Of a stretch of 64,000 nt of DNA, positions 1 through 64,000 are shown in pieces. Position numbers and translations under genes: made by a program. The notes under the pieces were generated by a model. The model saw nothing but the letters and a program-made list of their open reading frames with translations. It did no database searches and was not told the origin of the DNA. The stretch covers positions 1 through 64,000 of the IMG/VR virus record IMGVR_UViG_3300021093_000054. One strand, written 5' to 3'. Origin of the DNA: a virus. Each line of letters starts with the position of its first letter. The first letter of the stretch is position 1.

Positions 1-571
1 CTGGATTTGTTTTAAGTTCATTGATTAGGTTTGCGATTTGGTCTATTCCCTTATTACCGAATTCATCATTAAATTCTTTGTCATCAGATTTACCACCCCA
101 ATTACGCCAACCAGCCCCATACACAGGACCTAACTCACCCCACTTCTTAGCAAACTCATCATCTGTTTTGATTCTTTCAATAAACTCATCTTTAGAGTAA
201 AGTTCAATAGTTGGAACTCCGTTAGTATCCGTTGAGTATGATTTTAGATAACGGACAATGTCTTTATCACGAATAACTTTTTTACAATAGTTCTTATACG
301 CATCACCATCCCAAATATGACAATCATTATCAACAAGGTATTTGATGTTTGTATCACCACGTAAAAACCACAACAATTCTGTTACAATTCCTTTCCAATA
401 CATTTTTTTTGTTGTGAGTAATGGAAAACCGTCTGACATTTTATGTCTAATTTGTTTTCCAAAAATAGACTTAGTTTTTCCGTTACGCGTATCCTTAACA
501 GAGCCATTTTCTATAATGTCAAATAAAAGTTCAATATATTGTTTATCTAGTTGGTTCATTTTTTTATTCAT
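1..571 (-). CDS. thyA: Thymidylate synthase, C-terminus outside the window
   Basis: Makes dTMP from dUMP with methylene-tetrahydrofolate, supplying thymidine for phage replication. About 190 N-terminal residues are visible. They include the opening helix, RHKMSDGFPLLTTKK, the ELLWFLRGDTNIKYL stretch, and GELGPVYGAGWRNWGG, all diagnostic of the ThyA family. The catalytic Cys region would lie to the left of base 1, so activity cannot be judged. Two in-frame ATGs (571 and 559) could start it; the first is chosen because nothing overlaps it. T4-group phages commonly carry this gene. The family call is secure. Confidence 0.95.
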   Translation of the reverse strand, partial: MNKKMNQLDKQYIELLFDIIENGSVKDTRNGKTKSIFGKQIRHKMSDGFPLLTTKKMYWKGIVTELLWFLRGDTNIKYLVDNDCHIWDGDAYKNYCKKVIRDKDIVRYLKSYSTDTNGVPTIELYSKDEFIERIKTDDEFAKKWGELGPVYGAGWRNWGGKSDDKEFNDEFGNKGIDQIANLINELKTNP

Positions 572-583
572 TTAATTTAATTT

Positions 584-814
584 TTATAAATCCCAAATAT
601 CTTTTCTTTTTTTATTTGAATAACGATATGAAAACCATAGCATTATTTTTCTTATTAATCTTCTCATAAAAGTATTTTTTTTGGTTATAGTTTTACTGAA
701 TCTGTTTTGATTACCCATACTATCGTAATCAGTATAAGAATCTTTATAAGCCATAGGTGATGGTAAATCACTGTACTCACACCAAAAGTCATCTTTATTT
801 ATTTTTTTGTTCAT
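584..814 (-). CDS. Hypothetical protein, 76 aa, basic C-terminus
   Basis: A small minus-strand gene 12 bp upstream of thyA. The ATG at 814 is preferred because earlier in-frame starts would overlap the upstream gene, which ends at 816. The C-terminal third (FMRRLIRKIMLWFSYRYSNKK) is basic and partly hydrophobic and could bind membrane or nucleic acid. No family recognised. Confidence 0.6.
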   Translation of the reverse strand: MNKKINKDDFWCEYSDLPSPMAYKDSYTDYDSMGNQNRFSKTITKKNTFMRRLIRKIMLWFSYRYSNKKRKDIWDL

Positions 815-815
815 A

Positions 816-1064
816 TTATTTGAACTGTTTCTTGAATTTTTCATTGTTTTCCCATTTTTCAAAAAATTCTTCAAATGTGTATTCTCTTACTTTATTTTGA
901 TTTGGGTCATCAATAAGAAACTCATAATCAGGTTCTTCTAATTTTTTGATAAACTTTAAATACTTTTTGTACCTTTTTTCAAAAGTATCGTCAATAATAA
1001 CCTCGACTGGTTCGACAAAAAACATATTCATCCCAACACCTAAATTAACTTCTATTGTTTTCAT
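816..1064 (-). CDS. Hypothetical protein, 82 aa
   Basis: Small soluble protein rich in Glu, Lys and Phe, with an amphipathic C-terminal half (EEFFEKWENNEKFKKQF). It sits in an unbroken minus-strand run of small genes upstream of thyA. No motif or family recognised. Confidence 0.65.
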   Translation of the reverse strand: MKTIEVNLGVGMNMFFVEPVEVIIDDTFEKRYKKYLKFIKKLEEPDYEFLIDDPNQNKVREYTFEEFFEKWENNEKFKKQFK

Positions 1065-1073
1065 TTTTTATAT

Positions 1074-1244
1074 TTATTTTATGAGTTGATTTTTATCTTT
1101 AATTTGTACCAAATCAAGTGAAGTATGACCTGTCACATTGTTTGGTAATACATAAACAACTTTTTTTCCACCAAAGTAATGTAAATCTTTTTTAATTTCA
1201 CCATCTACTATCTGGTTATAAATTTTCAATTTAATTTTTTTCAT
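1074..1244 (-). CDS. Hypothetical protein, 56 aa
   Basis: Starts MKKIKLKIYNQIVDGEI and ends at TAA 1074. Its ATG overlaps the TGA of the upstream gene by 4 bp (ATGA, 1241-1244), the translational coupling typical of this genome and good support for such a short gene. Predicted mostly beta, soluble. Function unknown. Confidence 0.6.
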   Translation of the reverse strand: MKKIKLKIYNQIVDGEIKKDLHYFGGKKVVYVLPNNVTGHTSLDLVQIKDKNQLIK

Positions 1245-1408
1245 TTTATAATTCCTAATTCTTTTCTGTATTTATTTATCAATTTTCTTTCTTCACAAAA
1301 CTTGTCATTATCAGTAGCTTTATGTCCCCTTAAAACTTCTTCAGTTATTTTCAATTCAGTTTTTAAAATATAAGTTAACTTCTCAGAATCTGTTAAATTA
1401 TTTTCCAT
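1241..1408 (-). CDS. Hypothetical protein, 55 aa
   Basis: Short helical, charged protein (MENNLTDSEKLTYILKTELK...). Its start overlaps the last 11 bp of the glutamine synthetase gene and its stop overlaps the next start by 4 bp, so it is tightly coupled to both. No family recognised. Confidence 0.6.
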   Translation of the reverse strand: MENNLTDSEKLTYILKTELKITEEVLRGHKATDNDKFCEERKLINKYRKELGIIK

Positions 1409-2612
1409 TTAAATCAAATTTGATTTCTTCAGATGGTATATTAGATTCGACCATTGTTTCTTTATCAATTTCATACCCATCATCATTTTTATAGTCATTT
1501 AACAACTCATCATTTGATAATGTTTTAAAATCATTTTTTAAATTATTAATATCAAGTTTATAGCTAATTTTGTGTTTAATATCTTCTATTTCAGTTACAT
1601 TTTTAATTGACTTATCTATTTGATATATAATTTTATATGGGTCAGCGTTTGAACCAGGTCTTCTATCTTCAACATAACCTTTCCAATTTTCTGCAGTTTG
1701 TTGTGGTACTCTGATTGATGCTCCTCTATCAGAAATACCCCAACTGAATTTATCAATCGATTGTGTTTCGTAATTTCCAGTCAACCTTAATTCATTTGAT
1801 GAACCGTATTCTTTGATGTGTTCCCAATGTCTTAAATCAAAACTTGCAAACAATGATTCAAAATATTCTTTTCCTCCTTCTTCTCTCATTTTCTGGTTTG
1901 AAAAATTTGTATGTAATCCAGACCCATTCCATTGTCCGTGTGTAAGTGGTTTTGGATGTAATTCAATGTGGTAACCAAATTTTTCAGAAATTTTATATAA
2001 AAAATATCTACTCATCCATAAATCATCCCCACCCTTTAGTTTACCTTTTGAGAATACTTGATATTCCCATTGACCTAATGCAACTTCGGCATTTGTACCA
2101 GTAATGTCAATACCATAATCCAAACACATATCAAGATGTTCTTCAACTAAGTCTCTTCCTATTACATTATGTCCAACACCACAGTAGTATTCTCCCTGTC
2201 CTTTTAAAATATTTCTTTTATGTCCAAGTATATTTCCGTTAATTTCTTCCCTAATGAAATATTCTTGTTCAAAACCTAACCATAAATCTTCCTGTTCTTT
2301 ACCAATTTTTGATCTCATATTGGATTCGTGTGAAGTGCCGTCAGGGTTCATTACTTCACACAAAACATATATTGTTTTGTTTTCAGAAGGAAAATTACAA
2401 TGTTTGTACAAAGCAACCGGTTTTAATATTCTGTCAGAATTTCGAGTTTCAGCCTGATTTGTTGATGAACCATCGAAATTCCAAGTTGGTAGATTGATAC
2501 CATCGTCCATATTTCTGACAATTTTTTCGTAGTCAATAATTTTTACTTTACTTCTTAAATTGGCTTCTGGTTTATAACCATCCAACCATACGTACTCTAA
2601 TTTAACTTTCAT
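1398..2612 (-). CDS. glnA: Glutamine synthetase, type II-like (GSII), with C-terminal extension
   Basis: Would condense glutamate and ammonia to glutamine using ATP. The 404-residue product opens with the eukaryote/GSII-like stretch LEYVWLDGYKPEANLRSK. It keeps WNFDGSSTNQAET, the metal-binding FEQEYF, TGTNAEVALGQWEYQV, NGSGLHTNFS, NELRLTGNYET and DRGASIRVP, and EDRRPGSNADPY near residue 330. About 60 residues after the usual GSII end are Asp/Glu/Lys-rich and unexplained. The catalytic residues I can place are present, so an active enzyme is plausible. Glutamine synthetase is unusual in a phage. It may raise glutamine for nucleotide synthesis during infection (inference). Confidence 0.92.
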   Translation of the reverse strand: MKVKLEYVWLDGYKPEANLRSKVKIIDYEKIVRNMDDGINLPTWNFDGSSTNQAETRNSDRILKPVALYKHCNFPSENKTIYVLCEVMNPDGTSHESNMRSKIGKEQEDLWLGFEQEYFIREEINGNILGHKRNILKGQGEYYCGVGHNVIGRDLVEEHLDMCLDYGIDITGTNAEVALGQWEYQVFSKGKLKGGDDLWMSRYFLYKISEKFGYHIELHPKPLTHGQWNGSGLHTNFSNQKMREEGGKEYFESLFASFDLRHWEHIKEYGSSNELRLTGNYETQSIDKFSWGISDRGASIRVPQQTAENWKGYVEDRRPGSNADPYKIIYQIDKSIKNVTEIEDIKHKISYKLDINNLKNDFKTLSNDELLNDYKNDDGYEIDKETMVESNIPSEEIKFDLNGK

Positions 2613-2625
2613 TTTTTTATTTTAT

Positions 2626-2733
2626 TTATTTATATTTATTTTTTAAGTATTTATTCCACTGTTCTTGTTTTCTTCCGTTGATGAAGAACCAAACCCAATT
2701 TAGTTCAAACCATCTGTTTAATTTCTTTAACAT
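2626..2733 (-). CDS. Very small hypothetical protein, 35 aa
   Basis: Encodes an aromatic, basic peptide (MLKKLNRWFELNWVWFFING...). It sits between glutamine synthetase and the next small membrane protein with a 1-bp gap upstream. The tight packing supports it; the small size limits confidence. Possible amphipathic membrane-associated peptide. Confidence 0.45.
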   Translation of the reverse strand: MLKKLNRWFELNWVWFFINGRKQEQWNKYLKNKYK

Positions 2734-2734
2734 A

Positions 2735-2878
2735 CTATTTCTTATTTAACTTAAATGTGTCTGGATCCAAATAATCACATATTACCATCGTAATAAGTCC
2801 TGGTAATCCAACAATAAGTGCTGGAATTGCTAGAATCACTGAAATGACTCTAAGGGTGTAATAAAGTATTTTTTTCAT
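2735..2878 (-). CDS. Small single-pass membrane protein, 47 aa
   Basis: One hydrophobic segment of about 22 residues (VISVILAIPALIVGLPGLIT) follows a short basic N-terminus, giving a type II or signal-anchor topology. It fills the gap between umuC and the 35-aa gene. Many of the smallest genes in this window encode such single-helix proteins. Function unknown. Confidence 0.55.
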   Translation of the reverse strand: MKKILYYTLRVISVILAIPALIVGLPGLITMVICDYLDPDTFKLNKK

Positions 2879-2888
2879 ATTAATAATA

Positions 2889-4106
2889 TTAAACAAAAAC
2901 TTTTGGTAAGTCAGCCCAAGATGTTGTATATTTTTGGGTAATATACTCTTGTTTCATTTCCCAATCTTTAATTTCATTTACTGGTGGTTCAACATAATTT
3001 ATTTCTTCTTCAAATAAAGAACACTGTATAACATTTTCTGGTGTTAATTCATTGAATATTATACCGCACTTCTTAAACTTTTCTTTTTTATCACAAATCA
3101 TTTTAAACTGGTCATATATTTGAGACCATATTTCATCACTATCACTTGTTGGGTTCTGTAAGTTTATTGTTTTTGAATAATGGTACTTATCTCCCTTGTG
3201 GTAATTACCAGAAACAAATATTGTAGCTTTATTTGCTAGTACACTAGACTGATTTAGTTTTTTTGTACCGCTAACTATATAGTTATACATAGCTTCACCC
3301 ATTTGTTCAAAGTCAGTTACGTCTTTACCAAAAGACCTTGTAGACGCAATATTTCTTTTTAATTTAGTTTGTTTTTGAATTTGGTAACAATATAACCCTT
3401 TTAGTTCTAGTTGTGTTTTAGATCCATTTACGTTTGTTAATTTCCTAACAGTATAATCACTTGTGTTAATAAATTGTCCAACTGTTTCAACACCAATATT
3501 TTTAAATTTTTTATACCATTTCCTTCCAATCCCCCAGACTTCATCAAGTGGAATTGAGTAGCATATATTTTCAAAATTTGGTACATCCCAATAAGAACAC
3601 ACACCATTATAGTTAGGTTGTTTTTTTGCAAAATATGATGTGAGTTTTGCCAGAGTTTTATTTGGTCCAACACCTATTGATACAGGTATACCAGTTTGTC
3701 TATAGACTTCATTTTTAATTCCGCGTAAAGTATCAAGTAAATGTTCGTCTGGAATGTTTGAAAAATCAACAAATGACTCATCAATTGAATATACTTCAAT
3801 GTCATTTGCAAAACTTTTAATTAGAGTCATCACTCGGTCTGACATATCACCATAAAGATTATAATTAGACGAATAAACACAGAATTTATGTTGATCCATA
3901 AAATCTCTACTTTTAAAAAATGGTTCACCCATTTTAATTCCCAAATCTTTTGCTTCTTGTGACCGAGCAATTACACAGCCATCATTATTAGATAAAACAA
4001 CCGTTGGTCTTCCAATTGATTCTGGATTAAATAATCTTTCACAACTGACATAAAAGTTGTTACAATCAATTATACCAATCTTTTTTAAACTTTTTTTAGA
4101 ACCCAT
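2889..4106 (-). CDS. umuC: Y-family DNA polymerase UmuC (Pol V catalytic subunit)
   Basis: Translesion polymerase of 405 aa. The N-terminal palm carries GIIDCNNFYVSCERLF with the first metal-binding Asp (residue 14), and EVYSIDESFVDF supplies the second acidic pair near residue 112. A helix-hairpin region (IPLDEVWGIGRKWYKKFK) follows at about 185-200, then a little-finger domain. Its start overlaps the umuD-like gene by 27 bp, so the two are co-translated as in bacterial umuDC. It would copy damaged DNA late in infection. Family call secure. Confidence 0.95.
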   Translation of the reverse strand: MGSKKSLKKIGIIDCNNFYVSCERLFNPESIGRPTVVLSNNDGCVIARSQEAKDLGIKMGEPFFKSRDFMDQHKFCVYSSNYNLYGDMSDRVMTLIKSFANDIEVYSIDESFVDFSNIPDEHLLDTLRGIKNEVYRQTGIPVSIGVGPNKTLAKLTSYFAKKQPNYNGVCSYWDVPNFENICYSIPLDEVWGIGRKWYKKFKNIGVETVGQFINTSDYTVRKLTNVNGSKTQLELKGLYCYQIQKQTKLKRNIASTRSFGKDVTDFEQMGEAMYNYIVSGTKKLNQSSVLANKATIFVSGNYHKGDKYHYSKTINLQNPTSDSDEIWSQIYDQFKMICDKKEKFKKCGIIFNELTPENVIQCSLFEEEINYVEPPVNEIKDWEMKQEYITQKYTTSWADLPKVFV

Positions 4107-4411
4107 GTTATTTTACCCCATAAATTTTTTTGACCATTATATTCTCTAATTTTGAAAAATGATTTATCTATTAAAACAACCAAATCATTTTCTTTTGGTT
4201 CTTCTGACCTATCAATAACCAATGTGTCTCCATCTTTAACGCCAAATACATTAGGACCGGAATATCTGAAATAAAATGTTGTATAAATGTTTTTAACAAT
4301 TAAATCATTTAAGTCTAATCTCTTATCAACATAAGTTTCAGCTGGAGATGGAAAACCAGTTGTTTTAGCTTTAATATGTAAATTATTTTTTTTTATTTTT
4401 GTATTCATCAT
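4085..4411 (-). CDS. umuD: UmuD-like S24 peptidase-fold protein, catalytic Ser apparently lost
   Basis: A 108-aa partner of UmuC. It keeps the cleavage-site region (TGFPSPAETYVDKRLDLN, cleavage expected at T18-G19) and the beta-rich S24 core (FGVKDGDTLVIDRS). At the position of the UmuD nucleophile (SGDSM) it reads SGPNV, so the Ser is replaced by Asn 54. A lysine candidate remains at K87. If the alignment is right it cannot self-cleave and may act as an uncleaved regulator or structural partner. Alternatively the alignment may be shifted in this divergent protein. Confidence 0.85.
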   Translation of the reverse strand: MMNTKIKKNNLHIKAKTTGFPSPAETYVDKRLDLNDLIVKNIYTTFYFRYSGPNVFGVKDGDTLVIDRSEEPKENDLVVLIDKSFFKIREYNGQKNLWGKITWVLKKV

Positions 4412-4493
4412 AAAAATATTGAATTACCCAAGATGTGAATACAAGAAAGATTACACACCACATTCCAAGTAATACATTAACAAATGTCACCAT
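4383..4493 (-). CDS. Very small membrane protein, 36 aa
   Basis: One hydrophobic helix (VLLGMWCVIFLVFTSWVIQY) followed by a charged tail ending in KNKKK. It overlaps the upstream gene by 17 bp and the umuD-like start by 29 bp. Support comes from packing and hydrophobicity only. Confidence 0.45.
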   Translation of the reverse strand: MVTFVNVLLGMWCVIFLVFTSWVIQYFYDEYKNKKK

Positions 4494-4674
4494 TTTTAAA
4501 TTCTTCTATAAAGTTTATAATTTCTTCTTTTGTTTTTCCAGAATTAAACATTCTATATACATCCCTTGAAAATTCATCGGTTAGATAAACAGCGTCAGCA
4601 TCTAAATAGTCCATTATATTTTCAAGGTTTAATAATATACCATCTTTCTTTAAAAATCTTTTATTAAATCCCAT
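4477..4674 (-). CDS. Hypothetical protein, 65 aa
   Basis: Begins MGFNKRFLKKDGILLN; the longer frame opens with TTG, so the ATG at 4674 is preferred. Acidic helical C-terminus (KTKEEIINFIEEFKNGD). Lies just after uvrC on the same strand. No family recognised. Confidence 0.55.
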   Translation of the reverse strand: MGFNKRFLKKDGILLNLENIMDYLDADAVYLTDEFSRDVYRMFNSGKTKEEIINFIEEFKNGDIC

Positions 4675-4713
4675 AATTATAAATTTAACAAATATTTCTA
4701 ATAAATTCAAATA

Positions 4714-5982
4714 TTAAAGAAACAATTTTTTTGATTGTTTTTCACGATGAAATTTAATTGCAAAACGGTGAACTTCTTCTTGAATTTTACCAAACATTGT
4801 AAAGTTCATATCATCTTTGATATCAAATTCCGAACCATCAACTTTGTGAATTATGGATGACTTGTGATTTGAATCTTTTGATATTGAAATAAGGTCAACC
4901 TGGTTTAATATTCCAAGTTCTTCAAATACTCTTCTGGCAATACCAAGTTGTCCTTTACCACCATCAATGACTACAAGATCTGGAAGTTTTTGTTTTTCAT
5001 CAATTAACCGTTTGAATCTACGATTAAGTATTTCATCAAACGATGCGTAGTCATCAATACCATCCACAGTCCTAATAATATACTTACGGTATTCAGACTT
5101 AACTGGATTGTCGTTTTGATATCTAACTGATGCTGCAACATTTGAATCTCCCTGGTTGTGTGAATTATCAAATGCCTCAATTGTTTGTGGAAGATTAATA
5201 AGACCAAGGATATTTTTAACATCAAAAGCTTTCTTGTTGTATTTCTGTAATCTTATAACATTCAACTTACTATCGATACTTTCCAAATTTGTAAGTTTCG
5301 ATAATATGTTTTGTGCTTTTTCAAATTCAAGATTGTCAGAATGATACTTCATTGTTTTTTTCAACTTTGTTTTCAAACTGGAAACATTAAGTGATAGAAT
5401 CTTTTTCACATCACGCACAATCTCATTGTAATAAAACTTTTTTATGTTATTTACACAAGGTGCATTACACCTTCCAAGGTGAAATTCAAGACAAGTTTTG
5501 AACTTTTCTTTTGTGATATTTTCTTCAGTCAAATCATACGAACAACTACGAAGTTCAAACACATCGTGAATCAGATTGTAGATTTCACGACATAACATTC
5601 CAGATGTAAAATCAAGTGACAATCTATCATCCTGTTTGTCACGGACAATCTCAAGTTTTGAGAAATCTTCTTCGGTAAAACATAAAGACCATTTTCTTGT
5701 CTTGTCGTCCTTTCCTTTGATGTTGAACTTTGGTTTGTATAATTTGATTAGTTCTTCTTCAAGGATGATTGCTTCTTGTTCTGATGATGTAATCTTGAAC
5801 TCAACATCAACAATGTTTTCAACAAGGGTTTTTGTTTTACCGATATGATTTTTTTGGAAGTAAGATGAAACTCTTTTTGGTAAAAACTTTGACATACCAA
5901 CATAGATAATTTGTTCTTTGTCATTTTTGAACAAATAACATCCTGGGTTTTGTGGTATGTTTTTAAGTTTATCCGAAATCAT
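4714..5982 (-). CDS. uvrC: UvrC-family excision endonuclease, truncated after the incision domain
   Basis: Nucleotide-excision-repair nuclease of 422 aa against about 600 in bacteria. It has an N-terminal GIY-YIG domain (NPGCYLF...IIYVGMSK), a Cys-containing region (CLEFHLGRCNAPC) and a UVR-like coiled helix (HSDNLEFEKAQNILSKL). The C-terminal RNase H-like incision domain shows IEAFDNSHNQGDSNVAASV, LPDLVVIDGGKGQLGIA and VHRFAIKFHREKQSK. The tandem helix-hairpin-helix tail is missing. Both catalytic halves look intact. A host-type promoter ends 4 nt before the ATG at 5982, so it is probably expressed early. No uvrA or uvrB is visible, so it may use host UvrAB. Confidence 0.93.
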   Translation of the reverse strand: MISDKLKNIPQNPGCYLFKNDKEQIIYVGMSKFLPKRVSSYFQKNHIGKTKTLVENIVDVEFKITSSEQEAIILEEELIKLYKPKFNIKGKDDKTRKWSLCFTEEDFSKLEIVRDKQDDRLSLDFTSGMLCREIYNLIHDVFELRSCSYDLTEENITKEKFKTCLEFHLGRCNAPCVNNIKKFYYNEIVRDVKKILSLNVSSLKTKLKKTMKYHSDNLEFEKAQNILSKLTNLESIDSKLNVIRLQKYNKKAFDVKNILGLINLPQTIEAFDNSHNQGDSNVAASVRYQNDNPVKSEYRKYIIRTVDGIDDYASFDEILNRRFKRLIDEKQKLPDLVVIDGGKGQLGIARRVFEELGILNQVDLISISKDSNHKSSIIHKVDGSEFDIKDDMNFTMFGKIQEEVHRFAIKFHREKQSKKLFL

Positions 5983-5986
5983 ATCA

Positions 5987-6016
5987 CAAAGATATGAATA
6001 ATATTTAAAATAACAA
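5987..6016 (-). promoter_or_regulatory. Host-type promoter for uvrC (TTG-N19-TATCTTTG)
   Basis: On the minus strand TTG (6016-6014) is followed after 19 nt by TATCTTTG (5994-5987). This matches the Bacteroidetes primary-sigma consensus. Only 4 nt separate the box from the ATG at 5982, implying a leaderless or nearly leaderless transcript. Confidence 0.7.
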
Positions 6017-6208
6017 ACCAATCATAACACCAAATCCAAATCCAGACATAAAAAGTAATCCAGCAAGAATAAAAATGTATTTTTTCATTTTACCAAAACC
6101 AAACATATCTTGGTTTGGTAATTGTGGCATAAATGGATTTTTCTGAAAATTTTTCATCATTTCGTTCAGACCTTTGAACATATCTGGGTCAATTTTGTGT
6201 TTACTCAT
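6005..6208 (-). CDS. Small membrane protein, 67 aa
   Basis: A polar, Met/Phe/Pro-rich N-terminus (about residues 1-40) precedes a single hydrophobic helix (YIFILAGLLFMSGFGFGVMI) with a Gly/Phe pattern. Its stop lies within the uvrC promoter region. Function unknown. Confidence 0.6.
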   Translation of the reverse strand: MSKHKIDPDMFKGLNEMMKNFQKNPFMPQLPNQDMFGFGKMKKYIFILAGLLFMSGFGFGVMIGLLF

Positions 6209-6209
6209 A

Positions 6210-6437
6210 TTAATTAAGTATTATAGGATTATTTTTAATTAAATTTTTTCTTTTTAATTCTATTTTATATTTTAAATCAATAATAAATGGGAGTGCTAAC
6301 ATACCATCATAATCATCTTTTTTCATTTGATTTTCAAAATTACTAATCAACTTTTCACAAGTTGTTAGTTGATCCCAATTTACTGAAGATCTAATAACAC
6401 CCTCAATCCATTTTTTTATTTGATATTTTTCTGTCAT
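6210..6437 (-). CDS. Hypothetical protein, 75 aa
   Basis: Helical, mixed-charge protein (MTEKYQIKKWIEGVIRSS...). It is separated by 1 bp from the membrane protein downstream and sits in the same minus-strand run. No family recognised. Confidence 0.55.
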   Translation of the reverse strand: MTEKYQIKKWIEGVIRSSVNWDQLTTCEKLISNFENQMKKDDYDGMLALPFIIDLKYKIELKRKNLIKNNPIILN

Positions 6438-6455
6438 TTTTTATAATTTTTAATA

Positions 6456-6833
6456 TTAATCTAGTAAAAAAATACAATCTTCAAATTCATAATTTTGTTC
6501 ACTTCTTTCTGATATAACAATAAACTTATATTTCATACCAATTATTTCGTTACCATGTGAAGTTAGTGAACCATCTTCATTTGGGGGTATAATTTTAAAT
6601 GGTGTTTCGAATTGTATACTATCGTGTGATATAATTGCTTTTACTTTATCAGTCCAAGTTGAAAGTCCATATTTTCCTTTGTACCTAAAATTTTTACCAA
6701 CCAATTGTTTCATATCAAAGGTTGGTATTACGATTTCTTCTTCCGAAAGTAAAGGATTCCTTTTTCCTGTTAGTTCCTCGTAATAAGGATTTAATTCTCC
6801 TGTTTGTGGATCGTGTGTTGGTATTTTACCCAT
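6456..6833 (-). CDS. Hypothetical protein, 125 aa, SH3-like beta pattern
   Basis: The ATG at 6833 is preferred; the longer frame starts with TTG deep in the upstream gene. The product has short beta strands around GKNFRYKGKYGLSTWTDKVK and a Pro/Asn/Glu loop, suggestive of a small beta-barrel, but no family is recognised. Confidence 0.6.
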   Translation of the reverse strand: MGKIPTHDPQTGELNPYYEELTGKRNPLLSEEEIVIPTFDMKQLVGKNFRYKGKYGLSTWTDKVKAIISHDSIQFETPFKIIPPNEDGSLTSHGNEIIGMKYKFIVISERSEQNYEFEDCIFLLD

Positions 6834-7011
6834 TGTACAACGTATATAATCTTTGAGCAATTAATTTTAAATCATTTTCTAACTTACCAATCCTTTTTTT
6901 ATCATCTTCAGTTAATTCAAACTTTTCTGCTTTAATATCAGCAATTTCATTTATAATTCTCCTATGTTGTTCCATAAGAGTCCCTTGCATTATTCTTTTA
7001 TCGTTTCTCAT
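6826..7011 (-). CDS. Small coiled-coil protein, 61 aa
   Basis: Almost entirely helical with heptad-like spacing (EIADIKAEKFELTEDDKKRI...). It overlaps the next gene by 8 bp. Likely a small oligomerising accessory protein; function unknown. Confidence 0.6.
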   Translation of the reverse strand: MRNDKRIMQGTLMEQHRRIINEIADIKAEKFELTEDDKKRIGKLENDLKLIAQRLYTLYNG

Positions 7012-7013
7012 AT

Positions 7014-7271
7014 TTATTTTTTATTTTTAACTATTGCTTTTGTTAATTGGTTTATTAGTCCCTGGACTTCTCCGAATTCGTAGAATCTTACATTTGGGTC
7101 CGTGTTGAAAAAATCAACATACCAGTTACCGTCTTTTATTTCTTCATTTGTTGGTGTTATAAATGTTAGACCATCAACAATATCCAAAACATAATAATAG
7201 GACTCATCTTCATCGTGTTCTCTAATTTCTTCACTTTTGAAACCTAAAAGTATTAATTCTCTTTCTGTCAT
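7014..7271 (-). CDS. Hypothetical protein, 85 aa
   Basis: Acidic protein with a strand-rich centre (ESYYYVLDIVDGLTFITPTN) and a helical end. Its ATG overlaps the lipoprotein gene's end by 4 bp. No family recognised. Confidence 0.6.
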   Translation of the reverse strand: MTERELILLGFKSEEIREHDEDESYYYVLDIVDGLTFITPTNEEIKDGNWYVDFFNTDPNVRFYEFGEVQGLINQLTKAIVKNKK

Positions 7272-7516
7272 TTTATAAGTTTTACTTTGGTTACTTTTCC
7301 TTTTTTATCTGTTTTATATTTAATTCTAAAACTATCTTCAATTGTGTATTCACCTTCTTCCATATTCAAACAATACCATTCACAACTATCGTGGTGATAA
7401 AGATGAACGTGTATTTTTTCGAGTTCTTCACAACGTTGATATTCAATATCTTTATACATCCAATTTGAACAACTAGACAAAGATAGTAATAAAATTATTA
7501 AGTTCAAAATTTTCAT
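7268..7516 (-). CDS. Small lipoprotein, 82 aa
   Basis: Signal peptide (MKILNLIILLLSLSSC) ending in an LSSC lipobox with the acylated Cys at 16. A short mature region follows with two further Cys and many His, Tyr and charged residues (HVHLYHHDSCEWYC). It would be anchored in a host membrane. Possible roles are superinfection exclusion or envelope modification (inference). It overlaps both neighbours by 4 bp. Confidence 0.7.
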   Translation of the reverse strand: MKILNLIILLLSLSSCSNWMYKDIEYQRCEELEKIHVHLYHHDSCEWYCLNMEEGEYTIEDSFRIKYKTDKKGKVTKVKLIK

Positions 7517-7779
7517 GTGTCTCTTGATGTTAATTCGTCTAATATTTCTTCAATTTTCTTTTCAGATTTTTTAAATTTTTGACTATGGTAATAATATAAA
7601 ATTATAATAGCAAATAAAAAAAGAAATAAAATTGGTAACGAGATTATTTGTAAAAAAGCTAAAATAAATTCAAAAACTAATACAACAACAAATATAACTG
7701 TTGATATAATATGGATATCCATTTTACGTATTTCATTGTAGGCTAAATCCAACAATTCTTGGTCTTTTAATTCTTTCAT
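7513..7779 (-). CDS. Two-helix membrane protein, 88 aa
   Basis: Two adjacent hydrophobic segments (ISTVIFVVVLVFEFILAFLQ and LPILFLFLFAIIILYYY) with charged ends, so both termini should face the cytoplasm. It is coupled by overlap to the lipoprotein gene, suggesting a shared envelope function. No family recognised. Confidence 0.65.
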   Translation of the reverse strand: MKELKDQELLDLAYNEIRKMDIHIISTVIFVVVLVFEFILAFLQIISLPILFLFLFAIIILYYYHSQKFKKSEKKIEEILDELTSRDT

Positions 7780-8018
7780 TATTCTAATTCTTTTACTTTA
7801 ATTAAACTGTGTGATGCTTCAAATCTTTTTAAGATTGTAATTAATTCTGGGATATTATCAAATGCCCATCTTTCTGTTTCTATCACATAGAAATCACCAC
7901 CACCACCATTTTGTGTTTTGATTGTGATGTATTGTTCTTTATCATCACAACAATCAGCTTCCTGGGTGAATGTCATTTGGAAATCTTGTGTCAATAGATA
8001 TTTTTTTCTATCTGTCAT
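7779..8018 (-). CDS. Hypothetical protein, 79 aa
   Basis: The ATG at 8018 (MTDRKKYLLTQDFQMTF) is chosen; the longer frame would start with a TTG inside the promoter. A central NGGGGDFYVIETERWAFDN stretch suggests a beta domain. A host-type promoter lies 15 nt upstream, so this gene may head the leftward run. Function unknown. Confidence 0.6.
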   Translation of the reverse strand: MTDRKKYLLTQDFQMTFTQEADCCDDKEQYITIKTQNGGGGDFYVIETERWAFDNIPELITILKRFEASHSLIKVKELE

Positions 8019-8033
8019 TTTTAAATCTTTAGT

Positions 8034-8064
8034 CAAAGATATAAAAAATTTTCAAATCAAACAA
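8034..8064 (-). promoter_or_regulatory. Host-type promoter (TTG-N20-TATCTTTG)
   Basis: Minus-strand TTG (8064-8062), exact 20-nt spacer, then TATCTTTG (8041-8034), ahead of the gene starting at 8018. Here the 5' leader would be about 10-15 nt rather than absent. Confidence 0.6.
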
Positions 8065-8278
8065 GTTTTATAATTAATTTTCCGGGATTTAAATATTCTT
8101 CCTGGTAGGTCATATTGTAATCAGAAATACATTCTTTAACAATATTTTTCATATGTTCACTGTGACCAGTAATTACCGATATTTCTTTTATTTTTTTTTG
8201 CATATTTTCCCATAGGAATTGATCCAAAATTACTTTTACATCAGAATGTCTAATCCCGTGCAAGTCCAACGAGTTCAT
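8057..8278 (-). CDS. Smr-domain protein, 73 aa
   Basis: Begins MNSLDLHGIRHSDVKVILDQ, the LDxHG opening of the Small MutS-Related domain, with ISVITGHSEHMKNIV in the place of the TGxG-containing loop. Smr domains bind or nick nucleic acids, and stand-alone Smr proteins are known. The ATG at 8278 overlaps the upstream gene by 29 bp; longer starts would run further into it. The family call rests on the two motifs. Confidence 0.7.
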   Translation of the reverse strand: MNSLDLHGIRHSDVKVILDQFLWENMQKKIKEISVITGHSEHMKNIVKECISDYNMTYQEEYLNPGKLIIKLV

Positions 8279-8453
8279 CTTTAAATAGTTCTTTTGTGAA
8301 GAAATTATCTGATGGGTTGTGTTTACCAAGATTATACCTAGTATAGGTACCATCATCAAATGCTATTTTAATCATTAAAAATCCAAGATCAGATACGTAC
8401 AACTTATCCAATTTACCAACACCTTTTGGTGTTTCAATTAAAACATCATTCAT
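8250..8453 (-). CDS. Hypothetical protein, 67 aa, small beta-rich
   Basis: Short protein with alternating strands and Gly turns (IETPKGVGKLDKLYVSD...). Such KOW/SH3-like small proteins are common in phages, but the family is not certain. Coupled by overlap to the Smr gene downstream and the small membrane gene upstream. Confidence 0.55.
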   Translation of the reverse strand: MNDVLIETPKGVGKLDKLYVSDLGFLMIKIAFDDGTYTRYNLGKHNPSDNFFTKELFKDELVGLARD

Positions 8454-8550
8454 CTTTTTTTCCTTTTTTATATCTAATATAAAGTTCTACCGGTATTGCA
8501 AGAATTGCAACAAATAATAATCCAAATAAAATTTTTTCTAATAAAATCAT
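8446..8550 (-). CDS. Very small membrane protein, 34 aa
   Basis: A single hydrophobic helix (ILFGLLFVAILAIPVELYI) followed by RYKKGKKDE. It overlaps the previous stop by 4 bp (ATGA) and the next start by 8 bp, which supports it as a real gene. Confidence 0.5.
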   Translation of the reverse strand: MILLEKILFGLLFVAILAIPVELYIRYKKGKKDE

Positions 8551-8858
8551 AAGTTATATGTTATTGTACCGTTTTCTTCAACCACTTCTAATACACCATC
8601 AGATTCTTCTTCGGTAAGTTTTTCAATTTGTTCTTGTGTCAAATTAACTTTTTCTGGACCCATATACACTTTAAATGGTTGAGTCAATGTTAATTTACTA
8701 TTCGTAATTAAATCAATTATTTGTTCATTACCACATTCAACAATTGAAGGGTATTTACCACCAACTGTTACAACAGCTTTATCACCTACTTCAAGTTTAT
8801 CTAGTGATACTAAATATGGTTTTTCATCAACGATGAATAATTTTACTTTCTTTGTCAT
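8547..8858 (-). CDS. Hypothetical protein, 103 aa
   Basis: Beta-rich N-terminal half (KKVKLFIVDEKPYLVSLDKL) and an acidic, Gln/Glu-rich C-terminus. Soluble. No family recognised. Confidence 0.6.
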   Translation of the reverse strand: MTKKVKLFIVDEKPYLVSLDKLEVGDKAVVTVGGKYPSIVECGNEQIIDLITNSKLTLTQPFKVYMGPEKVNLTQEQIEKLTEEESDGVLEVVEENGTITYNL

Positions 8859-8876
8859 TTCAATCTTTATTTATAT

Positions 8877-9191
8877 TTATAACTTCAAATCGTTTTTTGC
8901 ATTCATAGATATAATATAAGACATTAAATTTTTAACTAAAGTATCAGCATCTATATTTTTATATAATTCCGGATAACGGTCTTGAAGTATTTTATTTTCT
9001 TCATATTCCCTGCAGCTTGAAAGAATATCCGAGAGCATTGATTTTAACATATGTTCTTTATCGTATGAATCTTCAACTTTTCTTTCTAACACTTGTCCCT
9101 CAAGATCTTGTGTATATTCAATAAGTTCTTGTACTTCTGGTTTGTTAAGAAGTCCAGGATTTCTACGAAATAGTTGTTTTATGTTTTTCAA
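8877..9191 (-). CDS. Hypothetical protein, 104 aa, probable TTG start
   Basis: The frame opens with TTG at 9191, whose last bases overlap the upstream TGA stop (TTGA). No ATG occurs in frame for nearly 50 codons, so TTG is the likely start. The product is helical (MKNIKQLFRRNPGLLNKPEV...). Function unknown. Confidence 0.55.
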   Translation of the reverse strand: MKNIKQLFRRNPGLLNKPEVQELIEYTQDLEGQVLERKVEDSYDKEHMLKSMLSDILSSCREYEENKILQDRYPELYKNIDADTLVKNLMSYIISMNAKNDLKL

Positions 9192-9784
9192 GTTAAATAA
9201 TTTAATATTTTTTCTTTTACTCCTAATTGTTTAATACCTTCATTAGATTTTGGTGTTAAAACGAAATTATCGATTGCCCATTCATCTTTCCACGGTTCAC
9301 CAATTTTCCCCATATTCAAATCATCTACAGAAACCCAATGTGTTATTTCAGGGTTATCGTGAAGGTATTGTTTTATTTCAATTGTTCGGGTTTGTTCCAA
9401 TTCCCATCGTGGTGACCATATAAAATTACTATCGTAATCTTTACAATTTTGTATGTTTGGTGTTAGAGCAATTGGTCGTTTGATAATCCCTTGACTCTCG
9501 TAGTAATCACCAAGTTCTTCTAATGTCGCATGAAATTTCCAATCTGAAGATACAACAATTTCACAACCAGTTTCTTCAAGAATTTCATTAAGTATCTTAA
9601 TTGCCTTTTTATCAAAATCATCAAAACGATATTCTACAGGAGCATCTTTTTTATCTTTACTACTATCTGGATTTTCACTACGATATTTCGCCCATTTTTT
9701 TAATCGTCCACCCCAATTGTTTGATAGACATATAACTGAGTCGTTATCAAGGAACAAAATTTTATGATTTTTAGTTTTTTCCAT
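9188..9784 (-). CDS. HAD-fold protein of the RNA-repair-associated (Swiss Army Knife) type
   Basis: A 198-aa protein with a DxD-type HAD motif I (KILFLDNDSVICL, first Asp at 12). It also has GCEIVVSSDWKFH as motif II and HWVSVDDLNMG as the late acidic motif. This pattern resembles the HAD domain found in Swiss Army Knife RNA-repair proteins. With the RNA ligase and P-loop kinase further right it may be part of an RNA-end-repair set. Substrate unknown; the HAD fold is well supported and the subfamily less so. Confidence 0.75.
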   Translation of the reverse strand: MEKTKNHKILFLDNDSVICLSNNWGGRLKKWAKYRSENPDSSKDKKDAPVEYRFDDFDKKAIKILNEILEETGCEIVVSSDWKFHATLEELGDYYESQGIIKRPIALTPNIQNCKDYDSNFIWSPRWELEQTRTIEIKQYLHDNPEITHWVSVDDLNMGKIGEPWKDEWAIDNFVLTPKSNEGIKQLGVKEKILNYLT

Positions 9785-9902
9785 TTTATATGATATTTAT
9801 AGATATAGTAATTGATTAAATGTTTTTACAAAGATAATGAAAAATGAATAAAAAAGAGTATGGTGGTTTTAAGTGGGAAGTTTTTAGATAAAAAATTATT
9901 TT
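9785..9902. other. Short intergenic gap with no gene seen
   Basis: About 118 bp of AT-rich sequence. It holds one -7-like box (CAAAGATA, 9829-9836, minus sense) with no TTG at the right distance, so no promoter is called. Confidence 0.4.
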
Positions 9903-10193
9903 TTAAACCCCAACAAAATCAATACAATCTAAATTGTATTTTTTTTTAACCCAATACTTAACAAAATCATATGTTTCCGAATAGTCTGTGTTTAACATAC
10001 TAAAAATTGGGTCGATTACTTTTTTTGAATTTAAAAATATTTGAAGGTTGGTTTGTTCAACTAGAAAAATTGTTGACTTATCGTCTTTATGGTTTAAAGA
10101 CTTATACTTTCCTTCTCTTGTTGTTTTTATCTCCAAATTACCATAATGTAATTCAAGGAATTTTTCAATACGATTTTTTTCTTTATCTGTCAT
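9903..10193 (-). CDS. Hypothetical protein, 96 aa
   Basis: The ATG at 10193 (MTDKEKNRIEKFLELHYG) is preferred, 11 bp inside the upstream small gene. Mixed alpha/beta, basic. No family recognised. Confidence 0.6.
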   Translation of the reverse strand: MTDKEKNRIEKFLELHYGNLEIKTTREGKYKSLNHKDDKSTIFLVEQTNLQIFLNSKKVIDPIFSMLNTDYSETYDFVKYWVKKKYNLDCIDFVGV

Positions 10194-10293
10194 TTTTATC
10201 AAAAAATGATTCGAATGGATGTTCGCCCATTCTTTTTTTATGTTTAAATTTATAACCAATAAATAATACTGTAAAAATTATTAACAAAATCAT
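10183..10293 (-). CDS. Very small membrane protein, 36 aa
   Basis: An N-terminal hydrophobic helix (MILLIIFTVLFIGYKF) is followed by a basic then polar tail. It overlaps the next start by 11 bp. It belongs to the set of single-helix mini-proteins in this window. Confidence 0.5.
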   Translation of the reverse strand: MILLIIFTVLFIGYKFKHKKRMGEHPFESFFDKNDR

Positions 10294-10321
10294 AGTTTAA
10301 ATATATAAAATTATTTTAAAT

Positions 10322-10354
10322 AAAAAAACCCCAACTTAGTAGTATTGGGGTTTT
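10322..10354 (-). terminator. Rho-independent terminator after the fibre gene
   Basis: Perfect 10-bp stem (AAAACCCCAA 10325-10334 with TTGGGGTTTT 10345-10354), 10-nt loop, and a T-run on the minus strand. It lies 20 bp after the fibre stop. Confidence 0.9.
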
Positions 10355-10373
10355 AATTTTTATTATTTTTTAA

Positions 10374-12581
10374 TTAAGGTACAATAAATAAACCATTTGT
10401 CGCCGGATCTCTCCATACAGCACCTGTTGGTAATCCTGATGCACTTGTTGGCACATTCATAATTGAAAGATTGTTTACAAATGTTGCGCATTGTCTATTT
10501 GTTGTTATATCAGAGCCGACTATAAATGAAAGACAATCATTAACAGAATTGTTTTTACCACCTAAAATACCAGATTTTGATTTTGTAATTTTATTACATT
10601 CACCACCTGAAATAACTGAATGCTGGGCGTAAACAGTGTTTTGGAAACCGTTACCAATTAAATTAAATCCACCATTTAAAGCTGTATTACAATAACCACC
10701 AACAATAACATCAGAACCATTTGTAGTATTATATATACCTGCACCAATAAACGCAAAGGAACCACCTTGATTAGTAGTATTATATATACCACCACCAATA
10801 ATACCATTGTCGGACCTATTTAAATTACTTGAACCCCCTACTATTGCCGCACCACAACCAATTGCTGTGTTTGAGCACCCACCAATAACAGAAGCATGAG
10901 GTCCACTAAGATAGTTAAGTTCTCCACCTAATATTGTTCCAAACCCACCAAGTTCAACATAATTGTTTTTTCCACCAACTACACTTGAAAACGAGCTATA
11001 TACTTTATTAAGGTTACCCCCAACTAATGATGAACACTGTCCTTCTACCGTATTTTTTTCACCACCTAAAATTACATTTGAACCACCGTATGGTGAAATA
11101 GTGTTACAAAAACCACCACCAACTACAGAACATTGTGCTGCTGAAATATTTCTTTCACCACCAACAACTGTTGATGACCAAAGATAACTTAAAAGACAAC
11201 TACCTGCGGTATTATATATACCACCTAGAACACTAGATCTCATACTTAATACTGTGTTATATTCACCAGCACCAATAAATCCATATTTACCAGAAGAAGT
11301 ATTATATTTACCACCAGCTATTGTTGCATAGTTACAACTTGATGTGTTATACCTACCACCACCCATAACACTATAAACCCCAGACGCAAAACTATTATTA
11401 CCAGTTCTTAAAACAGAACAAGTTCCAGAGCCAGCAACCATTACACCAGAACCACCACCAGTGCTAAATCCAGATGCTGTAACTGTAGATCCGTCTGTGT
11501 TTGATAAAGTTAATACACCTGTTCCATTATTATAAGATGCTCCAGTCAAGTAGATATCAGTAAATCCAGTTAAGAATCCAGAGACATTAAATGTATTTCC
11601 AGAGTTTGTTGTAAATGTTGCAACACCGGTATTAGAATCATACGTACCACCAGTTACAGTCATATCAGATGATAAAATACCAAGGTTTACAGTATAATCA
11701 TTTCCATCATTAACAGAAGCCGTTAAATCAAAAGTTCCAGGATTCCAAGTAAGTCCAGTTAAGAAATAATCTGTTCCACCTGTATATAATCCATTAATTG
11801 TTACAGAACCATCTTGTCTATCTAATGTTAATGTTCCATTAGAATATGTTCCACCAGTTACATAAAAATCATCTGTTAAAAACCCAGAAGTATTTAATGT
11901 ATTACCATTAGAATTTGTTAAAGTTAAAACACCAGTTCCATTATTATATGTTAAACCAGAAACAAATACATCTGTTGTTGTAACACCAGTCACAACAAAA
12001 CCAGAAGAATCTAAACCTAAATTAATCACAGCACTACCAGAACCAACATTTCTAATGTTAAGATTTGGAACATAAGCAGTATCTGGAGCTGAGGCTACAA
12101 TATTTGACCCAGCAAGAACTGATGAACAATTACCAGTAACTTTATTATTAAAACCTCCCAATACAGAACCATATGTACTAATTACTGTATTTGATTTACC
12201 ACCACCAACAGTTGAGTAATTACCTATAGAATCATTTGATTCTCCACCTAAAATTGATGAATATGTACCAAAAGCACTATGACAAAGTCCTCCACCAATT
12301 GTTGAGTAATCACCACTTGGGTTCATTCTGTTAAATCTACCACCACCTATAAAACCTCCATAAGAAAGTATTGTGTTTCCACCACCTCCGGCTACGGTTG
12401 AATATACGGTATTACCACTTATTGTGTTTTGGTATCCGCCACCAATTGTTGTGTATGTTTGTCTTGCATTATTTCCTCTACCACCAGAAACTGTTGCATA
12501 ATTAGCTGGAGCTGTATTACAATTTCCTTGTCTCACTGTTGAAGTTGAAAACCCAGGATTGTCAATGATTACATAAGCCAT
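10374..12581 (-). CDS. Tail fibre or adhesin with YadA-head-like repeats
   Basis: A 735-aa extracellular-type protein with no Lys-rich or hydrophobic segments. Residues of about 15-165 and 390-700 consist of many short repeats of the type S-x-x-x-GGG-x-x-N-T, the signature of the left-handed beta-roll of trimeric autotransporter (YadA) heads. A central part (about 185-390) repeats YNNGTGVLTLTNSNGNT-like units separated by SGF. The C-terminus (LPTGAVWRDPATNGLFIVP) resembles ends of phage fibre proteins. Probably a trimeric receptor-binding fibre. It stands alone between two terminators with a TATTTATA box 38 bp upstream, as expected for a late gene. Confidence 0.85.
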   Translation of the reverse strand: MAYVIIDNPGFSTSTVRQGNCNTAPANYATVSGGRGNNARQTYTTIGGGYQNTISGNTVYSTVAGGGGNTILSYGGFIGGGRFNRMNPSGDYSTIGGGLCHSAFGTYSSILGGESNDSIGNYSTVGGGKSNTVISTYGSVLGGFNNKVTGNCSSVLAGSNIVASAPDTAYVPNLNIRNVGSGSAVINLGLDSSGFVVTGVTTTDVFVSGLTYNNGTGVLTLTNSNGNTLNTSGFLTDDFYVTGGTYSNGTLTLDRQDGSVTINGLYTGGTDYFLTGLTWNPGTFDLTASVNDGNDYTVNLGILSSDMTVTGGTYDSNTGVATFTTNSGNTFNVSGFLTGFTDIYLTGASYNNGTGVLTLSNTDGSTVTASGFSTGGGSGVMVAGSGTCSVLRTGNNSFASGVYSVMGGGRYNTSSCNYATIAGGKYNTSSGKYGFIGAGEYNTVLSMRSSVLGGIYNTAGSCLLSYLWSSTVVGGERNISAAQCSVVGGGFCNTISPYGGSNVILGGEKNTVEGQCSSLVGGNLNKVYSSFSSVVGGKNNYVELGGFGTILGGELNYLSGPHASVIGGCSNTAIGCGAAIVGGSSNLNRSDNGIIGGGIYNTTNQGGSFAFIGAGIYNTTNGSDVIVGGYCNTALNGGFNLIGNGFQNTVYAQHSVISGGECNKITKSKSGILGGKNNSVNDCLSFIVGSDITTNRQCATFVNNLSIMNVPTSASGLPTGAVWRDPATNGLFIVP

Positions 12582-12618
12582 TTTTAATTGTTTTTTTTTT
12601 ATTTATTATTTACTTTTA

Positions 12619-12626
12619 TATAAATA
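12619..12626 (-). promoter_or_regulatory. Candidate late-promoter box TATTTATA
   Basis: TATTTATA in the sense of the fibre gene, preceded by G as at several other candidate late genes. Part of the recurring motif discussed in the findings. Confidence 0.45.
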
Positions 12627-12646
12627 CATTAAAACAAATTAAAAAC

Positions 12647-12681
12647 AAAAAAACCCCAAAACTTTTTTAGAGTCTTAGGGT
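12647..12681 (-). terminator. Rho-independent terminator upstream of the fibre gene
   Basis: On the minus strand ACCCTAAGACT pairs with AGTTTTGGGGT (11 bp including G-U pairs) around a 7-nt loop and is followed by a T-rich run. It would end transcripts arriving from the right. Confidence 0.75.
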
Positions 12682-12689
12682 TAAGAGTA

Positions 12690-12835
12690 AATTAGATGTT
12701 GTGTGATTCGAGAATTTGAGTTTTAAGTTTTGACTTACTTAAATGTTGAACGCTTGATTTTTAACTTTTGAATGCGGTATCAAATCTAACCATCGATTCT
12801 TGCAAGTTGTAGATTGAAAATCACAAACATTCTAA
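12690..12835. other. Non-coding gap, no gene seen
   Basis: About 150 bp without an open frame of use. It contains an imperfect inverted repeat (AATCTA...TAGATT around CTTGCAAG near 12800) that could be a 3' UTR structure of the gene to the right. No consensus promoter found. Confidence 0.4.
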
Positions 12836-13300
12836 TTACTCAGCTATTTGGTCTTCGTAAGGTTCCAAATATGTTACCGAATTATGATAATCCAGTTCGT
12901 CTTGTAATTGTTCAATTCTCGATTCCAAGAATTTAACTTCATTATCCCTTTCTACGGCAGTAATTTCACTTACTTTTACTGTTTGAGTTTCATTTCTTCT
13001 TGAATAATAATCCTCTGAAACACCATTTGTACAATCTAATGCTTTTAAATTTTTAACAACTGATTTTAATTCAGACATTAAAAAGATTTTATCATAAAAA
13101 ATAGTGTTTGCTTGATGAATTTGTGTTTTAAGTGCTGTCAACTCATCAACTTTTGTGTAAATTGTCGCAAGAGTTTCTTTTGTTGAATAATCTCTTTGAT
13201 TTCCTTCGATTACTGAATTGTTCTTATGTAATCTAACCATTAGTTCATTTACTTCGTGAACTAACTTGTTTTTTAATTTTAATGCTTGTTTTACTGTCAT
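12836..13300 (-). CDS. Coiled-coil protein, 154 aa (DIP1984-like pattern)
   Basis: Mostly helical. A first coiled segment (LKLKNKLVHEVNELMVRLHK) and a central TKVDELTALKTQIHQANTIF are followed by a second coiled segment (VKFLESRIEQLQDELDYHN). The arrangement recalls the DIP1984 family of uncharacterised proteins found in phages and bacteria, but I cannot confirm it. Cytoplasmic, function unknown. Confidence 0.6.
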   Translation of the reverse strand: MTVKQALKLKNKLVHEVNELMVRLHKNNSVIEGNQRDYSTKETLATIYTKVDELTALKTQIHQANTIFYDKIFLMSELKSVVKNLKALDCTNGVSEDYYSRRNETQTVKVSEITAVERDNEVKFLESRIEQLQDELDYHNSVTYLEPYEDQIAE

Positions 13301-13339
13301 AACTTATTTTTTTGTGTTAAAATTATATTATATATTTTT

Positions 13340-13660
13340 TTAATAGTCAACATCTTCTGTCAAACAAATTTCGGTTTTTGCTAAATCACTATAAACCCAA
13401 ATTTCATATCCTAAACCGCCAGTACCTTTAAACTTATATTCAAAATTACCATACATACCATAAACACCATAAATGTGTCCCATCCATTCGTTGAGTACTT
13501 TGCTTTCTTTTGAATGAATTGTAAAAGTCATTGGTTTAAATCCATCGTCACCTAAATCTTGTTTTGCTTCTTGTATTGGTTTTGGGTTATTTCTTACCTT
13601 TTCACCCTTATCAATAATTCGTTCTCGCATTTTGTTTAATCTTTCAATTTCTCTTTCCAT
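13340..13660 (-). CDS. Hypothetical protein, 106 aa
   Basis: Charged helical N-terminus (MEREIERLNKMRERIIDKG) then a Gly/Tyr-rich beta region (MGHIYGVYGMYGNFEYKFKG). No family recognised. Confidence 0.6.
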   Translation of the reverse strand: MEREIERLNKMRERIIDKGEKVRNNPKPIQEAKQDLGDDGFKPMTFTIHSKESKVLNEWMGHIYGVYGMYGNFEYKFKGTGGLGYEIWVYSDLAKTEICLTEDVDY

Positions 13661-13669
13661 TTCAAAATT

Positions 13670-14221
13670 TTAATTATTATTTTTTATGATTTCAGTAACC
13701 TTTAATGACCAAGGATCAAAAAAGGTATCTGTGTTACATATTTCAATTGTGTTTGTAAGAGCATTAAAATAAATGTCTCCATTTTTAATTGGTTCCATTA
13801 ATTTTTTAAGATATCTTTTACCTTCGTATTCAACATACAATCTTTCGTCCCTATGTTCATCACATAATGTATAAATCCAACCATTGATTGTATGTTGTTC
13901 TCCAGGTTCTCCACAAACTTCACAAACCTGGAATGTTTCTTTTTCTGCTTCAATAACAAAGTGAAATCCGTTTTTAGGTAGATTATCCAAAAATATACTC
14001 ATACCTCCAAACTTTTCTTTTACATTAACAAAACTTTTATCCCAACCAAGTGCAATTAACGTTTCAAATAATCTTTGGACAATACCCAACCAACCGTTAC
14101 CAATATTAAATTCATTTCTTTTAAGTATTGGTCCTTTATCAATTCTATATGATCTTTGTAGTCCTCCAATTTTTTCAAGAAAACTTTCAAACTCTTTGTC
14201 TGTTCTATGATTATTGTTCAT
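13670..14221 (-). CDS. Hypothetical zinc-binding protein, 183 aa
   Basis: Contains VCEVCGEPG and YTLCDEHRDER at about residues 100-130, a CxxC...CxxH arrangement that should bind zinc. Residues around GNGWLGIVQRLFETLIALGW recall a small conserved domain seen in other phage proteins. The ATG at 14221 is chosen; 14233 is possible and the longest frame opens with TTG. Role unknown. Confidence 0.6.
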   Translation of the reverse strand: MNNNHRTDKEFESFLEKIGGLQRSYRIDKGPILKRNEFNIGNGWLGIVQRLFETLIALGWDKSFVNVKEKFGGMSIFLDNLPKNGFHFVIEAEKETFQVCEVCGEPGEQHTINGWIYTLCDEHRDERLYVEYEGKRYLKKLMEPIKNGDIYFNALTNTIEICNTDTFFDPWSLKVTEIIKNNN

Positions 14222-14648
14222 TCTTATTCCCATTCTTTTTTCTTTCTTGTCTAACAATAGTTAATGTATTTGATAGTGTCCAGTAAGATTCCCAGAACCC
14301 ACCTCTATCATCAAGGAAGATGTTTGCATATAACTTTCCATTAATACCATAAGGTCTATCCCATTCTGGGTGCATTTCATTTATTCCGTGGACTTCAATA
14401 CCTAAAGTTTCAACTTGTTCTTTTGCATTTTGTAATTGGTCCTTACTTCTTGCTGTGTTTATCAAAAAGTATATTCCTTGTTCTTGACATTCCAAAATCA
14501 AATCAACCATTTTTTTACAGTTTTCTTTGATTTCTTCATTATAAGGAATGATTGTATCGTCAAGGTCACAGGCAATTATTATCTTACCGTTTTTCAACCA
14601 TTCCTTAGCTAATCTGTTTGTATAAAAATTTGCGTGATGTCTAATCAT
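14211..14648 (-). CDS. HAD-superfamily hydrolase, 145 aa
   Basis: Motif I IIACDLDDTIIPYN (DxDDT) near residue 28, a motif II-like YFLINTARS, and the terminal acidic motif ANIFLDDRGG. All are in HAD order, with a minimal cap. Such small HADs act as phosphatases on nucleotides or sugar phosphates. Specificity unknown. Overlaps the next gene by 11 bp. Confidence 0.8.
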   Translation of the reverse strand: MIRHHANFYTNRLAKEWLKNGKIIIACDLDDTIIPYNEEIKENCKKMVDLILECQEQGIYFLINTARSKDQLQNAKEQVETLGIEVHGINEMHPEWDRPYGINGKLYANIFLDDRGGFWESYWTLSNTLTIVRQERKKNGNKNEQ

Positions 14649-14654
14649 AATTTA

Positions 14655-15683
14655 TTAATTCCCAAATCCTACTTTACCTAAACCTTTAATTGTTGGTGTT
14701 TTTTTCAATCCTTCAAGGTTATCTATTGTTTCTTCAAAAGTTCTACCCATAACAATAACTGAAATTACAACTTCTTTTAAATGTGACAAAGACATTCCTT
14801 CAGTTTTTTTAATCCATTCTTCAATATCAATACCTTTTAAATCTTCTTCGCTTAATTTGTGTTGGATGTATGCTCTTCTGATGTCTCCATTCGGAAGTTC
14901 CACCTTATATCTTCTATCAAAACGAGATGGTCTATTGGTAATCCTTTCCTGTAATTTTTCTGGGTAGTTTGTTGTTGCAATATAAACAACACCTTCAATT
15001 TGTTTTACACCATCAAGGATATTTAATAATCTTGCAGTTTGATGTCTACCTTCACCCGCAAGTGAATCAATGTCTTCTAATAGAACAATAAGTGGTCTAT
15101 TAGGTTCAATTTTTCTAAATGTTCCAATAAATGATGTAAACATTTCAACATCTTCTTCATTTTTGATATTAATTACAATACCGTCTTTTTCAATAATTTG
15201 TTGTGATATTAGTTGGATTATCCCTGATTTACCACATCCAGGTTCACCATACATCAAAATACCTCTTTTGTGGATATAGTTATATTTTTTATAGTTGTCG
15301 GCTCTATTCCAAAAATTATCAATGTCTTTTAAAATGTCAGTAATTTCATATGACGGTAAACGGTACAATTCGTCAGTTTTGAATGGTTGTTTTTTTACGG
15401 TATATGTTGATAGGCTACTATTCCAACCTATTTCATATACACCCGCGGGAACTTTTGGTACTGTTGGGTATGCTGGTGCATATTCATTATTTTTTAAACT
15501 ACTCCAACAAGAAGGAACATCTTTGTCAACTGTTTGTTCCTCTTCCTTATCTATCACTCTACCAACAACAGGTTCATCCATTCTTTCATCATCAGTATAT
15601 TCTACAGTTTCTTCAATATATTCTTCACTCATTTTATTTCTTTTTAGAATTTCTTTTAATTCTCTTTTCCAGTTTCGTTCCAT
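14655..15683 (-). CDS. AAA+ ATPase (BCS1/FtsH-like module)
   Basis: About 342 aa. A Glu-rich N-terminal region precedes one AAA+ domain. It shows Walker A MYGEPGCGKSGIIQLI, Walker B LIVLLEDIDSLAG, sensor-1-like YIATTNYPEKL and an arginine-finger region RPSRFDRRYKVELP. Likely remodels a protein complex using ATP; the substrate is not evident. ATG 15683 overlaps the upstream gene by 28 bp. ATG 15632 is an alternative start that avoids overlap, and 15701 is TTG. Confidence 0.88.
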   Translation of the reverse strand: MERNWKRELKEILKRNKMSEEYIEETVEYTDDERMDEPVVGRVIDKEEEQTVDKDVPSCWSSLKNNEYAPAYPTVPKVPAGVYEIGWNSSLSTYTVKKQPFKTDELYRLPSYEITDILKDIDNFWNRADNYKKYNYIHKRGILMYGEPGCGKSGIIQLISQQIIEKDGIVINIKNEEDVEMFTSFIGTFRKIEPNRPLIVLLEDIDSLAGEGRHQTARLLNILDGVKQIEGVVYIATTNYPEKLQERITNRPSRFDRRYKVELPNGDIRRAYIQHKLSEEDLKGIDIEEWIKKTEGMSLSHLKEVVISVIVMGRTFEETIDNLEGLKKTPTIKGLGKVGFGN

Positions 15684-15856
15684 TGTTCTATTTTTTCCCA
15701 ATCTTCTTTTCTTGTGGCCACTGTAATCCCATCAATATTAAAGAATACTTCATCTGTAAAAATCCTTGGATTACTTATTTTGTTTGGGTCTACATTTATT
15801 TTATCGTAGTAGGTTCCTTCATTCGCAAACCTAACATAGATTTCAACCTTGTTCAT
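15656..15856 (-). CDS. Hypothetical protein, 66 aa
   Basis: Small acidic protein (MNKVEIYVRFANEGTYYDKI...). It overlaps the WC-family gene upstream by 14 bp and the AAA+ gene downstream. No family recognised. Confidence 0.55.
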   Translation of the reverse strand: MNKVEIYVRFANEGTYYDKINVDPNKISNPRIFTDEVFFNIDGITVATRKEDWEKIEQWNETGKEN

Positions 15857-16958
15857 TTTCCTGTTGAATTAAGTGTTCTACAATTTGTTTTTCTAATTCT
15901 TCTTTACGGATTTCTAGTCGTAGTTTTAAATCTTCCAAATATTCTTCAGTATTTTCGTCCATAACTGGAACTTCGTCTTTTCCGTGCGGTTCAAGAACAG
16001 GCATTGGTATAATACGACCACGTCTTCTCAAACGTTGAGCCGGTGCCAATCTTGGTAATTCATCACTAACCGTAATTTTTTCTTCAGCTAGTTGTGAATC
16101 TTCTGGTAATGGTCCGTTGTGTCTTCTCATTTCATTTTTTTCATCTTCGGAAAATAATCTATAATTTGGAATTGTAGTTGGTGATTTTGAATCACATTCC
16201 ATTAGAATTATTTGCAGGATGTTCATTGGAAGACCGGTTTGTATTGTATCAATTTGTTTATCTTCCTGGTTATATGTTTTAAAAGCATAATCTTCGTGAT
16301 TATTTTCAAGTTCATATTGGTTCGGAAAATATTTATAAAATGCAAACTTTTTATTTTGTTTTTTATCAATAAGATAGATTAAAATTCCTTTTGAATGGTT
16401 ATAAAAATATGCAGAATCATTAACCATTGCAGTACACCATTTTGTTTGATAACCGTATGAACAAGATGCAGCATAAGTTAGTGGTTTAAAAATCATATAA
16501 TTATCGTCTTCAAAAATCTTATGAATTTCTTTTTTTGATTTTTTAAACATTTCACGATTCTTTGCCTCAAATAGCTGTTCTTCCAACATATCCCAGGAAT
16601 CATATTTACTAATATCTTTTTCAATGATAACACCTTTTTCCATTAGTTCTGTGAACTCAATAAATCTTTGCATTTTATTCCAAGAAAATATAAAGTCACA
16701 AAAAAAATTTCTTGACAACATATTTTCGAAAGAATCCATTGGTACTGTTTTTTCAATTGGGCTTTGGTGAATTGAGTCTGATTTTATTGGTCGAAAACTA
16801 TCTTGTTCTGATTGCCAATATTCAATTCTTTCATTCAACATTTTAACCAAAAACTGTGAATATTTTTTGGTGTTTGTTGTGTCAAATTTTGCCAACATAT
16901 TGGCAATTGTTAGATTTAAAATCTCATTTTCTTTTTTTAATTTCTTAATTCCCATCAT
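15843..16958 (-). CDS. WC-motif family protein, copy 1 of 3 in the window
   Basis: A 371-aa protein of unknown function. It shares a core with the products at 22089-23045 and 34739-36709: an acidic IFEDDNYMIFKPLTYAAS stretch, an invariant TKWCTA motif near residue 170, then aromatic residues and a LIYLIDKKQNKKFAFYK beta segment. With 22089-23045 it also shares an N-terminal helical part ending in KYSQFLVKMLNE. The C-terminus is Pro/Arg- then Glu-rich (LAPAQRLRRRGRIIPMPVL). The conserved Trp-Cys and His/Asp could form a catalytic or binding site. Paralogy is inferred by eye. Confidence 0.7.
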   Translation of the reverse strand: MMGIKKLKKENEILNLTIANMLAKFDTTNTKKYSQFLVKMLNERIEYWQSEQDSFRPIKSDSIHQSPIEKTVPMDSFENMLSRNFFCDFIFSWNKMQRFIEFTELMEKGVIIEKDISKYDSWDMLEEQLFEAKNREMFKKSKKEIHKIFEDDNYMIFKPLTYAASCSYGYQTKWCTAMVNDSAYFYNHSKGILIYLIDKKQNKKFAFYKYFPNQYELENNHEDYAFKTYNQEDKQIDTIQTGLPMNILQIILMECDSKSPTTIPNYRLFSEDEKNEMRRHNGPLPEDSQLAEEKITVSDELPRLAPAQRLRRRGRIIPMPVLEPHGKDEVPVMDENTEEYLEDLKLRLEIRKEELEKQIVEHLIQQENEQG

Positions 16959-17151
16959 CTTCTTTATTTTCTATTAAACAACTTGCTAACACATACAACT
17001 GAAATAGTACGAATATTACAATCATAAGAAAACTATTCCAGATTGTCCAATTTAAAGGATTAAATTCGTCTTGAAAAAAACATATTACTGCATACCAAAA
17101 AAATTCTTTTGCAAAAAATTCTTGTTTATTTAGTGTATACCGATTTTCCAT
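16945..17151 (-). CDS. Small membrane protein, 68 aa
   Basis: Aromatic N-terminal half (EFFAKEFFWYAVICFFQDEF) and a clear hydrophobic helix (FLMIVIFVLFQLYVLASCLI) before an acidic tail. It overlaps the next gene by 14 bp and abuts the upstream gene by 1 bp. Function unknown. Confidence 0.6.
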   Translation of the reverse strand: MENRYTLNKQEFFAKEFFWYAVICFFQDEFNPLNWTIWNSFLMIVIFVLFQLYVLASCLIENKEDDGN

Positions 17152-17393
17152 TATCTTAAGACAAAAGGATGAATAATAACTGCAATTTTTTCTACCCTAC
17201 CTTCCTGTGGTATTACAGCTCTATCTTCTTTTACAACAATATCCATAAGTCCAGAATCTTCTTTTAATCTATCGGCCTGGATTTTAACTTCTTTTTTTGC
17301 GTCTTCTTCGTTTTTGAAAAAACCGAAATACGAATCACAGTTTCCGGTTTTATCACAAACACCAAAAATGATGTTTCTTGCTGGTTTTATCAT
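17151..17393 (-). CDS. Hypothetical protein, 80 aa
   Basis: Alpha/beta protein (GVCDKTGNCDSYFGFFKNEE...) with two Cys in the first quarter. It follows the RNA ligase terminator. No family recognised. Confidence 0.55.
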   Translation of the reverse strand: MIKPARNIIFGVCDKTGNCDSYFGFFKNEEDAKKEVKIQADRLKEDSGLMDIVVKEDRAVIPQEGRVEKIAVIIHPFVLR

Positions 17394-17414
17394 AATTTAA
17401 TTTTTTATAAAGTT

Positions 17415-17447
17415 AAAAAAAAGGTGATTCTATCAATGGGAATCACC
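17415..17447 (-). terminator. Rho-independent terminator of the RNA ligase gene
   Basis: GGTGATTC (17423-17430) pairs perfectly with GAATCACC (17440-17447) and an eight-T run follows on the minus strand. The right arm lies inside the last codons of the ligase gene. Confidence 0.9.
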
Positions 17448-18563
17448 AACATTATTTTTTTCTCCATATATCAAATAGTCAGGGTTTATAACCTTTGATA
17501 CTTTTCTACGGTCACCACTTTCGTGTTTTACTACAACACCTTCGTGTGGTACTTTGGTACCTTTTATATTGTTATTGAAAACAAAACTATCTTGTTTTTT
17601 TTTATTCCACCGACCCCAATGTAAAAGTTCAACCTGTGGTAAATCTAAGACATCAAAGTGAGCAGCTTCTGCTGGATAACGTTCATATTTACCATCAACC
17701 TCAACGTCAAAACCTGCAAATTTTATATCAGTTAAACCATAGTCGTAGTTTTTTTGTATTCCTACGCCATATATTTCACCATACACTATAAAACCACTTT
17801 CAAGGTATTCGTAAGTATCTTTAACGTGAGTCCATAGTTTTTTACGTATATCATATTTTTTTGCAACATCGTCCCAAACATCAGAAGAGAAAAACCCTTG
17901 TGAGTCAGAACCTTTTTCAACATTATGAGAACCATAAACATATTCAAAACCAGCCCATCTATCACCAAAGAAAGATGTAACTCGATCCCATAAAGATAAT
18001 TTTTTCTTTCTAACTATACCGTAACGAGCATTGGTCCCATGTAACTTACGAGTTATAACAACCAAATCTTCTTCAGTAAACATATCGGGTACGTTCTTTT
18101 GATTTGGAAACTTGTAATATATGTGGAAGTTTGGATTTTGATGATACTTCATTTTACGTTCACCTGAAACCAAAGTTATAACTTTTACTGGTGGTTCGTA
18201 TTTAGTTATATCTAATACACCCATCATGTCTTGACCTTCAACAAACCCGTCTACTGACATTTTTGATTTGAAAACTTGACCTAATGACATTATTAAACAT
18301 TCAGAGTAAACTCCACGAAGTTTTACAGTTCTAACTCTTCGACCATTACGGAGGTAATTAGTAACACCTAATTCATCAGATAATTTTTGTGGTATTACAG
18401 CATCAGTAGTTGCAACAACAACAAGATCATCAACCTTATATTCTCCTTTTTTGGTTATGGCATTCCAACCACCAACAGTTACTAATTCTATATTGTCGGC
18501 ACCTAGTATTTCAGATACTGAACCTATTACTCCAACATATGCTACACTATTCTGATTTTCCAT
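17433..18563 (-). CDS. RNA ligase, Rnl5/DraRnl-like
   Basis: ATP-dependent RNA ligase of 376 aa. An N-terminal OB-like region (residues 1-125, with LVTVGGWNAITKKGEYKVDD) precedes the nucleotidyltransferase domain. Motif I is VITRKLHGTNARYGIV with the adenylated Lys. Motif III-like sequence is FIVYGEIYGVG, motif IV HEGVVVKHE, and motif V KVINPDYL. The N-terminal OB plus ligase order fits the Deinococcus RnlA-type (Rnl5) family. It would seal nicked RNA, for example tRNAs cut by host anticodon nucleases (inference). It has its own host-type promoter and its own terminator, so it is a one-gene early unit. Confidence 0.9.
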   Translation of the reverse strand: MENQNSVAYVGVIGSVSEILGADNIELVTVGGWNAITKKGEYKVDDLVVVATTDAVIPQKLSDELGVTNYLRNGRRVRTVKLRGVYSECLIMSLGQVFKSKMSVDGFVEGQDMMGVLDITKYEPPVKVITLVSGERKMKYHQNPNFHIYYKFPNQKNVPDMFTEEDLVVITRKLHGTNARYGIVRKKKLSLWDRVTSFFGDRWAGFEYVYGSHNVEKGSDSQGFFSSDVWDDVAKKYDIRKKLWTHVKDTYEYLESGFIVYGEIYGVGIQKNYDYGLTDIKFAGFDVEVDGKYERYPAEAAHFDVLDLPQVELLHWGRWNKKKQDSFVFNNNIKGTKVPHEGVVVKHESGDRRKVSKVINPDYLIYGEKNNVGDSH

Positions 18564-18567
18564 ACAA

Positions 18568-18598
18568 CAAATATAATTATAATATATTTAATAAACAA
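18568..18598 (-). promoter_or_regulatory. Host-type promoter for RNA ligase (TTG-N20-TATATTTG)
   Basis: TTG (18598-18596), exact 20-nt spacer, TATATTTG (18575-18568), then 4 nt to the ATG at 18563. This is a perfect match to the Bacteroidetes consensus with leaderless spacing. Confidence 0.8.
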
Positions 18599-18608
18599 TA
18601 TTTCCTAA

Positions 18609-18616
18609 TATTTATT
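18609..18616 (+). promoter_or_regulatory. Candidate late-promoter box TATTTATT
   Basis: The box ends 4 nt before the ATG at 18621. It is divergent from the RNA ligase promoter, so one short intergenic region carries one element of each class. Confidence 0.5.
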
Positions 18617-18620
18617 ACAT

Positions 18621-19028
18621 ATGAACCTACAAGAAAACATACAGAGAATTAAACAAATGATGGGACTTCTTAAAGAAGGACTGCACGACACATCTTGGCA
18701 AAATGAAGAGGGTGATAAAATAACTCTTATGGATTTATTAGATGCGACGCAAGACATACCTGTGGAAGAATATTCGGTAGAAGAATTAAAACCACACCTA
18801 TTGACTTGGGATGGTGATGAAGATGAAATTAAAAAAATAGAAAAGTCAGATTTAAAATACCCAATATTAATATTTGTTAATGATGATGGTGAATTTATTA
18901 GTATTATTGATGGGCACCACAGAGGACAAAAGGCGGTAAGGAAAGGATTAGAGACAATTAAGGCTAAAGTAATACCAATTAATTATTTACCTAAAAAAAT
19001 AAGAAAAGTTTTTTCACATCTAAATTAA
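18621..19028 (+). CDS. ParB/Srx-fold protein with capsid-targeting-like N-terminus
   Basis: A 135-aa protein. Residues 1-19 (MNLQENIQRIKQMMGLLKE) form an amphipathic helix ending in LKE, as in T4 capsid-targeting peptides cleaved by the prohead protease. The rest has a ParB-like core with YPILIFVNDDGEFISIIDGH then HR near residues 93-114; the DGHHR motif marks the ParB/sulfiredoxin fold. It could be a DNA-binding or nuclease protein packaged in the head and injected (inference). It is one of few plus-strand genes in this part. Confidence 0.75.
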   Translation: MNLQENIQRIKQMMGLLKEGLHDTSWQNEEGDKITLMDLLDATQDIPVEEYSVEELKPHLLTWDGDEDEIKKIEKSDLKYPILIFVNDDGEFISIIDGHHRGQKAVRKGLETIKAKVIPINYLPKKIRKVFSHLN

Positions 19029-19030
19029 TC

Positions 19031-19060
19031 TGAACCCACAAGAAAACATACAGAGAATTA
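19031..19060 (+). repeat. Stray 30-bp copy of the 5' end of the gene at 18621
   Basis: Bases 19031-19060 match 18622-18651 with one mismatch. This is the start of the capsid-targeting peptide coding sequence (from TGAACC through ACAGAGAATTA). The copy lacks an ATG and runs straight into the end of the next gene, so it looks like the remnant of a duplicated or recombined gene. Confidence 0.75.
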
Positions 19061-19570
19061 TTCTTCAGAATATTCTTTCTTCATAGATCTTGGTTCAACA
19101 AAATCCCACTTTGTGTTTTCAAATTCTGTAACCCATTCACTAACATCTTCTCTTGTCCATATTGGACCAAAAGACGGTCTGTATTGAAATGGTAGACTAT
19201 CCCTATTTTCCCACTCATCAAGTCGTTGTGTTACATCTTCAATAAAATTTTTATTCTTAATGTATTTAATCCACTCTCTGTAATCATATTCAGATTTAAT
19301 ATACATAACATCACCGTAGTTATAAAACTCCATTTCAGGAAATTCTAAATTTGGGTTATTGGTATAAACATCAACAATACCGTTGTCTCCGTTGTATTCA
19401 CCACAAAGTTCTTTTAATGAATATAAACTGGATGGTTTTTCTTCCCAAACACTACCGAACTGACGTACAGAACAAATGTAGATATATCCATCTTTATATG
19501 AATGAATAAATCCTTCAATTTTATTTCTCAAAGAAATAAGTTCGTCCATTGTTAGTTTTGATAAGTCCAT
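19058..19570 (-). CDS. Hypothetical protein, 170 aa
   Basis: Acidic, aromatic-rich protein (many Tyr, Trp, Glu) with no signal or membrane segment. Its last codon and stop overlap the stray repeat copy. It has the look of a soluble host-interaction protein but no family is recognised. Confidence 0.65.
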   Translation of the reverse strand: MDLSKLTMDELISLRNKIEGFIHSYKDGYIYICSVRQFGSVWEEKPSSLYSLKELCGEYNGDNGIVDVYTNNPNLEFPEMEFYNYGDVMYIKSEYDYREWIKYIKNKNFIEDVTQRLDEWENRDSLPFQYRPSFGPIWTREDVSEWVTEFENTKWDFVEPRSMKKEYSEE

Positions 19571-19606
19571 ATTATATTCAATTATTGATTTGTTTTAATT
19601 TTTCTT

Positions 19607-19864
19607 TCAATTAAATTTTACAAATTGTTTGAGTTTATCGTGTAATTTATAAGAATTTTGGTAGTAGTTACCCTTTTTGGTTCTTTTGAGTTCCTTATCG
19701 TGGTATCCAGAATTATATGCAATGTTTACCATATCTTCTTCATCTTTTTCCATATTTTTAATATGTTTTTGGATTTCAGATAATACATCTTTGATTTCAT
19801 CATTTGATGTATTATTCTTTTTTTGTTCTAACCATATATTGAGATTTTGACGATATGTTTTCAT
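19607..19864 (-). CDS. Hypothetical protein, 85 aa
   Basis: Helical, strongly charged (LSEIQKHIKNMEKDEEDMVN) with a Tyr/Asn/Lys-rich C-terminus. Coupled to the upstream zinc-ribbon gene by a 4-bp overlap. No family recognised. Confidence 0.55.
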   Translation of the reverse strand: MKTYRQNLNIWLEQKKNNTSNDEIKDVLSEIQKHIKNMEKDEEDMVNIAYNSGYHDKELKRTKKGNYYQNSYKLHDKLKQFVKFN

Positions 19865-20274
19865 ATAATTTCTTTTTTAACTATTTTACCTTCAATAAAT
19901 CTTGACAGAACAAATGATTCAACCGATTTTTCAGAATTATTAAGTAATGCCATTTCCTGAAATAACTTTTCATAATCTTCTTCAGTTATTAAAGTGCCGC
20001 TCATTCTTCCTTTATCACCAACCATTTGTATTTTAAAAGAACCATATGGTTCTGGATGATGTTCTTCAACCATAATCAAATTATCAAATTCAGAACCTTT
20101 TGTTTCATCTAATTTAACTAACTTACCTTCATCATCTCTTTTATAGAAAGCACTTCTATGATACCCACAATCTGGACAAGATGAAAAAAATTCACCACTC
20201 TTATAATAATAATCTTCAAAACAATCCTGTGATTCACATCTAGGACAATCAACATAATTTATTACACTTCCCAT
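19861..20274 (-). CDS. Zinc-ribbon protein, 137 aa
   Basis: The N-terminus carries DCPRCESQDCFEDYYY and SSCPDCGYHRS (CxxC...CxxC), a typical zinc ribbon, followed by an acidic alpha/beta region. Similar small ribbons occur in phage transcription or DNA-metabolism proteins. Specific role unknown. Confidence 0.7.
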   Translation of the reverse strand: MGSVINYVDCPRCESQDCFEDYYYKSGEFFSSCPDCGYHRSAFYKRDDEGKLVKLDETKGSEFDNLIMVEEHHPEPYGSFKIQMVGDKGRMSGTLITEEDYEKLFQEMALLNNSEKSVESFVLSRFIEGKIVKKEII

Positions 20275-20280
20275 AATTTA

Positions 20281-20643
20281 TTATTTATCTGTATTATACA
20301 ATCCGTCTTTTTCGTCGTCTTTCATCATTTTAACTATCGCACCTTCTCTTTTGTATTTTCTCAAAAGATTGAAGATTTCCTTGATATCTGTAAATTCAGA
20401 TGGTGGCGAGTCATTTCTTCCTGGAAGAAACATCACAGTAAACCCATGGTTTGCTTGGAAATTTTCTTTAACTCTCATACCATTGATTTCACTAATATAA
20501 ACCCAAGGAAAGTTTCCTGATAGTTTTACATCTATTCCTATTTTTTTAAGCCTTTCAATAAACACTCCGAGTTTATCTGTACTTATTTGTGTGCTACTTT
20601 TTGTTTCCATTTTATATGTTCCAAATTTAGTTTTTACTTCCAT
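20281..20643 (-). CDS. Hypothetical protein, 120 aa
   Basis: The ATG at 20643 (MEVKTKFGTYKMETKSS) is preferred; the longer frame opens with TTG. It overlaps the upstream mini-gene by 17 bp. The sequence IGIDVKLSGNFPWVYISEIN suggests an alpha/beta domain also seen as small conserved phage proteins. Function unknown. Confidence 0.6.
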   Translation of the reverse strand: MEVKTKFGTYKMETKSSTQISTDKLGVFIERLKKIGIDVKLSGNFPWVYISEINGMRVKENFQANHGFTVMFLPGRNDSPPSEFTDIKEIFNLLRKYKREGAIVKMMKDDEKDGLYNTDK

Positions 20644-20800
20644 AACATTCAAGTTTTTTATCCGTTACATTCCACAAATCTTTTTTTCCTTCCGTCATAT
20701 GACAGTTGTGTTTCTTTCCGGTTCTTTTTCCGAACTCCACAATCATATCATTATGACGATTACGAATAAGATGAGGACATTCTTTGCAAGGTTTTTTCAT
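20627..20800 (-). CDS. Small Cys/His zinc-finger-like protein, 57 aa
   Basis: Starts MKKPCKECPHLIRNRHND and carries CxxCxH, a central NCHMT and a C-terminal Cys, so it probably binds one zinc. It is not longer than 57 codons but has a perfect host-type promoter 4 nt upstream, which is strong support. It heads the leftward run 20.8-19 kb. Confidence 0.7.
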   Translation of the reverse strand: MKKPCKECPHLIRNRHNDMIVEFGKRTGKKHNCHMTEGKKDLWNVTDKKLECYGSKN

Positions 20801-20804
20801 GCTA

Positions 20805-20835
20805 CAAAGTTAAGAAATGTTTTTTATTAAAACAA
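20805..20835 (-). promoter_or_regulatory. Host-type promoter (TTG-N20-TAACTTTG)
   Basis: TTG (20835-20833), 20-nt spacer, TAACTTTG (20812-20805), then 4 nt to the ATG at 20800. Same leaderless spacing as at RNA ligase and TnpB. Confidence 0.7.
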
Positions 20836-20836
20836 A

Positions 20837-21397
20837 TTATTTTTTGAAATTGTAAGATTTTTGAATTGGTCTTTTACCATATCTTTTTTCCATAAGTTTT
20901 TGGTGTAAATCCCAATTTAATATTGATTCGTTTGTTTGTTTCAGTTTTTTTGATACTTTTTTTGTTAATTCTTCGTTAAACTCTACCCCATGTCTATCAT
21001 AAAACTCATCAACCAATCTATCTGTTGACATATTGTTTTGTTTCAAAAGAATGTAAGCTCCAAGATCGGCTTCTATTTCATCTTTTTCAGAACGAGGACC
21101 GTTATGTTTCAATAATAAATGGGCAACCTCGTGTGCTTCAATAAATTTAAGGTCTTTCATATTCAGACCATCATTACCTAAAAAAATTTCCCCATCAATT
21201 ATTATTAAATTTTGTTCTGGAAAATAAAACCCATAACCATATTCATCGAAAAAATTTTTTAACTCTAAATAGTTTGTATTGTTTTCGAAAATAACTAAAA
21301 TATTAATGCCAGCTTTAAAATTACTTTCATAAGATATTAAATCTTTTTCCATTTCTTTTAATAACTTATACTGATTTTCAGTTATAATGATTTTCAT
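20837..21397 (-). CDS. Zn metallopeptidase (ImmA/IrrE-like HExxH) with capsid-targeting-like N-terminus
   Basis: A 186-aa protein. Residues 1-15 (MKIIITENQYKLLKE) end in LKE and match the candidate capsid-targeting peptides. The core carries FIEAHEVAHLLLKHNG near residue 110, an HExxH zinc motif, and a downstream EIEADLGAYILLK supplying the third ligand, as in ImmA/IrrE and other minigluzincin peptidases. It may be a protease packaged in the virion and injected to cut host repressors or defence proteins (inference). Confidence 0.82.
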   Translation of the reverse strand: MKIIITENQYKLLKEMEKDLISYESNFKAGINILVIFENNTNYLELKNFFDEYGYGFYFPEQNLIIIDGEIFLGNDGLNMKDLKFIEAHEVAHLLLKHNGPRSEKDEIEADLGAYILLKQNNMSTDRLVDEFYDRHGVEFNEELTKKVSKKLKQTNESILNWDLHQKLMEKRYGKRPIQKSYNFKK

Positions 21398-21400
21398 ACA

Positions 21401-21408
21401 TATAAATA
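21401..21408 (-). promoter_or_regulatory. Candidate late-promoter box TATTTATA
   Basis: Minus-sense TATTTATA ending 3 nt before the ATG at 21397. Near-leaderless spacing, shared with other genes carrying the N-terminal targeting peptide. Confidence 0.5.
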
Positions 21409-21410
21409 TA

Positions 21411-21440
21411 TTGGTGTTGTGATTTAACCCACAACACCAA
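21411..21440 (-). terminator. Perfect 11-bp hairpin at the end of the phosphoesterase gene
   Basis: TTGGTGTTGTG (21411-21421) pairs with CACAACACCAA (21430-21440), 8-nt loop. It includes the last codons of the gene ending at 21424 and stands directly before the late box. There is no clear T-run, so it may be a 3'-end stabiliser rather than a strong terminator. Confidence 0.6.
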
Positions 21441-22077
21441 CTAAATCATCTAGGTGATGATCTCCGGACATATCAGACCCAATCGGTCTTTTATCCATAA
21501 TTTTGATTATTTCATCAATACTATATGGGTCCAACCCATTTCCATCAACACCAACATCCATTCTTTTACCATTACCAAATTTAGCTTCCCTACCAAGATG
21601 TACATGCCCGTGTAGATGGATTACACCTTTATTTAGACCGTGCCAACTTTGTAGTGGATAATGACATAAAACAAAGTTTCTGTCATTTATTTTAACTTCC
21701 AAGTAGTGGTTTACACTTAAAAATCTATTTCGAATGTCGTCTCTGTTGTTGACTATGTGCTGGTCGTGATTTCCAAGTATTAAGTGAATGTTTTGACAAA
21801 CCAATCTATCAAGGAATAAACCAATATTATCAAAACCACCAAATGAAACATCACCTAACATTATTAATGTATCATCTTGACCGACATAATGATTTATACC
21901 ATCAATAAGCCTTTCATTCATTTGGTCTATTGTTTCAAAATCCCTAACCGAATCAACTGGTATTTCACCATCTTTTTTTCTCCAGTTTGTCACACCACGA
22001 ACAATATTTTTGTGTCCGTAGTGTGTGTCTGAAGTTATATATACTTTTCCTGTTGTTAATATTTTTTTAAAACTCAT
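21424..22077 (-). CDS. Calcineurin-like metallophosphoesterase
   Basis: A 217-aa phosphoesterase with the ordered metal motifs VYITSDTHYGHKNIV, IMLGDVSFGG, LILGNHDQHI, LCHYPLQSW and IHLHGHVHLG. All five blocks are intact, so it should be active with two metals. Possible substrates are cyclic nucleotides, RNA 2',3'-cyclic ends or other phosphodiesters. With the ligase and kinase nearby, RNA end healing is one idea (inference). Confidence 0.88.
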   Translation of the reverse strand: MSFKKILTTGKVYITSDTHYGHKNIVRGVTNWRKKDGEIPVDSVRDFETIDQMNERLIDGINHYVGQDDTLIMLGDVSFGGFDNIGLFLDRLVCQNIHLILGNHDQHIVNNRDDIRNRFLSVNHYLEVKINDRNFVLCHYPLQSWHGLNKGVIHLHGHVHLGREAKFGNGKRMDVGVDGNGLDPYSIDEIIKIMDKRPIGSDMSGDHHLDDLVGVVG

Positions 22078-22088
22078 AATTTTTATTT

Positions 22089-23045
22089 TTAAGGTAAATC
22101 ATCTAAATAATCTATATTATAATTTACATCTGGTCTACTACTAACTGTTTGGTTTTGTTCAGAACCAATTAATCTTTTAATTCTTTCAATCATATCATTT
22201 GAAAACATAGCCCTTATTGAATCGTTATTTGTTGGATTAATTATAGCTTCAGTATTTGTGGAACTCCAAATTCTAAGTGTTTCTTGTACAATATCATTAG
22301 CCGTTCTGGGTTCCGAATAATCAGATATTCTTCTTCTAATTGTTGATACATCATCCCCCCAACCAATTAAATCGCCGGTTGTTTTATTTTCTTGCAATTC
22401 TTTTCTAATTTTTAAAAACAATTCATCCGGAATAAAGTTAATAAACATTGGATCAACTTCTTTATCTAATTGATCCCAAGCCTGGAACTTTTCTTTTGAA
22501 AATTCCCTTGAGAAGGCAATTTTTGTATCCGTTTTTTTATTTAAAACATAAACCAATCTATGTGTTGATAAATATTGATTCCAATACCTTTCTTGTGTTA
22601 CACACCACTTTGTATTTGCTCCATACACTTGTGATGCTTCAAAACTTAATGGTGTTAAAATAAACCAGGTGTCATCTTCATAAATCTTTAAAATTTCTTT
22701 TTCAAGTTTTTTTCTATTTTCAATTTCTTCGGCTAACACAACAACTTCATTTAATTCTAAAAAATTAGTGTAATGGCTAATATCTTTATTTTTAATCCTA
22801 TTTGCTTTTGAATGTCTTTCAAATTCATTTAGAGTTTCAATTTCACCAGAACCAAATAAAAATACACCCATATAACCCATAAATTCATCTTTATTAGAAC
22901 TGTAATAGTCACTATCATTTTTAAAATTTTTAATTAAAAATTCTGTGTACTTATACGAATCCGTTGGGTCCAGAAAAGATATAATATCAATTAAAGATAT
23001 ATTCAGATCCGGATGTTGTTCTTTTAATCTATCTAATCTACTCAT
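22089..23045 (-). CDS. WC-motif family protein, copy 2 of 3
   Basis: A 318-aa paralogue of the product at 15843-16958. Shared features: an N-terminal SLIDIISFLDPTDSYKYTEF helical block, IYEDDTWFILTPLSFEAS, TKWCVTQERYW near residue 170, and RLVYVLNKKTDTKIAFSREF. The C-terminal tail differs and is Asn/Ser/Arg-rich. It overlaps the P-loop kinase gene upstream by 4 bp, so the two are translated together. Function unknown. Confidence 0.7.
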   Translation of the reverse strand: MSRLDRLKEQHPDLNISLIDIISFLDPTDSYKYTEFLIKNFKNDSDYYSSNKDEFMGYMGVFLFGSGEIETLNEFERHSKANRIKNKDISHYTNFLELNEVVVLAEEIENRKKLEKEILKIYEDDTWFILTPLSFEASQVYGANTKWCVTQERYWNQYLSTHRLVYVLNKKTDTKIAFSREFSKEKFQAWDQLDKEVDPMFINFIPDELFLKIRKELQENKTTGDLIGWGDDVSTIRRRISDYSEPRTANDIVQETLRIWSSTNTEAIINPTNNDSIRAMFSNDMIERIKRLIGSEQNQTVSSRPDVNYNIDYLDDLP

Positions 23046-23431
23046 AACTTTATACTGAATCTGTTTTTCATTTGTTCTATTTTATCTTCTGGAACTCCGT
23101 GTTGGTTTTTTCCTTCGTGACGATTTTCAATTATTATTGAAAACACTTTATAACCAAATTCTTTTGCTAATTCAAAATAAGGTTCCATTTCCCATTCTGT
23201 TGTAAAGGTATTTGAAACAACAATTTTTTCAACATCGGCTTTCATATCTGTTTTTACTTTATGTTGACACCAATTATGTGCATTGCCAATTCTATTTGAA
23301 TCAAAGTTGTAGTTACTATCTTCATCCAAAAAGAACATGTCAGCTTCGTAATGATTATCAGATAAAGTTTTAGCAAATGTTGATTTACCACTTCCTGGTA
23401 TTCCTCTTACAATATATAATATTTTTTCCAT
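23042..23431 (-). CDS. P-loop kinase, polynucleotide-kinase-like
   Basis: A 129-aa protein with an N-terminal Walker A (LYIVRGIPGSGKSTFAKTL) and AAA_33/PNK-like features: MFFLDEDSNYNFD and a late KVFSIIIENRHEGKNQHGVP. It is short for a full kinase but complete for the compact phage type. It may phosphorylate nucleic-acid 5' ends or small molecules. Substrate not determinable. Confidence 0.8.
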   Translation of the reverse strand: MEKILYIVRGIPGSGKSTFAKTLSDNHYEADMFFLDEDSNYNFDSNRIGNAHNWCQHKVKTDMKADVEKIVVSNTFTTEWEMEPYFELAKEFGYKVFSIIIENRHEGKNQHGVPEDKIEQMKNRFSIKL

Positions 23432-23435
23432 AGTT

Positions 23436-23648
23436 TTAAGCTTTAATCCAACTTGATTTATTTTCTGGATTTACCTTAATTAAACCCTTTTCAATTAAAT
23501 CATATGCAATACCCCAAGATTTATACGCGATGATTTTGTCTTGTCCTTTTTTATTTTTAGTCTTAAGAAATATATAATCAAAATTCCAAACTAAACCTTC
23601 TTTTTCAAGTTTGTCTAAAAATAATTGTTCTCTCTTGTTAACTTTCAT
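23436..23648 (-). CDS. Hypothetical protein, 70 aa
   Basis: Basic, Lys-rich small protein (MKVNKREQLFLDKLEKEGL...). A host-type promoter lies 4 nt upstream, so it heads an early leftward operon with the kinase, WC-family and possibly phosphoesterase genes. No family recognised. Confidence 0.65.
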   Translation of the reverse strand: MKVNKREQLFLDKLEKEGLVWNFDYIFLKTKNKKGQDKIIAYKSWGIAYDLIEKGLIKVNPENKSSWIKA

Positions 23649-23652
23649 AATA

Positions 23653-23683
23653 CAAAGATATAAATTTTTTTTTTATCTTACAA
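23653..23683 (-). promoter_or_regulatory. Host-type promoter (TTG-N20-TATCTTTG)
   Basis: TTG (23683-23681), 20-nt spacer, TATCTTTG (23660-23653), then 4 nt to the ATG at 23648. It is back to back with a late-type box for the plus-strand gene at 23696. Confidence 0.75.
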
Positions 23684-23684
23684 G

Positions 23685-23692
23685 TATTTATT
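23685..23692 (+). promoter_or_regulatory. Candidate late-promoter box TATTTATT
   Basis: Ends 3 nt before the ATG at 23696. It lies immediately beside the divergent host-type promoter. Confidence 0.5.
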
Positions 23693-23695
23693 AAT

Positions 23696-24706
23696 ATGAA
23701 AATTATAATTTCTGAATCACAATATAATAAATTATATTCTTATAATAATCCAGGTGTCAATTTAATTATTAATGAAGTTGCCGGTAAAAAACTTACACCA
23801 TTAAGTGAAGGTTGGTTAAATACTCTGGCCGACATTGTTGGTATTTTTGACCCAACAGGACTTGTTGATATTGGAAATGCCGTTTCATACTGGCACCAAG
23901 GAAAAAATACATTTGCCTTATTAACGTTAGTTTCTGCAATACCTGGTATTGACTGGGCAACAAAACCTTTTATTTTGGGTAGTAAAATTGTTGCTGGTGC
24001 ATCTGAAACAAAAATACTTGGTTGGTTAGTAAGAACACTTAACAAATGGATTGGTAAAGTTTTAGACAAAATAGATAAGATGTTACTTTCTAAAATACCA
24101 ATTGTTAAAAACTTTGCAGATGCTATGAGATCATTTATAAATGGTCTTAAAAAAGATTCAGAAATGAAATTAAACGAATCCAAACTTTATAAGATATTAA
24201 CTGAAGATGTTGATTTTGATAAGGCTTATCGTGAATTTTTCCCAAAAATTTATAAATCAGTATGTTTAAAATATGCAAAAGGTGATGGTGAAAAAGCTCA
24301 AGACTTTTGTCAAGATGGGTTTATAAAGGCTTACAATAAATTAAGTCAGTTTAGAGGTGATAATTTAGGTGGTTGGATTGCGATGATTGTAAGAAACAAT
24401 ATTCTTGATGAATTAAGAAAAGAAAAAGGTTCAAAAATTCAAGATTTTGATTTTGGTAGATATGATGCAAAACAAGAAGAATATGATGATTCATTTATGG
24501 GTAGATATAGTGAACAAGATATTCAAGATGCAATAAATACATTATCACCACAATTTCAAAAGGTTTTCAGAATGTATTATTTTGATGGAATGAAACACCA
24601 CGAAATTGCAAAAAAATTAGGTATTTCCGATAGTACATCAAAAACAAACTTACTTAGAGGAAAAGTAAAAGTTAAAGATTTCTTAGAAAATTTAAAGGAG
24701 GCATAA
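23696..24706 (+). CDS. Fusion: targeting peptide, helical/membrane-like domain, second targeting peptide, ECF-type sigma factor
   Basis: A 336-aa protein. Residues 1-27 (MKIIISESQY...IINE) resemble the capsid-targeting peptides. Residues 30-150 are hydrophobic and Gly-rich (FDPTGLVDIGNAVSYWHQGK, LVSAIPGIDW), reminiscent of the PT-TG-like regions of secreted polymorphic toxins. Residues 157-170 (MKLNESKLYKILTE) form a second targeting-like peptide. Residues 173-336 are an ECF sigma-70: region 2 (AQDFCQDGFIKAYNKLSQF, WIAMIVRNNILDELRKEK) and region 4 (LSPQFQKVFRMYYFDGMKHH followed by EIAKKLGIS). An internal ATG at 24164 would give targeting peptide plus sigma alone. It may be packaged and injected to redirect host RNA polymerase (inference). 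Confidence 0.85.
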   Translation: MKIIISESQYNKLYSYNNPGVNLIINEVAGKKLTPLSEGWLNTLADIVGIFDPTGLVDIGNAVSYWHQGKNTFALLTLVSAIPGIDWATKPFILGSKIVAGASETKILGWLVRTLNKWIGKVLDKIDKMLLSKIPIVKNFADAMRSFINGLKKDSEMKLNESKLYKILTEDVDFDKAYREFFPKIYKSVCLKYAKGDGEKAQDFCQDGFIKAYNKLSQFRGDNLGGWIAMIVRNNILDELRKEKGSKIQDFDFGRYDAKQEEYDDSFMGRYSEQDIQDAINTLSPQFQKVFRMYYFDGMKHHEIAKKLGISDSTSKTNLLRGKVKVKDFLENLKEA

Positions 24707-24776
24707 GCCCCCTTCAAAATTGGGTCGACATTGAATGTCAACTCTCCACCACCTTGTTTCATTAAACAAGGAAAAA
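24707..24776. other. Convergent gap with two inverted repeats
   Basis: Between the sigma fusion and a lipoprotein gene lie GACATTGAATGTC (24726-24738) and CCTTGTTT...AAACAAGG (24753-24772). Neither has a T-run, so termination is possible but weakly supported. Confidence 0.45.
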
Positions 24777-25217
24777 TCATTGCCTTATCATCCAGAAGTA
24801 ATAGTTGGTACCATTACCGGATCCCATTGTTATATCTGTAAATTTTAATCCATTCATAAAACCCATATTCAAATTACCTTGATATATTGTTCCACTTAAA
24901 TTACCAAAAGGTGTAAAGTTTAATGTCAAATTATAAGCCGAAGCTGTTGGGTAAAAGGAATACAGACTTTCTATTCCATTATAAGTATATGTGTTTAAAT
25001 CTAAAAAAACAATGGTGTCATTCAAAGGAATTAGATTTCCAAATTCACCAACCCTATATTGATTTATAACCCAAACTTGTCCAACCAAATTATATGCCGT
25101 ATCGATTTGTGTTGAATCCGTAACTATTGGTTCTGGTGGATTTGGTGGTCCAAAATTTTCCTTATGACAGGATGTTAAACCTAACACAATAAATAAACTA
25201 ATTAAAAAGTATTTCAT
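24777..25217 (-). CDS. Lipoprotein, 146 aa
   Basis: Signal peptide MKYFLISLFIVLGLTSC with an LTSC lipobox (Cys 17), then a Pro-rich linker (GPPNPPEPIVTDST). A beta-rich domain follows (VGQVWVINQYRVGEF..., NLTLNFTPFGNLSGTI). The composition resembles Bacteroidetes surface lipoproteins, and such a protein from a phage could alter the host surface or block further infection (inference). Confidence 0.75.
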   Translation of the reverse strand: MKYFLISLFIVLGLTSCHKENFGPPNPPEPIVTDSTQIDTAYNLVGQVWVINQYRVGEFGNLIPLNDTIVFLDLNTYTYNGIESLYSFYPTASAYNLTLNFTPFGNLSGTIYQGNLNMGFMNGLKFTDITMGSGNGTNYYFWMIRQ

Positions 25218-25218
25218 A

Positions 25219-25494
25219 TTATCTTGTTACTAATGCTTCAATTTTACTTTTAACTTGGTCTGTAATTGTAAATTCTTTAACAGATGTAATTACAACAGAC
25301 TCATTCAATACTTTAGACGGAATGTGAACCAAAAAGGTATCACCATCAAAAAATGATAAATTGTTTTCCAATTCAATGCAACCGTGAACCATCTTCAAAA
25401 ACAATTTGAACTGAATTTGATCCATAAATGTTTCATTTACCAATTCACCCATCTTTTCGTGTGTGATTCTAATATTGTATCCTTGTTTATTCAT
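25219..25494 (-). CDS. Hypothetical protein, 91 aa
   Basis: Soluble alpha/beta protein (MNKQGYNIRITHEKMGELVN...). A host-type promoter 4 nt upstream makes it the head of an early unit with the lipoprotein gene. No family recognised. Confidence 0.65.
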   Translation of the reverse strand: MNKQGYNIRITHEKMGELVNETFMDQIQFKLFLKMVHGCIELENNLSFFDGDTFLVHIPSKVLNESVVITSVKEFTITDQVKSKIEALVTR

Positions 25495-25498
25495 AAGA

Positions 25499-25529
25499 CA
25501 AAGATATAAATAAAAATCAATTAAAACAA
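25499..25529 (-). promoter_or_regulatory. Host-type promoter (TTG-N20-TATCTTTG)
   Basis: TTG (25529-25527), 20-nt spacer, TATCTTTG (25506-25499), 4 nt to the ATG at 25494. It starts directly after the terminator of the upstream gene. Confidence 0.75.
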
Positions 25530-25565
25530 AAAACCCACAAATATTTTTTTACAAACTTTGTGGGT
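25525..25565 (-). terminator. Rho-independent terminator
   Basis: ACCCACAAA (25533-25541) pairs with TTTGTGGGT (25557-25565) and a T-rich run follows on the minus strand. It separates the NUDIX gene from the early unit to its left. Confidence 0.85.
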
Positions 25566-25653
25566 CTTTAAACTAAACCATTATTTTTTTAGAAGAAGGT
25601 GGATTAGGTTTTTTTGTAAAGATAAATATATAGGAGTTTTCAAAAAAATCAAA

Positions 25654-26073
25654 TTATTTTAAAACTTTTTGTATTAATTTCAATAATTGTTTGTTTTCTT
25701 TTGAAATATCAATATTTTTTTCAGAAAAATACTGACACTTAGTATGTTCGTGACCATCTTTTGCTCTTTCTAAATTTGGTAAAACTTTTTTTTTAGATTC
25801 AAATGAAAAAACATACATCATACCTTTTTTTGTTGTTCCATCATTTTTATATCTATTGATAAAACCAACTAAATCAATTTTATTTGGTAGTTTAATATTT
25901 GTTTCTTCTTTGTATTCTCTGATTGCTGCTTCCGTTGGTGATTCCTTACCTTCTATATGTCCTGAAGGTATTGACCATTGATTTGGTAATGATTCTTCTG
26001 GACTTCTTTTACAAAGTAGGACTTCATCATTGTGTTTTAAAATAACACCGGCATATCTTTTAAATTCATTCAT
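25654..26073 (-). CDS. NUDIX hydrolase
   Basis: A 139-aa protein with a textbook NUDIX box (GHIEGKESPTEAAIREYKEE followed by TN) at about residues 38-60. It cleaves nucleoside diphosphates linked to another group, for example mutagenic nucleotides, NADH or RNA caps; phages often carry one. The substrate is not predictable here. It diverges from the DUF192 gene with only 18 bp between the starts. Confidence 0.92.
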   Translation of the reverse strand: MNEFKRYAGVILKHNDEVLLCKRSPEESLPNQWSIPSGHIEGKESPTEAAIREYKEETNIKLPNKIDLVGFINRYKNDGTTKKGMMYVFSFESKKKVLPNLERAKDGHEHTKCQYFSEKNIDISKENKQLLKLIQKVLK

Positions 26074-26080
26074 GATACTA

Positions 26081-26088
26081 TATTTATA
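26081..26088 (+). promoter_or_regulatory. Candidate late-promoter box TATTTATA
   Basis: Ends 3 nt before the ATG at 26092 within an 18-bp divergent gap, so it must act on the spot. Its partial palindromy could serve both directions. Confidence 0.5.
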
Positions 26089-26091
26089 AAT

Positions 26092-26442
26092 ATGAATGAA
26101 GTAAAAATAAATAATAACCTATTCAATGTTATCACAGTTTTAACTGATAGAGACATTCAGAATGGTATGATGGGTAAAAAATTTAATGATAAATTTAATG
26201 GAATGTTATTTGTTATGGAATCAGGTCAACATTCTTTCTGGATGAAAAACTGTGAAACGTCACTTGATATTATTTTTATAAAAGATATGAAAGTTTCTAA
26301 AATACACAAAAACTGTTTACCTTGTAGGGAACAAAAATGTCCAACATATCCAGGTGAAGGTGACTTAATATTGGAAATTGCTGGTGGTGATTGTGATAAG
26401 TACGATATAAAAGAAGGTGATTCTGTATATATTGAAGCTTAG
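26092..26442 (+). CDS. DUF192 family protein
   Basis: A 116-aa protein matching the DUF192 pattern: TDRDIQNGMMGKKFNDKFNG, MLFVMESGQHSFWMKNCETS, LDIIFIKDMKVSKIH and a final ILEIAGGDCDKYDIKEGD. DUF192 is a small widespread beta-barrel of unknown biochemical role, often exported in bacteria. Here there is no signal peptide. The preceding late-type box suggests late expression. Confidence 0.85.
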   Translation: MNEVKINNNLFNVITVLTDRDIQNGMMGKKFNDKFNGMLFVMESGQHSFWMKNCETSLDIIFIKDMKVSKIHKNCLPCREQKCPTYPGEGDLILEIAGGDCDKYDIKEGDSVYIEA

Positions 26443-27086
26443 TTTTTAATATGAATTATATTGTCAAGTATATTTGGATTTATTAATAATTCATTTGGTG
26501 TTGTTTTTATCATAAGAGCCTTACCACTTTTTGATTTAGAAGATTTTATATTGGAAAAATCTAAAATTTCAACTTGGAATCTAGTTATTGAAGTGTATGT
26601 ACCATTTTTTAGTTTTTCACCATAAATTGAATTAAATTCTTTTAAATAGAAAATTGTGTATTCTGGAATTTTCTTTGAAAATTCAATTCCATCGTACGTA
26701 ACCCAGTTTTCTGAATTTTTAGTATTACTATATTCTTGAAAGGAATTTTCAATAGCAATTTTTAATTTACTTAAATTTTCAAAATCGCATTCAAATTTTA
26801 TTATGTAATCTGTATAATTTTCAGATATAATGACATTTGAAATTCCGTCTTGTTTGATTAAATTTTTTTTAAAATTAAATATTTTTTGTTTTATTTCTGG
26901 TAGTTTTAAATTTTTCTTACCATTTATACTATCTAATAACAATATGGATGATACATTTGTCTTACTTTGACTCAAGTTTATAACATATTTAAACTTTCCG
27001 CTACCATCGTTGTTTAATTGTATTTCATCTATAAGTTCGACACAAGATGTCAATAAAAAAAGTAATATGAAAAAAAAATATTTCAT
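26439..27086 (-). CDS. Lipoprotein, 215 aa
   Basis: Signal peptide (MKYFFFILLFLLTSC) with lipobox LTSC, Cys 15. The mature part alternates strands and amphipathic helices (VELIDEIQLNNDGSGKFKYV...). It resembles small Bacteroidetes lipoproteins that begin with a similar QLNxDGSG-type segment. It overlaps the methyltransferase gene by 1 bp. Surface role inferred only. Confidence 0.75.
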   Translation of the reverse strand: MKYFFFILLFLLTSCVELIDEIQLNNDGSGKFKYVINLSQSKTNVSSILLLDSINGKKNLKLPEIKQKIFNFKKNLIKQDGISNVIISENYTDYIIKFECDFENLSKLKIAIENSFQEYSNTKNSENWVTYDGIEFSKKIPEYTIFYLKEFNSIYGEKLKNGTYTSITRFQVEILDFSNIKSSKSKSGKALMIKTTPNELLINPNILDNIIHIKN

Positions 27087-27922
27087 TAATTTTCTAACTT
27101 ACTAATATGATTTTGTAGGTACCACATTGCTTTTTTCAAATCTTCCAGCTCTTTACTTGGGTCCTTTTTACCGGCTCTTGAAATATATTTAACGGTATTA
27201 CCAAGTGCAAAACCCAAATTCCAGGCATCAATAACTTTAATTGTTTCATATGGATTTTCTTCTCCACCGTAATGTAATGGGTGGTCAACAACTTCATATG
27301 GTCTCAAAATATCTTTAAGTGTATATATGTTTGGTTGTTTTCTTTCACCCCAAAATGCACCATCAATATAATATGTTTCAAAACTTGACCAATTAAGTGA
27401 ATCAACACCATTGTCAACATCTGGAATATTAATATTTGATGATTTATAATCATCAATATAAACAACACCACCTGGTTTTAGTCTTGGTAATGTGTTTTGT
27501 ACGTCTTGGACCAAACAATCAAATGTATGACAACCATCTATTTCTATAAAATCAAATAACAAATCGTTTGATTGTATAAACTTAGGTACTGTTTCTAGTG
27601 AGGATCCAGGAACTAAGTTTAGATAGATTTCGTGTTTTTTTGCTTCTTCTGCCAAAATTTCAAAGTTAGGTACCGTACATTCGTGTTCACACAAATCAAA
27701 TACGTGAATAGAAACTGGGTTATTAGGATATTGACCAGAGTTTTTCATAGATGCAATCACATCACAAATTAGTAATGCTGAATGACCCATATTAAATCCA
27801 ATTTGGATTAATGATTCTGGTTTATAATTTGAAATTAAATCACTTAAAGTTTTTTGTCTTTCTGGAAACCAACTAATGTTTCCTTCTTGACAATCATTTC
27901 TCATTCCTTCTAATAATTCCAT
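27086..27922 (-). CDS. Fusion of a class I methyltransferase-like domain with DUF3310
   Basis: A 278-aa protein. Residues 1-205 look like a SAM-dependent methyltransferase of the CmcI/TylF-like type: IQIGFNMGHSALLICDV (motif I), ISVIDxC-like VSIHVFDLCEH, FDFIEIDGCHTFDC and LPRLKPGGVVYIDDY. Residues 208-278 are DUF3310: YEVVDHPLHYGGEENPYETI, FALGNTVKYISRAGKK and ELEDLKKAMWYLQ. DUF3310 is a small phage domain sometimes linked to nucleotide metabolism. The fusion suggests methylation of a small or nucleotide-linked substrate (inference). Confidence 0.85.
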   Translation of the reverse strand: MELLEGMRNDCQEGNISWFPERQKTLSDLISNYKPESLIQIGFNMGHSALLICDVIASMKNSGQYPNNPVSIHVFDLCEHECTVPNFEILAEEAKKHEIYLNLVPGSSLETVPKFIQSNDLLFDFIEIDGCHTFDCLVQDVQNTLPRLKPGGVVYIDDYKSSNINIPDVDNGVDSLNWSSFETYYIDGAFWGERKQPNIYTLKDILRPYEVVDHPLHYGGEENPYETIKVIDAWNLGFALGNTVKYISRAGKKDPSKELEDLKKAMWYLQNHISKLEN

Positions 27923-27928
27923 TATTTT

Positions 27929-28057
27929 TTAATATTTTCTTTTTTTATTTTCTATTTGAATTTTACTACTAAAATTTCTGATTTTCTTACCCAAATCCAT
28001 ATCATTGGGTGTTTCTTCAATCAATTCTTTGATTTTTTCTACTGGGATTGTTGCCAT
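27929..28057 (-). CDS. Small hypothetical protein, 42 aa
   Basis: Encodes MATIPVEKIKELIEETPNDM... ending in a Lys/Arg-rich tail. It fits exactly between neighbours (6 and 2 bp gaps). No family recognised. Confidence 0.45.
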   Translation of the reverse strand: MATIPVEKIKELIEETPNDMDLGKKIRNFSSKIQIENKKRKY

Positions 28058-28059
28058 AG

Positions 28060-28836
28060 TTATACGTTTAATTCTTGTTTGGATTTTTTATAATTTTCAA
28101 TCATTTGTTTTTGTCCAACATAAGCAATCAACTTTCTTTTAAACATTGGTAGTAGTGTTTCATTTATTGGAAAATCACCCCTACTTATCATTTCAATTAC
28201 AGGGAGTTTCTTTTTATCTTCTGTTGTCCACTGACTAAAACTATCAATAATCTTTGGGATTGTCAAACTTTTTTTGTCTCCTGAATATATTAAATTAGTA
28301 ACAACTTTACTTTCTGGCGACCCCTTTGCTGCTGGTTTTTTTTCATATTCCCAGATGTTTATTACATTACCAATTGTAAAATAAAAATAACCTTTATTTT
28401 CTAAAATATTTTTATTGTTCTTTTTTACTTTGAGATGAATACTATCATATACAAGTTCCCAAACTGATTTTGCCATTCCAAAATATTCGTAAATTCTTGG
28501 TGCCGAATAAGATAGAATCTTTATAAATTCTTCATATTCATCTTTGGACATTACTGGAACGTCTTTGATTTTTAAATCCTTTACAAGTAATTCATCATCA
28601 ACTGTTTGGAATTTCTTATTTGTATATAGGAGTTTTTTATCTTTTACTAATGTTTGGACATTTGCTAAATGTAATGATAGTTCAATAAAACCTGGATATA
28701 ATTCCATATTATCGAGTTTTTCACCCATTTTTTGAAAGTACGATAAAAGTTTGTATTCTTTGTGTTCTCTGTCAATTGGTTTTTCAAACATCCAGTCGGT
28801 GTTCATTAAAAATTCTATTTTCTTTTTTCTTGCCAT
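28060..28836 (-). CDS. Conserved-looking hypothetical protein, 258 aa
   Basis: Soluble protein with a helical first half and a beta segment near residue 150 (GYFYFTIGNVINIWEYEKKP). The C-terminal KRKLIAYVGQKQMIENYKKS is basic. Size and composition are typical of a structural or replication accessory protein, but no family is recognised. Confidence 0.65.
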   Translation of the reverse strand: MARKKKIEFLMNTDWMFEKPIDREHKEYKLLSYFQKMGEKLDNMELYPGFIELSLHLANVQTLVKDKKLLYTNKKFQTVDDELLVKDLKIKDVPVMSKDEYEEFIKILSYSAPRIYEYFGMAKSVWELVYDSIHLKVKKNNKNILENKGYFYFTIGNVINIWEYEKKPAAKGSPESKVVTNLIYSGDKKSLTIPKIIDSFSQWTTEDKKKLPVIEMISRGDFPINETLLPMFKRKLIAYVGQKQMIENYKKSKQELNV

Positions 28837-28874
28837 CTGACATAATAATAATCATTTAATATAACCTGTAAATA

Positions 28875-30407
28875 TTAATTAATCCTCATAACGATATATT
28901 CAGTACTATTGATTGTTATTTCTTCATATTGACCATCGTAACCATTAAGAGTTTCACCATAGTCGGCATTATTTTTTAAATCTTCTTTGAGTTCTTCCAA
29001 ATCCATAAAATCTGAAAAATCTGTATAACCCATATCTCTTAAAAAACTTAATGCGTCTCTTTCTATATCATCCAAATAGTTTTCAACGGCTTCTCCAATA
29101 TCGTCATCACTTGGGTCACCATCTGGATTATCTTTTATTTCTTGTATTTCATATTCAATATCAGATATTCTTTCGTCTCTAGTTTCTTCTTGTTCTTCTG
29201 TGTCTTCATCGTCATAAATTTGATGTGGTGAAACAACGGCACCATTTTTATATAAAACCCAATGACTTCTTGACGAGTCGTTACTTGTATTTTTATATTG
29301 AAACCTATTACCTTCGGAATCTTCAAAATCAAAAACATTACCATCTTCTTTTGTAGGTAATGAAATTGGTGCTCTCACACCTTCATATTCATAAACCCAT
29401 TTTTCCATTTCAAGTAACCAAATTTCTTCTTCTTGGTCATCACTTAGTTGGTTTTCAACACCATACGAATCTGGAGAATCCCTAACCCATTCTTCAACAG
29501 CGTCTTCAAAATAATCTTTAACCTTTTCTGAATCAATGTAGTTGGATAAATAATCTTTACTGAAATAATCATTTGGCCTATCTAACATATCTTCATAATA
29601 TGCCTCAACAGAATCTTCAACTTCACTCATTGTTCCAACGGCATATTCATAACCAGTTGATAATGATTCAAAAGATGTCATATCATAGTGTGTTCCATAT
29701 GGGTATAAATCATAGACATCAGTTTTATCATCTGTTAAAGTTTCAATTTCTTCTTCAATTTCATCTATTTTTTCTTGCAATTCATCATACTTTTCATCAT
29801 AATCTTCTAGTTCGGTACTAAGATTTGATTGTTCTTCTTCTAATTCTTCTAATCTATTTTTTAATTCTTGTAGTTCTTCTTTTTCGTCACTATCCAAATA
29901 ATTTAGTTCATTCCTATCTGTTGCATATATAAATGCCGCGTGTGCTTTTTCGCCTTCTTCGTTAGTATCATTTAAATTCCATTCGTTTTCTTCTCTTCTA
30001 ACTTCCTGTTCATCAAATTTTGCTTTTTGTTTTCTTGCCGCAATTACTTTTTCATATGGTGTTGACCAGTATCTTTTAGATCCGAATACTTCAACATTAT
30101 CTAATGATTTTATTTTTGTATGTGATATATCGATATTTCCATTGACTTTAATTGGTCCCAAATCTGTAAGATGTATTTCATTTTTGAATGGTTGAAAATC
30201 TAAGGACCCGTCAATGACAAGTTTTTTTCCTCTAAACGCTCTTAGTTTTGGTATTAAGTTTGCTTGATAATAAACATTTTTTAATAAGACATAGTATTCT
30301 TCTGGTGAAATTACAATTTCTTGTTCACCTTGTTCACTTTGTTCTTTAATTATGTTTTTAATCAACTTAATTAGATTTGACTCTGTCAATTTCAAAACTT
30401 TTTTCAT
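28875..30407 (-). CDS. Large acidic coiled-coil protein with capsid-targeting-like N-terminus
   Basis: A 510-aa protein. Residues 1-22 (MKKVLKLTESNLIKLIKNII then KE) are an amphipathic helix ending in IKE. Then comes a segment with a right-handed-helix-like pattern (GKKLVIDGSLDFQPFKNEIH, GPIKVNGNIDISHTKIKSLD), then a long acidic coiled coil (EELEEEQSNLSTELEDYDEK). The remainder is very acidic. A candidate internal head protein released from its propeptide by a prohead protease (inference). The ATG at 30407 is chosen; the longer frame starts with TTG. Confidence 0.75.
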   Translation of the reverse strand: MKKVLKLTESNLIKLIKNIIKEQSEQGEQEIVISPEEYYVLLKNVYYQANLIPKLRAFRGKKLVIDGSLDFQPFKNEIHLTDLGPIKVNGNIDISHTKIKSLDNVEVFGSKRYWSTPYEKVIAARKQKAKFDEQEVRREENEWNLNDTNEEGEKAHAAFIYATDRNELNYLDSDEKEELQELKNRLEELEEEQSNLSTELEDYDEKYDELQEKIDEIEEEIETLTDDKTDVYDLYPYGTHYDMTSFESLSTGYEYAVGTMSEVEDSVEAYYEDMLDRPNDYFSKDYLSNYIDSEKVKDYFEDAVEEWVRDSPDSYGVENQLSDDQEEEIWLLEMEKWVYEYEGVRAPISLPTKEDGNVFDFEDSEGNRFQYKNTSNDSSRSHWVLYKNGAVVSPHQIYDDEDTEEQEETRDERISDIEYEIQEIKDNPDGDPSDDDIGEAVENYLDDIERDALSFLRDMGYTDFSDFMDLEELKEDLKNNADYGETLNGYDGQYEEITINSTEYIVMRIN

Positions 30408-30412
30408 ACAAC

Positions 30413-30420
30413 AATAAATA
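30413..30420 (-). promoter_or_regulatory. Candidate late-promoter box TATTTATT
   Basis: Minus-sense box ending 5 nt before the ATG at 30407, preceded by GGG. Confidence 0.45.
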
Positions 30421-30452
30421 CCCAAAACTTTACAAATATGAATGTTTGAAGA

Positions 30453-30460
30453 TATTTATA
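30453..30460 (+). promoter_or_regulatory. Candidate late-promoter box TATTTATA
   Basis: Plus-sense box 30 nt before the small gene at 30491, back to back with the minus box at 30413. Confidence 0.4.
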
Positions 30461-30490
30461 TAGAAATAAACCTAATAAAAACAAATTATT

Positions 30491-30640
30491 ATGGGATGTG
30501 GTTGTAAGAACAAAGGAAACCAAGCGGCAGCACCTCAACAAGCAACAAGAACTGAACCGGCACCAAAACCAGCTGTTCAGAATCAAACTGTACAAGAGTC
30601 TGTTAAAAAAGTAATCGAAAAGTATTACAATAAAAAATAA
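30491..30640 (+). CDS. Small Cys-rich N-terminus protein, 49 aa
   Basis: Begins MGCGCKNKGNQAAAPQQATR, then a Pro/Ala/Gln-rich middle and a basic helical end (SVKKVIEKYYNKK). GC-rich codons stand out from the AT-rich surroundings, which supports translation. A strong terminator follows. Its MGCGC start resembles other tiny phage proteins of unknown role. Confidence 0.7.
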   Translation: MGCGCKNKGNQAAAPQQATRTEPAPKPAVQNQTVQESVKKVIEKYYNKK

Positions 30641-30665
30641 TTTCCTTTGGCCAAAGAAAAATTAA

Positions 30666-30692
30666 GGGTGGAAAATTTTTCCACCTTTTTTT
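30666..30692 (+). terminator. Rho-independent terminator, plus strand
   Basis: Stem GGTGGAAAA/TTTTCCACC centred near 30676 followed by a seven-T run. It ends the small gene at 30491. Confidence 0.88.
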
Positions 30693-30693
30693 G

Positions 30694-30701
30694 TATTTAT
30701 A
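30694..30701 (+). promoter_or_regulatory. Candidate late-promoter box TATTTATA
   Basis: Directly after the terminator and ending 4 nt before the ATG at 30706. Confidence 0.5.
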
Positions 30702-30705
30702 AGAT

Positions 30706-31830
30706 ATGGCAAAATTAGATCAATTTCTTGAGTGGTTCCACGATGGTAGAGAATATTATTACAATAATTTATTAAACACATTTCAAACGACTCGTAAATT
30801 TCTCCAAACCGTAATTAAATATGGTGAACAAGACAATATTGATATTTCATATATTCCATCTAGTGAATTTGAAGAAGATGAAGGATTATTTGACTTTTTA
30901 GCTGAAAATGGTTTTTTAGATGATATAAAATATGGAGATTTAGAAGACCATTTAAGAAATTATTATCTTCTTTGGTTGATGAATAAAGATGAAATCGGAT
31001 GTTTGAAATTTATATGTGATAATATCCTTACAGATGTTGAACCAAGAGATGATGGGTACTGGTTAAGGTTAAGGGATAGAGAAGAACTTGCTGATTTTTT
31101 TAGAAGTAGTAGTAGAAGAAGTGACTATGATTTACAAGATATTGCAAAACAAGTATTAGGTGATGGTCTTGATTATGATAGATATTGGAATACAACTGAT
31201 GATGTTTATAGAGATGTTATTGAAGAACTGGATGAAAAAAATATTCGAACTCTTGCAAATTACATTTTAGGAAGTATTGGAAATATCGATTTAAATACTG
31301 ATGATTATAATTCAGATTTTTTTGAAGAATTGGCTCAAATACAAGCTCGTGATGGTGTATTTCAAATTACCCAGGATAATGTAATGTCTTTAATTAAAGA
31401 TGATGACGCTATGAATGAATTAATGAATGGTAAGGATTTATCTGATTTGAAAAGTGATTTATATTCAATACATAGTAATGCTTATAACAGTACTTATGAA
31501 AATACGATATATAGTCAAGTTATGGAAGGGCTTAAAGAATATTTTTCATCCCCAATTGATGTAGTTGCAACAAAAGTTGGTGAAAAAACAAAATATATTT
31601 CATACATTAAAATTCGTGATTTCTACGGTAATGTTATGAAATTTATTGAAGGAAATCTTGGTGGTGGTTGGAATGAAAGTGTTTTAGAATACTTTGGTTC
31701 ATATACAGGAATGATGAATCAACTATTCAGAGAAGATGTTTATGAACCAATTGATTTTAGAATCGATGACTATCCAGATTATAGAGAAGTTGACAAAGCA
31801 ATAAATGATTACTTCAGTGACTACATTTAA
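30706..31830 (+). CDS. Hypothetical acidic protein, 374 aa
   Basis: Acidic, Asp/Tyr-rich soluble protein starting MAKLDQFLEWFHDGREYYYN. No signal, membrane or known motif. A terminator and late-type box precede it, and one more plus-strand gene of similar character follows. Both may be virion or assembly proteins (inference). Function unknown. Confidence 0.7.
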   Translation: MAKLDQFLEWFHDGREYYYNNLLNTFQTTRKFLQTVIKYGEQDNIDISYIPSSEFEEDEGLFDFLAENGFLDDIKYGDLEDHLRNYYLLWLMNKDEIGCLKFICDNILTDVEPRDDGYWLRLRDREELADFFRSSSRRSDYDLQDIAKQVLGDGLDYDRYWNTTDDVYRDVIEELDEKNIRTLANYILGSIGNIDLNTDDYNSDFFEELAQIQARDGVFQITQDNVMSLIKDDDAMNELMNGKDLSDLKSDLYSIHSNAYNSTYENTIYSQVMEGLKEYFSSPIDVVATKVGEKTKYISYIKIRDFYGNVMKFIEGNLGGGWNESVLEYFGSYTGMMNQLFREDVYEPIDFRIDDYPDYREVDKAINDYFSDYI

Positions 31831-31834
31831 CAAC

Positions 31835-31842
31835 TATTTATA
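31835..31842 (+). promoter_or_regulatory. Candidate late-promoter box TATTTATA
   Basis: Located 40 nt before the ATG at 31883, in the only gap between the two plus-strand genes. Confidence 0.4.
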
Positions 31843-31882
31843 AATTAAATTAAAACTTGTATCCATTATAAAAAAATGGAAT

Positions 31883-32578
31883 ATGAGAAAAATTAACAAA
31901 AATTCAAGAAGAGGTATTGTAAACCTATTTGCCGATTTTATTCTTACAAGAATAGATAAAAAAGAAAATTCAATTATCCAGGTAACAGATTGTGAATCAT
32001 TTATGGTTATCCACGGACAAACAACATCAAAAGACGTATTGGATTTAGATAAAATTAAAACAGACTTTTTTGAGTGGTTTAAAGATATTTTAGATGTGGT
32101 TGGAATAAAACAGATTAATACTTTAGATATTATCCGTTACGACCAGGAAATCAACAACATTGAAAAGGGTTGGATTAATGTAAATAAAGAAGTGTTCGTT
32201 GAAGAAGATGAACCTATTCACGAACTTAATGTATCTTCTGAATTTCCATACGGTTACAGTTTAAATTGTGGTAGACTTATGACTTATTATTCACACTATG
32301 TTTTTAATCATATGTATAGTCTTATGGGTGTTGACAGTTTGAAATTTTATTTCACAAAAGAAGAAGATGAAAATGAAGATTTAAAAATTAAAATTATATC
32401 TGATTCTAAATATAACAAAGACATTATCAAATCTTTAGTACTTGACGTATTTTCTTTTGATTTAGAAGACTTTAAAGAATATGTTAAGGATTATGACCTT
32501 TTACAAGACATCTTATTTCCTGGTAAAGATAAACCATATACAAAACAAGATAAGTTAGAACACATAATAGTATTCTAA
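31883..32578 (+). CDS. Hypothetical protein, 231 aa
   Basis: Soluble alpha/beta protein. It opens with a basic helix (MRKINKNSRRGIVNLFADFI); a central NVSSEFPYGYSLNCGRLMTY may be a conserved loop, and the C-terminus is acidic. It ends just before a bidirectional terminator. No family recognised. Confidence 0.7.
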   Translation: MRKINKNSRRGIVNLFADFILTRIDKKENSIIQVTDCESFMVIHGQTTSKDVLDLDKIKTDFFEWFKDILDVVGIKQINTLDIIRYDQEINNIEKGWINVNKEVFVEEDEPIHELNVSSEFPYGYSLNCGRLMTYYSHYVFNHMYSLMGVDSLKFYFTKEEDENEDLKIKIISDSKYNKDIIKSLVLDVFSFDLEDFKEYVKDYDLLQDILFPGKDKPYTKQDKLEHIIVF

Positions 32579-32583
32579 AAAGA

Positions 32584-32610
32584 AACCCCACCTTTTGAGT
32601 GGGGTTTTTT
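32584..32610. terminator. Bidirectional rho-independent terminator
   Basis: AACCCCAC pairs with GTGGGGTT around a TTTTGA-type loop. T-runs are available on both strands, between convergent genes ending at 32578 and 32613. Confidence 0.9.
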
Positions 32611-32612
32611 AT

Positions 32613-32897
32613 TTAATCAATTAAAAATCCTTTTATTATTTCAAAACCTTCATTGATATCGTCAAAGTCTCTATCTGGTGCAAAAAGTTCTGTATTTGGG
32701 TTATCTTCTGGAGATTCAATCAACATAAAAGCCGGAACATATTCATTACCTGTTACTTCAACAAATAAATCGTATTCCGCTTCGTGTTCGTGAATATCTC
32801 GATCAACATATGGAATATTTTCTTTATCCAACATTTCTTTTAGGTCCACACAGAAAGGACAACCTTTCATTGTGAATAACACTGCTAACTTATCCAT
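32613..32897 (-). CDS. Glutaredoxin-like protein
   Basis: A 94-aa thioredoxin-fold protein with FTMKGCPFCVDLKEML (CPFC active site at about 13-16), a DRDIH turn and YVPAFML supplying the cis-Pro. T4-type phages use glutaredoxin to reduce ribonucleotide reductase. Overlaps the thioredoxin gene by 8 bp. Confidence 0.9.
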   Translation of the reverse strand: MDKLAVLFTMKGCPFCVDLKEMLDKENIPYVDRDIHEHEAEYDLFVEVTGNEYVPAFMLIESPEDNPNTELFAPDRDFDDINEGFEIIKGFLID

Positions 32898-33204
32898 TAA
32901 TTAATTCTGTTACTAATCCGTTTATTTGTCCTTCACTTAACATACCAACTCTCGTTTCAATAACTTGTCCTGCATTAAATATTTTTACAGTTGGGATGCT
33001 TCTAACACCAAGGGCTGCACTTACTTCTTGATTTAAATCGACATTCATTGTGTACATTTTAACATCTGAAGTATTTTGATTTGCTACTTTTTCAAAAGCT
33101 GGTTTCATCATACGACAAGGTCCACACCATTCTGCCCAGAATTCAACAATAACTTTCTTTCCGGCATTAATTTCATTTTGTAAGTCAACACTACTAATTT
33201 CCAT
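32890..33204 (-). CDS. trxA: Thioredoxin
   Basis: A 104-aa classical thioredoxin with VIVEFWAEWCGPCRMMKPAF (WCGPC), VDLNQEVSAALGVRS and IPTVKIF with the cis-Pro. It reduces disulfides, for instance in ribonucleotide reductase. The ATG at 33204 is chosen since the codon before it is GTG. Its pairing with the glutaredoxin gives a two-gene redox unit. Confidence 0.95.
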   Translation of the reverse strand: MEISSVDLQNEINAGKKVIVEFWAEWCGPCRMMKPAFEKVANQNTSDVKMYTMNVDLNQEVSAALGVRSIPTVKIFNAGQVIETRVGMLSEGQINGLVTELING

Positions 33205-33547
33205 CACTTTCTTTTAATTTTAATAAATTTTTTATGAAGAACTTTGTTTCTTCTATTTTATCTGGTTCAAAATAAACCTTTATTTGGTAGAATGTTTCCA
33301 TCCCATCCTTTCTTGATAAATATACAAAAATTCCGGATTTGTTTTTTAAGATTGCATCAGTATATGTTAATCCATCTTCATACATATTAATATCACAATA
33401 TTCTAATGTAAATTTTTTTTCAATAAGAAGTTCTGGTGATATTTTAACTTTGGCAAACACTCGGCTCTTTGAATAAAGTTTTCCTTCTTTTTCGTACAAT
33501 AATTTAAGGAACTCATCTTCCTTTTCAAAAAACTTTTTAGATTCCAT
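33194..33547 (-). CDS. Hypothetical protein, 117 aa
   Basis: Basic and acidic clusters, no motif recognised (MESKKFFEKEDEFLKLLYEK...). It overlaps the thioredoxin start by 11 bp and so belongs to the same operon. Confidence 0.6.
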   Translation of the reverse strand: MESKKFFEKEDEFLKLLYEKEGKLYSKSRVFAKVKISPELLIEKKFTLEYCDINMYEDGLTYTDAILKNKSGIFVYLSRKDGMETFYQIKVYFEPDKIEETKFFIKNLLKLKESDGN

Positions 33548-33564
33548 ATTTCAATATTAAAATG

Positions 33565-33586
33565 AAGTGGTGAAAAGTCACCACTT
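33565..33586 (-). terminator. Hairpin after the DUF932 gene
   Basis: AAGTGGTGA (33565-33573) pairs perfectly with TCACCACTT (33578-33586) around AAAG. The following minus-strand sequence is only moderately T-rich. Confidence 0.65.
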
Positions 33587-33591
33587 TATTA

Positions 33592-34347
33592 TTAAATCAT
33601 TGTTTCAGCCAATTCCCAAAGTTTAGTATTAATATTGTTTTGTGATATAATATTTTCAATACTTTTCATTTTTGTTATTTTACCACGATTGTTTGTTACT
33701 TTAACACCACCACGAATAAGTTTTTCTTGTATTACATTAAAAACTTTCCACATATCATCACCTTCATCATCTTTTCTATTTGGTGTTAACAATCCAAGTA
33801 TTTCTAAATCGGTCAATGTTTTTTCACTATTGAATCTGATTTTAGCCGATTCTCGAACAAAATCAATTTTTTCATCAGTTGTTAATTCACGACGCATCAT
33901 ACGACCAACCGATTGTTCAATCATTGGTAATTTTTTAGAAAATGAATCGGCCAATTGTTTAACATCGTCAAGTTGGAACTGATTATGTCTCATTGTAAAT
34001 TTTTCAGCGACTGCTGTAGGTACTGTTAAACCATTAGAACATACCAATCTAAAAAGACCTGAACCCATGGAAAACGCGGCAGTTCCATTATGTGAATTCC
34101 TAACAATTGCCTCAACTAAAGTGTCACCAATTTTTGGTAATTCACCATTACGGAATTTGATTTCGTGAAGACTATGAATACCCTTACCTGTTTGTTTTAC
34201 TGATGATACCTGCCAACCTTCACGGTCAAAAAATTCAATAACTTCTTCTGTTGGTACAAAAGTATATTTGCCAGTCATTTTTGGTGATGGTGAAGTTGCA
34301 AATACTGATGGTGCTGTAGATTTAATTAATTCTGGGGTGTATAACAT
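33592..34347 (-). CDS. DUF932 phage/plasmid protein
   Basis: A 251-aa protein with the DUF932 core: HSLHEIKFRNGELPKIGDTL, RNSHNGTAAFSMGSGLFRLV then CSNGLTVP, and a basic VGRMMRREL region. DUF932 proteins are common on phages and plasmids and include anti-defence candidates; the biochemical role is unsettled. A weak host-like box (TAATTTTG with an 18-nt spacer to TTG) lies near 34370. Confidence 0.85.
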   Translation of the reverse strand: MLYTPELIKSTAPSVFATSPSPKMTGKYTFVPTEEVIEFFDREGWQVSSVKQTGKGIHSLHEIKFRNGELPKIGDTLVEAIVRNSHNGTAAFSMGSGLFRLVCSNGLTVPTAVAEKFTMRHNQFQLDDVKQLADSFSKKLPMIEQSVGRMMRRELTTDEKIDFVRESAKIRFNSEKTLTDLEILGLLTPNRKDDEGDDMWKVFNVIQEKLIRGGVKVTNNRGKITKMKSIENIISQNNINTKLWELAETMI

Positions 34348-34415
34348 ATTTTAGATTTTTTTGATTACACTACAAAATTAGTAATTTTTTTTTAATTACA
34401 AAATTTTATATCAAA

Positions 34416-34706
34416 TTAATTTAAAATAATATCACCAAAGCTTGTTTTTTGAATTACTTTATCAAGATATTTTTCTTTTTGTTTTGTAATTTCTGGAATT
34501 TTTAGTTCAACAACAATACTAACAATCTGATTCCTTGAAAGTACAATGTCTTTTCCTTCTTCAAGATTCTTTTCGCACCTTTCTCTTAATTTTTTGTAGA
34601 AATCGTCTTTTTGTAAATCACCAATTAATGTAATTAAATCATTTGGGTTATTTTCAAAGAAATTGACTAACTGAGTTATATAAATTTCTAAATCAACATT
34701 TTTCAT
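34416..34706 (-). CDS. Hypothetical protein, 96 aa
   Basis: Helical acidic protein (MKNVDLEIYITQLVNFFENN...). It lies between DUF932 and the large LRR protein. No family recognised. Confidence 0.6.
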   Translation of the reverse strand: MKNVDLEIYITQLVNFFENNPNDLITLIGDLQKDDFYKKLRERCEKNLEEGKDIVLSRNQIVSIVVELKIPEITKQKEKYLDKVIQKTSFGDIILN

Positions 34707-34738
34707 AAAAAATTTTTAGAATTAAGTTTTTACTAATA

Positions 34739-36709
34739 TCATCCTAATTCTGAACACATGTCAAAATATTCGTCAGGTCTATTTGTGTCCCAAAGTGTTG
34801 CGCCAGGTTCAATACTAAAATAATTTTTTAGTCCGGCTGGTAGATTTTCTTCTTTAAGATTGTCTGAACCAAGAATTGATATAAAGTCTAAACAATAGAT
34901 ATCTGCAATCGATTCTGGTAAAGTTTTTAAATTTTTATTGTTTGTTAAGTTAAGGAACGACAATCTTTTTAAATTTCCAATTTCTTCTGGTAATTCACTA
35001 ATAATATTTTCAAATACCAAAGTTCTAACATTTGTAAATTTAGAAATACTTGATGGTATTTTTATTACAATAGTGTCATCTTTACTTTTATTTTCTATTT
35101 GTAAGAATCTTGTATCTTCCGGAATCAAATCAAATAATTCTTCAAGACCAAACATTCTGGCGTATTTAGCATTTGCGTCAGTTGGGTATGCAATACCAAC
35201 AAAATTTGTTTTAAAGTCAGTTGTAAGTTCGTTTCTATATTTTTGTTTAAGACTTTTTAAGTACGGTCTCATTTCTTTACTTAACACAACTTCGATATCA
35301 TTTTCTGAAAGGTCTTTCAAAGATTTTTGTAATAGTTTTTCTTTCTTCTTTGAAACATAATATGACATTCCACTTGGTGATAAACTTCTTACCATTGCGG
35401 CGCTTAATTCATTTCCAAGACCAATATATTTCTTTTGTAGTTCTTCTGGTAAATTACCAAATATATCTGCACCTTTTTGACCCATACCATTAAAGTCAGG
35501 ACCTCTAAGTTCCATCCATAATTCAATTTCTTGTTCACTTCCAAGTTCTGCTAGAGGGTCTGTTGTTGAAAGGTTGTAGTGTTTATATCTATTTAACTTT
35601 TCCTGGTCTTCTTGTGTATATGGTTTTGCTTCCAAATATTGTTTTTTACCATCTAATACCGGAACTTTTTTAGTAATTTCAGACCAAGGAATTACAGTAG
35701 ATCCAGCATATCTTCCAGAGTTAGAACCATCAGCAAGTCTCATTTCCCCATATCTATCAACCAAAATTACAGTTGCGTAATTCAAATCAGAAGAAGGTAA
35801 ATTTTTATTAATGATATAATAAAGTGTTAGGTTTTGATTCAATCTATAATTGTAATAATAGTTTCCTGAACCTTCCCAAGATGTACACCATCTTCTATCT
35901 GGTGCATGTTTTTTTCTAATGTTAATACACTTATGTTTTTGATCTGGTGCAAATATTAACACATCATCATCTTCATAAGGAATATTAACATCACTTAAAT
36001 CAATTTCTGGAACCGAATATTCACTTTCTTCCATTGGTGTATAACCATCAACAATATGTTCAAATTCTTCAAAATTCATAAACTTACTCAACTTTGAATT
36101 AATTGGTAGAAGTTCAAAGTGTCTAACAAATCTTTTCGCTCTTGGTAAGAAAGTTGTCATTGCATCTTCATCCGGATTTTCTTCGTGGAATTTTTGTGTA
36201 ATTGCAGCAACAAGTTCGTTTATTCCTTGGTTATTAAATTTCGAAAAGTATTTAGCAACTAATTCATTAAGTTCGGTAGGATTAAATGACAATACATCTC
36301 TTTTAAATTCTTTAAGTTTTGGGAAATGTGTTTTAACTTCGAAAAACTTTTTGATATTAAGTTTTGTTAATTGTAAATCAACTTGTACTGTTCCTCTCCA
36401 TTTATTGATATAATCTTGAACCATACCTTCAAGGTCTTTTTTACTTTTTTGTTTTGTAGATTTGTCAGTAATTAATTTTTTAACCTTATCATAGTCGTGT
36501 TTAAAAATGTCTCTATCTTCATTATCAAATGCTGCCTTAAATCTTTCAAAATCGGCAATTGTTTTTCTGATATCTTCTTCAGTATCTTCTGTCTGTTTAG
36601 AAAACTTATCCACAAGTTTTTTAACTGTTGATTCTGGGTATTCTAAAAGTATTTTTTTTGTTTGTAAATTTTCTTTTACAACTTTAGATAGAAGTCCAAG
36701 TAATTCCAT
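34739..36709 (-). CDS. WC-motif family protein with leucine-rich repeats, copy 3 of 3
   Basis: A 656-aa protein. Residues 1-23 (MELLGLLSKVVKENLQTKKI then LLE) end in LLE like the candidate capsid-targeting peptides. The middle carries the family core: VNIPYEDDDVLIFAPDQKH, RRWCTSWEGSGNYYYNYRLN near residue 265, and LTLYYIINK. The C-terminal 110 residues contain leucine-rich repeats (NLKRLSFLNLTNNKNLKTLP). The LRRs suggest protein binding; the combination is unusual. A late-type box lies upstream. Possibly a virion protein delivered to the host (inference). Confidence 0.75.
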   Translation of the reverse strand: MELLGLLSKVVKENLQTKKILLEYPESTVKKLVDKFSKQTEDTEEDIRKTIADFERFKAAFDNEDRDIFKHDYDKVKKLITDKSTKQKSKKDLEGMVQDYINKWRGTVQVDLQLTKLNIKKFFEVKTHFPKLKEFKRDVLSFNPTELNELVAKYFSKFNNQGINELVAAITQKFHEENPDEDAMTTFLPRAKRFVRHFELLPINSKLSKFMNFEEFEHIVDGYTPMEESEYSVPEIDLSDVNIPYEDDDVLIFAPDQKHKCINIRKKHAPDRRWCTSWEGSGNYYYNYRLNQNLTLYYIINKNLPSSDLNYATVILVDRYGEMRLADGSNSGRYAGSTVIPWSEITKKVPVLDGKKQYLEAKPYTQEDQEKLNRYKHYNLSTTDPLAELGSEQEIELWMELRGPDFNGMGQKGADIFGNLPEELQKKYIGLGNELSAAMVRSLSPSGMSYYVSKKKEKLLQKSLKDLSENDIEVVLSKEMRPYLKSLKQKYRNELTTDFKTNFVGIAYPTDANAKYARMFGLEELFDLIPEDTRFLQIENKSKDDTIVIKIPSSISKFTNVRTLVFENIISELPEEIGNLKRLSFLNLTNNKNLKTLPESIADIYCLDFISILGSDNLKEENLPAGLKNYFSIEPGATLWDTNRPDEYFDMCSELG

Positions 36710-36722
36710 AAATTATTTTATT

Positions 36723-36730
36723 TATAAATA
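36723..36730 (-). promoter_or_regulatory. Candidate late-promoter box TATTTATA
   Basis: Minus-sense box 13 nt before the ATG at 36709. Confidence 0.45.
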
Positions 36731-36753
36731 TTATAAAACATTAAAAAATTAAG

Positions 36754-36761
36754 TATTTATT
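36754..36761 (+). promoter_or_regulatory. Candidate late-promoter box TATTTATT
   Basis: Plus-sense box 42 nt before the small membrane gene at 36804, divergent from the box at 36723. Confidence 0.35.
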
Positions 36762-36803
36762 GTTTATATGTCAAATCACATCAATTATTATTTAAAATAA
36801 AAA

Positions 36804-36965
36804 ATGGAAAATAAAGAATCAACAAAAGTAGGTTGTCAAGCCTGTAAAACAAATAAAGGTGTTATAAGAACACAAAGATTAGTTTTTACTTTAGGAACTA
36901 TAATATCAGTATTGGCTGTTTATGGTGGTATAAGATTGATTCAAGATATTTCTTCTTTATTTTAA
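36804..36965 (+). CDS. Small membrane protein, 53 aa
   Basis: A polar N-terminus with CQAC (possible metal site) precedes one hydrophobic helix (LVFTLGTIISVLAVYGGI). It overlaps the convergent DnaJ gene by 4 bp. Function unknown. Confidence 0.6.
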   Translation: MENKESTKVGCQACKTNKGVIRTQRLVFTLGTIISVLAVYGGIRLIQDISSLF

Positions 36966-37888
36966 TCCCTATGATATTTGACAAATTGGTTAATTAATAA
37001 ATCACCAATAGTTTCTAATTTAAAACCTTTTGATTTAACTCTGAGTGGTTTTGAAGTATCAAATGTCTTTGGAAATTTTATTGTTAAGGGTCCGTCTGGA
37101 TGTGGGATTTCAAAAGATTGTCCTTTTAAATCTTCTAAATCAAAATAAATATCATAAACAAGGTTGTTACCATACTTTTGGAAATTATTTTCTTTTTCCA
37201 ATTGTATTCTAACAATCAAATCACCAAAAATACCATTTCTAAAATCACCCATTGATTGTAATCTCAAAAATTGTCCGTCATCAATGCCGTGTGGTATTTT
37301 CACTTCAACATTTTTCATTTCGTCTTTGGTACCACTTCCAGAACAAACAAAACAAGGGTTTACCAAAACGTGTCCAGAACCACCACAACCATTACATTGC
37401 ATTGAAACCATCTGAATAAACATTCCATTACCCATCTGTTTTAATATTTGTCCAGATCCATTACAAGTCGCACAAACCCTTTTATCACCACCACTTCCAC
37501 TACAAGTATCACAACTTGTTTTTCTTTTGAATGTTATATTTTTCTTCTGACCTAAATATGATTCAAGTGTACCAATATTGACAGTTATATTTGTTGTGTG
37601 TGTTCTTTTTTCTTGTCTTTGATTGAACATAGAATTGAACATTTCCTGGAAAGTGGTTCCAAATCCACCATTCATTCCTGCAAAAGGATTTTTTCTTTCA
37701 ATATCATACCGTTGTCTTTTTTTTTCATCACCAACAATATCGTATGCAACTGAAATTTGTTTGAATAGTTCTTCGTCGCCACCTTTATCCGGATGGTTTT
37801 CTTTAACTAACTTTCTATATGCTTTTTTTATTTCATCTTGTGCTGCAGTTTCTTCAACACCTAATATCGAATAATAATCAGTATTCAT
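36962..37888 (-). CDS. dnaJ: DnaJ-like (Hsp40) co-chaperone
   Basis: A 308-aa protein with an N-terminal J domain (YYSILGVEETAAQDEIKKAY, HPD in ENHPDKGGDEELFK) and a short Gly/Phe linker. Four CxxCxGxG-type units follow (CDTCSGSGG, CATCNGSGQ, CNGCGGSGH, CFVCSGSG) binding two zincs, then the substrate-binding domain, which is shorter than in bacterial DnaJ (about 375 aa). It would direct host DnaK to phage substrates such as head or fibre proteins. Phage-encoded DnaJ of this full type is uncommon. Confidence 0.93.
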   Translation of the reverse strand: MNTDYYSILGVEETAAQDEIKKAYRKLVKENHPDKGGDEELFKQISVAYDIVGDEKKRQRYDIERKNPFAGMNGGFGTTFQEMFNSMFNQRQEKRTHTTNITVNIGTLESYLGQKKNITFKRKTSCDTCSGSGGDKRVCATCNGSGQILKQMGNGMFIQMVSMQCNGCGGSGHVLVNPCFVCSGSGTKDEMKNVEVKIPHGIDDGQFLRLQSMGDFRNGIFGDLIVRIQLEKENNFQKYGNNLVYDIYFDLEDLKGQSFEIPHPDGPLTIKFPKTFDTSKPLRVKSKGFKLETIGDLLINQFVKYHRD

Positions 37889-37934
37889 TTATTGTTTCTT
37901 TTTGATATTTTTATATAAAGATAAAAAAAATTTT

Positions 37935-38573
37935 ATGAAATATCTAATAGTTCTATTCAAAAATAAAGAAAGGAAAAAAATAATCAAGAAGTTTAAAACC
38001 TATGAAAGGGCTAAAAAATTTTTAGATAATAGAATTTCTAACAATAATATTGTTTTTGATAAACAGATTGAAAATGGTAAGACTTGTAGTTTTGAAATTG
38101 GTCTATTGGAAAAAAATTCAAGTAATTTTGATTTATATTTTGTAAAAGATGAATTAGGTAGACAAGTCAAAGTAGATTTAGATGATTCTGAATATAAAAT
38201 TTTACAGATACAAAAATATCAAATAGAAGAATTAATTTTTGATATTTCAAAAAATAAAAAATTAACAATAGATGAATTCATTTCTAATTATTTAAAACGC
38301 GGTTCAATTAAATTAATATCAAAACTAAATAATAAAATTGTTGTCCAGGATGACGATAATTTTAATTTATTTTCACTTAAGAGTGAAGAAGATTGTTATC
38401 GATTTACCCAAGTATTGCAAACGTATATGTTAGAAAAGAAAAGAGGTGATTGTATTATTGTTTTAGATTCATCTTTACCTCAAAAAAAATACCTTTATTC
38501 TCTTTTAGAGTCCAAAGGTATTTCAAAATCAATTCTATATAAAAAATCAACTACTTTTTTTACTGGTGAATAG
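37935..38573 (+). CDS. Hypothetical protein, 212 aa
   Basis: Lys-rich soluble protein beginning MKYLIVLFKNKERKKIIKKF; the ATG at 37935 is preferred over upstream non-ATG codons. The C-terminus (CIIVLDSSLPQKKYLYSLLE) suggests an alpha/beta domain. It overlaps its convergent neighbour by 27 bp. No family recognised. Confidence 0.65.
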   Translation: MKYLIVLFKNKERKKIIKKFKTYERAKKFLDNRISNNNIVFDKQIENGKTCSFEIGLLEKNSSNFDLYFVKDELGRQVKVDLDDSEYKILQIQKYQIEELIFDISKNKKLTIDEFISNYLKRGSIKLISKLNNKIVVQDDDNFNLFSLKSEEDCYRFTQVLQTYMLEKKRGDCIIVLDSSLPQKKYLYSLLESKGISKSILYKKSTTFFTGE

Positions 38574-38867
38574 TTTTCTTAGTTTAGAAAAAAAAGTTTC
38601 TTTTATGATTTCTTCTTCAATCATTATAGGTTCTTCTTTGTATGAATTTTCCAATATGAAGACAATTTCGGTACCAGATATATCTATTTTAATCTGAGTA
38701 TCATCAATTTTTAAATTTCTAAAATTTGATTTAACAAAATTAAAATCGATTTGGTTTAATTCATATATCAATACAGACTTACTTCTTGGGAATAACCCTT
38801 GAATACCATCAACAATTAAAGCCAACTTTCCTAATGAATCTTCAAAACTGTTTTGATTCTCTGCCAT
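38547..38867 (-). CDS. Hypothetical protein, 106 aa
   Basis: Alpha/beta N-terminal part (DSLGKLALIVDGIQGLFPRS) and a basic C-terminal helix (FFSKLRKLFTSKKSS). Part of a cluster of overlapping small genes at 38.5-39.8 kb. No family recognised. Confidence 0.6.
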   Translation of the reverse strand: MAENQNSFEDSLGKLALIVDGIQGLFPRSKSVLIYELNQIDFNFVKSNFRNLKIDDTQIKIDISGTEIVFILENSYKEEPIMIEEEIIKETFFSKLRKLFTSKKSS

Positions 38868-39022
38868 AGTGAAATTTTTTCTTTTTTAATTGGTGTTATT
38901 TCTTCTTTCTTTAATTTTTTAATCTGTTGAATGAAGTTTAATTTTTCTTTTTCTAAACTTTCCTGATCTTTTTTAATTTCATTCATTAACCACTCCATCT
39001 GGTTTTCCTGTTTGGTCTTCAT
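38831..39022 (-). CDS. Small coiled-coil protein, 63 aa
   Basis: Nearly all helical and Lys/Glu-rich (LMNEIKKDQESLEKEKLNFI). It overlaps both neighbours by about 40 bp, more than usual here, so it is less certain than the flanking genes. Confidence 0.5.
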   Translation of the reverse strand: MKTKQENQMEWLMNEIKKDQESLEKEKLNFIQQIKKLKKEEITPIKKEKISLWQRIKTVLKIH

Positions 39023-39407
39023 CTTCTAACCGTAAATTAAATTCTTTTATATCAAATTTTAAAGTTTGTAATTTGTCTAAGTTTTGTTTTTCAAAAATTT
39101 TCTTCAATTCTTCTACTTTGTTGATAAATAAAACTTCTTTTTCTTCTAATTCTTTATTATAGTCAATAATAGATTTTATATTATTAATTGTTAGTGAAAC
39201 TTCTTTTTCATGGAAATCACTAACAAATGAAATTAGTCTCATATTTGGTTGTGGATTGTCTTGTTCAACAACCTTGCCTTCAACAGTAAACTTTTTTGGT
39301 ATTTTCCAATTTTGTGAAATTTCAACATCAATTGATAAATAACCTTTGAGTTTTCTAATTGATTTCATATAAGGAAATATTTTTTCTAATTCTTTAAAAA
39401 ATGTCAT
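38979..39407 (-). CDS. Hypothetical protein, 142 aa
   Basis: Beta-rich first half (KLKGYLSIDVEISQNWKIPK) and a coiled-coil second half (KELEEKEVLFINKVEELKKI). Possible virion or assembly protein; no family recognised. Confidence 0.6.
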   Translation of the reverse strand: MTFFKELEKIFPYMKSIRKLKGYLSIDVEISQNWKIPKKFTVEGKVVEQDNPQPNMRLISFVSDFHEKEVSLTINNIKSIIDYNKELEEKEVLFINKVEELKKIFEKQNLDKLQTLKFDIKEFNLRLEDEDQTGKPDGVVNE

Positions 39408-39412
39408 AATTT

Positions 39413-39598
39413 TTAATTTAAAAGGTAAGTTATTATATAAGAAAGAAAAACACCAAAAATAATAATTTCAATCTTTGAAAAAGTTAATACTGTAGGTGGG
39501 TCATTGAATAATGACAAAATAAACATAAAACTGATTCTTGTTACACTTAAAATTGAAAAAACAAAAAGAAATAAAAAAATATTATCTACACCAAACAT
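39413..39598 (-). CDS. Two-helix membrane protein, 61 aa
   Basis: Two hydrophobic stretches (IFLFLFVFSILSVTRISFMF and IIIFGVFLSYIITYLL) separated by a polar FNDPPTVLTFSK loop. The small size and topology would also suit a holin, but the location gives no proof. Confidence 0.55.
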   Translation of the reverse strand: MFGVDNIFLFLFVFSILSVTRISFMFILSLFNDPPTVLTFSKIEIIIFGVFLSYIITYLLN

Positions 39599-39600
39599 AA

Positions 39601-39777
39601 TTAATTTTTTCTTGATTCCAGAACTTCTTTTCTTAACACTTGCATCAAATCTTTTAATTCTTGTGCTGTTTTTCTAACTCTTGTTCCAGCTGTTTTGTTT
39701 CCTTTTTCAAATTTGTCATAATCAAAACTTAATGACTCCACAAGGGTTTTAACTTTTTGAATTGTTGTCTCCTCCAT
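39601..39777 (-). CDS. Histone H1-like protein (Hc1 type), 58 aa
   Basis: Reads FEKGNKTAGTRVRKTAQELK at about residues 23-42, close to the conserved FEKGNKAAGTRARK region of Bacteroidetes and Chlamydiales Hc1-type histone H1 homologues. It is mostly helical and basic. Such proteins bind DNA non-specifically. A phage copy may compact phage DNA or compete on the host nucleoid (inference). It also helps identify the host phylum. Confidence 0.75.
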   Translation of the reverse strand: MEETTIQKVKTLVESLSFDYDKFEKGNKTAGTRVRKTAQELKDLMQVLRKEVLESRKN

Positions 39778-39831
39778 TTTTTTATTATAAAAGTTTATTT
39801 TTAATATAATTTAATATTTTATTATACATTG

Positions 39832-40305
39832 TCAATAGATAACTGTCATATTACTATCTATGGACCTATATATTGTTAAAATAACATCTAAATCTGATTT
39901 TGTGAATGGTTTTTTTCTATCGAACATATCAACAAAAAATTCTGGTATTGATTTTTTAACTTTGTCTTCTGGGTGATTATAAAATATTTCCTTAAAGAAG
40001 TCTTTGAAGTAATCATAGTGTTCACCGGTTTCATTAATTAAGATATTTTCTTTTTCAAATGTTTCTATTGTTTTTTTCCAACACCAATTAAAGTGATTGA
40101 GGTTGTCTTTGTCAGACATTTCTATTTTACTTTCTCGTTCTTCTTCACTACCGCCAAGGTATGTGTCATATAGTATTGTAACGAGTGTATATGTAAAATC
40201 ATAAAATAGGTCCATTTTTTCAAATACAATGTTATTTGTTTTGAACCAGATATCAACTTCACTATATTCTAATTGTTGTGTCAGGTAATTAAAAAAATTC
40301 TCCAT
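39832..40305 (-). CDS. Hypothetical protein, 157 aa
   Basis: Aromatic acidic soluble protein beginning MENFFNYLTQQLEYSEVD. Its ATG lies inside the stem of a terminator hairpin, and the terminator's T-run is read as the Phe-Phe codons. Translation may therefore depend on how that hairpin folds. No family recognised. Confidence 0.65.
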   Translation of the reverse strand: MENFFNYLTQQLEYSEVDIWFKTNNIVFEKMDLFYDFTYTLVTILYDTYLGGSEEERESKIEMSDKDNLNHFNWCWKKTIETFEKENILINETGEHYDYFKDFFKEIFYNHPEDKVKKSIPEFFVDMFDRKKPFTKSDLDVILTIYRSIDSNMTVIY

Positions 40306-40326
40306 AAGATGTGTTCTTATGGAGAA
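40291..40326 (-). terminator. Terminator overlapping a start codon
   Basis: TTCTCCATAAGA (40298-40309) pairs with TCTTATGGAGAA (40315-40326), a perfect 12-bp stem followed on the minus strand by seven T. It ends the gene 40355-41749, while the CAT at 40303-40305 is the start codon of the next gene. Confidence 0.88.
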
Positions 40327-40354
40327 TAATAAGTTTAATTATGACTTTTGTAAA

Positions 40355-41749
40355 TTATTGTGTCCTTTTTGAATAATTCATTAATTCTGAAATTCTTTTA
40401 AATTCTTCCTTAACTTTTTTACGTTTTTTAGGTTTTTCATCAAAAACGGGACTTGGTACTCTACCATATGATTCGTCTTTCCATTTTGATAATTGGTCAG
40501 ATGCAAAATATTCGCCAAATTTATCATTAACACCTGTGTTTTCTGCGTTTACCCAATCTTGGTTATTTCCGTTGCTTGAACTCCCTTTGATTTGTTTTTC
40601 AATGGTATCTTTTTTAGGTTTTATTTCATCATAATCAGGAATATTTTGTCCACCAATTTCAATATTGTAATCTGTACCTTCTTGATCAATTTCATAAGCC
40701 TTTTTATCCATTTTAGCTAACTGACCATTTCCTTTTGGAAAATGTTTTGGGTTTGTTTCATATTTACCTTTTGACCCATCTTTAATGTAATCTATCATCT
40801 TTTTTGCGACAGATTTTAAATAGTCTTTATTTTCTTTTCCAGATTCTTTATGAATTTTTTCGTACTTTCCAAGACCTTTTGGTGTTGCACCTTTTTTGAT
40901 ATTATCTTTTTCTTCTTTTACAATATTTTCAATAATATCAATAACTTCACTTTCACTAAACAAAGCACTTTCATCACCATCAACTAATCTATATAGTGTT
41001 TCTTCTAAATTAGAATTATCGGTGTATTCTTTATCACCCATTTTAAATTTACCTCCTTTAGGTGTTTGTTTTAATTTATTGGTAAAAGCATTTCCTTCTT
41101 CCATTTCTTCATCAACATCAACTTTACCTTTTCCTGGCCATCCTTTTTTGGATCTTTTTGCAAAATATAGTTCAGACATTTTTTCTTTTAATCTTTTAGG
41201 GACTTTTTCACCTTTTTCTTGATATTTTTGAGTTAAATCCTTTAAACTTCTAATTTGTAAATCTATATCTGCAATTGATTTACCAGCATGTTCACCAGTT
41301 TTTTTAACTTTGACATCACCTTTCCATTTTTCATCTAATGGTATACCACCAGTACCAAACTGACCACCACCACATTCTTCACACATTTTACCTTCCATAT
41401 AATCACCTTTCATACTACCACCACATTCCATACAATCTTTTTCTTGTACATCACCTCTTAACATTTTAAAGTCTTGTCGGTCTAATCTTCCGTTTCTATT
41501 TTTATCAAGTTTACGCTGTCCTCCGTGAAGTTTTTCAAGCATTTCAGCACCACCACCTTTCATAGCACCACATTCAACACATTCACCTTCATAAAATTCA
41601 TTACTACCACATTCACATACATTACCTTCTGCAACATAATCAAATGAATCTGATTTTATTTTTTCCATAACTTTATTGGCTTTATCCTCTAAAGTTTCAA
41701 GAATTATTTTATTTGCTAGTCTTTTTAAATATTCTTTAGAATTTCTCAT
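40355..41749 (-). CDS. Large zinc-ribbon and EF-hand protein with capsid-targeting-like N-terminus
   Basis: A 464-aa, Lys/Gly/Asp-rich protein. Residues 1-18 (MRNSKEYLKRLANKIILE) end in ILE. Then come CECGSNEFYEGECVECG, an EF-hand loop LDKNRNGRLDRQDFKML, and CMECGGSMKG...MCEECGGGQ, giving at least four CxxC pairs around the calcium-binding loop. The rest is low-complexity and basic. Similar EF-hand or zinc-ribbon proteins occur in virions of other large phages. A head-internal protein is likely (inference). Confidence 0.75.
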   Translation of the reverse strand: MRNSKEYLKRLANKIILETLEDKANKVMEKIKSDSFDYVAEGNVCECGSNEFYEGECVECGAMKGGGAEMLEKLHGGQRKLDKNRNGRLDRQDFKMLRGDVQEKDCMECGGSMKGDYMEGKMCEECGGGQFGTGGIPLDEKWKGDVKVKKTGEHAGKSIADIDLQIRSLKDLTQKYQEKGEKVPKRLKEKMSELYFAKRSKKGWPGKGKVDVDEEMEEGNAFTNKLKQTPKGGKFKMGDKEYTDNSNLEETLYRLVDGDESALFSESEVIDIIENIVKEEKDNIKKGATPKGLGKYEKIHKESGKENKDYLKSVAKKMIDYIKDGSKGKYETNPKHFPKGNGQLAKMDKKAYEIDQEGTDYNIEIGGQNIPDYDEIKPKKDTIEKQIKGSSSNGNNQDWVNAENTGVNDKFGEYFASDQLSKWKDESYGRVPSPVFDEKPKKRKKVKEEFKRISELMNYSKRTQ

Positions 41750-41761
41750 TTCGTTTTTTAT

Positions 41762-41769
41762 TATAAATA
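41762..41769 (-). promoter_or_regulatory. Candidate late-promoter box TATTTATA
   Basis: Minus-sense box 12 nt before the ATG at 41749; it overlaps the last codons region of the upstream gene. Confidence 0.45.
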
Positions 41770-41770
41770 T

Positions 41771-42469
41771 TTAGTACTTTGGATTTGACTTAAATTCCTT
41801 AGATATAATTTCTTTAATTTCATTTTCAGTCAATCCGTATTTTTTTGACATAGTTTCAATAACCTTTTCAGTTGTTGATTCATTGAAGATATCAAGCGCT
41901 TTAATGTCTCCTTGATTACAATAAGGAAATCTTTTACATTTTTTTTTAACCTGGACAAACTTGCCGCCTGGTAATTGTGTTTTACGCCATGATCTACCTT
42001 TTCCTTTGGGTGTATTACCTTTCATTTTAATATCTTGAAAACTATTGGTATCATACTGACCACTAGAGCTTGAAGATGTTGCTTCTTTAAATTCTTTTTT
42101 TGAGAATAGTGGTGTATTATCTAATGCCGCATATCCACCACCGGTTCCCATCGCCTCTTTATTTTCTGATTTTTTACCTTTACTATCTAATATTGACCTT
42201 AAAAATGCTTTTAATTCACTTGGTTCTTTCAAAAAATCTTTTATTTTTTCTTTAATTTTATTTGCTGAAAGTTTTTTATTTTTTGCCAACAAATAAATTT
42301 CTTTCATATCGTCTGAATGAATTAAATAATCTTCTGGTGAATTTCTTTCTGTGCCTTCATCTTCTGTAAATTCTTTTTTCATATTCGACACATCAGACCC
42401 CCTTAGACCAAGGTCGTTTGCTTGTCTACCAAGTTCAGATATAAACATATCTCTAAGTGAATCACTCAT
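41771..42469 (-). CDS. Hypothetical protein, 232 aa, possible virion protein
   Basis: Helical N-terminus (MSDSLRDMFISELGRQANDL), Ser/Gly-rich centre (ATSSSSSGQYDTN), and a basic CKRFPYCNQGD motif before a helical end. The N-terminus has a weak FISE match to the targeting motif. It sits between probable virion genes. No family recognised. Confidence 0.65.
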   Translation of the reverse strand: MSDSLRDMFISELGRQANDLGLRGSDVSNMKKEFTEDEGTERNSPEDYLIHSDDMKEIYLLAKNKKLSANKIKEKIKDFLKEPSELKAFLRSILDSKGKKSENKEAMGTGGGYAALDNTPLFSKKEFKEATSSSSSGQYDTNSFQDIKMKGNTPKGKGRSWRKTQLPGGKFVQVKKKCKRFPYCNQGDIKALDIFNESTTEKVIETMSKKYGLTENEIKEIISKEFKSNPKY

Positions 42470-42714
42470 AACCCTTTGAATTTAGATTCCCAGAAACTTC
42501 TTTGTTGATACATAATTGTATAGAATTCTCTGAAAGATTTTATTATTAAGTCTTTGACTTCACCATTTAATTTACCATTTTTTTTCATTTCTTTGGTAAT
42601 TCTTTCAACCAATTTATCTTCAAATTGTTTTGCAGTATTTGACCCAAGAAAGTCTTTCATTTCTTTTTTAATTAATGATTCAATTTCTCTTTTATCTGCT
42701 TGACTAAGTGCCAT
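42466..42714 (-). CDS. Hypothetical helical protein, 82 aa
   Basis: Entirely helical (MALSQADKREIESLIKKEMK...). It overlaps its neighbours by 4 and 1 bp. Proteins of this size and type are common in phage structural clusters; function unknown. Confidence 0.6.
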   Translation of the reverse strand: MALSQADKREIESLIKKEMKDFLGSNTAKQFEDKLVERITKEMKKNGKLNGEVKDLIIKSFREFYTIMYQQRSFWESKFKGL

Positions 42715-43124
42715 TATTTGAATAATTGTATATAAGTTATGGTTGCAAAAATAACCCCAGAAACAATTTCTATTATATTGTTTTTAATTTTAACGTTTTT
42801 AATTTCTTTTCTTAAATCCTTATTGTCTTCTTCTAATAATTTATATTTTTCTTCAGTACTTTTAATAATAACTTCATTATTTCTATCTTTTTGTTCAAGT
42901 TTTGAAATTATTGAGTCCTGGTCTTTTACTTTTTTTTCAAATTCTTCTATTTCTTTTTTATCCAAGATGTTTGTTTTTCTTAACTTATCCAATTCGTTAA
43001 GATCCTTTAAAACTTCCTTACCAATTTCTGTTGGAAAACAAATTATTGTTGTATCGACATTTGTTTTTTGGCTAAAACCAAAAAAACAAAGTGACAAGAA
43101 AATAAAAAATAGTATATTCTTCAT
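42714..43124 (-). CDS. Secreted coiled-coil protein with C-terminal membrane helix, spanin-like
   Basis: A 136-aa protein with a signal peptide (MKNILFFIFLSLCFFGFSQ), a long periplasmic coiled coil (about 35-105) and a C-terminal hydrophobic segment (IIEIVSGVIFATITYIQLF). With the neighbouring membrane-anchored coiled-coil protein and the amidase it suits a lysis role, perhaps bridging both membranes as a one-piece spanin (inference). Sequence similarity to known spanins is not evident. Confidence 0.55.
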   Translation of the reverse strand: MKNILFFIFLSLCFFGFSQKTNVDTTIICFPTEIGKEVLKDLNELDKLRKTNILDKKEIEEFEKKVKDQDSIISKLEQKDRNNEVIIKSTEEKYKLLEEDNKDLRKEIKNVKIKNNIIEIVSGVIFATITYIQLFK

Positions 43125-43126
43125 AA

Positions 43127-43480
43127 TTAATATTTGTATCTAACCCTAAATGCACTATCAACTTGTTTGTTTGTCCATTTAGGAATTTCTTTTTCTTTTA
43201 TTTCGTAATAGTTATTTATTGTTGTTTTTTGTGACCTAATATTGTCAATATTTTCATTTATAATTTTAATATTTTTTTTGTAAACCGATATCGAATCGTC
43301 CAATTCTTTTTGTTTATTTTTCAAATCCAAAATCTTTTGGTCCAATTGGTCAAGTTTATATTTTAAAAGTTCACTTTTGTCTGGTGCTGGTGTGTAAACT
43401 TTAATTAACAAAAAAACAACCATACCAATTAGTACGACTAATAAAATTTCTCTAAAATATTTTATAAAAAATTCTTTCAT
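43127..43480 (-). CDS. Membrane-anchored coiled-coil protein, inner-spanin-like
   Basis: A 117-aa protein: an N-terminal transmembrane helix (FREILLVVLIGMVVFLLIKV) followed by a periplasmic coiled coil (DQLDQKILDLKNKQKELDDS). This is the architecture of Rz-type inner-membrane spanins. It lies 2 bp from the secreted coiled-coil gene and near the amidase, giving a plausible lysis cassette. Confidence 0.6.
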   Translation of the reverse strand: MKEFFIKYFREILLVVLIGMVVFLLIKVYTPAPDKSELLKYKLDQLDQKILDLKNKQKELDDSISVYKKNIKIINENIDNIRSQKTTINNYYEIKEKEIPKWTNKQVDSAFRVRYKY

Positions 43481-44121
43481 TATTCTTTTGTTTTCTTTCT
43501 TACCGCAATTACTTTAGACCATTTAGTTTTGAACTTTTCATAATATTGTTTAAGTTTATTCATCATTTTTAGAAATTCTTCATCAACTTGCATCATAGTA
43601 CCGTTAATGTACACACCATTGTTTTCACCAATTGAAAAGAAAAATTCCAAATCATATTCAGTGATTTTTCCAGACCATTCGACGTTGTTTGGATATAAAT
43701 TCAATTTATTAAAATCAACAATTTCAGCAACCTCATTAACAAATTCATCCATACTTTCTTGGAAGGCTATCTTATCATCTGTTGTTAGTTGTAAATCTTT
43801 TTCACTAGCTCCGTGGATGTATAAAATTCCACCAGAAATTCTATATCCTTTTTTCTTATCTGATTTTTTTTCTTCTTTATCATCACCTGGTTCACCATCA
43901 TCCGCAGTTTCATATTCAATGTCCTTTTTAATACTATCCATAGGATTATCCCTTTTGGTAATATTATTTGGTTCATCTATTTTTCCAGTCTCATCTTCTG
44001 GCTGTTCCATTATAAGACCATATCTTTTTTTAATTTCATAAGATTCTTTGATCATCTTTTCACCACCTAACATAGTTCTGGATGCTTTAAGTAAATTTCT
44101 AATTTCTTCGTAATTATTCAT
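43480..44121 (-). CDS. Probable head-associated protein, 213 aa
   Basis: Residues 1-39 are helical and end in LIME (IME motif) before a disordered acidic stretch (EDETGKIDEPNNITK, DDGEPGDDKEEKKSDKKKG), then a folded beta domain (LYIHGASEKDLQLTTDDKIA). This may be another propeptide cleaved by the head protease, but it is longer than in the other cases. It overlaps the amidase gene by 8 bp. Function unknown. Confidence 0.6.
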   Translation of the reverse strand: MNNYEEIRNLLKASRTMLGGEKMIKESYEIKKRYGLIMEQPEDETGKIDEPNNITKRDNPMDSIKKDIEYETADDGEPGDDKEEKKSDKKKGYRISGGILYIHGASEKDLQLTTDDKIAFQESMDEFVNEVAEIVDFNKLNLYPNNVEWSGKITEYDLEFFFSIGENNGVYINGTMMQVDEEFLKMMNKLKQYYEKFKTKWSKVIAVRKKTKE

Positions 44122-44710
44122 TGTCTAATTTTTTTATAAAATATTCAAAATCAAAAGCAGGACTCAAGTCTGTGGATTCTTCATCAATATTTGATCTTGT
44201 GATAATCCCACTAAATGTTTCCAGTCTATTTGTTTTTGTATTATGTCCAATACAAATTGGTTCTATATTAAACTTTTTAGATAACTTAATACAAAGTTCA
44301 GCTGTTTTATCCAACTGTATTTGTGTATAAGGTTCCCAAAAAAAATAGTCTCTCCATTTCTTACTGAACACTTTCTCTTTATAAATACTCCCCAACCAGT
44401 TAATGTGATGATTTTTTAGTGGTTGTTTTTCTAACCAACCAAGATTTTCCAAAGAAATGATAATAGACTGTTTATCATACACAGTATTGTTTAACATTTT
44501 ACCATAATGTTCATCATCCATTGTTTGTAAAACAATACCTTCTTTTGTTACAATGTAATGTGGTAATTTATCATATTTCTTGTTGTGTCTATTTCTCAAT
44601 GCTGTTAAATATTCATCAGCATTTCTTGATGTGTGGGTTAAAACTATCTGAATTTTATTTTTTTCTACACCGAAATTATTGTTAATTTTTTTATCTAAAA
44701 TTTCAAACAT
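44114..44710 (-). CDS. N-acetylmuramoyl-L-alanine amidase (amidase_2), endolysin
   Basis: A 198-aa peptidoglycan amidase. It has the first zinc His in IVLTHTSRNADEYL, the substrate-strand LPHYIVTKEGIVLQTMDDEH, and late residues in CIGHNTKTNRLETFSGIITR and the terminal DLSPAFDFEYF. No signal peptide, so it needs a holin or similar for export. It cuts the amide link between MurNAc and the peptide stem at lysis. Confidence 0.85.
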   Translation of the reverse strand: MFEILDKKINNNFGVEKNKIQIVLTHTSRNADEYLTALRNRHNKKYDKLPHYIVTKEGIVLQTMDDEHYGKMLNNTVYDKQSIIISLENLGWLEKQPLKNHHINWLGSIYKEKVFSKKWRDYFFWEPYTQIQLDKTAELCIKLSKKFNIEPICIGHNTKTNRLETFSGIITRSNIDEESTDLSPAFDFEYFIKKLDNE

Positions 44711-45752
44711 TCTTTTTATATGTAAGTCTTTTTATACCACCAATATCATTTGTTGTTGTAGTTGTTTCCATAGGAACGTCTATCCAATAATCAACATTAT
44801 CAAATAAATCTTCATCATCTACTTGGTCGGTACTTGGTCGGTACTTGGTCGGTACTTGGTCGGTTTCTTCTTCAACTTGGGGGGTACTTGTGGGTTGGTT
44901 GTGGATTGGTTGTGGGGTTGGTAGATTGGTTGATTGAAAATTTTCATCTTCTTTTCTACTGGACTTGAATGCTTGATTTGTTGCAATAACCAAAGTAATT
45001 GCCAATGGATCAAAAACAAAAATCAGAATTAAAATAAAAAGATTTGCAGTTCTTTTTATTTCCCAATCTAAAAGTTCACTTACGTATTTGATTGCACCAA
45101 GTTCACTATTCCCAATGTCTTGTGATTCCATATCTAAAATCTGAACATCAAGTTTTGTTATACTATCGTTATAACCATCGATTCTTTTTGAAATTGTATC
45201 TCTTCTTGATTGTGCTTCTTTTAATTGTCCTTCAAATGATTTTCTATTTGCATTATTTGCTCTTGTAATTAATTGCCCAGTTCTTTGGTCTACAGTTTGT
45301 GTTGTTGTATTTGTAGATAGTCCATCCCTTAATTTTGTAATATCACCATCGAGGGTTATTTTTTCTTTTGTTAATTCGGTTTTTATTTCTTCAAATCTTT
45401 TCTTTTTAACTTCAACATTCTTTACTTGTTTTTCACTTATTTCAAGTTTTGCAATATTTCCTTGGAATCCGGTACTAAGTAATCCATAGATACCCAAAGA
45501 AGTAATAATTGATAATATTATAAGTGCAATTGTCATATAAATTTTTAAGACACCATATGTTTGTTTCCATTTATCGTGAAGATATGTAGCTATTGCTATT
45601 TTAGAAATTTCAAGGAAGGATCCCATTATTATTACCGGAATTGCAACACCGACAAACACAATGGACAAACCAACAACACTATAATATGCTGCGGTTGCTG
45701 ATAAACCAAGAGCACAAAATAACATAAACCAGGGTAAAAATTTTTCTTTCAT
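44703..45752 (-). CDS. Multi-pass membrane coiled-coil protein, 349 aa
   Basis: Three to four N-terminal hydrophobic helices (residues 8-110), a soluble coiled coil (about 115-215, with ISEKQVKNVEVKKKRFEEIK), another helix (ANLFILILIFVFDPLAITLV) and a disordered Pro/Thr/Gln tail. The tail contains a perfect 11-bp tandem repeat and a TTTTT run. The layout resembles large phage envelope proteins of unknown role. It overlaps the amidase by 8 bp and may regulate lysis or superinfection (inference). Confidence 0.7.
   Translation of the reverse strand: MKEKFLPWFMLFCALGLSATAAYYSVVGLSIVFVGVAIPVIIMGSFLEISKIAIATYLHDKWKQTYGVLKIYMTIALIILSIITSLGIYGLLSTGFQGNIAKLEISEKQVKNVEVKKKRFEEIKTELTKEKITLDGDITKLRDGLSTNTTTQTVDQRTGQLITRANNANRKSFEGQLKEAQSRRDTISKRIDGYNDSITKLDVQILDMESQDIGNSELGAIKYVSELLDWEIKRTANLFILILIFVFDPLAITLVIATNQAFKSSRKEDENFQSTNLPTPQPIHNQPTSTPQVEEETDQVPTKYRPSTDQVDDEDLFDNVDYWIDVPMETTTTTNDIGGIKRLTYKKNV
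44821..44864 (-). repeat. Four perfect 11-bp tandem repeats inside a coding region
   Basis: Four copies of ACTTGGTCGGT (plus-strand sense) in a row. Three units make 33 bp, so the three frames are read in turn as TDQVPTKYRPS. Gain or loss of one unit would shift the reading frame of the gene 44703-45752 near its 3' end. Confidence 0.9.
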
Positions 45753-45769
45753 ATTATATTAATATAGTT

Positions 45770-45777
45770 TATAAATA
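45770..45777 (-). promoter_or_regulatory. Candidate late-promoter box TATTTATA
   Basis: Minus-sense box 17 nt before the ATG at 45752. The opposite strand carries a related TACTTATTA before the gene at 45793. Confidence 0.4.
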
Positions 45778-45792
45778 CTTATTATAAAGGAT

Positions 45793-46176
45793 ATGAAAAA
45801 TTCACTACTAAGGGAATCAATTAGGAAACATTTATTGTTAGAAAAAAGGATTGCAACATTGAGGTCCCAGATATCGATTACATTTGAAGTTAGATTAGAC
45901 AAGGGTGGACATACTCAAGATAGACAAGTAGAGAGAAATGTTAGTAGGGGTGATATTAATTTATTATTGGGTAAAGCTGTTGATGAAATAACAACAAAAA
46001 TTATTTTAAAAGAAATAAAAAATGGTGATGTTTTTATTGTTAGAAGTAAATCTGATAATTTATTCATCCCGGTCATACTGATTGAGGAAGACCCTTATAA
46101 TTTTGTATTATTAACAAAAACTGTAATCAGAAAAAACGCTCAAGGTAGACCACAATTAACAATTTGGGTTGATTAA
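45793..46176 (+). CDS. Small protein with capsid-targeting-like N-terminus, 127 aa
   Basis: Residues 1-17 (MKNSLLRESIRKHLLLE) end in LLE. The core contains GHTQDRQVERNVSRGDINLL followed by strands (GDVFIVRSKSDNLFIPVILI). This resembles the fold of DUF4258/BrnT-like RNase-type toxins (H-x-x-x-R...ER pattern). It may be an injected RNase-like effector (inference), but the family call is tentative. Confidence 0.65.
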   Translation: MKNSLLRESIRKHLLLEKRIATLRSQISITFEVRLDKGGHTQDRQVERNVSRGDINLLLGKAVDEITTKIILKEIKNGDVFIVRSKSDNLFIPVILIEEDPYNFVLLTKTVIRKNAQGRPQLTIWVD

Positions 46177-46305
46177 GTAGGATAGGACATTAGTATCTGA
46201 ATCGTCTTCCATCTTCCTATCGACTTAGGCTTGTTCATTCCTAAATCACTTCTACTTAACCCACCACCTAGAGCTCGTTAGTGACTTTTAACCCTCGTTG
46301 TTTGT
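46173..46305 (-). ncRNA. Candidate structured small RNA between convergent genes
   Basis: Three nested or adjacent stems form a three-way junction. TTAAGTAG (46173-46180) pairs with CTACTTAA (46252-46259), 8 bp perfect. GATAGGA (46181-46187) pairs with TCCTATC (46215-46221), 7 bp perfect. GACTTAGG (46222-46229) pairs with CCTAAATC (46240-46247) with one mismatch. A perfect host-type promoter on the minus strand ends at 46310, so a minus-strand RNA would begin near 46305. No T-run terminator is seen. It overlaps the 3' end of the gene at 45793. It is not a recognisable tRNA, and the hammerhead core is absent. Confidence 0.55.
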
Positions 46306-46309
46306 GATA

Positions 46310-46340
46310 CAAAGATATGTTGTTTTTTCTAATTTACCAA
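46310..46340 (-). promoter_or_regulatory. Host-type promoter with no gene start behind it
   Basis: TTG (46340-46338), exact 20-nt spacer, TATCTTTG (46317-46310). No ATG follows at the usual 4 nt. It points into the structured intergenic region and lies partly inside the 3' end of a methyltransferase gene. Confidence 0.65.
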
Positions 46341-47231
46341 ACTTTTTTGATAAATATTTTGGAATATGTAAGAAATTACATCAACGGTCCATCCATTACC
46401 AATCATTTTTTTTCTTTGGTTTAAAGTTGCAATTGATGTGTAGTTATCTGGTAGTGTTTGTAATCTTTCGTATTCCAGAATATTAAGTTCCCTTAAATTT
46501 CCATCAACAACAACACCATAGTTACAGGCCGTGTTTAGTGTATTTGTTTTACCGTGACTTACTCTACCTCTTCTTGTTTTACTCTTCGGAACTTCAAGGT
46601 TTACACAATCACCATTATTAGCATACAAATATCCTTGTTTTGTTCCATTCCTTATTTTAAAACCTTCGTCGTTTATATCTAACACAACAAGGTGGTCGTT
46701 TATTATTTTTTCTGAACCATCTGGTTTTAAAATATCTAAAATGTGAATGTTCTTATCTTCCATATTCTTATCAATTGGAATGTTAGTCCAATAAAGTCTT
46801 TGTCTTTTTTGAGCCGAAAAAAATTTACTGTCAATCATTATTGGTTCAACACCAATTGCGTCTGTTATAATTTTTTCCCATTCTTTTTTCATTACAACAT
46901 TTTCTAAAAGAAAATATGTTGGTTTTACTTCATTTAATATTCTAACATATTCCCAAAATAAACCACTCTTTCCGTCAAATCCTGTATTGTCACCTGACCT
47001 ACTAAATGATTGACATGGTGATCCACCTATAAGTAAATCAATTTTTGGTAATGTTGAGGTATCCAAACCTACAACACTACCTAATTGGATTGTATTTGGG
47101 AAATGGTGTTGTGTAAGGGAAATTGCGTGTTTATCAATTTCTGAAGCAAAATAATTATCAACTTCAATACCAGCTCTTTGTAGTGCTAGTTGTCCGCAGG
47201 AAATACCATCAAATAGACTCAATATATTCAT
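46329..47231 (-). CDS. DNA (cytosine-5) methyltransferase, copy 1
   Basis: A 300-aa Dcm-type enzyme. It has motif I (SLFDGISCGQLALQRAGI), motif IV with the catalytic Cys (GGSPCQSFSRSG), motif VI (YFLLENVVMKK), motif VIII (AQKRQRLYWTNI), a compact target-recognition region (about 170-245), and motifs IX-X (YERLQTLPDN, MIGNGWTVDVI). All catalytic motifs are intact. It probably protects phage DNA from restriction or marks it. The target site is not predictable. Overlaps its paralogue by 23 bp. Confidence 0.93.
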   Translation of the reverse strand: MNILSLFDGISCGQLALQRAGIEVDNYFASEIDKHAISLTQHHFPNTIQLGSVVGLDTSTLPKIDLLIGGSPCQSFSRSGDNTGFDGKSGLFWEYVRILNEVKPTYFLLENVVMKKEWEKIITDAIGVEPIMIDSKFFSAQKRQRLYWTNIPIDKNMEDKNIHILDILKPDGSEKIINDHLVVLDINDEGFKIRNGTKQGYLYANNGDCVNLEVPKSKTRRGRVSHGKTNTLNTACNYGVVVDGNLRELNILEYERLQTLPDNYTSIATLNQRKKMIGNGWTVDVISYIFQNIYQKSLVN

Positions 47232-48027
47232 ATTTCATATTTTTGAATATATGTTCTATAATACCTACGGTCCAACCATTTCCTAACATTTTATATCTTT
47301 GAGTATTGGAAACAACTGAAGAATAATTATCTGGAACATTTTGTAATCTTTCGTATTCAACTGGTGTTAGCATTCTAATATTACCATTATCCATAACACC
47401 ACTCATTTGTTGATTACCAAATCCTTTATAATCTCTAGCAAGTAATGTTGCCGATTTATCACCACCAGGTTTATGTGTCTTTTTTTGGTTTGACACAATT
47501 ATATGTTGACCACTTAAAAGTATATCAGACATTTTTACATTTTTATCTTCTGGTTGTTTTATATTTGAAATGTTGGTCCAGTAGAGTCGTTTTCTATTTT
47601 GTGCAGAAACAAGATTACTATTTATTAAAATTGGTTCAACACCCATATGTTGTGTAATAACATCTTCATATTCTTTTTTCATCACAACATTTTCAAGTAA
47701 AAAGTATTTTGGTTTACATTCTTCCATTAACCTAACAAATTCAAAGAACAATTTACTTCGTTCGTCTTCGAAATTTAATTGTTTACCAGCAAATGAAAAT
47801 CCCTGACACGGACTACCACCAATAAGTAAATCAATTGGTGGTAGGTCAGTTCCTTTAACTTGTGTAACATCACCAATTTGTATTGTTTCTGGATAGTTAT
47901 GTTGTGTTACTTGTATTGCAAACTTATCTATTTCTGATGCAAAGTACTTATCATATTTAATACCAGCTTTGTTTAGTGCAATTTGTCCACAGGACATTCC
48001 ATCAAATGAAGAAAGTACATTCATCAT
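47209..48027 (-). CDS. DNA (cytosine-5) methyltransferase, copy 2
   Basis: A 272-aa paralogue of the adjacent enzyme. It has SSFDGMSCGQIALNKAGI, GGSPCQGFSFAGKQ (catalytic Cys), YFLLENVVMKKEYED, AQNRKRLYWTNI and MLGNGWTVGII. The catalytic frame is shared with copy 1 while the recognition region differs (here DYKGFGNQQMSGVMD), suggesting duplication followed by a change of specificity. It overlaps the sigma factor gene by 4 bp. Confidence 0.93.
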   Translation of the reverse strand: MMNVLSSFDGMSCGQIALNKAGIKYDKYFASEIDKFAIQVTQHNYPETIQIGDVTQVKGTDLPPIDLLIGGSPCQGFSFAGKQLNFEDERSKLFFEFVRLMEECKPKYFLLENVVMKKEYEDVITQHMGVEPILINSNLVSAQNRKRLYWTNISNIKQPEDKNVKMSDILLSGQHIIVSNQKKTHKPGGDKSATLLARDYKGFGNQQMSGVMDNGNIRMLTPVEYERLQNVPDNYSSVVSNTQRYKMLGNGWTVGIIEHIFKNMKYEYIESI

Positions 48028-48824
48028 AGATAGTCAAATAGTTCAGATGATTCATTACGAAGTCTACGAAGAGCTTTTTCTTTGATTTGTCTAACTCTTT
48101 CTTTTGTTAAGTTAAAATCTGACCCAATGTCTTCCAAAGTTCTTGGTGTACCAGTAAGGCCAAAATAGTCACCGATGATTGATTTTTCACGGTCGTCCAA
48201 AACATTAAGTAATGACAACAACTTGTCTTTAAGAATGTCTTTTGTATTAAACCCAGCGTCTGGAGCTACAGCATCTGGATTTTCAATAAGATCAATAAGT
48301 GTATCACCTTCTTCGTTGATATTCATATCAAGATTAATTATTGAAGGAAGTCGGGCAAACTTATCATCCAGTTTTTTACCGGATTGTTCAACTTCTTTTT
48401 TTGCTTTTTGTAAATCCTGGACAACATTAACTGGGAGTCTGATTGTTCTTGCATTGTCATTTAGGGATTGAATAATTGATTGTTTAACCCACCACACAGC
48501 ATATGAAATAAATCTTAAGTCTTTATTCCAATCAAAATTTTTAATTGCTTTCATAAGACCAAGGTTTCCTTCGGCAATAAGATCCGATAAATCAAGACCT
48601 TGATTCTGATACTGTTTTGCAACAGTGATAACAAAACGAAGATTTCCTTCCAATAGTTCGTCTTCTATTTTTTTTCTTTCTCTTTCCGAAATCTCTTCAG
48701 ATTTCATTTTCAAAGCAAGCTCCTTCTCACGATCTGGAGTCATAACTTTAATCTTTCTAATGTCTTTTAGGTAGTGATAAATTTCGTCCTGATTAATTGG
48801 GGCACCGATGTTCTTTTCCTTCAT
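48024..48824 (-). CDS. Sigma-70 family factor, RpoD-like
   Basis: A 266-aa sigma factor with region 1.2 (QDEIYHYLKDIRKIKVMTPD), region 2 including NLRFVITVAKQYQNQGLDLS and FISYAVWWVKQSIIQSLNDN, region 3 (NVVQDLQKAKKEVEQ) and region 4 with the HTH (EDIGSDFNLTKERVRQIKEK). It lacks region 1.1 and is closest in style to Bacteroidetes primary sigma. It may redirect host RNA polymerase to phage promoters, such as the TATTTAT(A/T) class (inference). It is co-transcribed with the methyltransferases. Confidence 0.93.
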   Translation of the reverse strand: MKEKNIGAPINQDEIYHYLKDIRKIKVMTPDREKELALKMKSEEISERERKKIEDELLEGNLRFVITVAKQYQNQGLDLSDLIAEGNLGLMKAIKNFDWNKDLRFISYAVWWVKQSIIQSLNDNARTIRLPVNVVQDLQKAKKEVEQSGKKLDDKFARLPSIINLDMNINEEGDTLIDLIENPDAVAPDAGFNTKDILKDKLLSLLNVLDDREKSIIGDYFGLTGTPRTLEDIGSDFNLTKERVRQIKEKALRRLRNESSELFDYL

Positions 48825-48826
48825 AT

Positions 48827-49363
48827 TTATATTTGTTTCGAATATTCGTCTAGTTTGTCTTTCTCAGCTCTTGTTAATGAGCCAATTCCATTCTGTAAAA
48901 TCTTATCCAAAATTTCGTCAAGAGTCAAGTCACATACTTGATTTTTCAAAAATTCTTCAACACGAGTATTATGTTCTTCCATAAATTTCTTTATGTCAAA
49001 AATAGGTTTCTTATCCATAAATATTTCTTTAACACGATTTTTGGTTTTTGGTTTCCTACCTTTTTTGTTTAATTTCTTCAAATGTTCCAAGTGTTCTGGA
49101 AGCATATTTGATGTCATAAATTTTGTTGTCTGAACAAGAACATACATAAAATCTGGTTTTTCATTATGTATTAAATCAACGTAGATTGTAAGTTCTGGTT
49201 GACACATATCAGATTCAAAGTGAAATATTGTATGGTTGTCACCAAAGACATAGGTAATATCATCAGATTTTGAAATTGTTGACAGTTCTTCAGCGATTTT
49301 TTGGTTGGTTTCTTCTTTGTCCCAGTTATTGTCGCAGGGATAGACGAATAGTAAGTATTTCAT
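48827..49363 (-). CDS. Hypothetical protein, 178 aa
   Basis: Alpha/beta N-terminal half (MKYLLFVYPCDNNWDKEETN) and a basic linker (KKGRKPKTKNRVKEIF). The C-terminal helical motif (LTLDEILDKILQNGIGSLTR followed by AEKDKL) matches a small conserved tail seen in Bacteroidetes proteins. It is the first gene left of the CRISPR array. Function unknown. Confidence 0.65.
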   Translation of the reverse strand: MKYLLFVYPCDNNWDKEETNQKIAEELSTISKSDDITYVFGDNHTIFHFESDMCQPELTIYVDLIHNEKPDFMYVLVQTTKFMTSNMLPEHLEHLKKLNKKGRKPKTKNRVKEIFMDKKPIFDIKKFMEEHNTRVEEFLKNQVCDLTLDEILDKILQNGIGSLTRAEKDKLDEYSKQI

Positions 49364-49445
49364 AGATTTTTATTTTGGTTCAACAAAGATAGTGAAAATA
49401 TTGGTTTCTAAACTAACTTTTTTTAAAAAATATTTTCAGACTATA

Positions 49446-49744
49446 ATTGTGATTACATTTTATTTGTTGATGGTTCACAATAAACAACCTCTAAACCGAA
49501 CTAACTAAATAGTTGTGATTACCTTCCATTTAAGTATGATTCACAATTTTATTAAATATGGATAGTATATTGTCCGAGTTGTGATTACCTTTCATTTAAG
49601 GATGATTCACAATGCGCACTGCCGGTTTGTCCGAACGATTTTTGTTGTGATTACCTTTCATTTAAGGATGATTCACAATTTCAATCGTTGGGGATGAATT
49701 ATACGGCAGTTGTGATTACCTTTCATTTAAGGATGATTCACAAT
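49446..49744 (-). CRISPR. CRISPR array: five 36-bp repeats, four 29-30-bp spacers
   Basis: Repeats at 49446-49481, 49512-49547, 49578-49613, 49644-49679 and 49709-49744. On the plus strand they begin GTTGTGATTACC and end ATGATTCACAAT. The last three are identical, the second has two changes and the first about eight, so the old end is on the left. The active end faces the nuclease gene on the right, and transcription is leftward. Spacers are 30, 30, 30 and 29 bp. Spacer 3 is about 53 percent GC against an AT-rich genome, suggesting foreign targets. Crude inverted ends (TTGTGA...TCACAA) and a minus-sense end in ATCACAAC recall type V-F repeats. Confidence 0.93.
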
Positions 49745-49750
49745 GTGAAT

Positions 49751-49854
49751 TAGGAAACTTTACTATTGAAAGGTTCTTATCATCAACAGAAGTTGTAACC
49801 AACTTCCTCCGAATAATTAAATTGGATGTCACACCACCCAGTTTTTGTTTCCTA
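49751..49854 (-). ncRNA. Candidate omega-RNA/tracrRNA-like guide scaffold with anti-repeat
   Basis: GTTTCCTA (49847-49854) pairs perfectly with TAGGAAAC (49751-49758) and closes the whole interval, taking in the nuclease stop codon. Inside is a perfect 7-bp hairpin (GAAGTTG/CAACTTC, 49789-49806). Beside it is an anti-repeat: bases 49767-49774 (TGAAAGGT) and 49784-49787 (CAAC), plus an ATCA between, match the 3' half of the minus-sense repeat in order. The minus transcript can therefore pair with each crRNA repeat. It starts 7 bp from the first repeat. This is the expected layout of a TnpB omega-RNA split into tracrRNA and crRNA (inference). Confidence 0.65.
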
Positions 49855-51030
49855 TTTTTTTAAACTGTCAAAGAACTTTTTTGTCCCTAAATCTCTAATG
49901 TTTAAGGCAGCATTTAAATCTCTATTCAAAATTTCACCACAATTTTCACATTTCCAGATTCTATCTTTTAATTCTAAATTTTTATTAATTGTCCCACAAC
50001 AATTACATTTTTTACTTGTTGGTTCAAATCTACCAATTTCAACTAAATATTTTCCACTATTTTTTGTTTTATAACCAATCATAGTTTTAAATTTACCAAA
50101 ACCAACATCAATTATACTTCTATTCAATCCAGATTTTTGTTTTACATTTTTACCAGGATTTTCTTTTGTACCTTTACTTGATTTTGTCATCCCTTTAACA
50201 TTTAAATCTTCCATACAAATCAAATCATAATTATCTACTAATTTTTTTGATTCGTTATGTAAAAAATTTTCTCTTGTATTAGCTACATTTTCATGTATTT
50301 TTGAAATGTTTTTTTTTATTTTTTTATAGTTGTTTGACCCTTTTTTTGCTCTTGCTAATTTTCTTTGTAAGACAGTTAGGTGTTCTTGATTTTTAGTTAA
50401 ATGTTTTGGATTTTCTATTACTTCGTTATCTGATGTGACAACAAATGCTTTTACCCCCAAATCTATACCAACACTTTTTTTAACTTCAACTTTTTTAAAA
50501 TTATTTGTGTACTCAACCATAATTGAGACATAATATTTATTGTGTTTTTTTGAAATTGTTACGGTTTTGATTTTACCTTCAATAGGTCTATGATATTTAA
50601 TTTTAATTAATTTTTCAACCTTTGGTATTTTCAAATAGCCGTCATATGTAATATATAAATTTTTAGAATTTTGCTTTGTACTTGGTCTTGTTGTAAAACT
50701 TTGAGTGGTGTCGGATTCTTTTTTGAATTTTGGGTAACCCCCTTTATTTTTAAAAAAATTTTTATATGCCTTTGATAAGGCCTTCATTTCATTACAATAT
50801 ATGTTTACATCATATTCGTTTAGAAATGGTGCTTTTACTCTATAATTTTTTATATGATAATTTAATCCAAAATGTGATAAATTTGATTTACCACCCAACT
50901 GATAAATTTGTTTTTCACAATCTAAAGAAACATTATAAACATATCTTCCGGCTTTGAAAGCCCCTTCAAAATATTCTATTTGTTTCTCTGTTGGGTAAAT
51001 CCTATATTTATATGCTTTATTTTGTTTCAC
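49852..51030 (-). CDS. TnpB-like RNA-guided nuclease, candidate minimal Cas12 effector
   Basis: A 392-aa TnpB/OrfB-family protein. An N-terminal helical and beta-barrel part (residues 1-180, starting with AYKYRIYPTEKQIEYFEGAF) precedes a complete RuvC domain. RuvC-I is VGIDLGVKAFVV (Asp 190), RuvC-II LICMEDLNVKGM (Glu 274), the zinc ribbon C342/C345 and C361/C364, and RuvC-III LNRDLNAALNI (Asp 371). All catalytic residues are present. No tnpA or transposon ends were recognised. A host-type promoter precedes the GTG start and the array and scaffold RNA follow it. Start codon GTG 51030. Function as a CRISPR nuclease is inferred from context. Confidence 0.9.
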   Translation of the reverse strand: MKQNKAYKYRIYPTEKQIEYFEGAFKAGRYVYNVSLDCEKQIYQLGGKSNLSHFGLNYHIKNYRVKAPFLNEYDVNIYCNEMKALSKAYKNFFKNKGGYPKFKKESDTTQSFTTRPSTKQNSKNLYITYDGYLKIPKVEKLIKIKYHRPIEGKIKTVTISKKHNKYYVSIMVEYTNNFKKVEVKKSVGIDLGVKAFVVTSDNEVIENPKHLTKNQEHLTVLQRKLARAKKGSNNYKKIKKNISKIHENVANTRENFLHNESKKLVDNYDLICMEDLNVKGMTKSSKGTKENPGKNVKQKSGLNRSIIDVGFGKFKTMIGYKTKNSGKYLVEIGRFEPTSKKCNCCGTINKNLELKDRIWKCENCGEILNRDLNAALNIRDLGTKKFFDSLKK

Positions 51031-51034
51031 AATA

Positions 51035-51065
51035 CAAATATAGGATTTATTTTTTAATTGGTCAA
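51035..51065 (-). promoter_or_regulatory. Host-type promoter for the TnpB-CRISPR unit
   Basis: TTG (51065-51063), exact 20-nt spacer, TATATTTG (51042-51035), then 4 nt to GTG 51030. It overlaps the last codons of the SbcC gene. It implies early, independent and nearly leaderless transcription of nuclease, scaffold and array. Confidence 0.75.
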
Positions 51066-53432
51066 AAGTTTTGAGATATTATTTTGTTTTGTAATTTTTA
51101 TCACACAATCTGCCCATTGTGAGACCATAGGATTGTGAGTTATTACAAACACTTTATCAAAGTATTCCTTAATCTTTACAAAAAATTCAGACACCATCTC
51201 CAAGTTGTCATTACTTATTTTACCAAATACTTCGTCGAATACAATCAGATTGGGTTTTGGTAGAGAACATACTTTACTCAAAACTGATCTTAAGGCGAGT
51301 GATGCAATTGTTTTTTCATATCCGGACCCACTAACCATTAACTTTTCAACACCAGTATTATTATCTACCTGGATAAACTCAACCTCGGATTTATCATTAA
51401 TTCTGATTTCTAATTTGAAGTAACAAGAATCTTCCATCAACCTTTGTAATTCAGAGTTAATAAGTGGCATCATAGTTTTCATAATAATTTTACTAACACC
51501 ATTCTTACCATAACTTTCAAGATACATTTTATAAATCTTATCCTTACTTTCTTCTTCTTTAATTTTTACAATTAAATTTTTGTTATTGGTAATCTTTTCC
51601 TTATTTGATTTAATTGTATATTCATTTGTGTTAATCTGGTTATTCTTTTCTTTTAAAAGTTTATCATAACTTTCAAGTTTCAAGTCAGCTTTAATTAACA
51701 TAGAATCAATCTGGTCGTTTGTTTTAATCTTGTCCTGGACCTCACCCCACCTTTTTAATTTATCTTCAAACCCAGAAATTTTCAAGTCACAACTTTCAAC
51801 ACTCAAATCATATTTTTCTTTGATAAGTTTGTTTTTCTCATACTCATCAAATTGTCTTTTTGTCTCAACAAATTCTTTTTCTTTGTTGGTTAAATCCGTC
51901 ATTAACTTCTCAATAACCTTTTTTTGTTGTGTAAATCCATCAAGTTCAGATATTTTTTGTTGTGTAATTGCTGCGTTCATAAGTTCAATTCCACAGTGTT
52001 CACATTTAATACCACCCTTTACTTCTGACTTTAATTTTTCAATACCAGAAATCTTTGTTTCAAGTTCTATTTTTGAATGGAACTTAGTTTTATACTCATC
52101 TTTTACTTTGTCGTGTTTATCTTCTTCATAAAATTGTTCTGGTTCAACAACCTTTAGTGTTGAAAGTAGGTCAACATAAGATTGTCTTTCTTTTTTCAAA
52201 GTTTCTATTTGTGATTTTGTTGTTTCTGGATTAAGTAAGGCAATTTCTTTATCGATGTCTGAATGTTTCTTTTTTAACATCGAATCTCTATAATCTTTTC
52301 CTTTTGCTATACCATCCTCAATTTCTTTTACTTCACTTTTAAGAATTTCAATTTGTCCTTCAAGTTCTGTGATTTTACTTTCAAAAGATTCAATATCTTG
52401 TTTTAATTCTTCTGAATTATAGATATTTGATAATTTTGACTTACTAAATGATGAATAAATTTCTTTTGCAACTTCTTCCTTTTTCTTTAAAAATTCAAGA
52501 CCCATAAATCTTGAAAGAACTTGTCCTCTGGCTGTTGGTTTTGCTTCTAATAATTCTTCTAGGTTTGTTGCCGTTGTAAGAATTGTCATTAAGAAATCTT
52601 CCTTGGTCCCAATTGAACTTTTAATGAAGGCTTCAGTTTCTCTTCTTTGTTCTCCGGTAAAGTTCTGTAAAGAACCATCGTGTAGTTTTTTAAAGAAATC
52701 AAGTTCTGTTTTAACATTCCATTCACCTTTCTTTGATTTTTTTCTTTCAATTTTTCTTAAAATTATATAATCTTCACCATCAATTGTGATTTCACCTTTA
52801 ACAACAACCTCATCTTTATCAGAAAATCTATTAAAAACTTCTTCAGCTTTTGATGTCTTTGTTGTTTCATTGAAGAACAAGAACATTAGTAAATCCACCG
52901 TAAGAACCGTCTTGCCACCAAAGTTTGGTGGGTCCGATTCAACAACAACAATTCCATTCAACTTGTCAAAATCAAGTCGTTGGTTTTCGCCATATGATAA
53001 GAAGTTGGAGAACTCAATGTTTCTTATGTACCACTTTTTAAACTGTGTTGTTTCAGAATCATCTTCTTTCATTTTATTCTCAACCATTTTATTCAAATCA
53101 AGAATTTCTGTAAGATGTTCTCCATACCCTTTGGATTCCAAAAATTTCTTTAACAAATCAAGTTGATAGTTAACGTCAGTTATGTTCATTGATACATCAA
53201 CTGTTTGCATAGTTTCTGTGTCAACATTTTTTACTTTTGTAACAACATTAACATTTGTAGTGTTATACTTTTTTTGAAAGTAGTGTTTAACACTCTTCAT
53301 TTTGTCTTGTGTGAAATTTTCTTGTAGGTCTTCCCACACCACCTGGATAGATGGGTTTTCAAACTTTGAAAAATCCAAATCTTTTATCATAATATTGTAA
53401 TTGTATAATTTTGGTGGATTAAATAAATCCAT
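51054..53432 (-). CDS. SbcC/Rad50-like recombination nuclease subunit (T4 gp46 type)
   Basis: A 792-aa SMC-type ATPase. About 140 N-terminal residues have no counterpart I recognise. Then come the N-lobe (EFSNFLSYGENQRLDFDKLN, Walker A ESDPPNFGGKT near 175), long coiled coils, a zinc hook with KCEHCGIELMN near 480, and a C-lobe with a signature-like MVSGSGYEKTIASLALRS and Walker B NLIVFDEVFGK. The Walker A and signature deviate from the canonical GxNGxGKS and LSGGE. With SbcD it forms the end-processing nuclease for recombination-dependent replication. Confidence 0.92.
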   Translation of the reverse strand: MDLFNPPKLYNYNIMIKDLDFSKFENPSIQVVWEDLQENFTQDKMKSVKHYFQKKYNTTNVNVVTKVKNVDTETMQTVDVSMNITDVNYQLDLLKKFLESKGYGEHLTEILDLNKMVENKMKEDDSETTQFKKWYIRNIEFSNFLSYGENQRLDFDKLNGIVVVESDPPNFGGKTVLTVDLLMFLFFNETTKTSKAEEVFNRFSDKDEVVVKGEITIDGEDYIILRKIERKKSKKGEWNVKTELDFFKKLHDGSLQNFTGEQRRETEAFIKSSIGTKEDFLMTILTTATNLEELLEAKPTARGQVLSRFMGLEFLKKKEEVAKEIYSSFSKSKLSNIYNSEELKQDIESFESKITELEGQIEILKSEVKEIEDGIAKGKDYRDSMLKKKHSDIDKEIALLNPETTKSQIETLKKERQSYVDLLSTLKVVEPEQFYEEDKHDKVKDEYKTKFHSKIELETKISGIEKLKSEVKGGIKCEHCGIELMNAAITQQKISELDGFTQQKKVIEKLMTDLTNKEKEFVETKRQFDEYEKNKLIKEKYDLSVESCDLKISGFEDKLKRWGEVQDKIKTNDQIDSMLIKADLKLESYDKLLKEKNNQINTNEYTIKSNKEKITNNKNLIVKIKEEESKDKIYKMYLESYGKNGVSKIIMKTMMPLINSELQRLMEDSCYFKLEIRINDKSEVEFIQVDNNTGVEKLMVSGSGYEKTIASLALRSVLSKVCSLPKPNLIVFDEVFGKISNDNLEMVSEFFVKIKEYFDKVFVITHNPMVSQWADCVIKITKQNNISKLLTN

Positions 53433-53435
53433 ATT

Positions 53436-53759
53436 TTATTTTTCTGATTCAGAAATTTGGTCTTCAACTTGTGGTTCTATTCTATCTTCAATTGAAAATC
53501 CACTACTATCAAATTGTGCTTCAAACATTTGAGTATTTTCTTCCTTAAATTCAACAATAGAATTCAACTCTACATCATTAACAATACTAAACGGAACTTC
53601 TTGTTCGCCAACCGAAACGTTAAGACTTTCAGCTTCTTGTTGTTCTGCCATTTGTTTCATCATTTTATTTAACGCATTCTGCATTGCATATCTTTCTTGT
53701 GTAATTCTTCTGTTTCGTTTTGCAACCTTTGCTCGGTGCTCTTTAGCTTTTTTTCCCAT
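53436..53759 (-). CDS. Hypothetical protein, 107 aa
   Basis: Strongly basic N-terminus (MGKKAKEHRAKVAKRNRRIT) followed by Gln/Glu-rich helices. It lies between the two recombination nuclease subunits and may be a nucleic-acid-binding accessory (inference). No family recognised. Confidence 0.6.
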   Translation of the reverse strand: MGKKAKEHRAKVAKRNRRITQERYAMQNALNKMMKQMAEQQEAESLNVSVGEQEVPFSIVNDVELNSIVEFKEENTQMFEAQFDSSGFSIEDRIEPQVEDQISESEK

Positions 53760-53771
53760 TTTTATTTATAT

Positions 53772-54167
53772 TTAATCGTTTAAAATTTCTTGTTCAGTTT
53801 CTGGTTCTTCGTAGTGTTGGACTTTTTGTGGTCTATTTTCTTCAAACCATTCAATTATTGAATTTATCGCCCAGACAGATCCGGCCGATAACATTCCATC
53901 AAAAAATACGGAAACATATTCATTAAGTCCAATAAAATTATGAATAGGTGAAAAGAAAGTTAATGATAGAAAAAAACCAACCCATGTTGATGTACATAAC
54001 ATACATTGTATCAATTCTGAAATAAATTTTCCAAGACCATTAAAAGCCATGTAGTCACTATTACCCCAATTATGGATTGATTGTCTTAATCCGTTAAAAA
54101 TTGATCCGTAGACCAGAATGGTTGTCATTCCATATGCAACCAACATAAAAATTACTAATTGTATCAT
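53772..54167 (-). CDS. Membrane protein, DUF1360-like, 131 aa
   Basis: Three hydrophobic segments with a central FISELIQCMLCTSTWVGFFL, whose CxxC followed by W-x-G recalls DUF1360 membrane proteins known from phages. The C-terminal tail is acidic. It overlaps the upstream gene by 4 bp. Role unknown. Confidence 0.65.
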   Translation of the reverse strand: MIQLVIFMLVAYGMTTILVYGSIFNGLRQSIHNWGNSDYMAFNGLGKFISELIQCMLCTSTWVGFFLSLTFFSPIHNFIGLNEYVSVFFDGMLSAGSVWAINSIIEWFEENRPQKVQHYEEPETEQEILND

Positions 54168-54790
54168 AATGTATCATTTAAATTTGAACCTCTCAAGAAT
54201 ACTGCATTTAATTTATTTTGTCTAGTATTTTGTAGGTCCTGGTTTATTTTTGTTAATTCTTTTATTTTATCATTTTTTTCCGTGAGTTCCTTTCTCAATT
54301 TTTGAAGTGTTTCCTGGAGCATTTTTTCATTGCTGTCGTCTAACTTAATGTCTAAACTTTGTCTAAATTCATCTAATTCTTTATCCTTTTTAGATATTTC
54401 ATCTTCCAACCTGGCGATTTTTTCACCAAGTTCATTTTCATTACTTTTATCATAAACAGTAACTACTTTTTCTACAATTTTTTCAACTGGAACTTCTTTA
54501 ATTATTTCTTTTTCAACAATAACTTCCTTTATAACCTCAATAGGAACTTCAACCCGTTTTTCAATAATAACTTCCTTTATTAATTGTTTTTCATCAATAA
54601 CATCAGTTTTTAAGTCATTTTTACCCTCATTAAGTGTTTCTCCTAATAATCCGTATTTTTTTATATCAAAACCTTGTTTAAAACATTTATATATAAAACC
54701 ATCAATGTCTTTAATTTTATTTTCAGAACAAAATGCCGACACTGTCTGCATTATCTTTTCATTAAAGATTTTTGAGTAATTCGGTTCCAT
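54164..54790 (-). CDS. Coiled-coil protein with Val-Pro-Glu-Lys repeats, 208 aa
   Basis: The ATG at 54790 is chosen (the longer frame opens with TTG) and overlaps sbcD by 29 bp. Residues of about 70-115 consist of repeats such as VPIEVIKEVIVEKEIIKEVP, followed by a coiled coil (ARLEDEISKKDKELDEFRQS). The repeated strand-like segment suggests a stalk. Function unknown. Confidence 0.6.
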   Translation of the reverse strand: MEPNYSKIFNEKIMQTVSAFCSENKIKDIDGFIYKCFKQGFDIKKYGLLGETLNEGKNDLKTDVIDEKQLIKEVIIEKRVEVPIEVIKEVIVEKEIIKEVPVEKIVEKVVTVYDKSNENELGEKIARLEDEISKKDKELDEFRQSLDIKLDDSNEKMLQETLQKLRKELTEKNDKIKELTKINQDLQNTRQNKLNAVFLRGSNLNDTL

Positions 54791-55541
54791 TTTCAATATC
54801 GTCAAATGAATTTATTGAGAATTTTAGAAATGGTCTTGGGTTTTCAAGATCGGTATATGTATATTCCTTGGTTTCGAAATCATAAATTCCGAACCCGTGG
54901 TTTCTAATACTTTCACCTATGTTCTGTTGAATTGGTGATCCAATCATATATCCTTTACCTGTTTTGAATTTAAATTCCTGTCTTTTATGAATATCACCAC
55001 ATAATACAATATCAAGTCCGTTGAACTTTTCAACATCATATGCTTCTTCACCAAAGTCAAACCCTAAATCCGTTTTCATGCCTTGGATTGGTCCGTGAAA
55101 TAAACCAACTTTAATACCTGTTGCAACATTCAAATCTGGTGGAATATTACCCTGGTATTGTGAATAAACACACCAACTAACATTTTCATCTTCATAAACA
55201 CCTCTATCTCTATAATAGACAATATTTTTGTTATTTAATGAATTAATTATTGGTGTTAAGGTATCCAGCCTATCTAAATTATTTATGAGTGCGTCGTGGT
55301 TCCCTGGGATGATAATTGTTTTTGTGATTTTGGAACATTCGGTCAATACCCAACTTACAATTTCTATTAATTCAGGACTAACAGTGTTTTTTGAATGAAC
55401 GAGGTCTCCAGTAAATACAATTCTATCTGGTTCAATCTCTCTCCATTGATTGAGTGCATCTTCCATAATTGACCTATAAAGGTCGTGGTCTTTAAATAAT
55501 CTGATATGAAGATCAGAGAAATGACAAATGGTTTTGATCAT
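54762..55541 (-). CDS. SbcD/Mre11-like nuclease subunit (T4 gp47 type)
   Basis: A 259-aa metallophosphoesterase with ICHFSDLHIRLF, IVFTGDLVHSK, TIIIPGNHDALI, VGLFHGPIQGMK and IVLCGDIHKRQEF. All five metal motifs are present. It is the nuclease partner of the SbcC-like protein encoded about 1.3 kb to the left; three small genes separate the pair. A homing endonuclease gene follows its 5' end on the other strand. Confidence 0.92.
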   Translation of the reverse strand: MIKTICHFSDLHIRLFKDHDLYRSIMEDALNQWREIEPDRIVFTGDLVHSKNTVSPELIEIVSWVLTECSKITKTIIIPGNHDALINNLDRLDTLTPIINSLNNKNIVYYRDRGVYEDENVSWCVYSQYQGNIPPDLNVATGIKVGLFHGPIQGMKTDLGFDFGEEAYDVEKFNGLDIVLCGDIHKRQEFKFKTGKGYMIGSPIQQNIGESIRNHGFGIYDFETKEYTYTDLENPRPFLKFSINSFDDIENGTELLKNL

Positions 55542-55632
55542 ATTGTTTGTTTTTTTAAAAAATATACAAAATATTTTAATTTTTCAATACTTAAAAGATA
55601 TGTATATATATAAATGTATTAATATTTTTATT

Positions 55633-56475
55633 ATGAAAAAAAATACTTGGACTAATGAAGAAATTGAATTTTTAAAGGTAAATTACCCAATAAAAGGTGT
55701 TGATTTTTGTGTTGATAATTTAAATTACACAAAATCTAAAATATTTGCAATGACTCACAAACTAAAACTTAAAATGTTACCTAACATTAAGAAAAAATAT
55801 ACGGGTAAACCAAACAATCTATGCAATGTAAATCCTTCAAAATTTGAAAATATTGTTGATAAAGATGTTTCTTATTTCCTTGGTTTGTTATGGGCTGATG
55901 GTCATATAATACATTACAAAAGAAATTACCATATTGTTTTAACTATGTTAGAAGATGATATTATGAATATTAAATGGATTTTAGATAAAGTTGGTAAATG
56001 GAACTATAATAAAATTAAAAAAGGGTCAGAAAACTGGAAAAATCAGATTCGGATTACAACAAACAATAAGAGAATATACGATATATTATATAAATATGAT
56101 TTTACTAAAAAATCAAAGTTTTCACCAGAAAAGTTGTTAAATTCTATACCTAATGAACTACATAGTTACTTTTATTTGGGACTCATAGATGGTGATGGTT
56201 GTTTTTACATCGGTAGAACAAAAAAATCAACAGTAAGACAATTTTCAATTTCATCAACCTACGAACAAGATTGGTCTTATCTTGAAAAATTGTTTAATTC
56301 AATGGATATCAAATTTTCTATTAATAGGTATAATAGGAAATCTGGTAGTTCTTATTCTTTTATTAGAGTTTCAAATAAAAAAGACATTACAAAAATTGGT
56401 GAATATATCTATAAAGATATTGATAGATTTGGTTTAGATAGAAAGTTTTTTAAGTACAACCAAATAATTTCATAA
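55633..56475 (+). CDS. LAGLIDADG homing endonuclease, free-standing
   Basis: A 280-aa protein with two LAGLIDADG-type motifs (YFLGLLWADGHI near 80 and YFYLGLIDGDGCFYI near 185) and a short N-terminal HTH-like part (EEIEFLKVNYPIKGVDFCVD). It stands on the opposite strand between sbcD and the next gene, with no split gene around it. It is thus a mobile intergenic endonuclease that should cut alleles lacking it. The ATG at 55633 is chosen, after a 90-bp AT-rich gap. Confidence 0.9.
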   Translation: MKKNTWTNEEIEFLKVNYPIKGVDFCVDNLNYTKSKIFAMTHKLKLKMLPNIKKKYTGKPNNLCNVNPSKFENIVDKDVSYFLGLLWADGHIIHYKRNYHIVLTMLEDDIMNIKWILDKVGKWNYNKIKKGSENWKNQIRITTNNKRIYDILYKYDFTKKSKFSPEKLLNSIPNELHSYFYLGLIDGDGCFYIGRTKKSTVRQFSISSTYEQDWSYLEKLFNSMDIKFSINRYNRKSGSSYSFIRVSNKKDITKIGEYIYKDIDRFGLDRKFFKYNQIIS

Positions 56476-56478
56476 ATT

Positions 56479-56718
56479 TTACATTACAATTTTTGGTGGT
56501 GTTCCTAAATCATCGTATCCATCTTCCTTGAATGGGTTTGGTGGTACAGGTACTGGTTCAAATCTGGGCGGAGCAATTGTTCTTGGATTTGAAAAAAATG
56601 GATCAACATCTTTGACTATATTCATTTTTTCAACTATAGGTGTGATGTCTATGTTTTTGTTTTCAAGTTTACCGTACAAGTAACCTTCTAACCAGGCAAA
56701 AAATTCTTTGTGTGTCAT
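56479..56718 (-). CDS. Hypothetical protein, 79 aa
   Basis: Starts MTHKEFFAWLEGYLYGKL, an opening also common in small phage proteins. A Pro-rich tail follows (PPRFEPVPVPPNPFKED). Coupled by a 4-bp overlap to the gene upstream. Function unknown. Confidence 0.6.
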   Translation of the reverse strand: MTHKEFFAWLEGYLYGKLENKNIDITPIVEKMNIVKDVDPFFSNPRTIAPPRFEPVPVPPNPFKEDGYDDLGTPPKIVM

Positions 56719-56861
56719 ACTAATTCTCTATTATAAAGATTTACTAAAATAATTCTTGCGAATTTAAAATCTTTAGCTTTATTTAATTTTAATCCATAAG
56801 CAAGTGCTACACTTTTAAGGTGTGGATATGCTTCACTTATTGTCATTTTTCCTATTTCCAT
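56715..56861 (-). CDS. Small hypothetical protein, 48 aa
   Basis: Begins MEIGKMTISEAYPHLKSVAL; the ATG at 56861 follows the upstream stop with a 1-bp gap. Helical. No family recognised. Confidence 0.5.
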   Translation of the reverse strand: MEIGKMTISEAYPHLKSVALAYGLKLNKAKDFKFARIILVNLYNRELV

Positions 56862-56862
56862 A

Positions 56863-57075
56863 TTAATCAAATAATTCAAATTCTTCATTAACAAATCCAC
56901 AGTTGTTACACATATAAGTTGGAAATGGGACTATGGTATCTTCATGACTTCCGGTTAATAGTTTTGGTACTTTCTTCAATAATACAACTTCTTTAAAATA
57001 CTTTGATTTACATTCTGTGCATTGAATTGTTTCTTGTTCTCTTAAATTGATTTTTGGTTTAATAATGTCTTCCAT
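56863..57075 (-). CDS. Zinc-ribbon protein, 70 aa
   Basis: IQCTECKSKYF and YMCNNCGFVNEEF form a CxxC...CxxC ribbon of about 35 residues between pairs. Small ribbons near replication genes may act in DNA or RNA binding. Specific function unknown. Confidence 0.7.
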   Translation of the reverse strand: MEDIIKPKINLREQETIQCTECKSKYFKEVVLLKKVPKLLTGSHEDTIVPFPTYMCNNCGFVNEEFELFD

Positions 57076-57080
57076 TTTAT

Positions 57081-57944
57081 TTATTTTTTAAGCTTATTAA
57101 GCATTGGTCTTATATTCATATTAAGTATAGTATTTATTGTGGATTTATCAACTCTGTATTCAACATATTCACGGTCTTCTGTTAATCTAACAATAATGCA
57201 ACCAAATAATTTTATATTTTCGTATTTTGAACCTTCAAGCATTTTAAGAAGTAATTTACCATATAATGGAAGTTGTGTTTTATAGTGACCTAAAGCATTA
57301 TTTGGTAAGTATTCAAATGGTGATCTCATAGGTTTAATGTACTTTTGGACTATGAAGTTTTTTTCCTGGTTTGTTTTCCAGTCTGTGATTAATAATCCTA
57401 TCTCACCACTTGTTCCGACCACTAACCAAACCTTATCTGGTTGTCCGGTATAACCAAGTTCTGGATGTCCCAAAACAATTTCAGTATCAATTAAAACACA
57501 ACCCCTCTGTTTTAATAATTCAACATAGTTTTTTCCAGCAACAATCATTGTGTCACTTATAACAATTTGTTCTGCGTCACACTCAAATATTGGTTGTCTT
57601 AATTGTTTATTAACCTGGAACACTTTTAGGGTGTGGTCTTCTAAAAAATAATGAACTCTGGACCCCATATTTGTTGATCTTGTTCCTTTTTCCGCCCATT
57701 CAGCAAGTAGTTTTTCTGTTTCATCTGGGTCACCACCAGACATTTCAAAAGCTTTTTTTTCTGATGGAAACTCATCATAAAAAAGTTTCATTACCTTTGA
57801 TACTGAAGGAAAATTAGAGTGTAATTTACCATCCAAATCAAGCATTGTGTATTTGTGTGTATCTTCTTCAAAAGTTAATTGTACCTCTTTTCGTCTTTTG
57901 GATAAGATATCTCTTATTTCTTGTGCTACTTTATATAAATCCAT
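57081..57944 (-). CDS. PD-(D/E)XK nuclease, RecB/Cas4-like
   Basis: A 287-aa nuclease. It has FEEDTHKYTML, FPSVSKVMKLFYDEFPS, a GSRVHYFLEDH helix, and the core GQPDKVWLVV (motif II Asp) with LLITDWKTNQEK (motif III DxK). HYKTQLPLYGKLLLKM (QxxxY) matches the PDDEXK_1/RecB family. It probably processes DNA ends or flaps during replication. It overlaps the primase gene by 1 bp. Confidence 0.85.
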   Translation of the reverse strand: MDLYKVAQEIRDILSKRRKEVQLTFEEDTHKYTMLDLDGKLHSNFPSVSKVMKLFYDEFPSEKKAFEMSGGDPDETEKLLAEWAEKGTRSTNMGSRVHYFLEDHTLKVFQVNKQLRQPIFECDAEQIVISDTMIVAGKNYVELLKQRGCVLIDTEIVLGHPELGYTGQPDKVWLVVGTSGEIGLLITDWKTNQEKNFIVQKYIKPMRSPFEYLPNNALGHYKTQLPLYGKLLLKMLEGSKYENIKLFGCIIVRLTEDREYVEYRVDKSTINTILNMNIRPMLNKLKK

Positions 57945-58846
57945 TAATCTCTTATTTCATAATAATATTCGTTTATTTGTCCTTTTAAATCACAGACATC
58001 TCTATCGTTTGGAAGTTTTACAATTTTAACTTTACCCCACAATTCTCCACCATTTAATTCGTGATATAATCTTACGGCATTTTCCCAGGCATCACCATCC
58101 AAACAAATTATAACATTTCCTTTTGCATTATTGTAGATTGTTTCAAAAAGAAGTTCTGACATATGTTTTCCAAGCATAACAACTGGATTATCCAAAAACA
58201 TTCCATCAAATGCACCTTCAACAAGATATATGTCTTTATTCCAATCAATAAGATTTTCCCAAAATATTATTTGGTCTTTTTCGGCTTCGGGATTTCTATA
58301 TTTAGCTCTACTATTTGGGTCCCAACTTCTTCCAACATAATAATTTAGTTCGCCTTTTTTATTATATGATGGTATAACTATTCTACCCATATGACTTCCT
58401 TTGTCACAAAAACCAATACCAAATCTTTCGATTATTTCATCGGTTATTCCACGACTTTTTAAATAGTTGTATGCTTGTTTTCTTACGGGATATATTGGAT
58501 GTGAGTCTTTGAATAGGGTAAAGTTTTCTGGAAGAACTACTTTTGGTTTTTTTACCTTTACAACTTTTTCATTTTCTTCTGGTCTTAAAATTAAATAAAG
58601 TTTTTTTAATTTTTTATTACCAAATTTATCAAAAAGTTTTCCTAAATTTCCGTGTGTTCCTTCGCTATCACCACAGGCCCAACATTTATAAACACCATCA
58701 AAGTAATTTACTTCAAGGTTATGTTTGTTTCTTTCGTCATCACATACTGGACAATTAAAAGAAATTTGACCACGATTCGGATAGTGTAATCCGTGGTCGC
58801 CTAAAACTTCTTCTAATAATTCTACGATTGCTTCTTGTTCATCCAT
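57944..58846 (-). CDS. DnaG-like primase (zinc finger plus Toprim)
   Basis: A 300-aa primase. An N-terminal CHC2-type zinc finger (FNCPVCDDERNKHNLEV...YKCWACG) is followed by a linker with YNYLKSRGITDEIIERFGIG and a Toprim core (IYLVEGAFDGMF with the catalytic Glu; VIICLDGDAWENAV with acidic metal ligands). It makes RNA primers at the fork, like T4 gp61. It lacks a helicase domain. Confidence 0.92.
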   Translation of the reverse strand: MDEQEAIVELLEEVLGDHGLHYPNRGQISFNCPVCDDERNKHNLEVNYFDGVYKCWACGDSEGTHGNLGKLFDKFGNKKLKKLYLILRPEENEKVVKVKKPKVVLPENFTLFKDSHPIYPVRKQAYNYLKSRGITDEIIERFGIGFCDKGSHMGRIVIPSYNKKGELNYYVGRSWDPNSRAKYRNPEAEKDQIIFWENLIDWNKDIYLVEGAFDGMFLDNPVVMLGKHMSELLFETIYNNAKGNVIICLDGDAWENAVRLYHELNGGELWGKVKIVKLPNDRDVCDLKGQINEYYYEIRD

Positions 58847-58874
58847 TCACTATAATATAAGTGAATTTTTTAAC

Positions 58875-59399
58875 TTAATCAAATATTAATTTTTTTCCGT
58901 TTCTTTTTGATTCATATAAATCGGAAACGTTGATATAATGTTTTAGAAATCTTTTTTCTTCAATTGAATTTGCATCGATTTTAATATTTTCATCTTTGTG
59001 TTCACATTTTGAAACCTGGATTGTGGACCAAATCCATAAATTTTCATATAACCAGGTATTAACCATATAATCATAATCCCAATTATTTTTTTCACATTCT
59101 TTATGAATATGTCTGCCAATTTCTACAGTACCAATTACGTGATCACCCAACTTTTCCCTTTTTTCAATTGATTTTTCGGTTCTAATTGCAAGACTAAGAC
59201 CACTTTGTGTCCCAATACCCATATAACCTAAACCACGATATGAATCAAGTTTCAAATCAGCTTCTGGTGTGTTTAAATTTATTGCATTTTTTAAATCTAT
59301 TAGTTTTCTGTAGAAATACCTTTGGTATTTTTCTTTGTTTTCATTCCAATAGTGGTCTCTTCTAAATTCATTGAAATATTTTTTTACGTCTATACCCAT
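58875..59399 (-). CDS. Hypothetical protein, 174 aa
   Basis: Soluble, charged protein with a conserved-looking YRGLGYMGIGTQSGLSLAIR segment and several Trp/Tyr. It has its own host-type promoter 20 nt upstream and would head the leftward replication operon. Function unknown. Confidence 0.65.
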   Translation of the reverse strand: MGIDVKKYFNEFRRDHYWNENKEKYQRYFYRKLIDLKNAINLNTPEADLKLDSYRGLGYMGIGTQSGLSLAIRTEKSIEKREKLGDHVIGTVEIGRHIHKECEKNNWDYDYMVNTWLYENLWIWSTIQVSKCEHKDENIKIDANSIEEKRFLKHYINVSDLYESKRNGKKLIFD

Positions 59400-59419
59400 A
59401 TTCGAATTATATTATTCTA

Positions 59420-59450
59420 CAAATATAAGTAAAATATTTTAATTATACAA
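59420..59450 (-). promoter_or_regulatory. Host-type promoter of the replication run (TTG-N20-TATATTTG)
   Basis: TTG (59450-59448), exact 20-nt spacer, TATATTTG (59427-59420). The ATG at 59399 is 20 nt further on, so a short leader is likely. Confidence 0.75.
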
Positions 59451-59475
59451 CTTCACAAGATTTTTTGATTATCTA

Positions 59476-59483
59476 TATTTATT
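59476..59483 (+). promoter_or_regulatory. Candidate late-promoter box TATTTATT
   Basis: Ends 3 nt before the ATG at 59487 and diverges from the host-type promoter at 59420. Confidence 0.5.
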
Positions 59484-59486
59484 TAT

Positions 59487-59708
59487 ATGCCAATAGACAT
59501 AACAATTAACGATATTTCTGGACAAACACCTTTTGATATATATGTATGTAACACAGGACAAACTTATTGTGTGTATTCGGCAACAATAAATTCTGGTGAC
59601 TTACCTTACACGTTTGAGGTTCCAATACCATTTATAAATTCTGAAGGTGTTAATTTAAGAATTGTTGATGATAATGATTGTCAGATAAATGAAATACTTC
59701 TAATATAA
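59487..59708 (+). CDS. Small probable virion protein, 73 aa
   Basis: Beta-rich, Cys-containing protein (MPIDITINDISGQTPFDIYV...). Its stop overlaps the next ATG by 1 bp, so it is translated with the large Thr-rich protein. Possibly a fibre base or chaperone (inference). Confidence 0.65.
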   Translation: MPIDITINDISGQTPFDIYVCNTGQTYCVYSATINSGDLPYTFEVPIPFINSEGVNLRIVDDNDCQINEILLI

Positions 59709-61873
59709 TGGCTTGTATTGAAAATAATTTTTGTATAAATTCTGGTGGTAATTTATTTGATGGACAATATACCACAGATAGTAATACTTATAATGGTTTT
59801 ACATCATATACAGGTGATAGTGTACCATTTTTTATTTATTATTCATTAACAGAAGATAGATGGTGTTTATCAACAAGTTTTGGTGGTAGTTGTTTACAAT
59901 TTGGTCCAGTCGGTGTTGGGAGTGATTGTCCTGATTTTGACGAAAGTTTTTTTATTACCGGTGTCTGTATTACAACAACTACAACAACATCACCTTGTGA
60001 TGTTTTTAATTTTGAAGCTATTTTTGATTGTTTGGTTCCAACAACTACAACAACAACTAAGTTACCACCAACAACCACAACAACGACAACAATTCCTTTT
60101 GATCCTTGTACTGGTGTTTCGGTTAGTGCATCAATTACTGCTTATACAACTACAACTACCACAATTCCAGTAACTACAACCACAACAACAGGAGTTATCA
60201 GGCCTTGTAATTTTGATGGCATTGTTACTTTCAATACGTTTGACGAATATATGAGATGTGGTAATAGTAAGAAATTTAAAGATTGTTTAACTGGGTTTGA
60301 ATATTTTTCAAATGGATTAATCTTCAATGAATCTGGTGACACTTTGATTCAAAATTGGGTTTATAAATCAACAATTAATGGTATTTCTACTTGTGTTTCG
60401 TTTTTAGGTCTTGTCGATAACATTAGTGGTTCAGATTTAGTTGTGATTAATGAAACATTGGGTTCTGAATTTCAAGGTGCTTGTTTAGAATGTGTACCAG
60501 ATTCTACGACAACAACAACGACCAAAGGACCTGCTGACTACTTTGTTGAGTGTGGTGATGGTTTTTGTCCTTTCGGTAATGTAAATTTTGGCCCTAGAGA
60601 CAATCTTTCAACACTATTCAATTCTTGGAATAGATTTGCTCTTTTTGCCCCAAATAAATATCCTGGTTTATCCACATTAACTGGATTACAATCTAATGGT
60701 ATTCTTATAACTAATGATCCATCTTATTATTTTTGGACTGGTAGTACCAATTATTTGGGGGCATTTAATCTTGTAATGACAGAAGGTGAAAATGTTGGTC
60801 CAGTAGCTTCAGATTTTAGTAATGTTGATAAGTTTTATTATAACACGTATATTAATAAAATGATTTTTTCTTACGATGTTGGTGGAAGTAGTACATATCG
60901 ATGGTCTACGTTTGACCCAACAGCCAATGTAAGTACCGCTTTAGGTAACCCAACAACAACACAATATTTAACAACTTCATCAAATTGGAAAATATCTGGC
61001 TTAACAAGTGTCCAATATACTGTCAGTGGAACTAGTAATACCGTTGTGTTAGCACAACAAAAAATACTTGATGCTGGTGGTACTCCTGAAATGATTCAAT
61101 GTGTTCAAAATAGTGCTTTTGGAAATGGATTTTATAGTAATTGTGAATACACTAATTATGTACACGAAGTTACTTTAGGTAGTACTGATAATGATAATGA
61201 TAAGATTGGTATTGTTTTAGCAGCTAAAAAAGGTTTAGGTAACAATCCTAAGGTTACTGATATGTTATCTTTAATCTTTAATGGTACAAATAATCGTGTT
61301 AATGTTGATTATAATCCATACCAAGATGTTTATGCGTTTAACAATAATATGGGTTTAACAAGTGTTACGATAATGACTGGAGCAACAAATCCATTTGGTG
61401 CTGGTAATTATAACGTTAAGGGTCAAGTCAGAATTAAAATTATTAAAACAAATACTACTATTAGTATATATACAACACAACGTATGGGTCCATTAGGTAT
61501 TGTACAGTCTGGAAATCCAAATCCATACACTCTGTTATATCAATTTGACTTAACAGATAAAACTACTTGGAATGCAGCACCTAATTATGCTTTGGGTAAT
61601 GAACTTTTGAAATTCACAGGTGGGACAAGTTTTGGTTATCTGACAACATCACAACGTAAAAGTCAATTTTATGACATTTTATTTTCGAGCACACAACAAC
61701 CTTCTGGTATTTTATATAGTAAAACAGTTTCGAATCCTATTTTAGGTAAAGTTTATTCATTTATTGATGTTGATGGTTGTTTCATATATAGTGGCAGTAC
61801 GTTTAATTTTTCAAATTCTGATTTGGTTGATTTAACGATTGAAACTGTTAATAATAGTTGTCAAGATTGTTAA
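59708..61873 (+). CDS. Large Thr-rich fibre or adhesin-like protein
   Basis: A 721-aa extracellular-type protein. Residues 1-280 are Cys-containing modules joined by Thr6-7 linkers (ITTTTTTSPCD, VPTTTTTTKLPPTTTTTTTI, DSTTTTTTKGPAD). The C-terminal 440 residues are Asn/Gly/Thr-rich beta sequence with a possible lectin-like domain (VRIKIIKTNTTISIYTTQRM). The linkers use mixed Thr codons, so they are selected as protein. Likely a receptor-binding or capsid-decoration protein; no family recognised. Confidence 0.75.
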   Translation: MACIENNFCINSGGNLFDGQYTTDSNTYNGFTSYTGDSVPFFIYYSLTEDRWCLSTSFGGSCLQFGPVGVGSDCPDFDESFFITGVCITTTTTTSPCDVFNFEAIFDCLVPTTTTTTKLPPTTTTTTTIPFDPCTGVSVSASITAYTTTTTTIPVTTTTTTGVIRPCNFDGIVTFNTFDEYMRCGNSKKFKDCLTGFEYFSNGLIFNESGDTLIQNWVYKSTINGISTCVSFLGLVDNISGSDLVVINETLGSEFQGACLECVPDSTTTTTTKGPADYFVECGDGFCPFGNVNFGPRDNLSTLFNSWNRFALFAPNKYPGLSTLTGLQSNGILITNDPSYYFWTGSTNYLGAFNLVMTEGENVGPVASDFSNVDKFYYNTYINKMIFSYDVGGSSTYRWSTFDPTANVSTALGNPTTTQYLTTSSNWKISGLTSVQYTVSGTSNTVVLAQQKILDAGGTPEMIQCVQNSAFGNGFYSNCEYTNYVHEVTLGSTDNDNDKIGIVLAAKKGLGNNPKVTDMLSLIFNGTNNRVNVDYNPYQDVYAFNNNMGLTSVTIMTGATNPFGAGNYNVKGQVRIKIIKTNTTISIYTTQRMGPLGIVQSGNPNPYTLLYQFDLTDKTTWNAAPNYALGNELLKFTGGTSFGYLTTSQRKSQFYDILFSSTQQPSGILYSKTVSNPILGKVYSFIDVDGCFIYSGSTFNFSNSDLVDLTIETVNNSCQDC

Positions 61874-61880
61874 AATCACA

Positions 61881-61914
61881 TTAAAAAAAAATATCGTCTA
61901 AAAAGACGATATTT
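61881..61914 (-). terminator. Terminator between convergent genes
   Basis: AAATATCGTCT (61889-61899) pairs with AGACGATATTT (61904-61914). On the minus strand a run of eight or nine T follows, so it is strongest for the gene 61940-62257. A half copy (TAGACGATATTA) lies at 61930-61941. Confidence 0.85.
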
Positions 61915-61939
61915 AAAATTATCATTATTTTAGACGATA

Positions 61940-62257
61940 TTATCTTCTTCTTCTAAGATATCTTGATTCCGTAATTTGTTCTGATTCCATACTATCTTGA
62001 CCCCAATTTTGGTTTGGTCTTTCACTTGCAACACCCATATCGTTTTTTTCACTTCTAATTGCAAATTCCAATTCTTTTAAGTCAGACATTATTTCATCTG
62101 GTGTTCTCGCACCCAATGTACCACCTCTTTCTTCTAAGAAACTTCTTACAAAGTCCATAGCACTTCTTTGTTCCATTTTTTCATCTTCAATTTCAAAAAT
62201 GGTTCTTTTGATTATTCTTGATAAGTCTCTTTCTGTTAATCTGACTATTTTTTTCAT
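61940..62257 (-). CDS. Small protein with capsid-targeting-like N-terminus, 105 aa
   Basis: Residues 1-22 (MKKIVRLTERDLSRIIKRTI then FE) end in IFE. They match the opening of the protein at 28875-30407 closely (MKK-x-x-x-LTE-x-x-L pattern). The mature part is helical, Glu/Arg-rich, and ends RYLRRRR, a basic tail suited to DNA contact. Candidate internal head protein (inference). Confidence 0.7.
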   Translation of the reverse strand: MKKIVRLTERDLSRIIKRTIFEIEDEKMEQRSAMDFVRSFLEERGGTLGARTPDEIMSDLKELEFAIRSEKNDMGVASERPNQNWGQDSMESEQITESRYLRRRR

Positions 62258-62269
62258 ATCTTTTTTTAT

Positions 62270-62277
62270 TATAAATA
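62270..62277 (-). promoter_or_regulatory. Candidate late-promoter box TATTTATA
   Basis: Minus-sense box 12 nt before the ATG at 62257; its spacing and downstream sequence are almost the same as at 41762. Confidence 0.45.
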
Positions 62278-62300
62278 TATAGATATTCTAAAAAAATAAT

Positions 62301-62909
62301 TTACTTCCAAATTTCCTTTGAATTCATATACCCTAATACACAGGTGTAGGCATCTGTCTGGTCAAAATTTTCTTTTTTGAGTGTGTTATTTTTAGTATAA
62401 CCCCAGGTTATTTGTGGTTCACGTTTTGCAACTTTTTCCCAGATTAACATTTTTTTATCAATGTCTTTTGGTAATCCACCAAATAAAACGTATTTACCTT
62501 TATCATTTTCTTTAACCAACTCTGGCCAAGCATATTTTCTTGCGTTATACGTTGAAATAAATTCTGGAACAATTCCTAAAATATCATAAACTTCTTTACA
62601 AATAAAACTATTAAATCTTAGTAGAGTTTGTATTGTATAGATATTATTTGAATTTAATAATGGTTCTTCAATTATTACTTTAACAATCCCTAAATTAACA
62701 TATTGTTTTAGTTTTTCAGCAAAAATTTCTGATTTAAAAATTAACTCTTTTACTTTATCATCATTACCTTTTTCCATTTTTGGTCTTGGTGAAATATGTG
62801 TAAGTTCTAAAAGTTCTCTTCCTTGAATGTCAAATAAAGCCCAACCAATTGTTTTAGTTGATATGTCTAAACCTAAGACTTTTGGTGAATTTTTAATTTG
62901 TTTTCCCAT
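62301..62909 (-). CDS. RuvC-like Holliday-junction resolvase
   Basis: A 202-aa RNase H-fold nuclease with VLGLDISTKTIGWALFD (first Asp), VKVIIEEPLL (Glu) and a C-terminal FDQTDAYTCVLGY (last Asp). This order matches RuvC-like resolvases of phages and large DNA viruses. It would resolve branched DNA before packaging, replacing T4 endonuclease VII. Family-level confidence is good, exact substrate inferred. Confidence 0.85.
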   Translation of the reverse strand: MGKQIKNSPKVLGLDISTKTIGWALFDIQGRELLELTHISPRPKMEKGNDDKVKELIFKSEIFAEKLKQYVNLGIVKVIIEEPLLNSNNIYTIQTLLRFNSFICKEVYDILGIVPEFISTYNARKYAWPELVKENDKGKYVLFGGLPKDIDKKMLIWEKVAKREPQITWGYTKNNTLKKENFDQTDAYTCVLGYMNSKEIWK

Positions 62910-62958
62910 AAATAATATTTTATTAAGATAATAACTTAAAAGGAATAAAACTAAATAA

Positions 62959-63999
62959 TTAGATGTCTATCTTAACTACGTATTGTTGGATACCTTGTCT
63001 TAAAGTCGGTGATTGTAATTTAGACATAACAAGAATATCTTTATTGTCATCAAGTAGCGCAATTTCAGTGACATACGATTTTGTACCTAGTGTCCAGCTT
63101 GGATTTGTTGAAACTTGGAATTCACTTGAACTTAGATTTATTTTATATTTCATTTCATAAATTGTTGCTTGAATATCTGTTTCGAAAGACCCATAAAAAT
63201 AGTATTCATCACCAAAATTTAATGATTGTCCGGTATAGCCAATCGGTGTTAAACTAATATAATCATCCAAGTTGTAATATGGTGCTGAATCATAGTTATC
63301 TGGAGAAATAATAAATGTTGTCCCAGTTAACGAACTTTGAGTTATAAAACCATCTATGAAACTATTTTGGATTTGTGTTGTAAAATCTATTTTTTTCCAC
63401 ATTGCCGGATTGGGTCTTTGGCCTGTTTGTACTTTTTGAACGAGGATTTCAAATTCATCACCAAAAAATCCATTGGGTGTAATACAGGGTTCACAATTTG
63501 GTAAATAATTTGTTGTTGTAGTTGTTGTCATTGGAAATATAGTTGTGGTTGTTGTTAAACATCCACCACATTCATCAACCAAATCAATAATCAAATCACC
63601 AGTTGATTGAATACCAGTAGTTGAACAAACTACAGTTCCAGTGTTTCCTGGTAATGTAAGTGGTGATGTTTTTGTTTCATCACAACAAGGTGTAAAAATA
63701 ATTTTTGTACTTCCAGTTAATTCTGTGTTAGTAATTTGATATCTACCACAAAATGGATTAGTTGTTGTTGTGGTTGTTGAACATCCACCACATTCATCAA
63801 CCAAATCAATAATCAAATCACCAGTTGATTGAATACCAGTAGTTGAACAAACTACAGTTCCAGTGTTTCCTGGTAATGTAAGTGGTGATGTTTTTGTTTC
63901 ATCACAACAAGGTGTAAAAATAATTTTTGTACTTCCAGTTAATTCTGTGTTAGTAATTTGATATCTACCACAAAATGGATTAGTTGTTGTTGTGGTTGT
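62959..63999 (-). CDS. Thr-rich, Cys-containing repeat protein, N-terminus outside the window
   Basis: The frame is open to the right edge, so only the C-terminal 346 codons are seen. Internal Met 63816 lies in a repeat and is not the true start. Each 74-residue unit holds GRYQITNTELTGSTKIIFTP, CCDETKTSPL and IIDLVDECGGC, and ends in a Thr5-6 linker. The final 170 residues form a non-repeated beta domain (VQTGQRPNPAMWKKIDFTTQ...). Probably a fibre or surface protein related in style to the one at 59708. Confidence 0.75.
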   Translation of the reverse strand, partial: TTTTTTNPFCGRYQITNTELTGSTKIIFTPCCDETKTSPLTLPGNTGTVVCSTTGIQSTGDLIIDLVDECGGCSTTTTTTNPFCGRYQITNTELTGSTKIIFTPCCDETKTSPLTLPGNTGTVVCSTTGIQSTGDLIIDLVDECGGCLTTTTTIFPMTTTTTTNYLPNCEPCITPNGFFGDEFEILVQKVQTGQRPNPAMWKKIDFTTQIQNSFIDGFITQSSLTGTTFIISPDNYDSAPYYNLDDYISLTPIGYTGQSLNFGDEYYFYGSFETDIQATIYEMKYKINLSSSEFQVSTNPSWTLGTKSYVTEIALLDDNKDILVMSKLQSPTLRQGIQQYVVKIDI

Positions 64000-64000
64000 A
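63561..64000 (-). repeat. 222-bp in-frame tandem repeat, continuing past the window
   Basis: The unit starting at 63561 recurs at 63783 with essentially no base changes until the last few bases of the window. The period is 222 bp = 74 codons. Near-identity at DNA level points to a recent duplication or ongoing homogenisation. Confidence 0.9.

What the first reader, a model, noticed from the sequence alone, without database searches (positions are those of the whole stretch)
49446..51065. Phage-borne TnpB-CRISPR unit: possible intermediate between transposon TnpB and type V CRISPR
Seen: an intact TnpB-family RuvC nuclease (392 aa), a structured RNA starting at its stop codon, and 7 bp later a five-repeat CRISPR array, all readable as one leftward transcript from a perfect host-type promoter. 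Known: TnpB uses an omega-RNA from its 3' end, and type V-F and V-U effectors derive from TnpB. Inferred: this is a minimal RNA-guided system whose scaffold and guide have been separated by acquiring an array. No cas1/cas2 and no tnpA are in the window, so spacers may be acquired in trans or be static.
Basis: partly seen in the sequence, partly recalled or inferred. Interest (0 to 1): 0.97.

Follow-up and report, generated by a model that had tools for sequence, protein, structure and literature searches.

The report
Phage mini-CRISPR built on TnpB
Three phage lineages carry the same compact cassette of a TnpB-like RNA-guided nuclease, a folded scaffold RNA starting at its stop codon and a short CRISPR array, a further case of transposon nucleases being turned into CRISPR systems.

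Summary
A 392-aa TnpB-family nuclease with intact RuvC site (49852-51030, minus) is followed, starting on its stop codon, by a folded RNA and five 36-nt CRISPR repeats with four spacers (49446-49744). Two further phage lineages (L095, L175) carry the same cassette at other loci: effectors 54-58% identical, same promoter geometry, same RNA fold with compensatory changes, nearly the same repeat, different spacers. Of 107 other TnpB loci scanned none shows an array (six of the 110 had short flanks). No cas1, cas2 or Y1 tnpA was found in five records. The window's cassette occupies a variable site where related phages have methyltransferase-type cassettes or nothing. The kind is known: Cas12n, LaTranC, phage V-U2, about 50 inferred recruitments. 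The effectors form their own clade; kinship with Cas12n and actinobacterial TnpBs is unresolved (shared loop; tree apart; AU p 0.07). New variant of a known kind.

The parts
51035..51065 (-). Promoter of the cassette, TTG-N20-TATATTTG; the -7 box ends 4 nt before the GTG start (leaderless or nearly so)
   Evidence: Pattern hit; same geometry TTG-N20-TAnATTTG-TAYT-RTG in L095 and L175. That this is the Bacteroidota promoter type is recalled knowledge.
49852..51030 (-). TnpB-like effector, 392 aa, RuvC D190/E274/D371 and CCCC zinc ribbon intact, loop SKGTKENPGKNVKQKSGLNR
49745..49854 (-). Scaffold RNA (tracrRNA/omegaRNA-like), 110 nt, beginning on the TAG stop codon
   Evidence: Same unconstrained MFE topology in W, L095, L175; covariance model R1 finds it in 3 of 99 sources
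49847..49854 (-). 5' strand of closing helix A (UAGGAAAC), overlapping the stop codon
   Evidence: pairs with 49751-49758
49751..49758 (-). 3' strand of closing helix A (GUUUCCUA)
   Evidence: 23 of 24 cells paired over three lineages, no pair changed on both sides
49823..49840 (-). Hairpin B UGGGUG-loop-CAUCCA, invariant in the three lineages
49779..49817 (-). Stem C; inner 7 bp paired in 21 of 21 cells with changes on both sides at 4 of 7 pairs
   Evidence: hand alignment
49767..49774 (-). Anti-repeat ACCUUUCA, single-stranded in the predicted fold, complementary to repeat UGAAAGGU
   Evidence: 24 of 24 cells paired over three lineages, but not significant in single sequences
49446..49744 (-). 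CRISPR array: repeats 49709-49744, 49644-49679, 49578-49613, 49512-49547, 49446-49481 (last one degenerate); spacers 49680-49708, 49614-49643, 49548-49577, 49482-49511
49737..49749 (-). Leader:repeat-1 hairpin (UUCAC / GUGAA), changed on both sides at one of 5 pairs among lineages
50996..51049 (-). Hairpin around the start codon (two 18-nt arms, 94% complementary); not formed in the predicted folds of L095 or L175
51054..53432 (-). Upstream flank: SbcC-like (gp46-type) subunit
   Evidence: phrog_77; flank of the hotspot
48827..49363 (-). Downstream flank: 178-aa protein of unknown function, other side of the hotspot
   Evidence: no PHROG match

Best explanation
A self-contained, phage-borne type V (V-U-like) CRISPR module derived from TnpB. 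One promoter drives the effector gene, a scaffold RNA that begins on the stop codon, and the array. The scaffold acts as a tracrRNA: its single-stranded CCUUUCA anti-repeat pairs with UGAAAGG of each repeat, making a pseudoknot with the closing helix when it pairs with repeat 1. The effector with scaffold and crRNA cuts DNA matching the spacers. It lodges in a variable site of the phage genome as a swappable defence or inter-element competition cassette; spacers come from an adaptation machinery not found in the records. Shown here: the parts, their conservation in three lineages, intact active site, the variable site. Inferred: co-transcription, RNA pairing, cleavage, targets, source of spacers.
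For: Three lineages with the same promoter-effector-scaffold-array order beside different genes. Effectors 54-58% identical to the window's. The scaffold folds alike in all three without constraint, z -3.0, -2.7, -1.7, with compensatory changes in stem C. Repeat and anti-repeat stay complementary (24 of 24 cells). No spacer is shared between lineages, so arrays turn over. Arrays beside 3 of 110 TnpB loci, exactly the three rows of this clade, which is monophyletic (SH-aLRT 100; 100/100). Fold matches TnpB best, Z 32.2 over 349 residues. Variable site: of 75 loci from other contigs with both flanking genes, 25 are empty (100 bp or less) and 50 filled; of 10 cargo proteins that I picked by hand from 8 of these contigs, 7 match DNA-methylase families.
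Against: No protospacer found: 4 of 4 window spacers against 50 phage records at up to 3 mismatches, and 6 spacers by BLAST against named phages, gave nothing convincing. The anti-repeat is no longer than chance in single sequences: a Watson-Crick match as long is met by 8% of shuffles for the window, 12% for L095, and with G-U allowed by 51-89%; the duplex energy is unremarkable. L175's fold is only weakly better than shuffles (19 of 300 as low). Covariation rests on three sequences and a hand alignment. No expression data. The defence role rests on location only, and for the window's phage only.
Confidence: 0.77

Rival explanations
1. It is a compact member, or close kin, of Cas12n (type V-N, formerly V-U4) that reached phages, not a separate recruitment of an IS605-type TnpB.
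For: Best Cas12 model is Cas12u4, 298 bits (260 and 248 for L095 and L175) against 192-242 for seven ordinary TnpBs. The best match to a natural protein of solved structure is RdCas12n (9j09, 183 bits, mostly the RuvC half; ISDra2 TnpB 164). The GTxxxPGxNVxQKxxLNR loop, in 3 of 110 sampled TnpBs, is shared with RdCas12n and with the actinobacterial proteins L238-L240, in L241 with one change; such a rare insertion may mark common descent, and its columns are too sparse to have been kept in the trees. Cas12n also carries its tracrRNA inside the effector mRNA (review PMC11641405, passages).
Against: In the RuvC-half tree RdCas12n joins actinobacterial/IS607-type proteins (99/98 with L242 and L243), away from this clade. 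The union of the two is 21.5 log units worse, though not rejected (AU p 0.0735, 40-row tree after ten mostly long-branched rows were dropped). L238-L240 have the loop but no array in their loci, so it is not a mark of CRISPR use. The effectors are 392-415 aa, RdCas12n 540 aa.
Confidence: 0.27
2. Regulator rather than nuclease: the RNP represses phage or host genes through the array guides, without defence by cleavage.
For: The array is small; no protospacer was found in other phages. A regulatory role was suggested for phage V-U2 (PMC6293099, passages).
Against: RuvC residues D190/E274/D371 are invariant. No spacer is shared between the three lineages, and none of 14 spacers matches the window or a locus then held at up to 6 mismatches outside its own array.
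Confidence: 0.1
3. The array is served by a host or other Cas protein and the TnpB is a passenger.
For: Orphan arrays in phages are known (cyanophage N1, reported in PMC6293099, passage).
Against: Repeat, scaffold and effector travel together in 3 of 3 lineages and no array was seen at 107 other TnpB loci; the scaffold's anti-repeat matches this repeat.
Confidence: 0.05
4. Ordinary mobile TnpB whose omegaRNA guide is the flanking DNA, next to an accidental tandem repeat.
For: The fold is closest to transposon TnpB.
Against: No Y1 tnpA in 5 of 5 records; regular 30-nt unique spacers, conserved repeat, three lineages.
Confidence: 0.02

Closest known systems
Cas12n (type V-N, formerly V-U4/C2c9; RdCas12n, PDB 9j09)
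   Same: TnpB-derived, tracrRNA located in the effector mRNA (PMC11641405, passages), shared PGKNVxQK loop; nearest Cas12 model.
   Different: 540 aa in RdCas12n against 392-415; actinobacterial/IS607-type relatives; separate branch in the RuvC tree, union not rejected.
LaTranC (PDB 9jfo/9jfq; a TnpB-to-CRISPR intermediate, that description recalled, paper not held)
   Same: TnpB-like effector with a solved guide-RNA complex; fold Z 22.1 over 366 residues.
   Different: Only 75 bits over residues 230-381; 478- and 575-residue chains; its RNA and array were not compared.
Type V-U2 / C2c8 of cyanophage vB_AphaS-CL131
   Same: Phage-borne TnpB-like effector with array, no other cas genes reported (PMC6293099, passages).
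   Different: Different effector clade (C2c8 model: CL131 450.8 bits, window 158.5, cut-off 350); the paper reports no tracrRNA there.
IS200/IS605-type TnpB (ISDra2, ISFba1)
   Same: Size, fold and active site: Z 32.2 (8h1j), 30.6 (ISDra2, 8exa), 30.1 (ISFba1); guide scaffold at the 3' end of the gene (recalled for TnpB).
   Different: No Y1 tnpA found, guide comes from an array, scaffold ends before a repeat, IS200_TnpB model 311 bits under its cut-off 425.
TnpB-like ORFs beside arrays in landfill phages
   Same: Two viral TnpBs of 401 and 433 aa near CRISPR arrays (PMC12607003, passages).
   Different: Sequences not compared here, so identity with this clade is neither shown nor excluded.

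Membership tests
Type V CRISPR-Cas, V-U grade (TnpB-like effector associated with an array) | TnpB/Cas12-type RuvC effector with intact catalytic triad | tested here: met
Type V CRISPR-Cas, V-U grade (TnpB-like effector associated with an array) | Conserved association with a CRISPR array across lineages | tested here: met
   3 of 3 lineages; none seen at 107 other TnpB loci
Type V CRISPR-Cas, V-U grade (TnpB-like effector associated with an array) | crRNA-guided interference | not testable with these tools
   needs expression and cleavage assays
Cas12n (V-N) | Effector in the Cas12n clade | tested here: inconclusive
   not grouped in the free tree, union not rejected, AU p 0.0735; loop shared with RdCas12n and with array-less actinobacterial proteins
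Cas12n (V-N) | tracrRNA within the effector mRNA | tested here: inconclusive
   conserved scaffold starts on the stop codon; tracrRNA role predicted only
Cas12n (V-N) | AAN PAM | not testable with these tools
   no protospacers found
IS200/IS605 TnpB | NCBIfam IS200_TnpB curated cut-off 425 bits | tested here: not met
   311.1 bits; L095 262.4, L175 245.8; of seven ordinary TnpBs two pass; the broader guided_TnpB model (cut-off 100) is met at 295.9
IS200/IS605 TnpB | Lies in an element with Y1 TnpA | tested here: not met
   PF01797 in 0 of 5 records; that many real TnpBs also lack tnpA is recalled, so this alone does not exclude
C2c8 (V-U2) | NCBIfam V_cas_c2c8 cut-off 350 bits | tested here: not met
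   158.5 bits; positive control CL131 450.8
Cas12f (V-F) | NCBIfam Cas12f2 cut-off 450 bits | tested here: not met
   63.2 bits. PADLOC models labelled Cas12f score up to 294.8, but ordinary TnpBs reach 251.5 on the same model; Cas12f1 has no separate test here
Cas12f (V-F) | Asymmetric dimer on one guide RNA (recalled) | not testable with these tools
   no complex structure
LaTranC / TranC | Effector in a TranC clade and split omegaRNA (recalled) | tested here: inconclusive
   fold Z 22.1, 75 bits by sequence; full TranC sequences and the paper not available here
Nuclease-dead TnpB-like regulators (TldR, recalled) | Loss of RuvC catalytic residues | tested here: not met
   triad intact

The most novel reading that the evidence does not exclude
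A living mixed stage: the scaffold lies directly upstream of repeat 1, so scaffold-repeat 1-spacer 1 can act unprocessed as one omegaRNA-like single guide in cis, while spacers 2 to n must use the same scaffold in trans as a tracrRNA. If so, one locus shows both the transposon way and the CRISPR way of guiding, in a recruitment outside Cas12n and TranC, kept going in phages with Bacteroidota-type promoters and without cas1/cas2 of their own.
Probability: 0.2. Interest if true: 0.82.

Novelty: new variant of a known kind. Interest (0 to 1): 0.56.

Why it matters
It gives a three-lineage, 1.6-kb system in which promoter, TnpB-sized nuclease, scaffold and array can all be delimited and compared, so the step from omegaRNA to tracrRNA plus crRNA can be tested directly by swapping cis and trans guides. 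It also points to a site where phages exchange methyltransferase-type cassettes for an RNA-guided one. It is one of many such recruitments (about 50 inferred in the literature, PMC12669027, passage), so it refines rather than opens the subject. The effectors (392-415 aa) are small for array-associated nucleases.

Tried and rejected
Rfam: no family at gathering cut-offs in the whole window; one sub-threshold hit (LPR69, 20.3 bits, cut-off 40, opposite strand) on 501 bases around the array, taken as chance. L087 had one match to the repeat pattern inside a DNA-polymerase-like ORF (named by eye); L223-L226 had one match each to a 17-nt pattern; none of these five stretches has an array. Array-like k-mers in L113 and L152 lie outside the 3' and 5' flanks tested and look like coding repeats. 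Energy-based repeat:scaffold duplex gave no significance. MAFFT shifted L095 by one base at the 5' end, so pair counts were made on a hand-made, structure-guided alignment whose rows were checked to equal the sequences; it leans towards the structure. Model R1 was built on the shifted alignment. Extended pairing of the window's GUUG...AUGAU with the repeat end was dropped because L095 and L175 lack it. Spacer BLAST hits (best E 0.01, 24 of 26 nt in a Pelagibacter phage; 20 of 20 nt in Anabaena phage YongM2, E 0.05) were taken as chance. I first took the ENPGKNV loop as a mark of the CRISPR clade; one search shows it in array-less actinobacterial proteins, and the odds of Cas12n kinship were raised for that. 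L118, weak sister of the clade, has only 185 nt of 3' flank; its near relative L160 has a full flank and no array. No related repeat was sought in bacterial genomes: the one genome scan went to the protein and gave only 31-37% identical TnpBs among its near full-length hits. Phage hosts were not determined; SbcC, primase and sigma factor of the window phage were not found in the L095 and L175 records, which may be fragments. Print searches; the main recruitment survey (PMC10691335), the twelve-subtype paper (PMC12171694) and the TranC paper could not be read, so prior description of this clade is not excluded.
Full report
What is there. On the minus strand of the window a 392-aa ORF (49852-51030, GTG start) matches three TnpB-type Pfam families. 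The RuvC residues D190, E274 and D371 and the four zinc-ribbon cysteines are invariant among 41 aligned relatives, and an AlphaFold2 model (mean pLDDT 87) fits TnpB best: 8h1j, TnpB-omegaRNA-target DNA, Z 32.2 over 349 residues, ahead of Cas12f at 23.5 and LaTranC at 22.1. Downstream on the same strand lie five 36-nt repeats at 66, 66, 66 and 65 nt steps with four unique 29-30-nt spacers. The most degenerate repeat is the one furthest from the effector, as expected if the leader end faces the effector. The same unit, with the same four spacers, is in two other assemblies (3300020190_000074 and 3300020222_000019), 99.97-99.99% identical over 11.1 kb.

It recurs in other phages. Scans of the IMG/VR collection by protein, by scaffold DNA and by repeat DNA found two more lineages: L095 (3300032093_000087, 70.6 kb) and L175 (3300034283_002790, 187 kb). 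Each has a 415-aa effector (54-58% identical to the window's), a homologous non-coding block at the stop codon and an array with a closely similar repeat. No spacer is shared, and the neighbouring genes differ. The records behind L095 and L175 lack detectable homologues of the window phage's SbcC, primase and sigma factor, though they may be fragments. All three effector genes have a promoter of the same geometry: TTG, 20 nt, TAnATTTG, 4 nt, start codon. The cassette therefore seems to move as a unit with its own promoter.

Arrays go with this clade. I extracted 110 near full-length TnpB relatives from the fetched loci, one of them the window's own copy (L094). Arrays lay in the 3' flank of three: L094, L095 and L175. 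Six of the 110 had under 500 nt of 3' flank, some rows are identical or near-copies, and the sample is not exhaustive. As positive checks, a detector of the same kind also rang on the CL131 locus and on a Cas12n-like plasmid locus. The three are one clade (SH-aLRT 100 in a 111-row quick tree; 100/100 in a 50-row tree of the RuvC half) on a long stem.

The RNA. Folded alone and without constraint, the three scaffolds (110-114 nt) take the same shape: a closing helix that begins on or next to the stop codon (UAGGAAAC/GUUUCCUA; the two outermost pairs are lost in L175), an invariant hairpin (UGGGUG/CAUCCA), a variable stem, and a single-stranded stretch with CCUUUCA. Energies are -29.5, -29.0 and -25.7 kcal/mol, z -3.0, -2.7 and -1.7. 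The inner part of the variable stem is paired in 21 of 21 cells, with changes on both sides at 4 of 7 pairs. CCUUUCA is complementary to UGAARGG in the repeat (8 pairs, 24 of 24 cells), and the leader end forms a small hairpin with repeat 1 (15 of 15 cells, one pair changed on both sides). These counts come from a hand alignment of three sequences. Against this: the anti-repeat is not longer than chance in single sequences, its variation is one-sided only, and the duplex energy is unremarkable. A covariance model of the scaffold finds the three (111-136 bits) and nothing above 18.5 bits (E 1.3) elsewhere among 99 sources, 96 of them other loci, of ordinary TnpBs or Cas12n-like proteins. So the scaffold is particular to this clade, or omegaRNAs of other TnpBs have diverged beyond recognition.

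Context. In the window the cassette lies between an SbcC-like gene and a 178-aa gene upstream of a sigma-factor gene. I collected relatives of the SbcC-like gene (best 80 of 252). In 79 loci both flanking genes were found; 4 of these are the window's own phage. Of the other 75, 25 are empty (100 bp or less) and 50 filled; some contigs are near-copies, so these are not independent events. None of the 75 has a TnpB relative by tblastn, and of 50 records searched whole only the three lineages have one. Ten cargo proteins, hand-picked from 8 of 20 filled sites listed, gave 7 DNA-methylase matches above cut-off (three N6_N4_Mtase, EcoRI_methylase, N6_Mtase with a type I specificity domain, MethyltransfD12, Eco57I); three gave none. 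The share is therefore not a fair sample, but the site plainly takes restriction-modification-type cassettes, which is why I favour defence or competition between elements as the role. That is inference from place.

How it works, most likely. The promoter makes an mRNA that starts at or next to the start codon. Its 3' part folds into the scaffold, which is bound by the effector as in TnpB. The array downstream is cut into crRNAs, each of which pairs through UGAAAGG with the scaffold. Because the anti-repeat lies inside the loop closed by helix A and its partner outside, pairing with repeat 1 is a pseudoknot. The RNP then cuts DNA matching the spacer. Steps shown: parts, conservation, intact active site. 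Steps inferred: co-transcription, pairing, processing, cleavage. Open: targets, PAM, and who adds spacers. cas1 and cas2 were absent from 5 of 5 records and Y1 tnpA from 5 of 5; serine-type tnpA was not sought. No protospacer was found for the four window spacers in 50 phage records at up to 3 mismatches, nor for 14 spacers of the three lineages in the loci then held at up to 6 mismatches outside their own arrays (the last L175 spacer was not included), nor convincingly for six spacers in 50,697 named phage records. Complete difference of spacers between lineages shows that arrays do change.

What is known. A 2025 classification says that about 50 independent associations of TnpB with arrays or adaptation modules have been inferred and groups TnpB-like candidate systems as V-U (PMC12669027, passages). 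Cyanophage CL131 carries a V-U2 system with ten spacers and no other cas genes nearby (PMC6293099, passages). Landfill phages include two TnpBs of 401 and 433 aa near arrays and many V-U-like effectors (PMC12607003, passages). Cas12n (V-U4) has its tracrRNA inside the effector mRNA and has been called a possible intermediate between TnpB and Cas12 (review PMC11641405, passages). LaTranC structures are in the PDB. So the principle is not new. What is specific here is a distinct three-lineage phage clade with TnpB-sized effectors, a delimited promoter-effector-scaffold-array unit, and its place in an exchange site.

Is it Cas12n? For: the best Cas12 model is Cas12u4 (298, 260 and 248 bits; seven ordinary TnpBs 192-242), the best natural protein of solved structure is RdCas12n (183 bits), and the GTxxxPGxNVxQKxxLNR loop, found in 3 of 110 sampled TnpBs, is shared with RdCas12n and with actinobacterial plasmid proteins L238-L240, L241 differing in one residue. 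L238-L240 show no array, so the loop marks a subfamily, not CRISPR use. Against: RdCas12n falls among actinobacterial and IS607-type TnpB proteins about 50% identical to it, with this clade elsewhere in the tree, which cannot see the loop because its columns are too sparse. A forced union is 21.5 log units worse, AU p 0.0735, in a 40-row tree after ten rows were dropped. I therefore do not file it under Cas12n, nor exclude it; I raised that rival's odds from 0.22 to 0.27. It fails the C2c8, Cas12f2 and IS200_TnpB curated cut-offs.

Noticed in passing
L241 (Micrococcus plasmid pJD12, NZ_KR152226.1), locus 790-2732: A 553-aa Cas12n-like protein annotated only as 'RNA-guided endonuclease TnpB family protein' is followed, starting at its stop codon, by five repeats exactly 61 nt apart: a plasmid-borne Cas12n-type array without annotation in the PLSDB table.
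   Followed up: partly
49364-51053 and the same site in L008-L085: Intergenic site between the SbcC-like gene and p178 is a variable site in related phages: 25 of 75 empty, the rest holding methyltransferase-type and unknown cassettes, including an 809-aa protein without Pfam match and a 784-aa N6_Mtase/specificity fusion.
   Followed up: partly
50996-51049: An 18-nt inverted repeat (94% complementary) puts the GTG start in a hairpin loop in the window's phage; the inner arm codes for the conserved YKYRIY. It is not formed in the predicted folds of L095 or L175.
   Followed up: partly
window:49737-49749; L095 2098-2110; L175 1390-1403: The last bases of the leader pair with repeat 1 and covary (UUCAC/GUGAA, UACAC/GUGUA): a possible processing or integration signal.
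   Followed up: no
46329-48027: Two tandem, related ORFs that look like C5 cytosine methyltransferases; tblastn finds them near the sigma gene in only some related phages. Family named by eye.
   Followed up: no
55528-56475, plus strand: Endonuclease (phrog_4645), possibly a homing endonuclease, on the strand opposite to its neighbours beside the SbcD-like gene.
   Followed up: no
whole window, minus strand: TTG-N19-21-TAnnTTTG occurs 14 times on the minus strand against 4.0 in shuffles (maximum 7 in 30 shuffles) and 3 times on the plus strand: the phage seems to use what I recall as the Bacteroidota-type promoter and could infect such a host.
   Followed up: no
10374-12581, 59708-61873, 62959-63816: Long ORFs with repetitive or threonine-run sequence, by eye likely structural or fibre proteins.
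   Followed up: no
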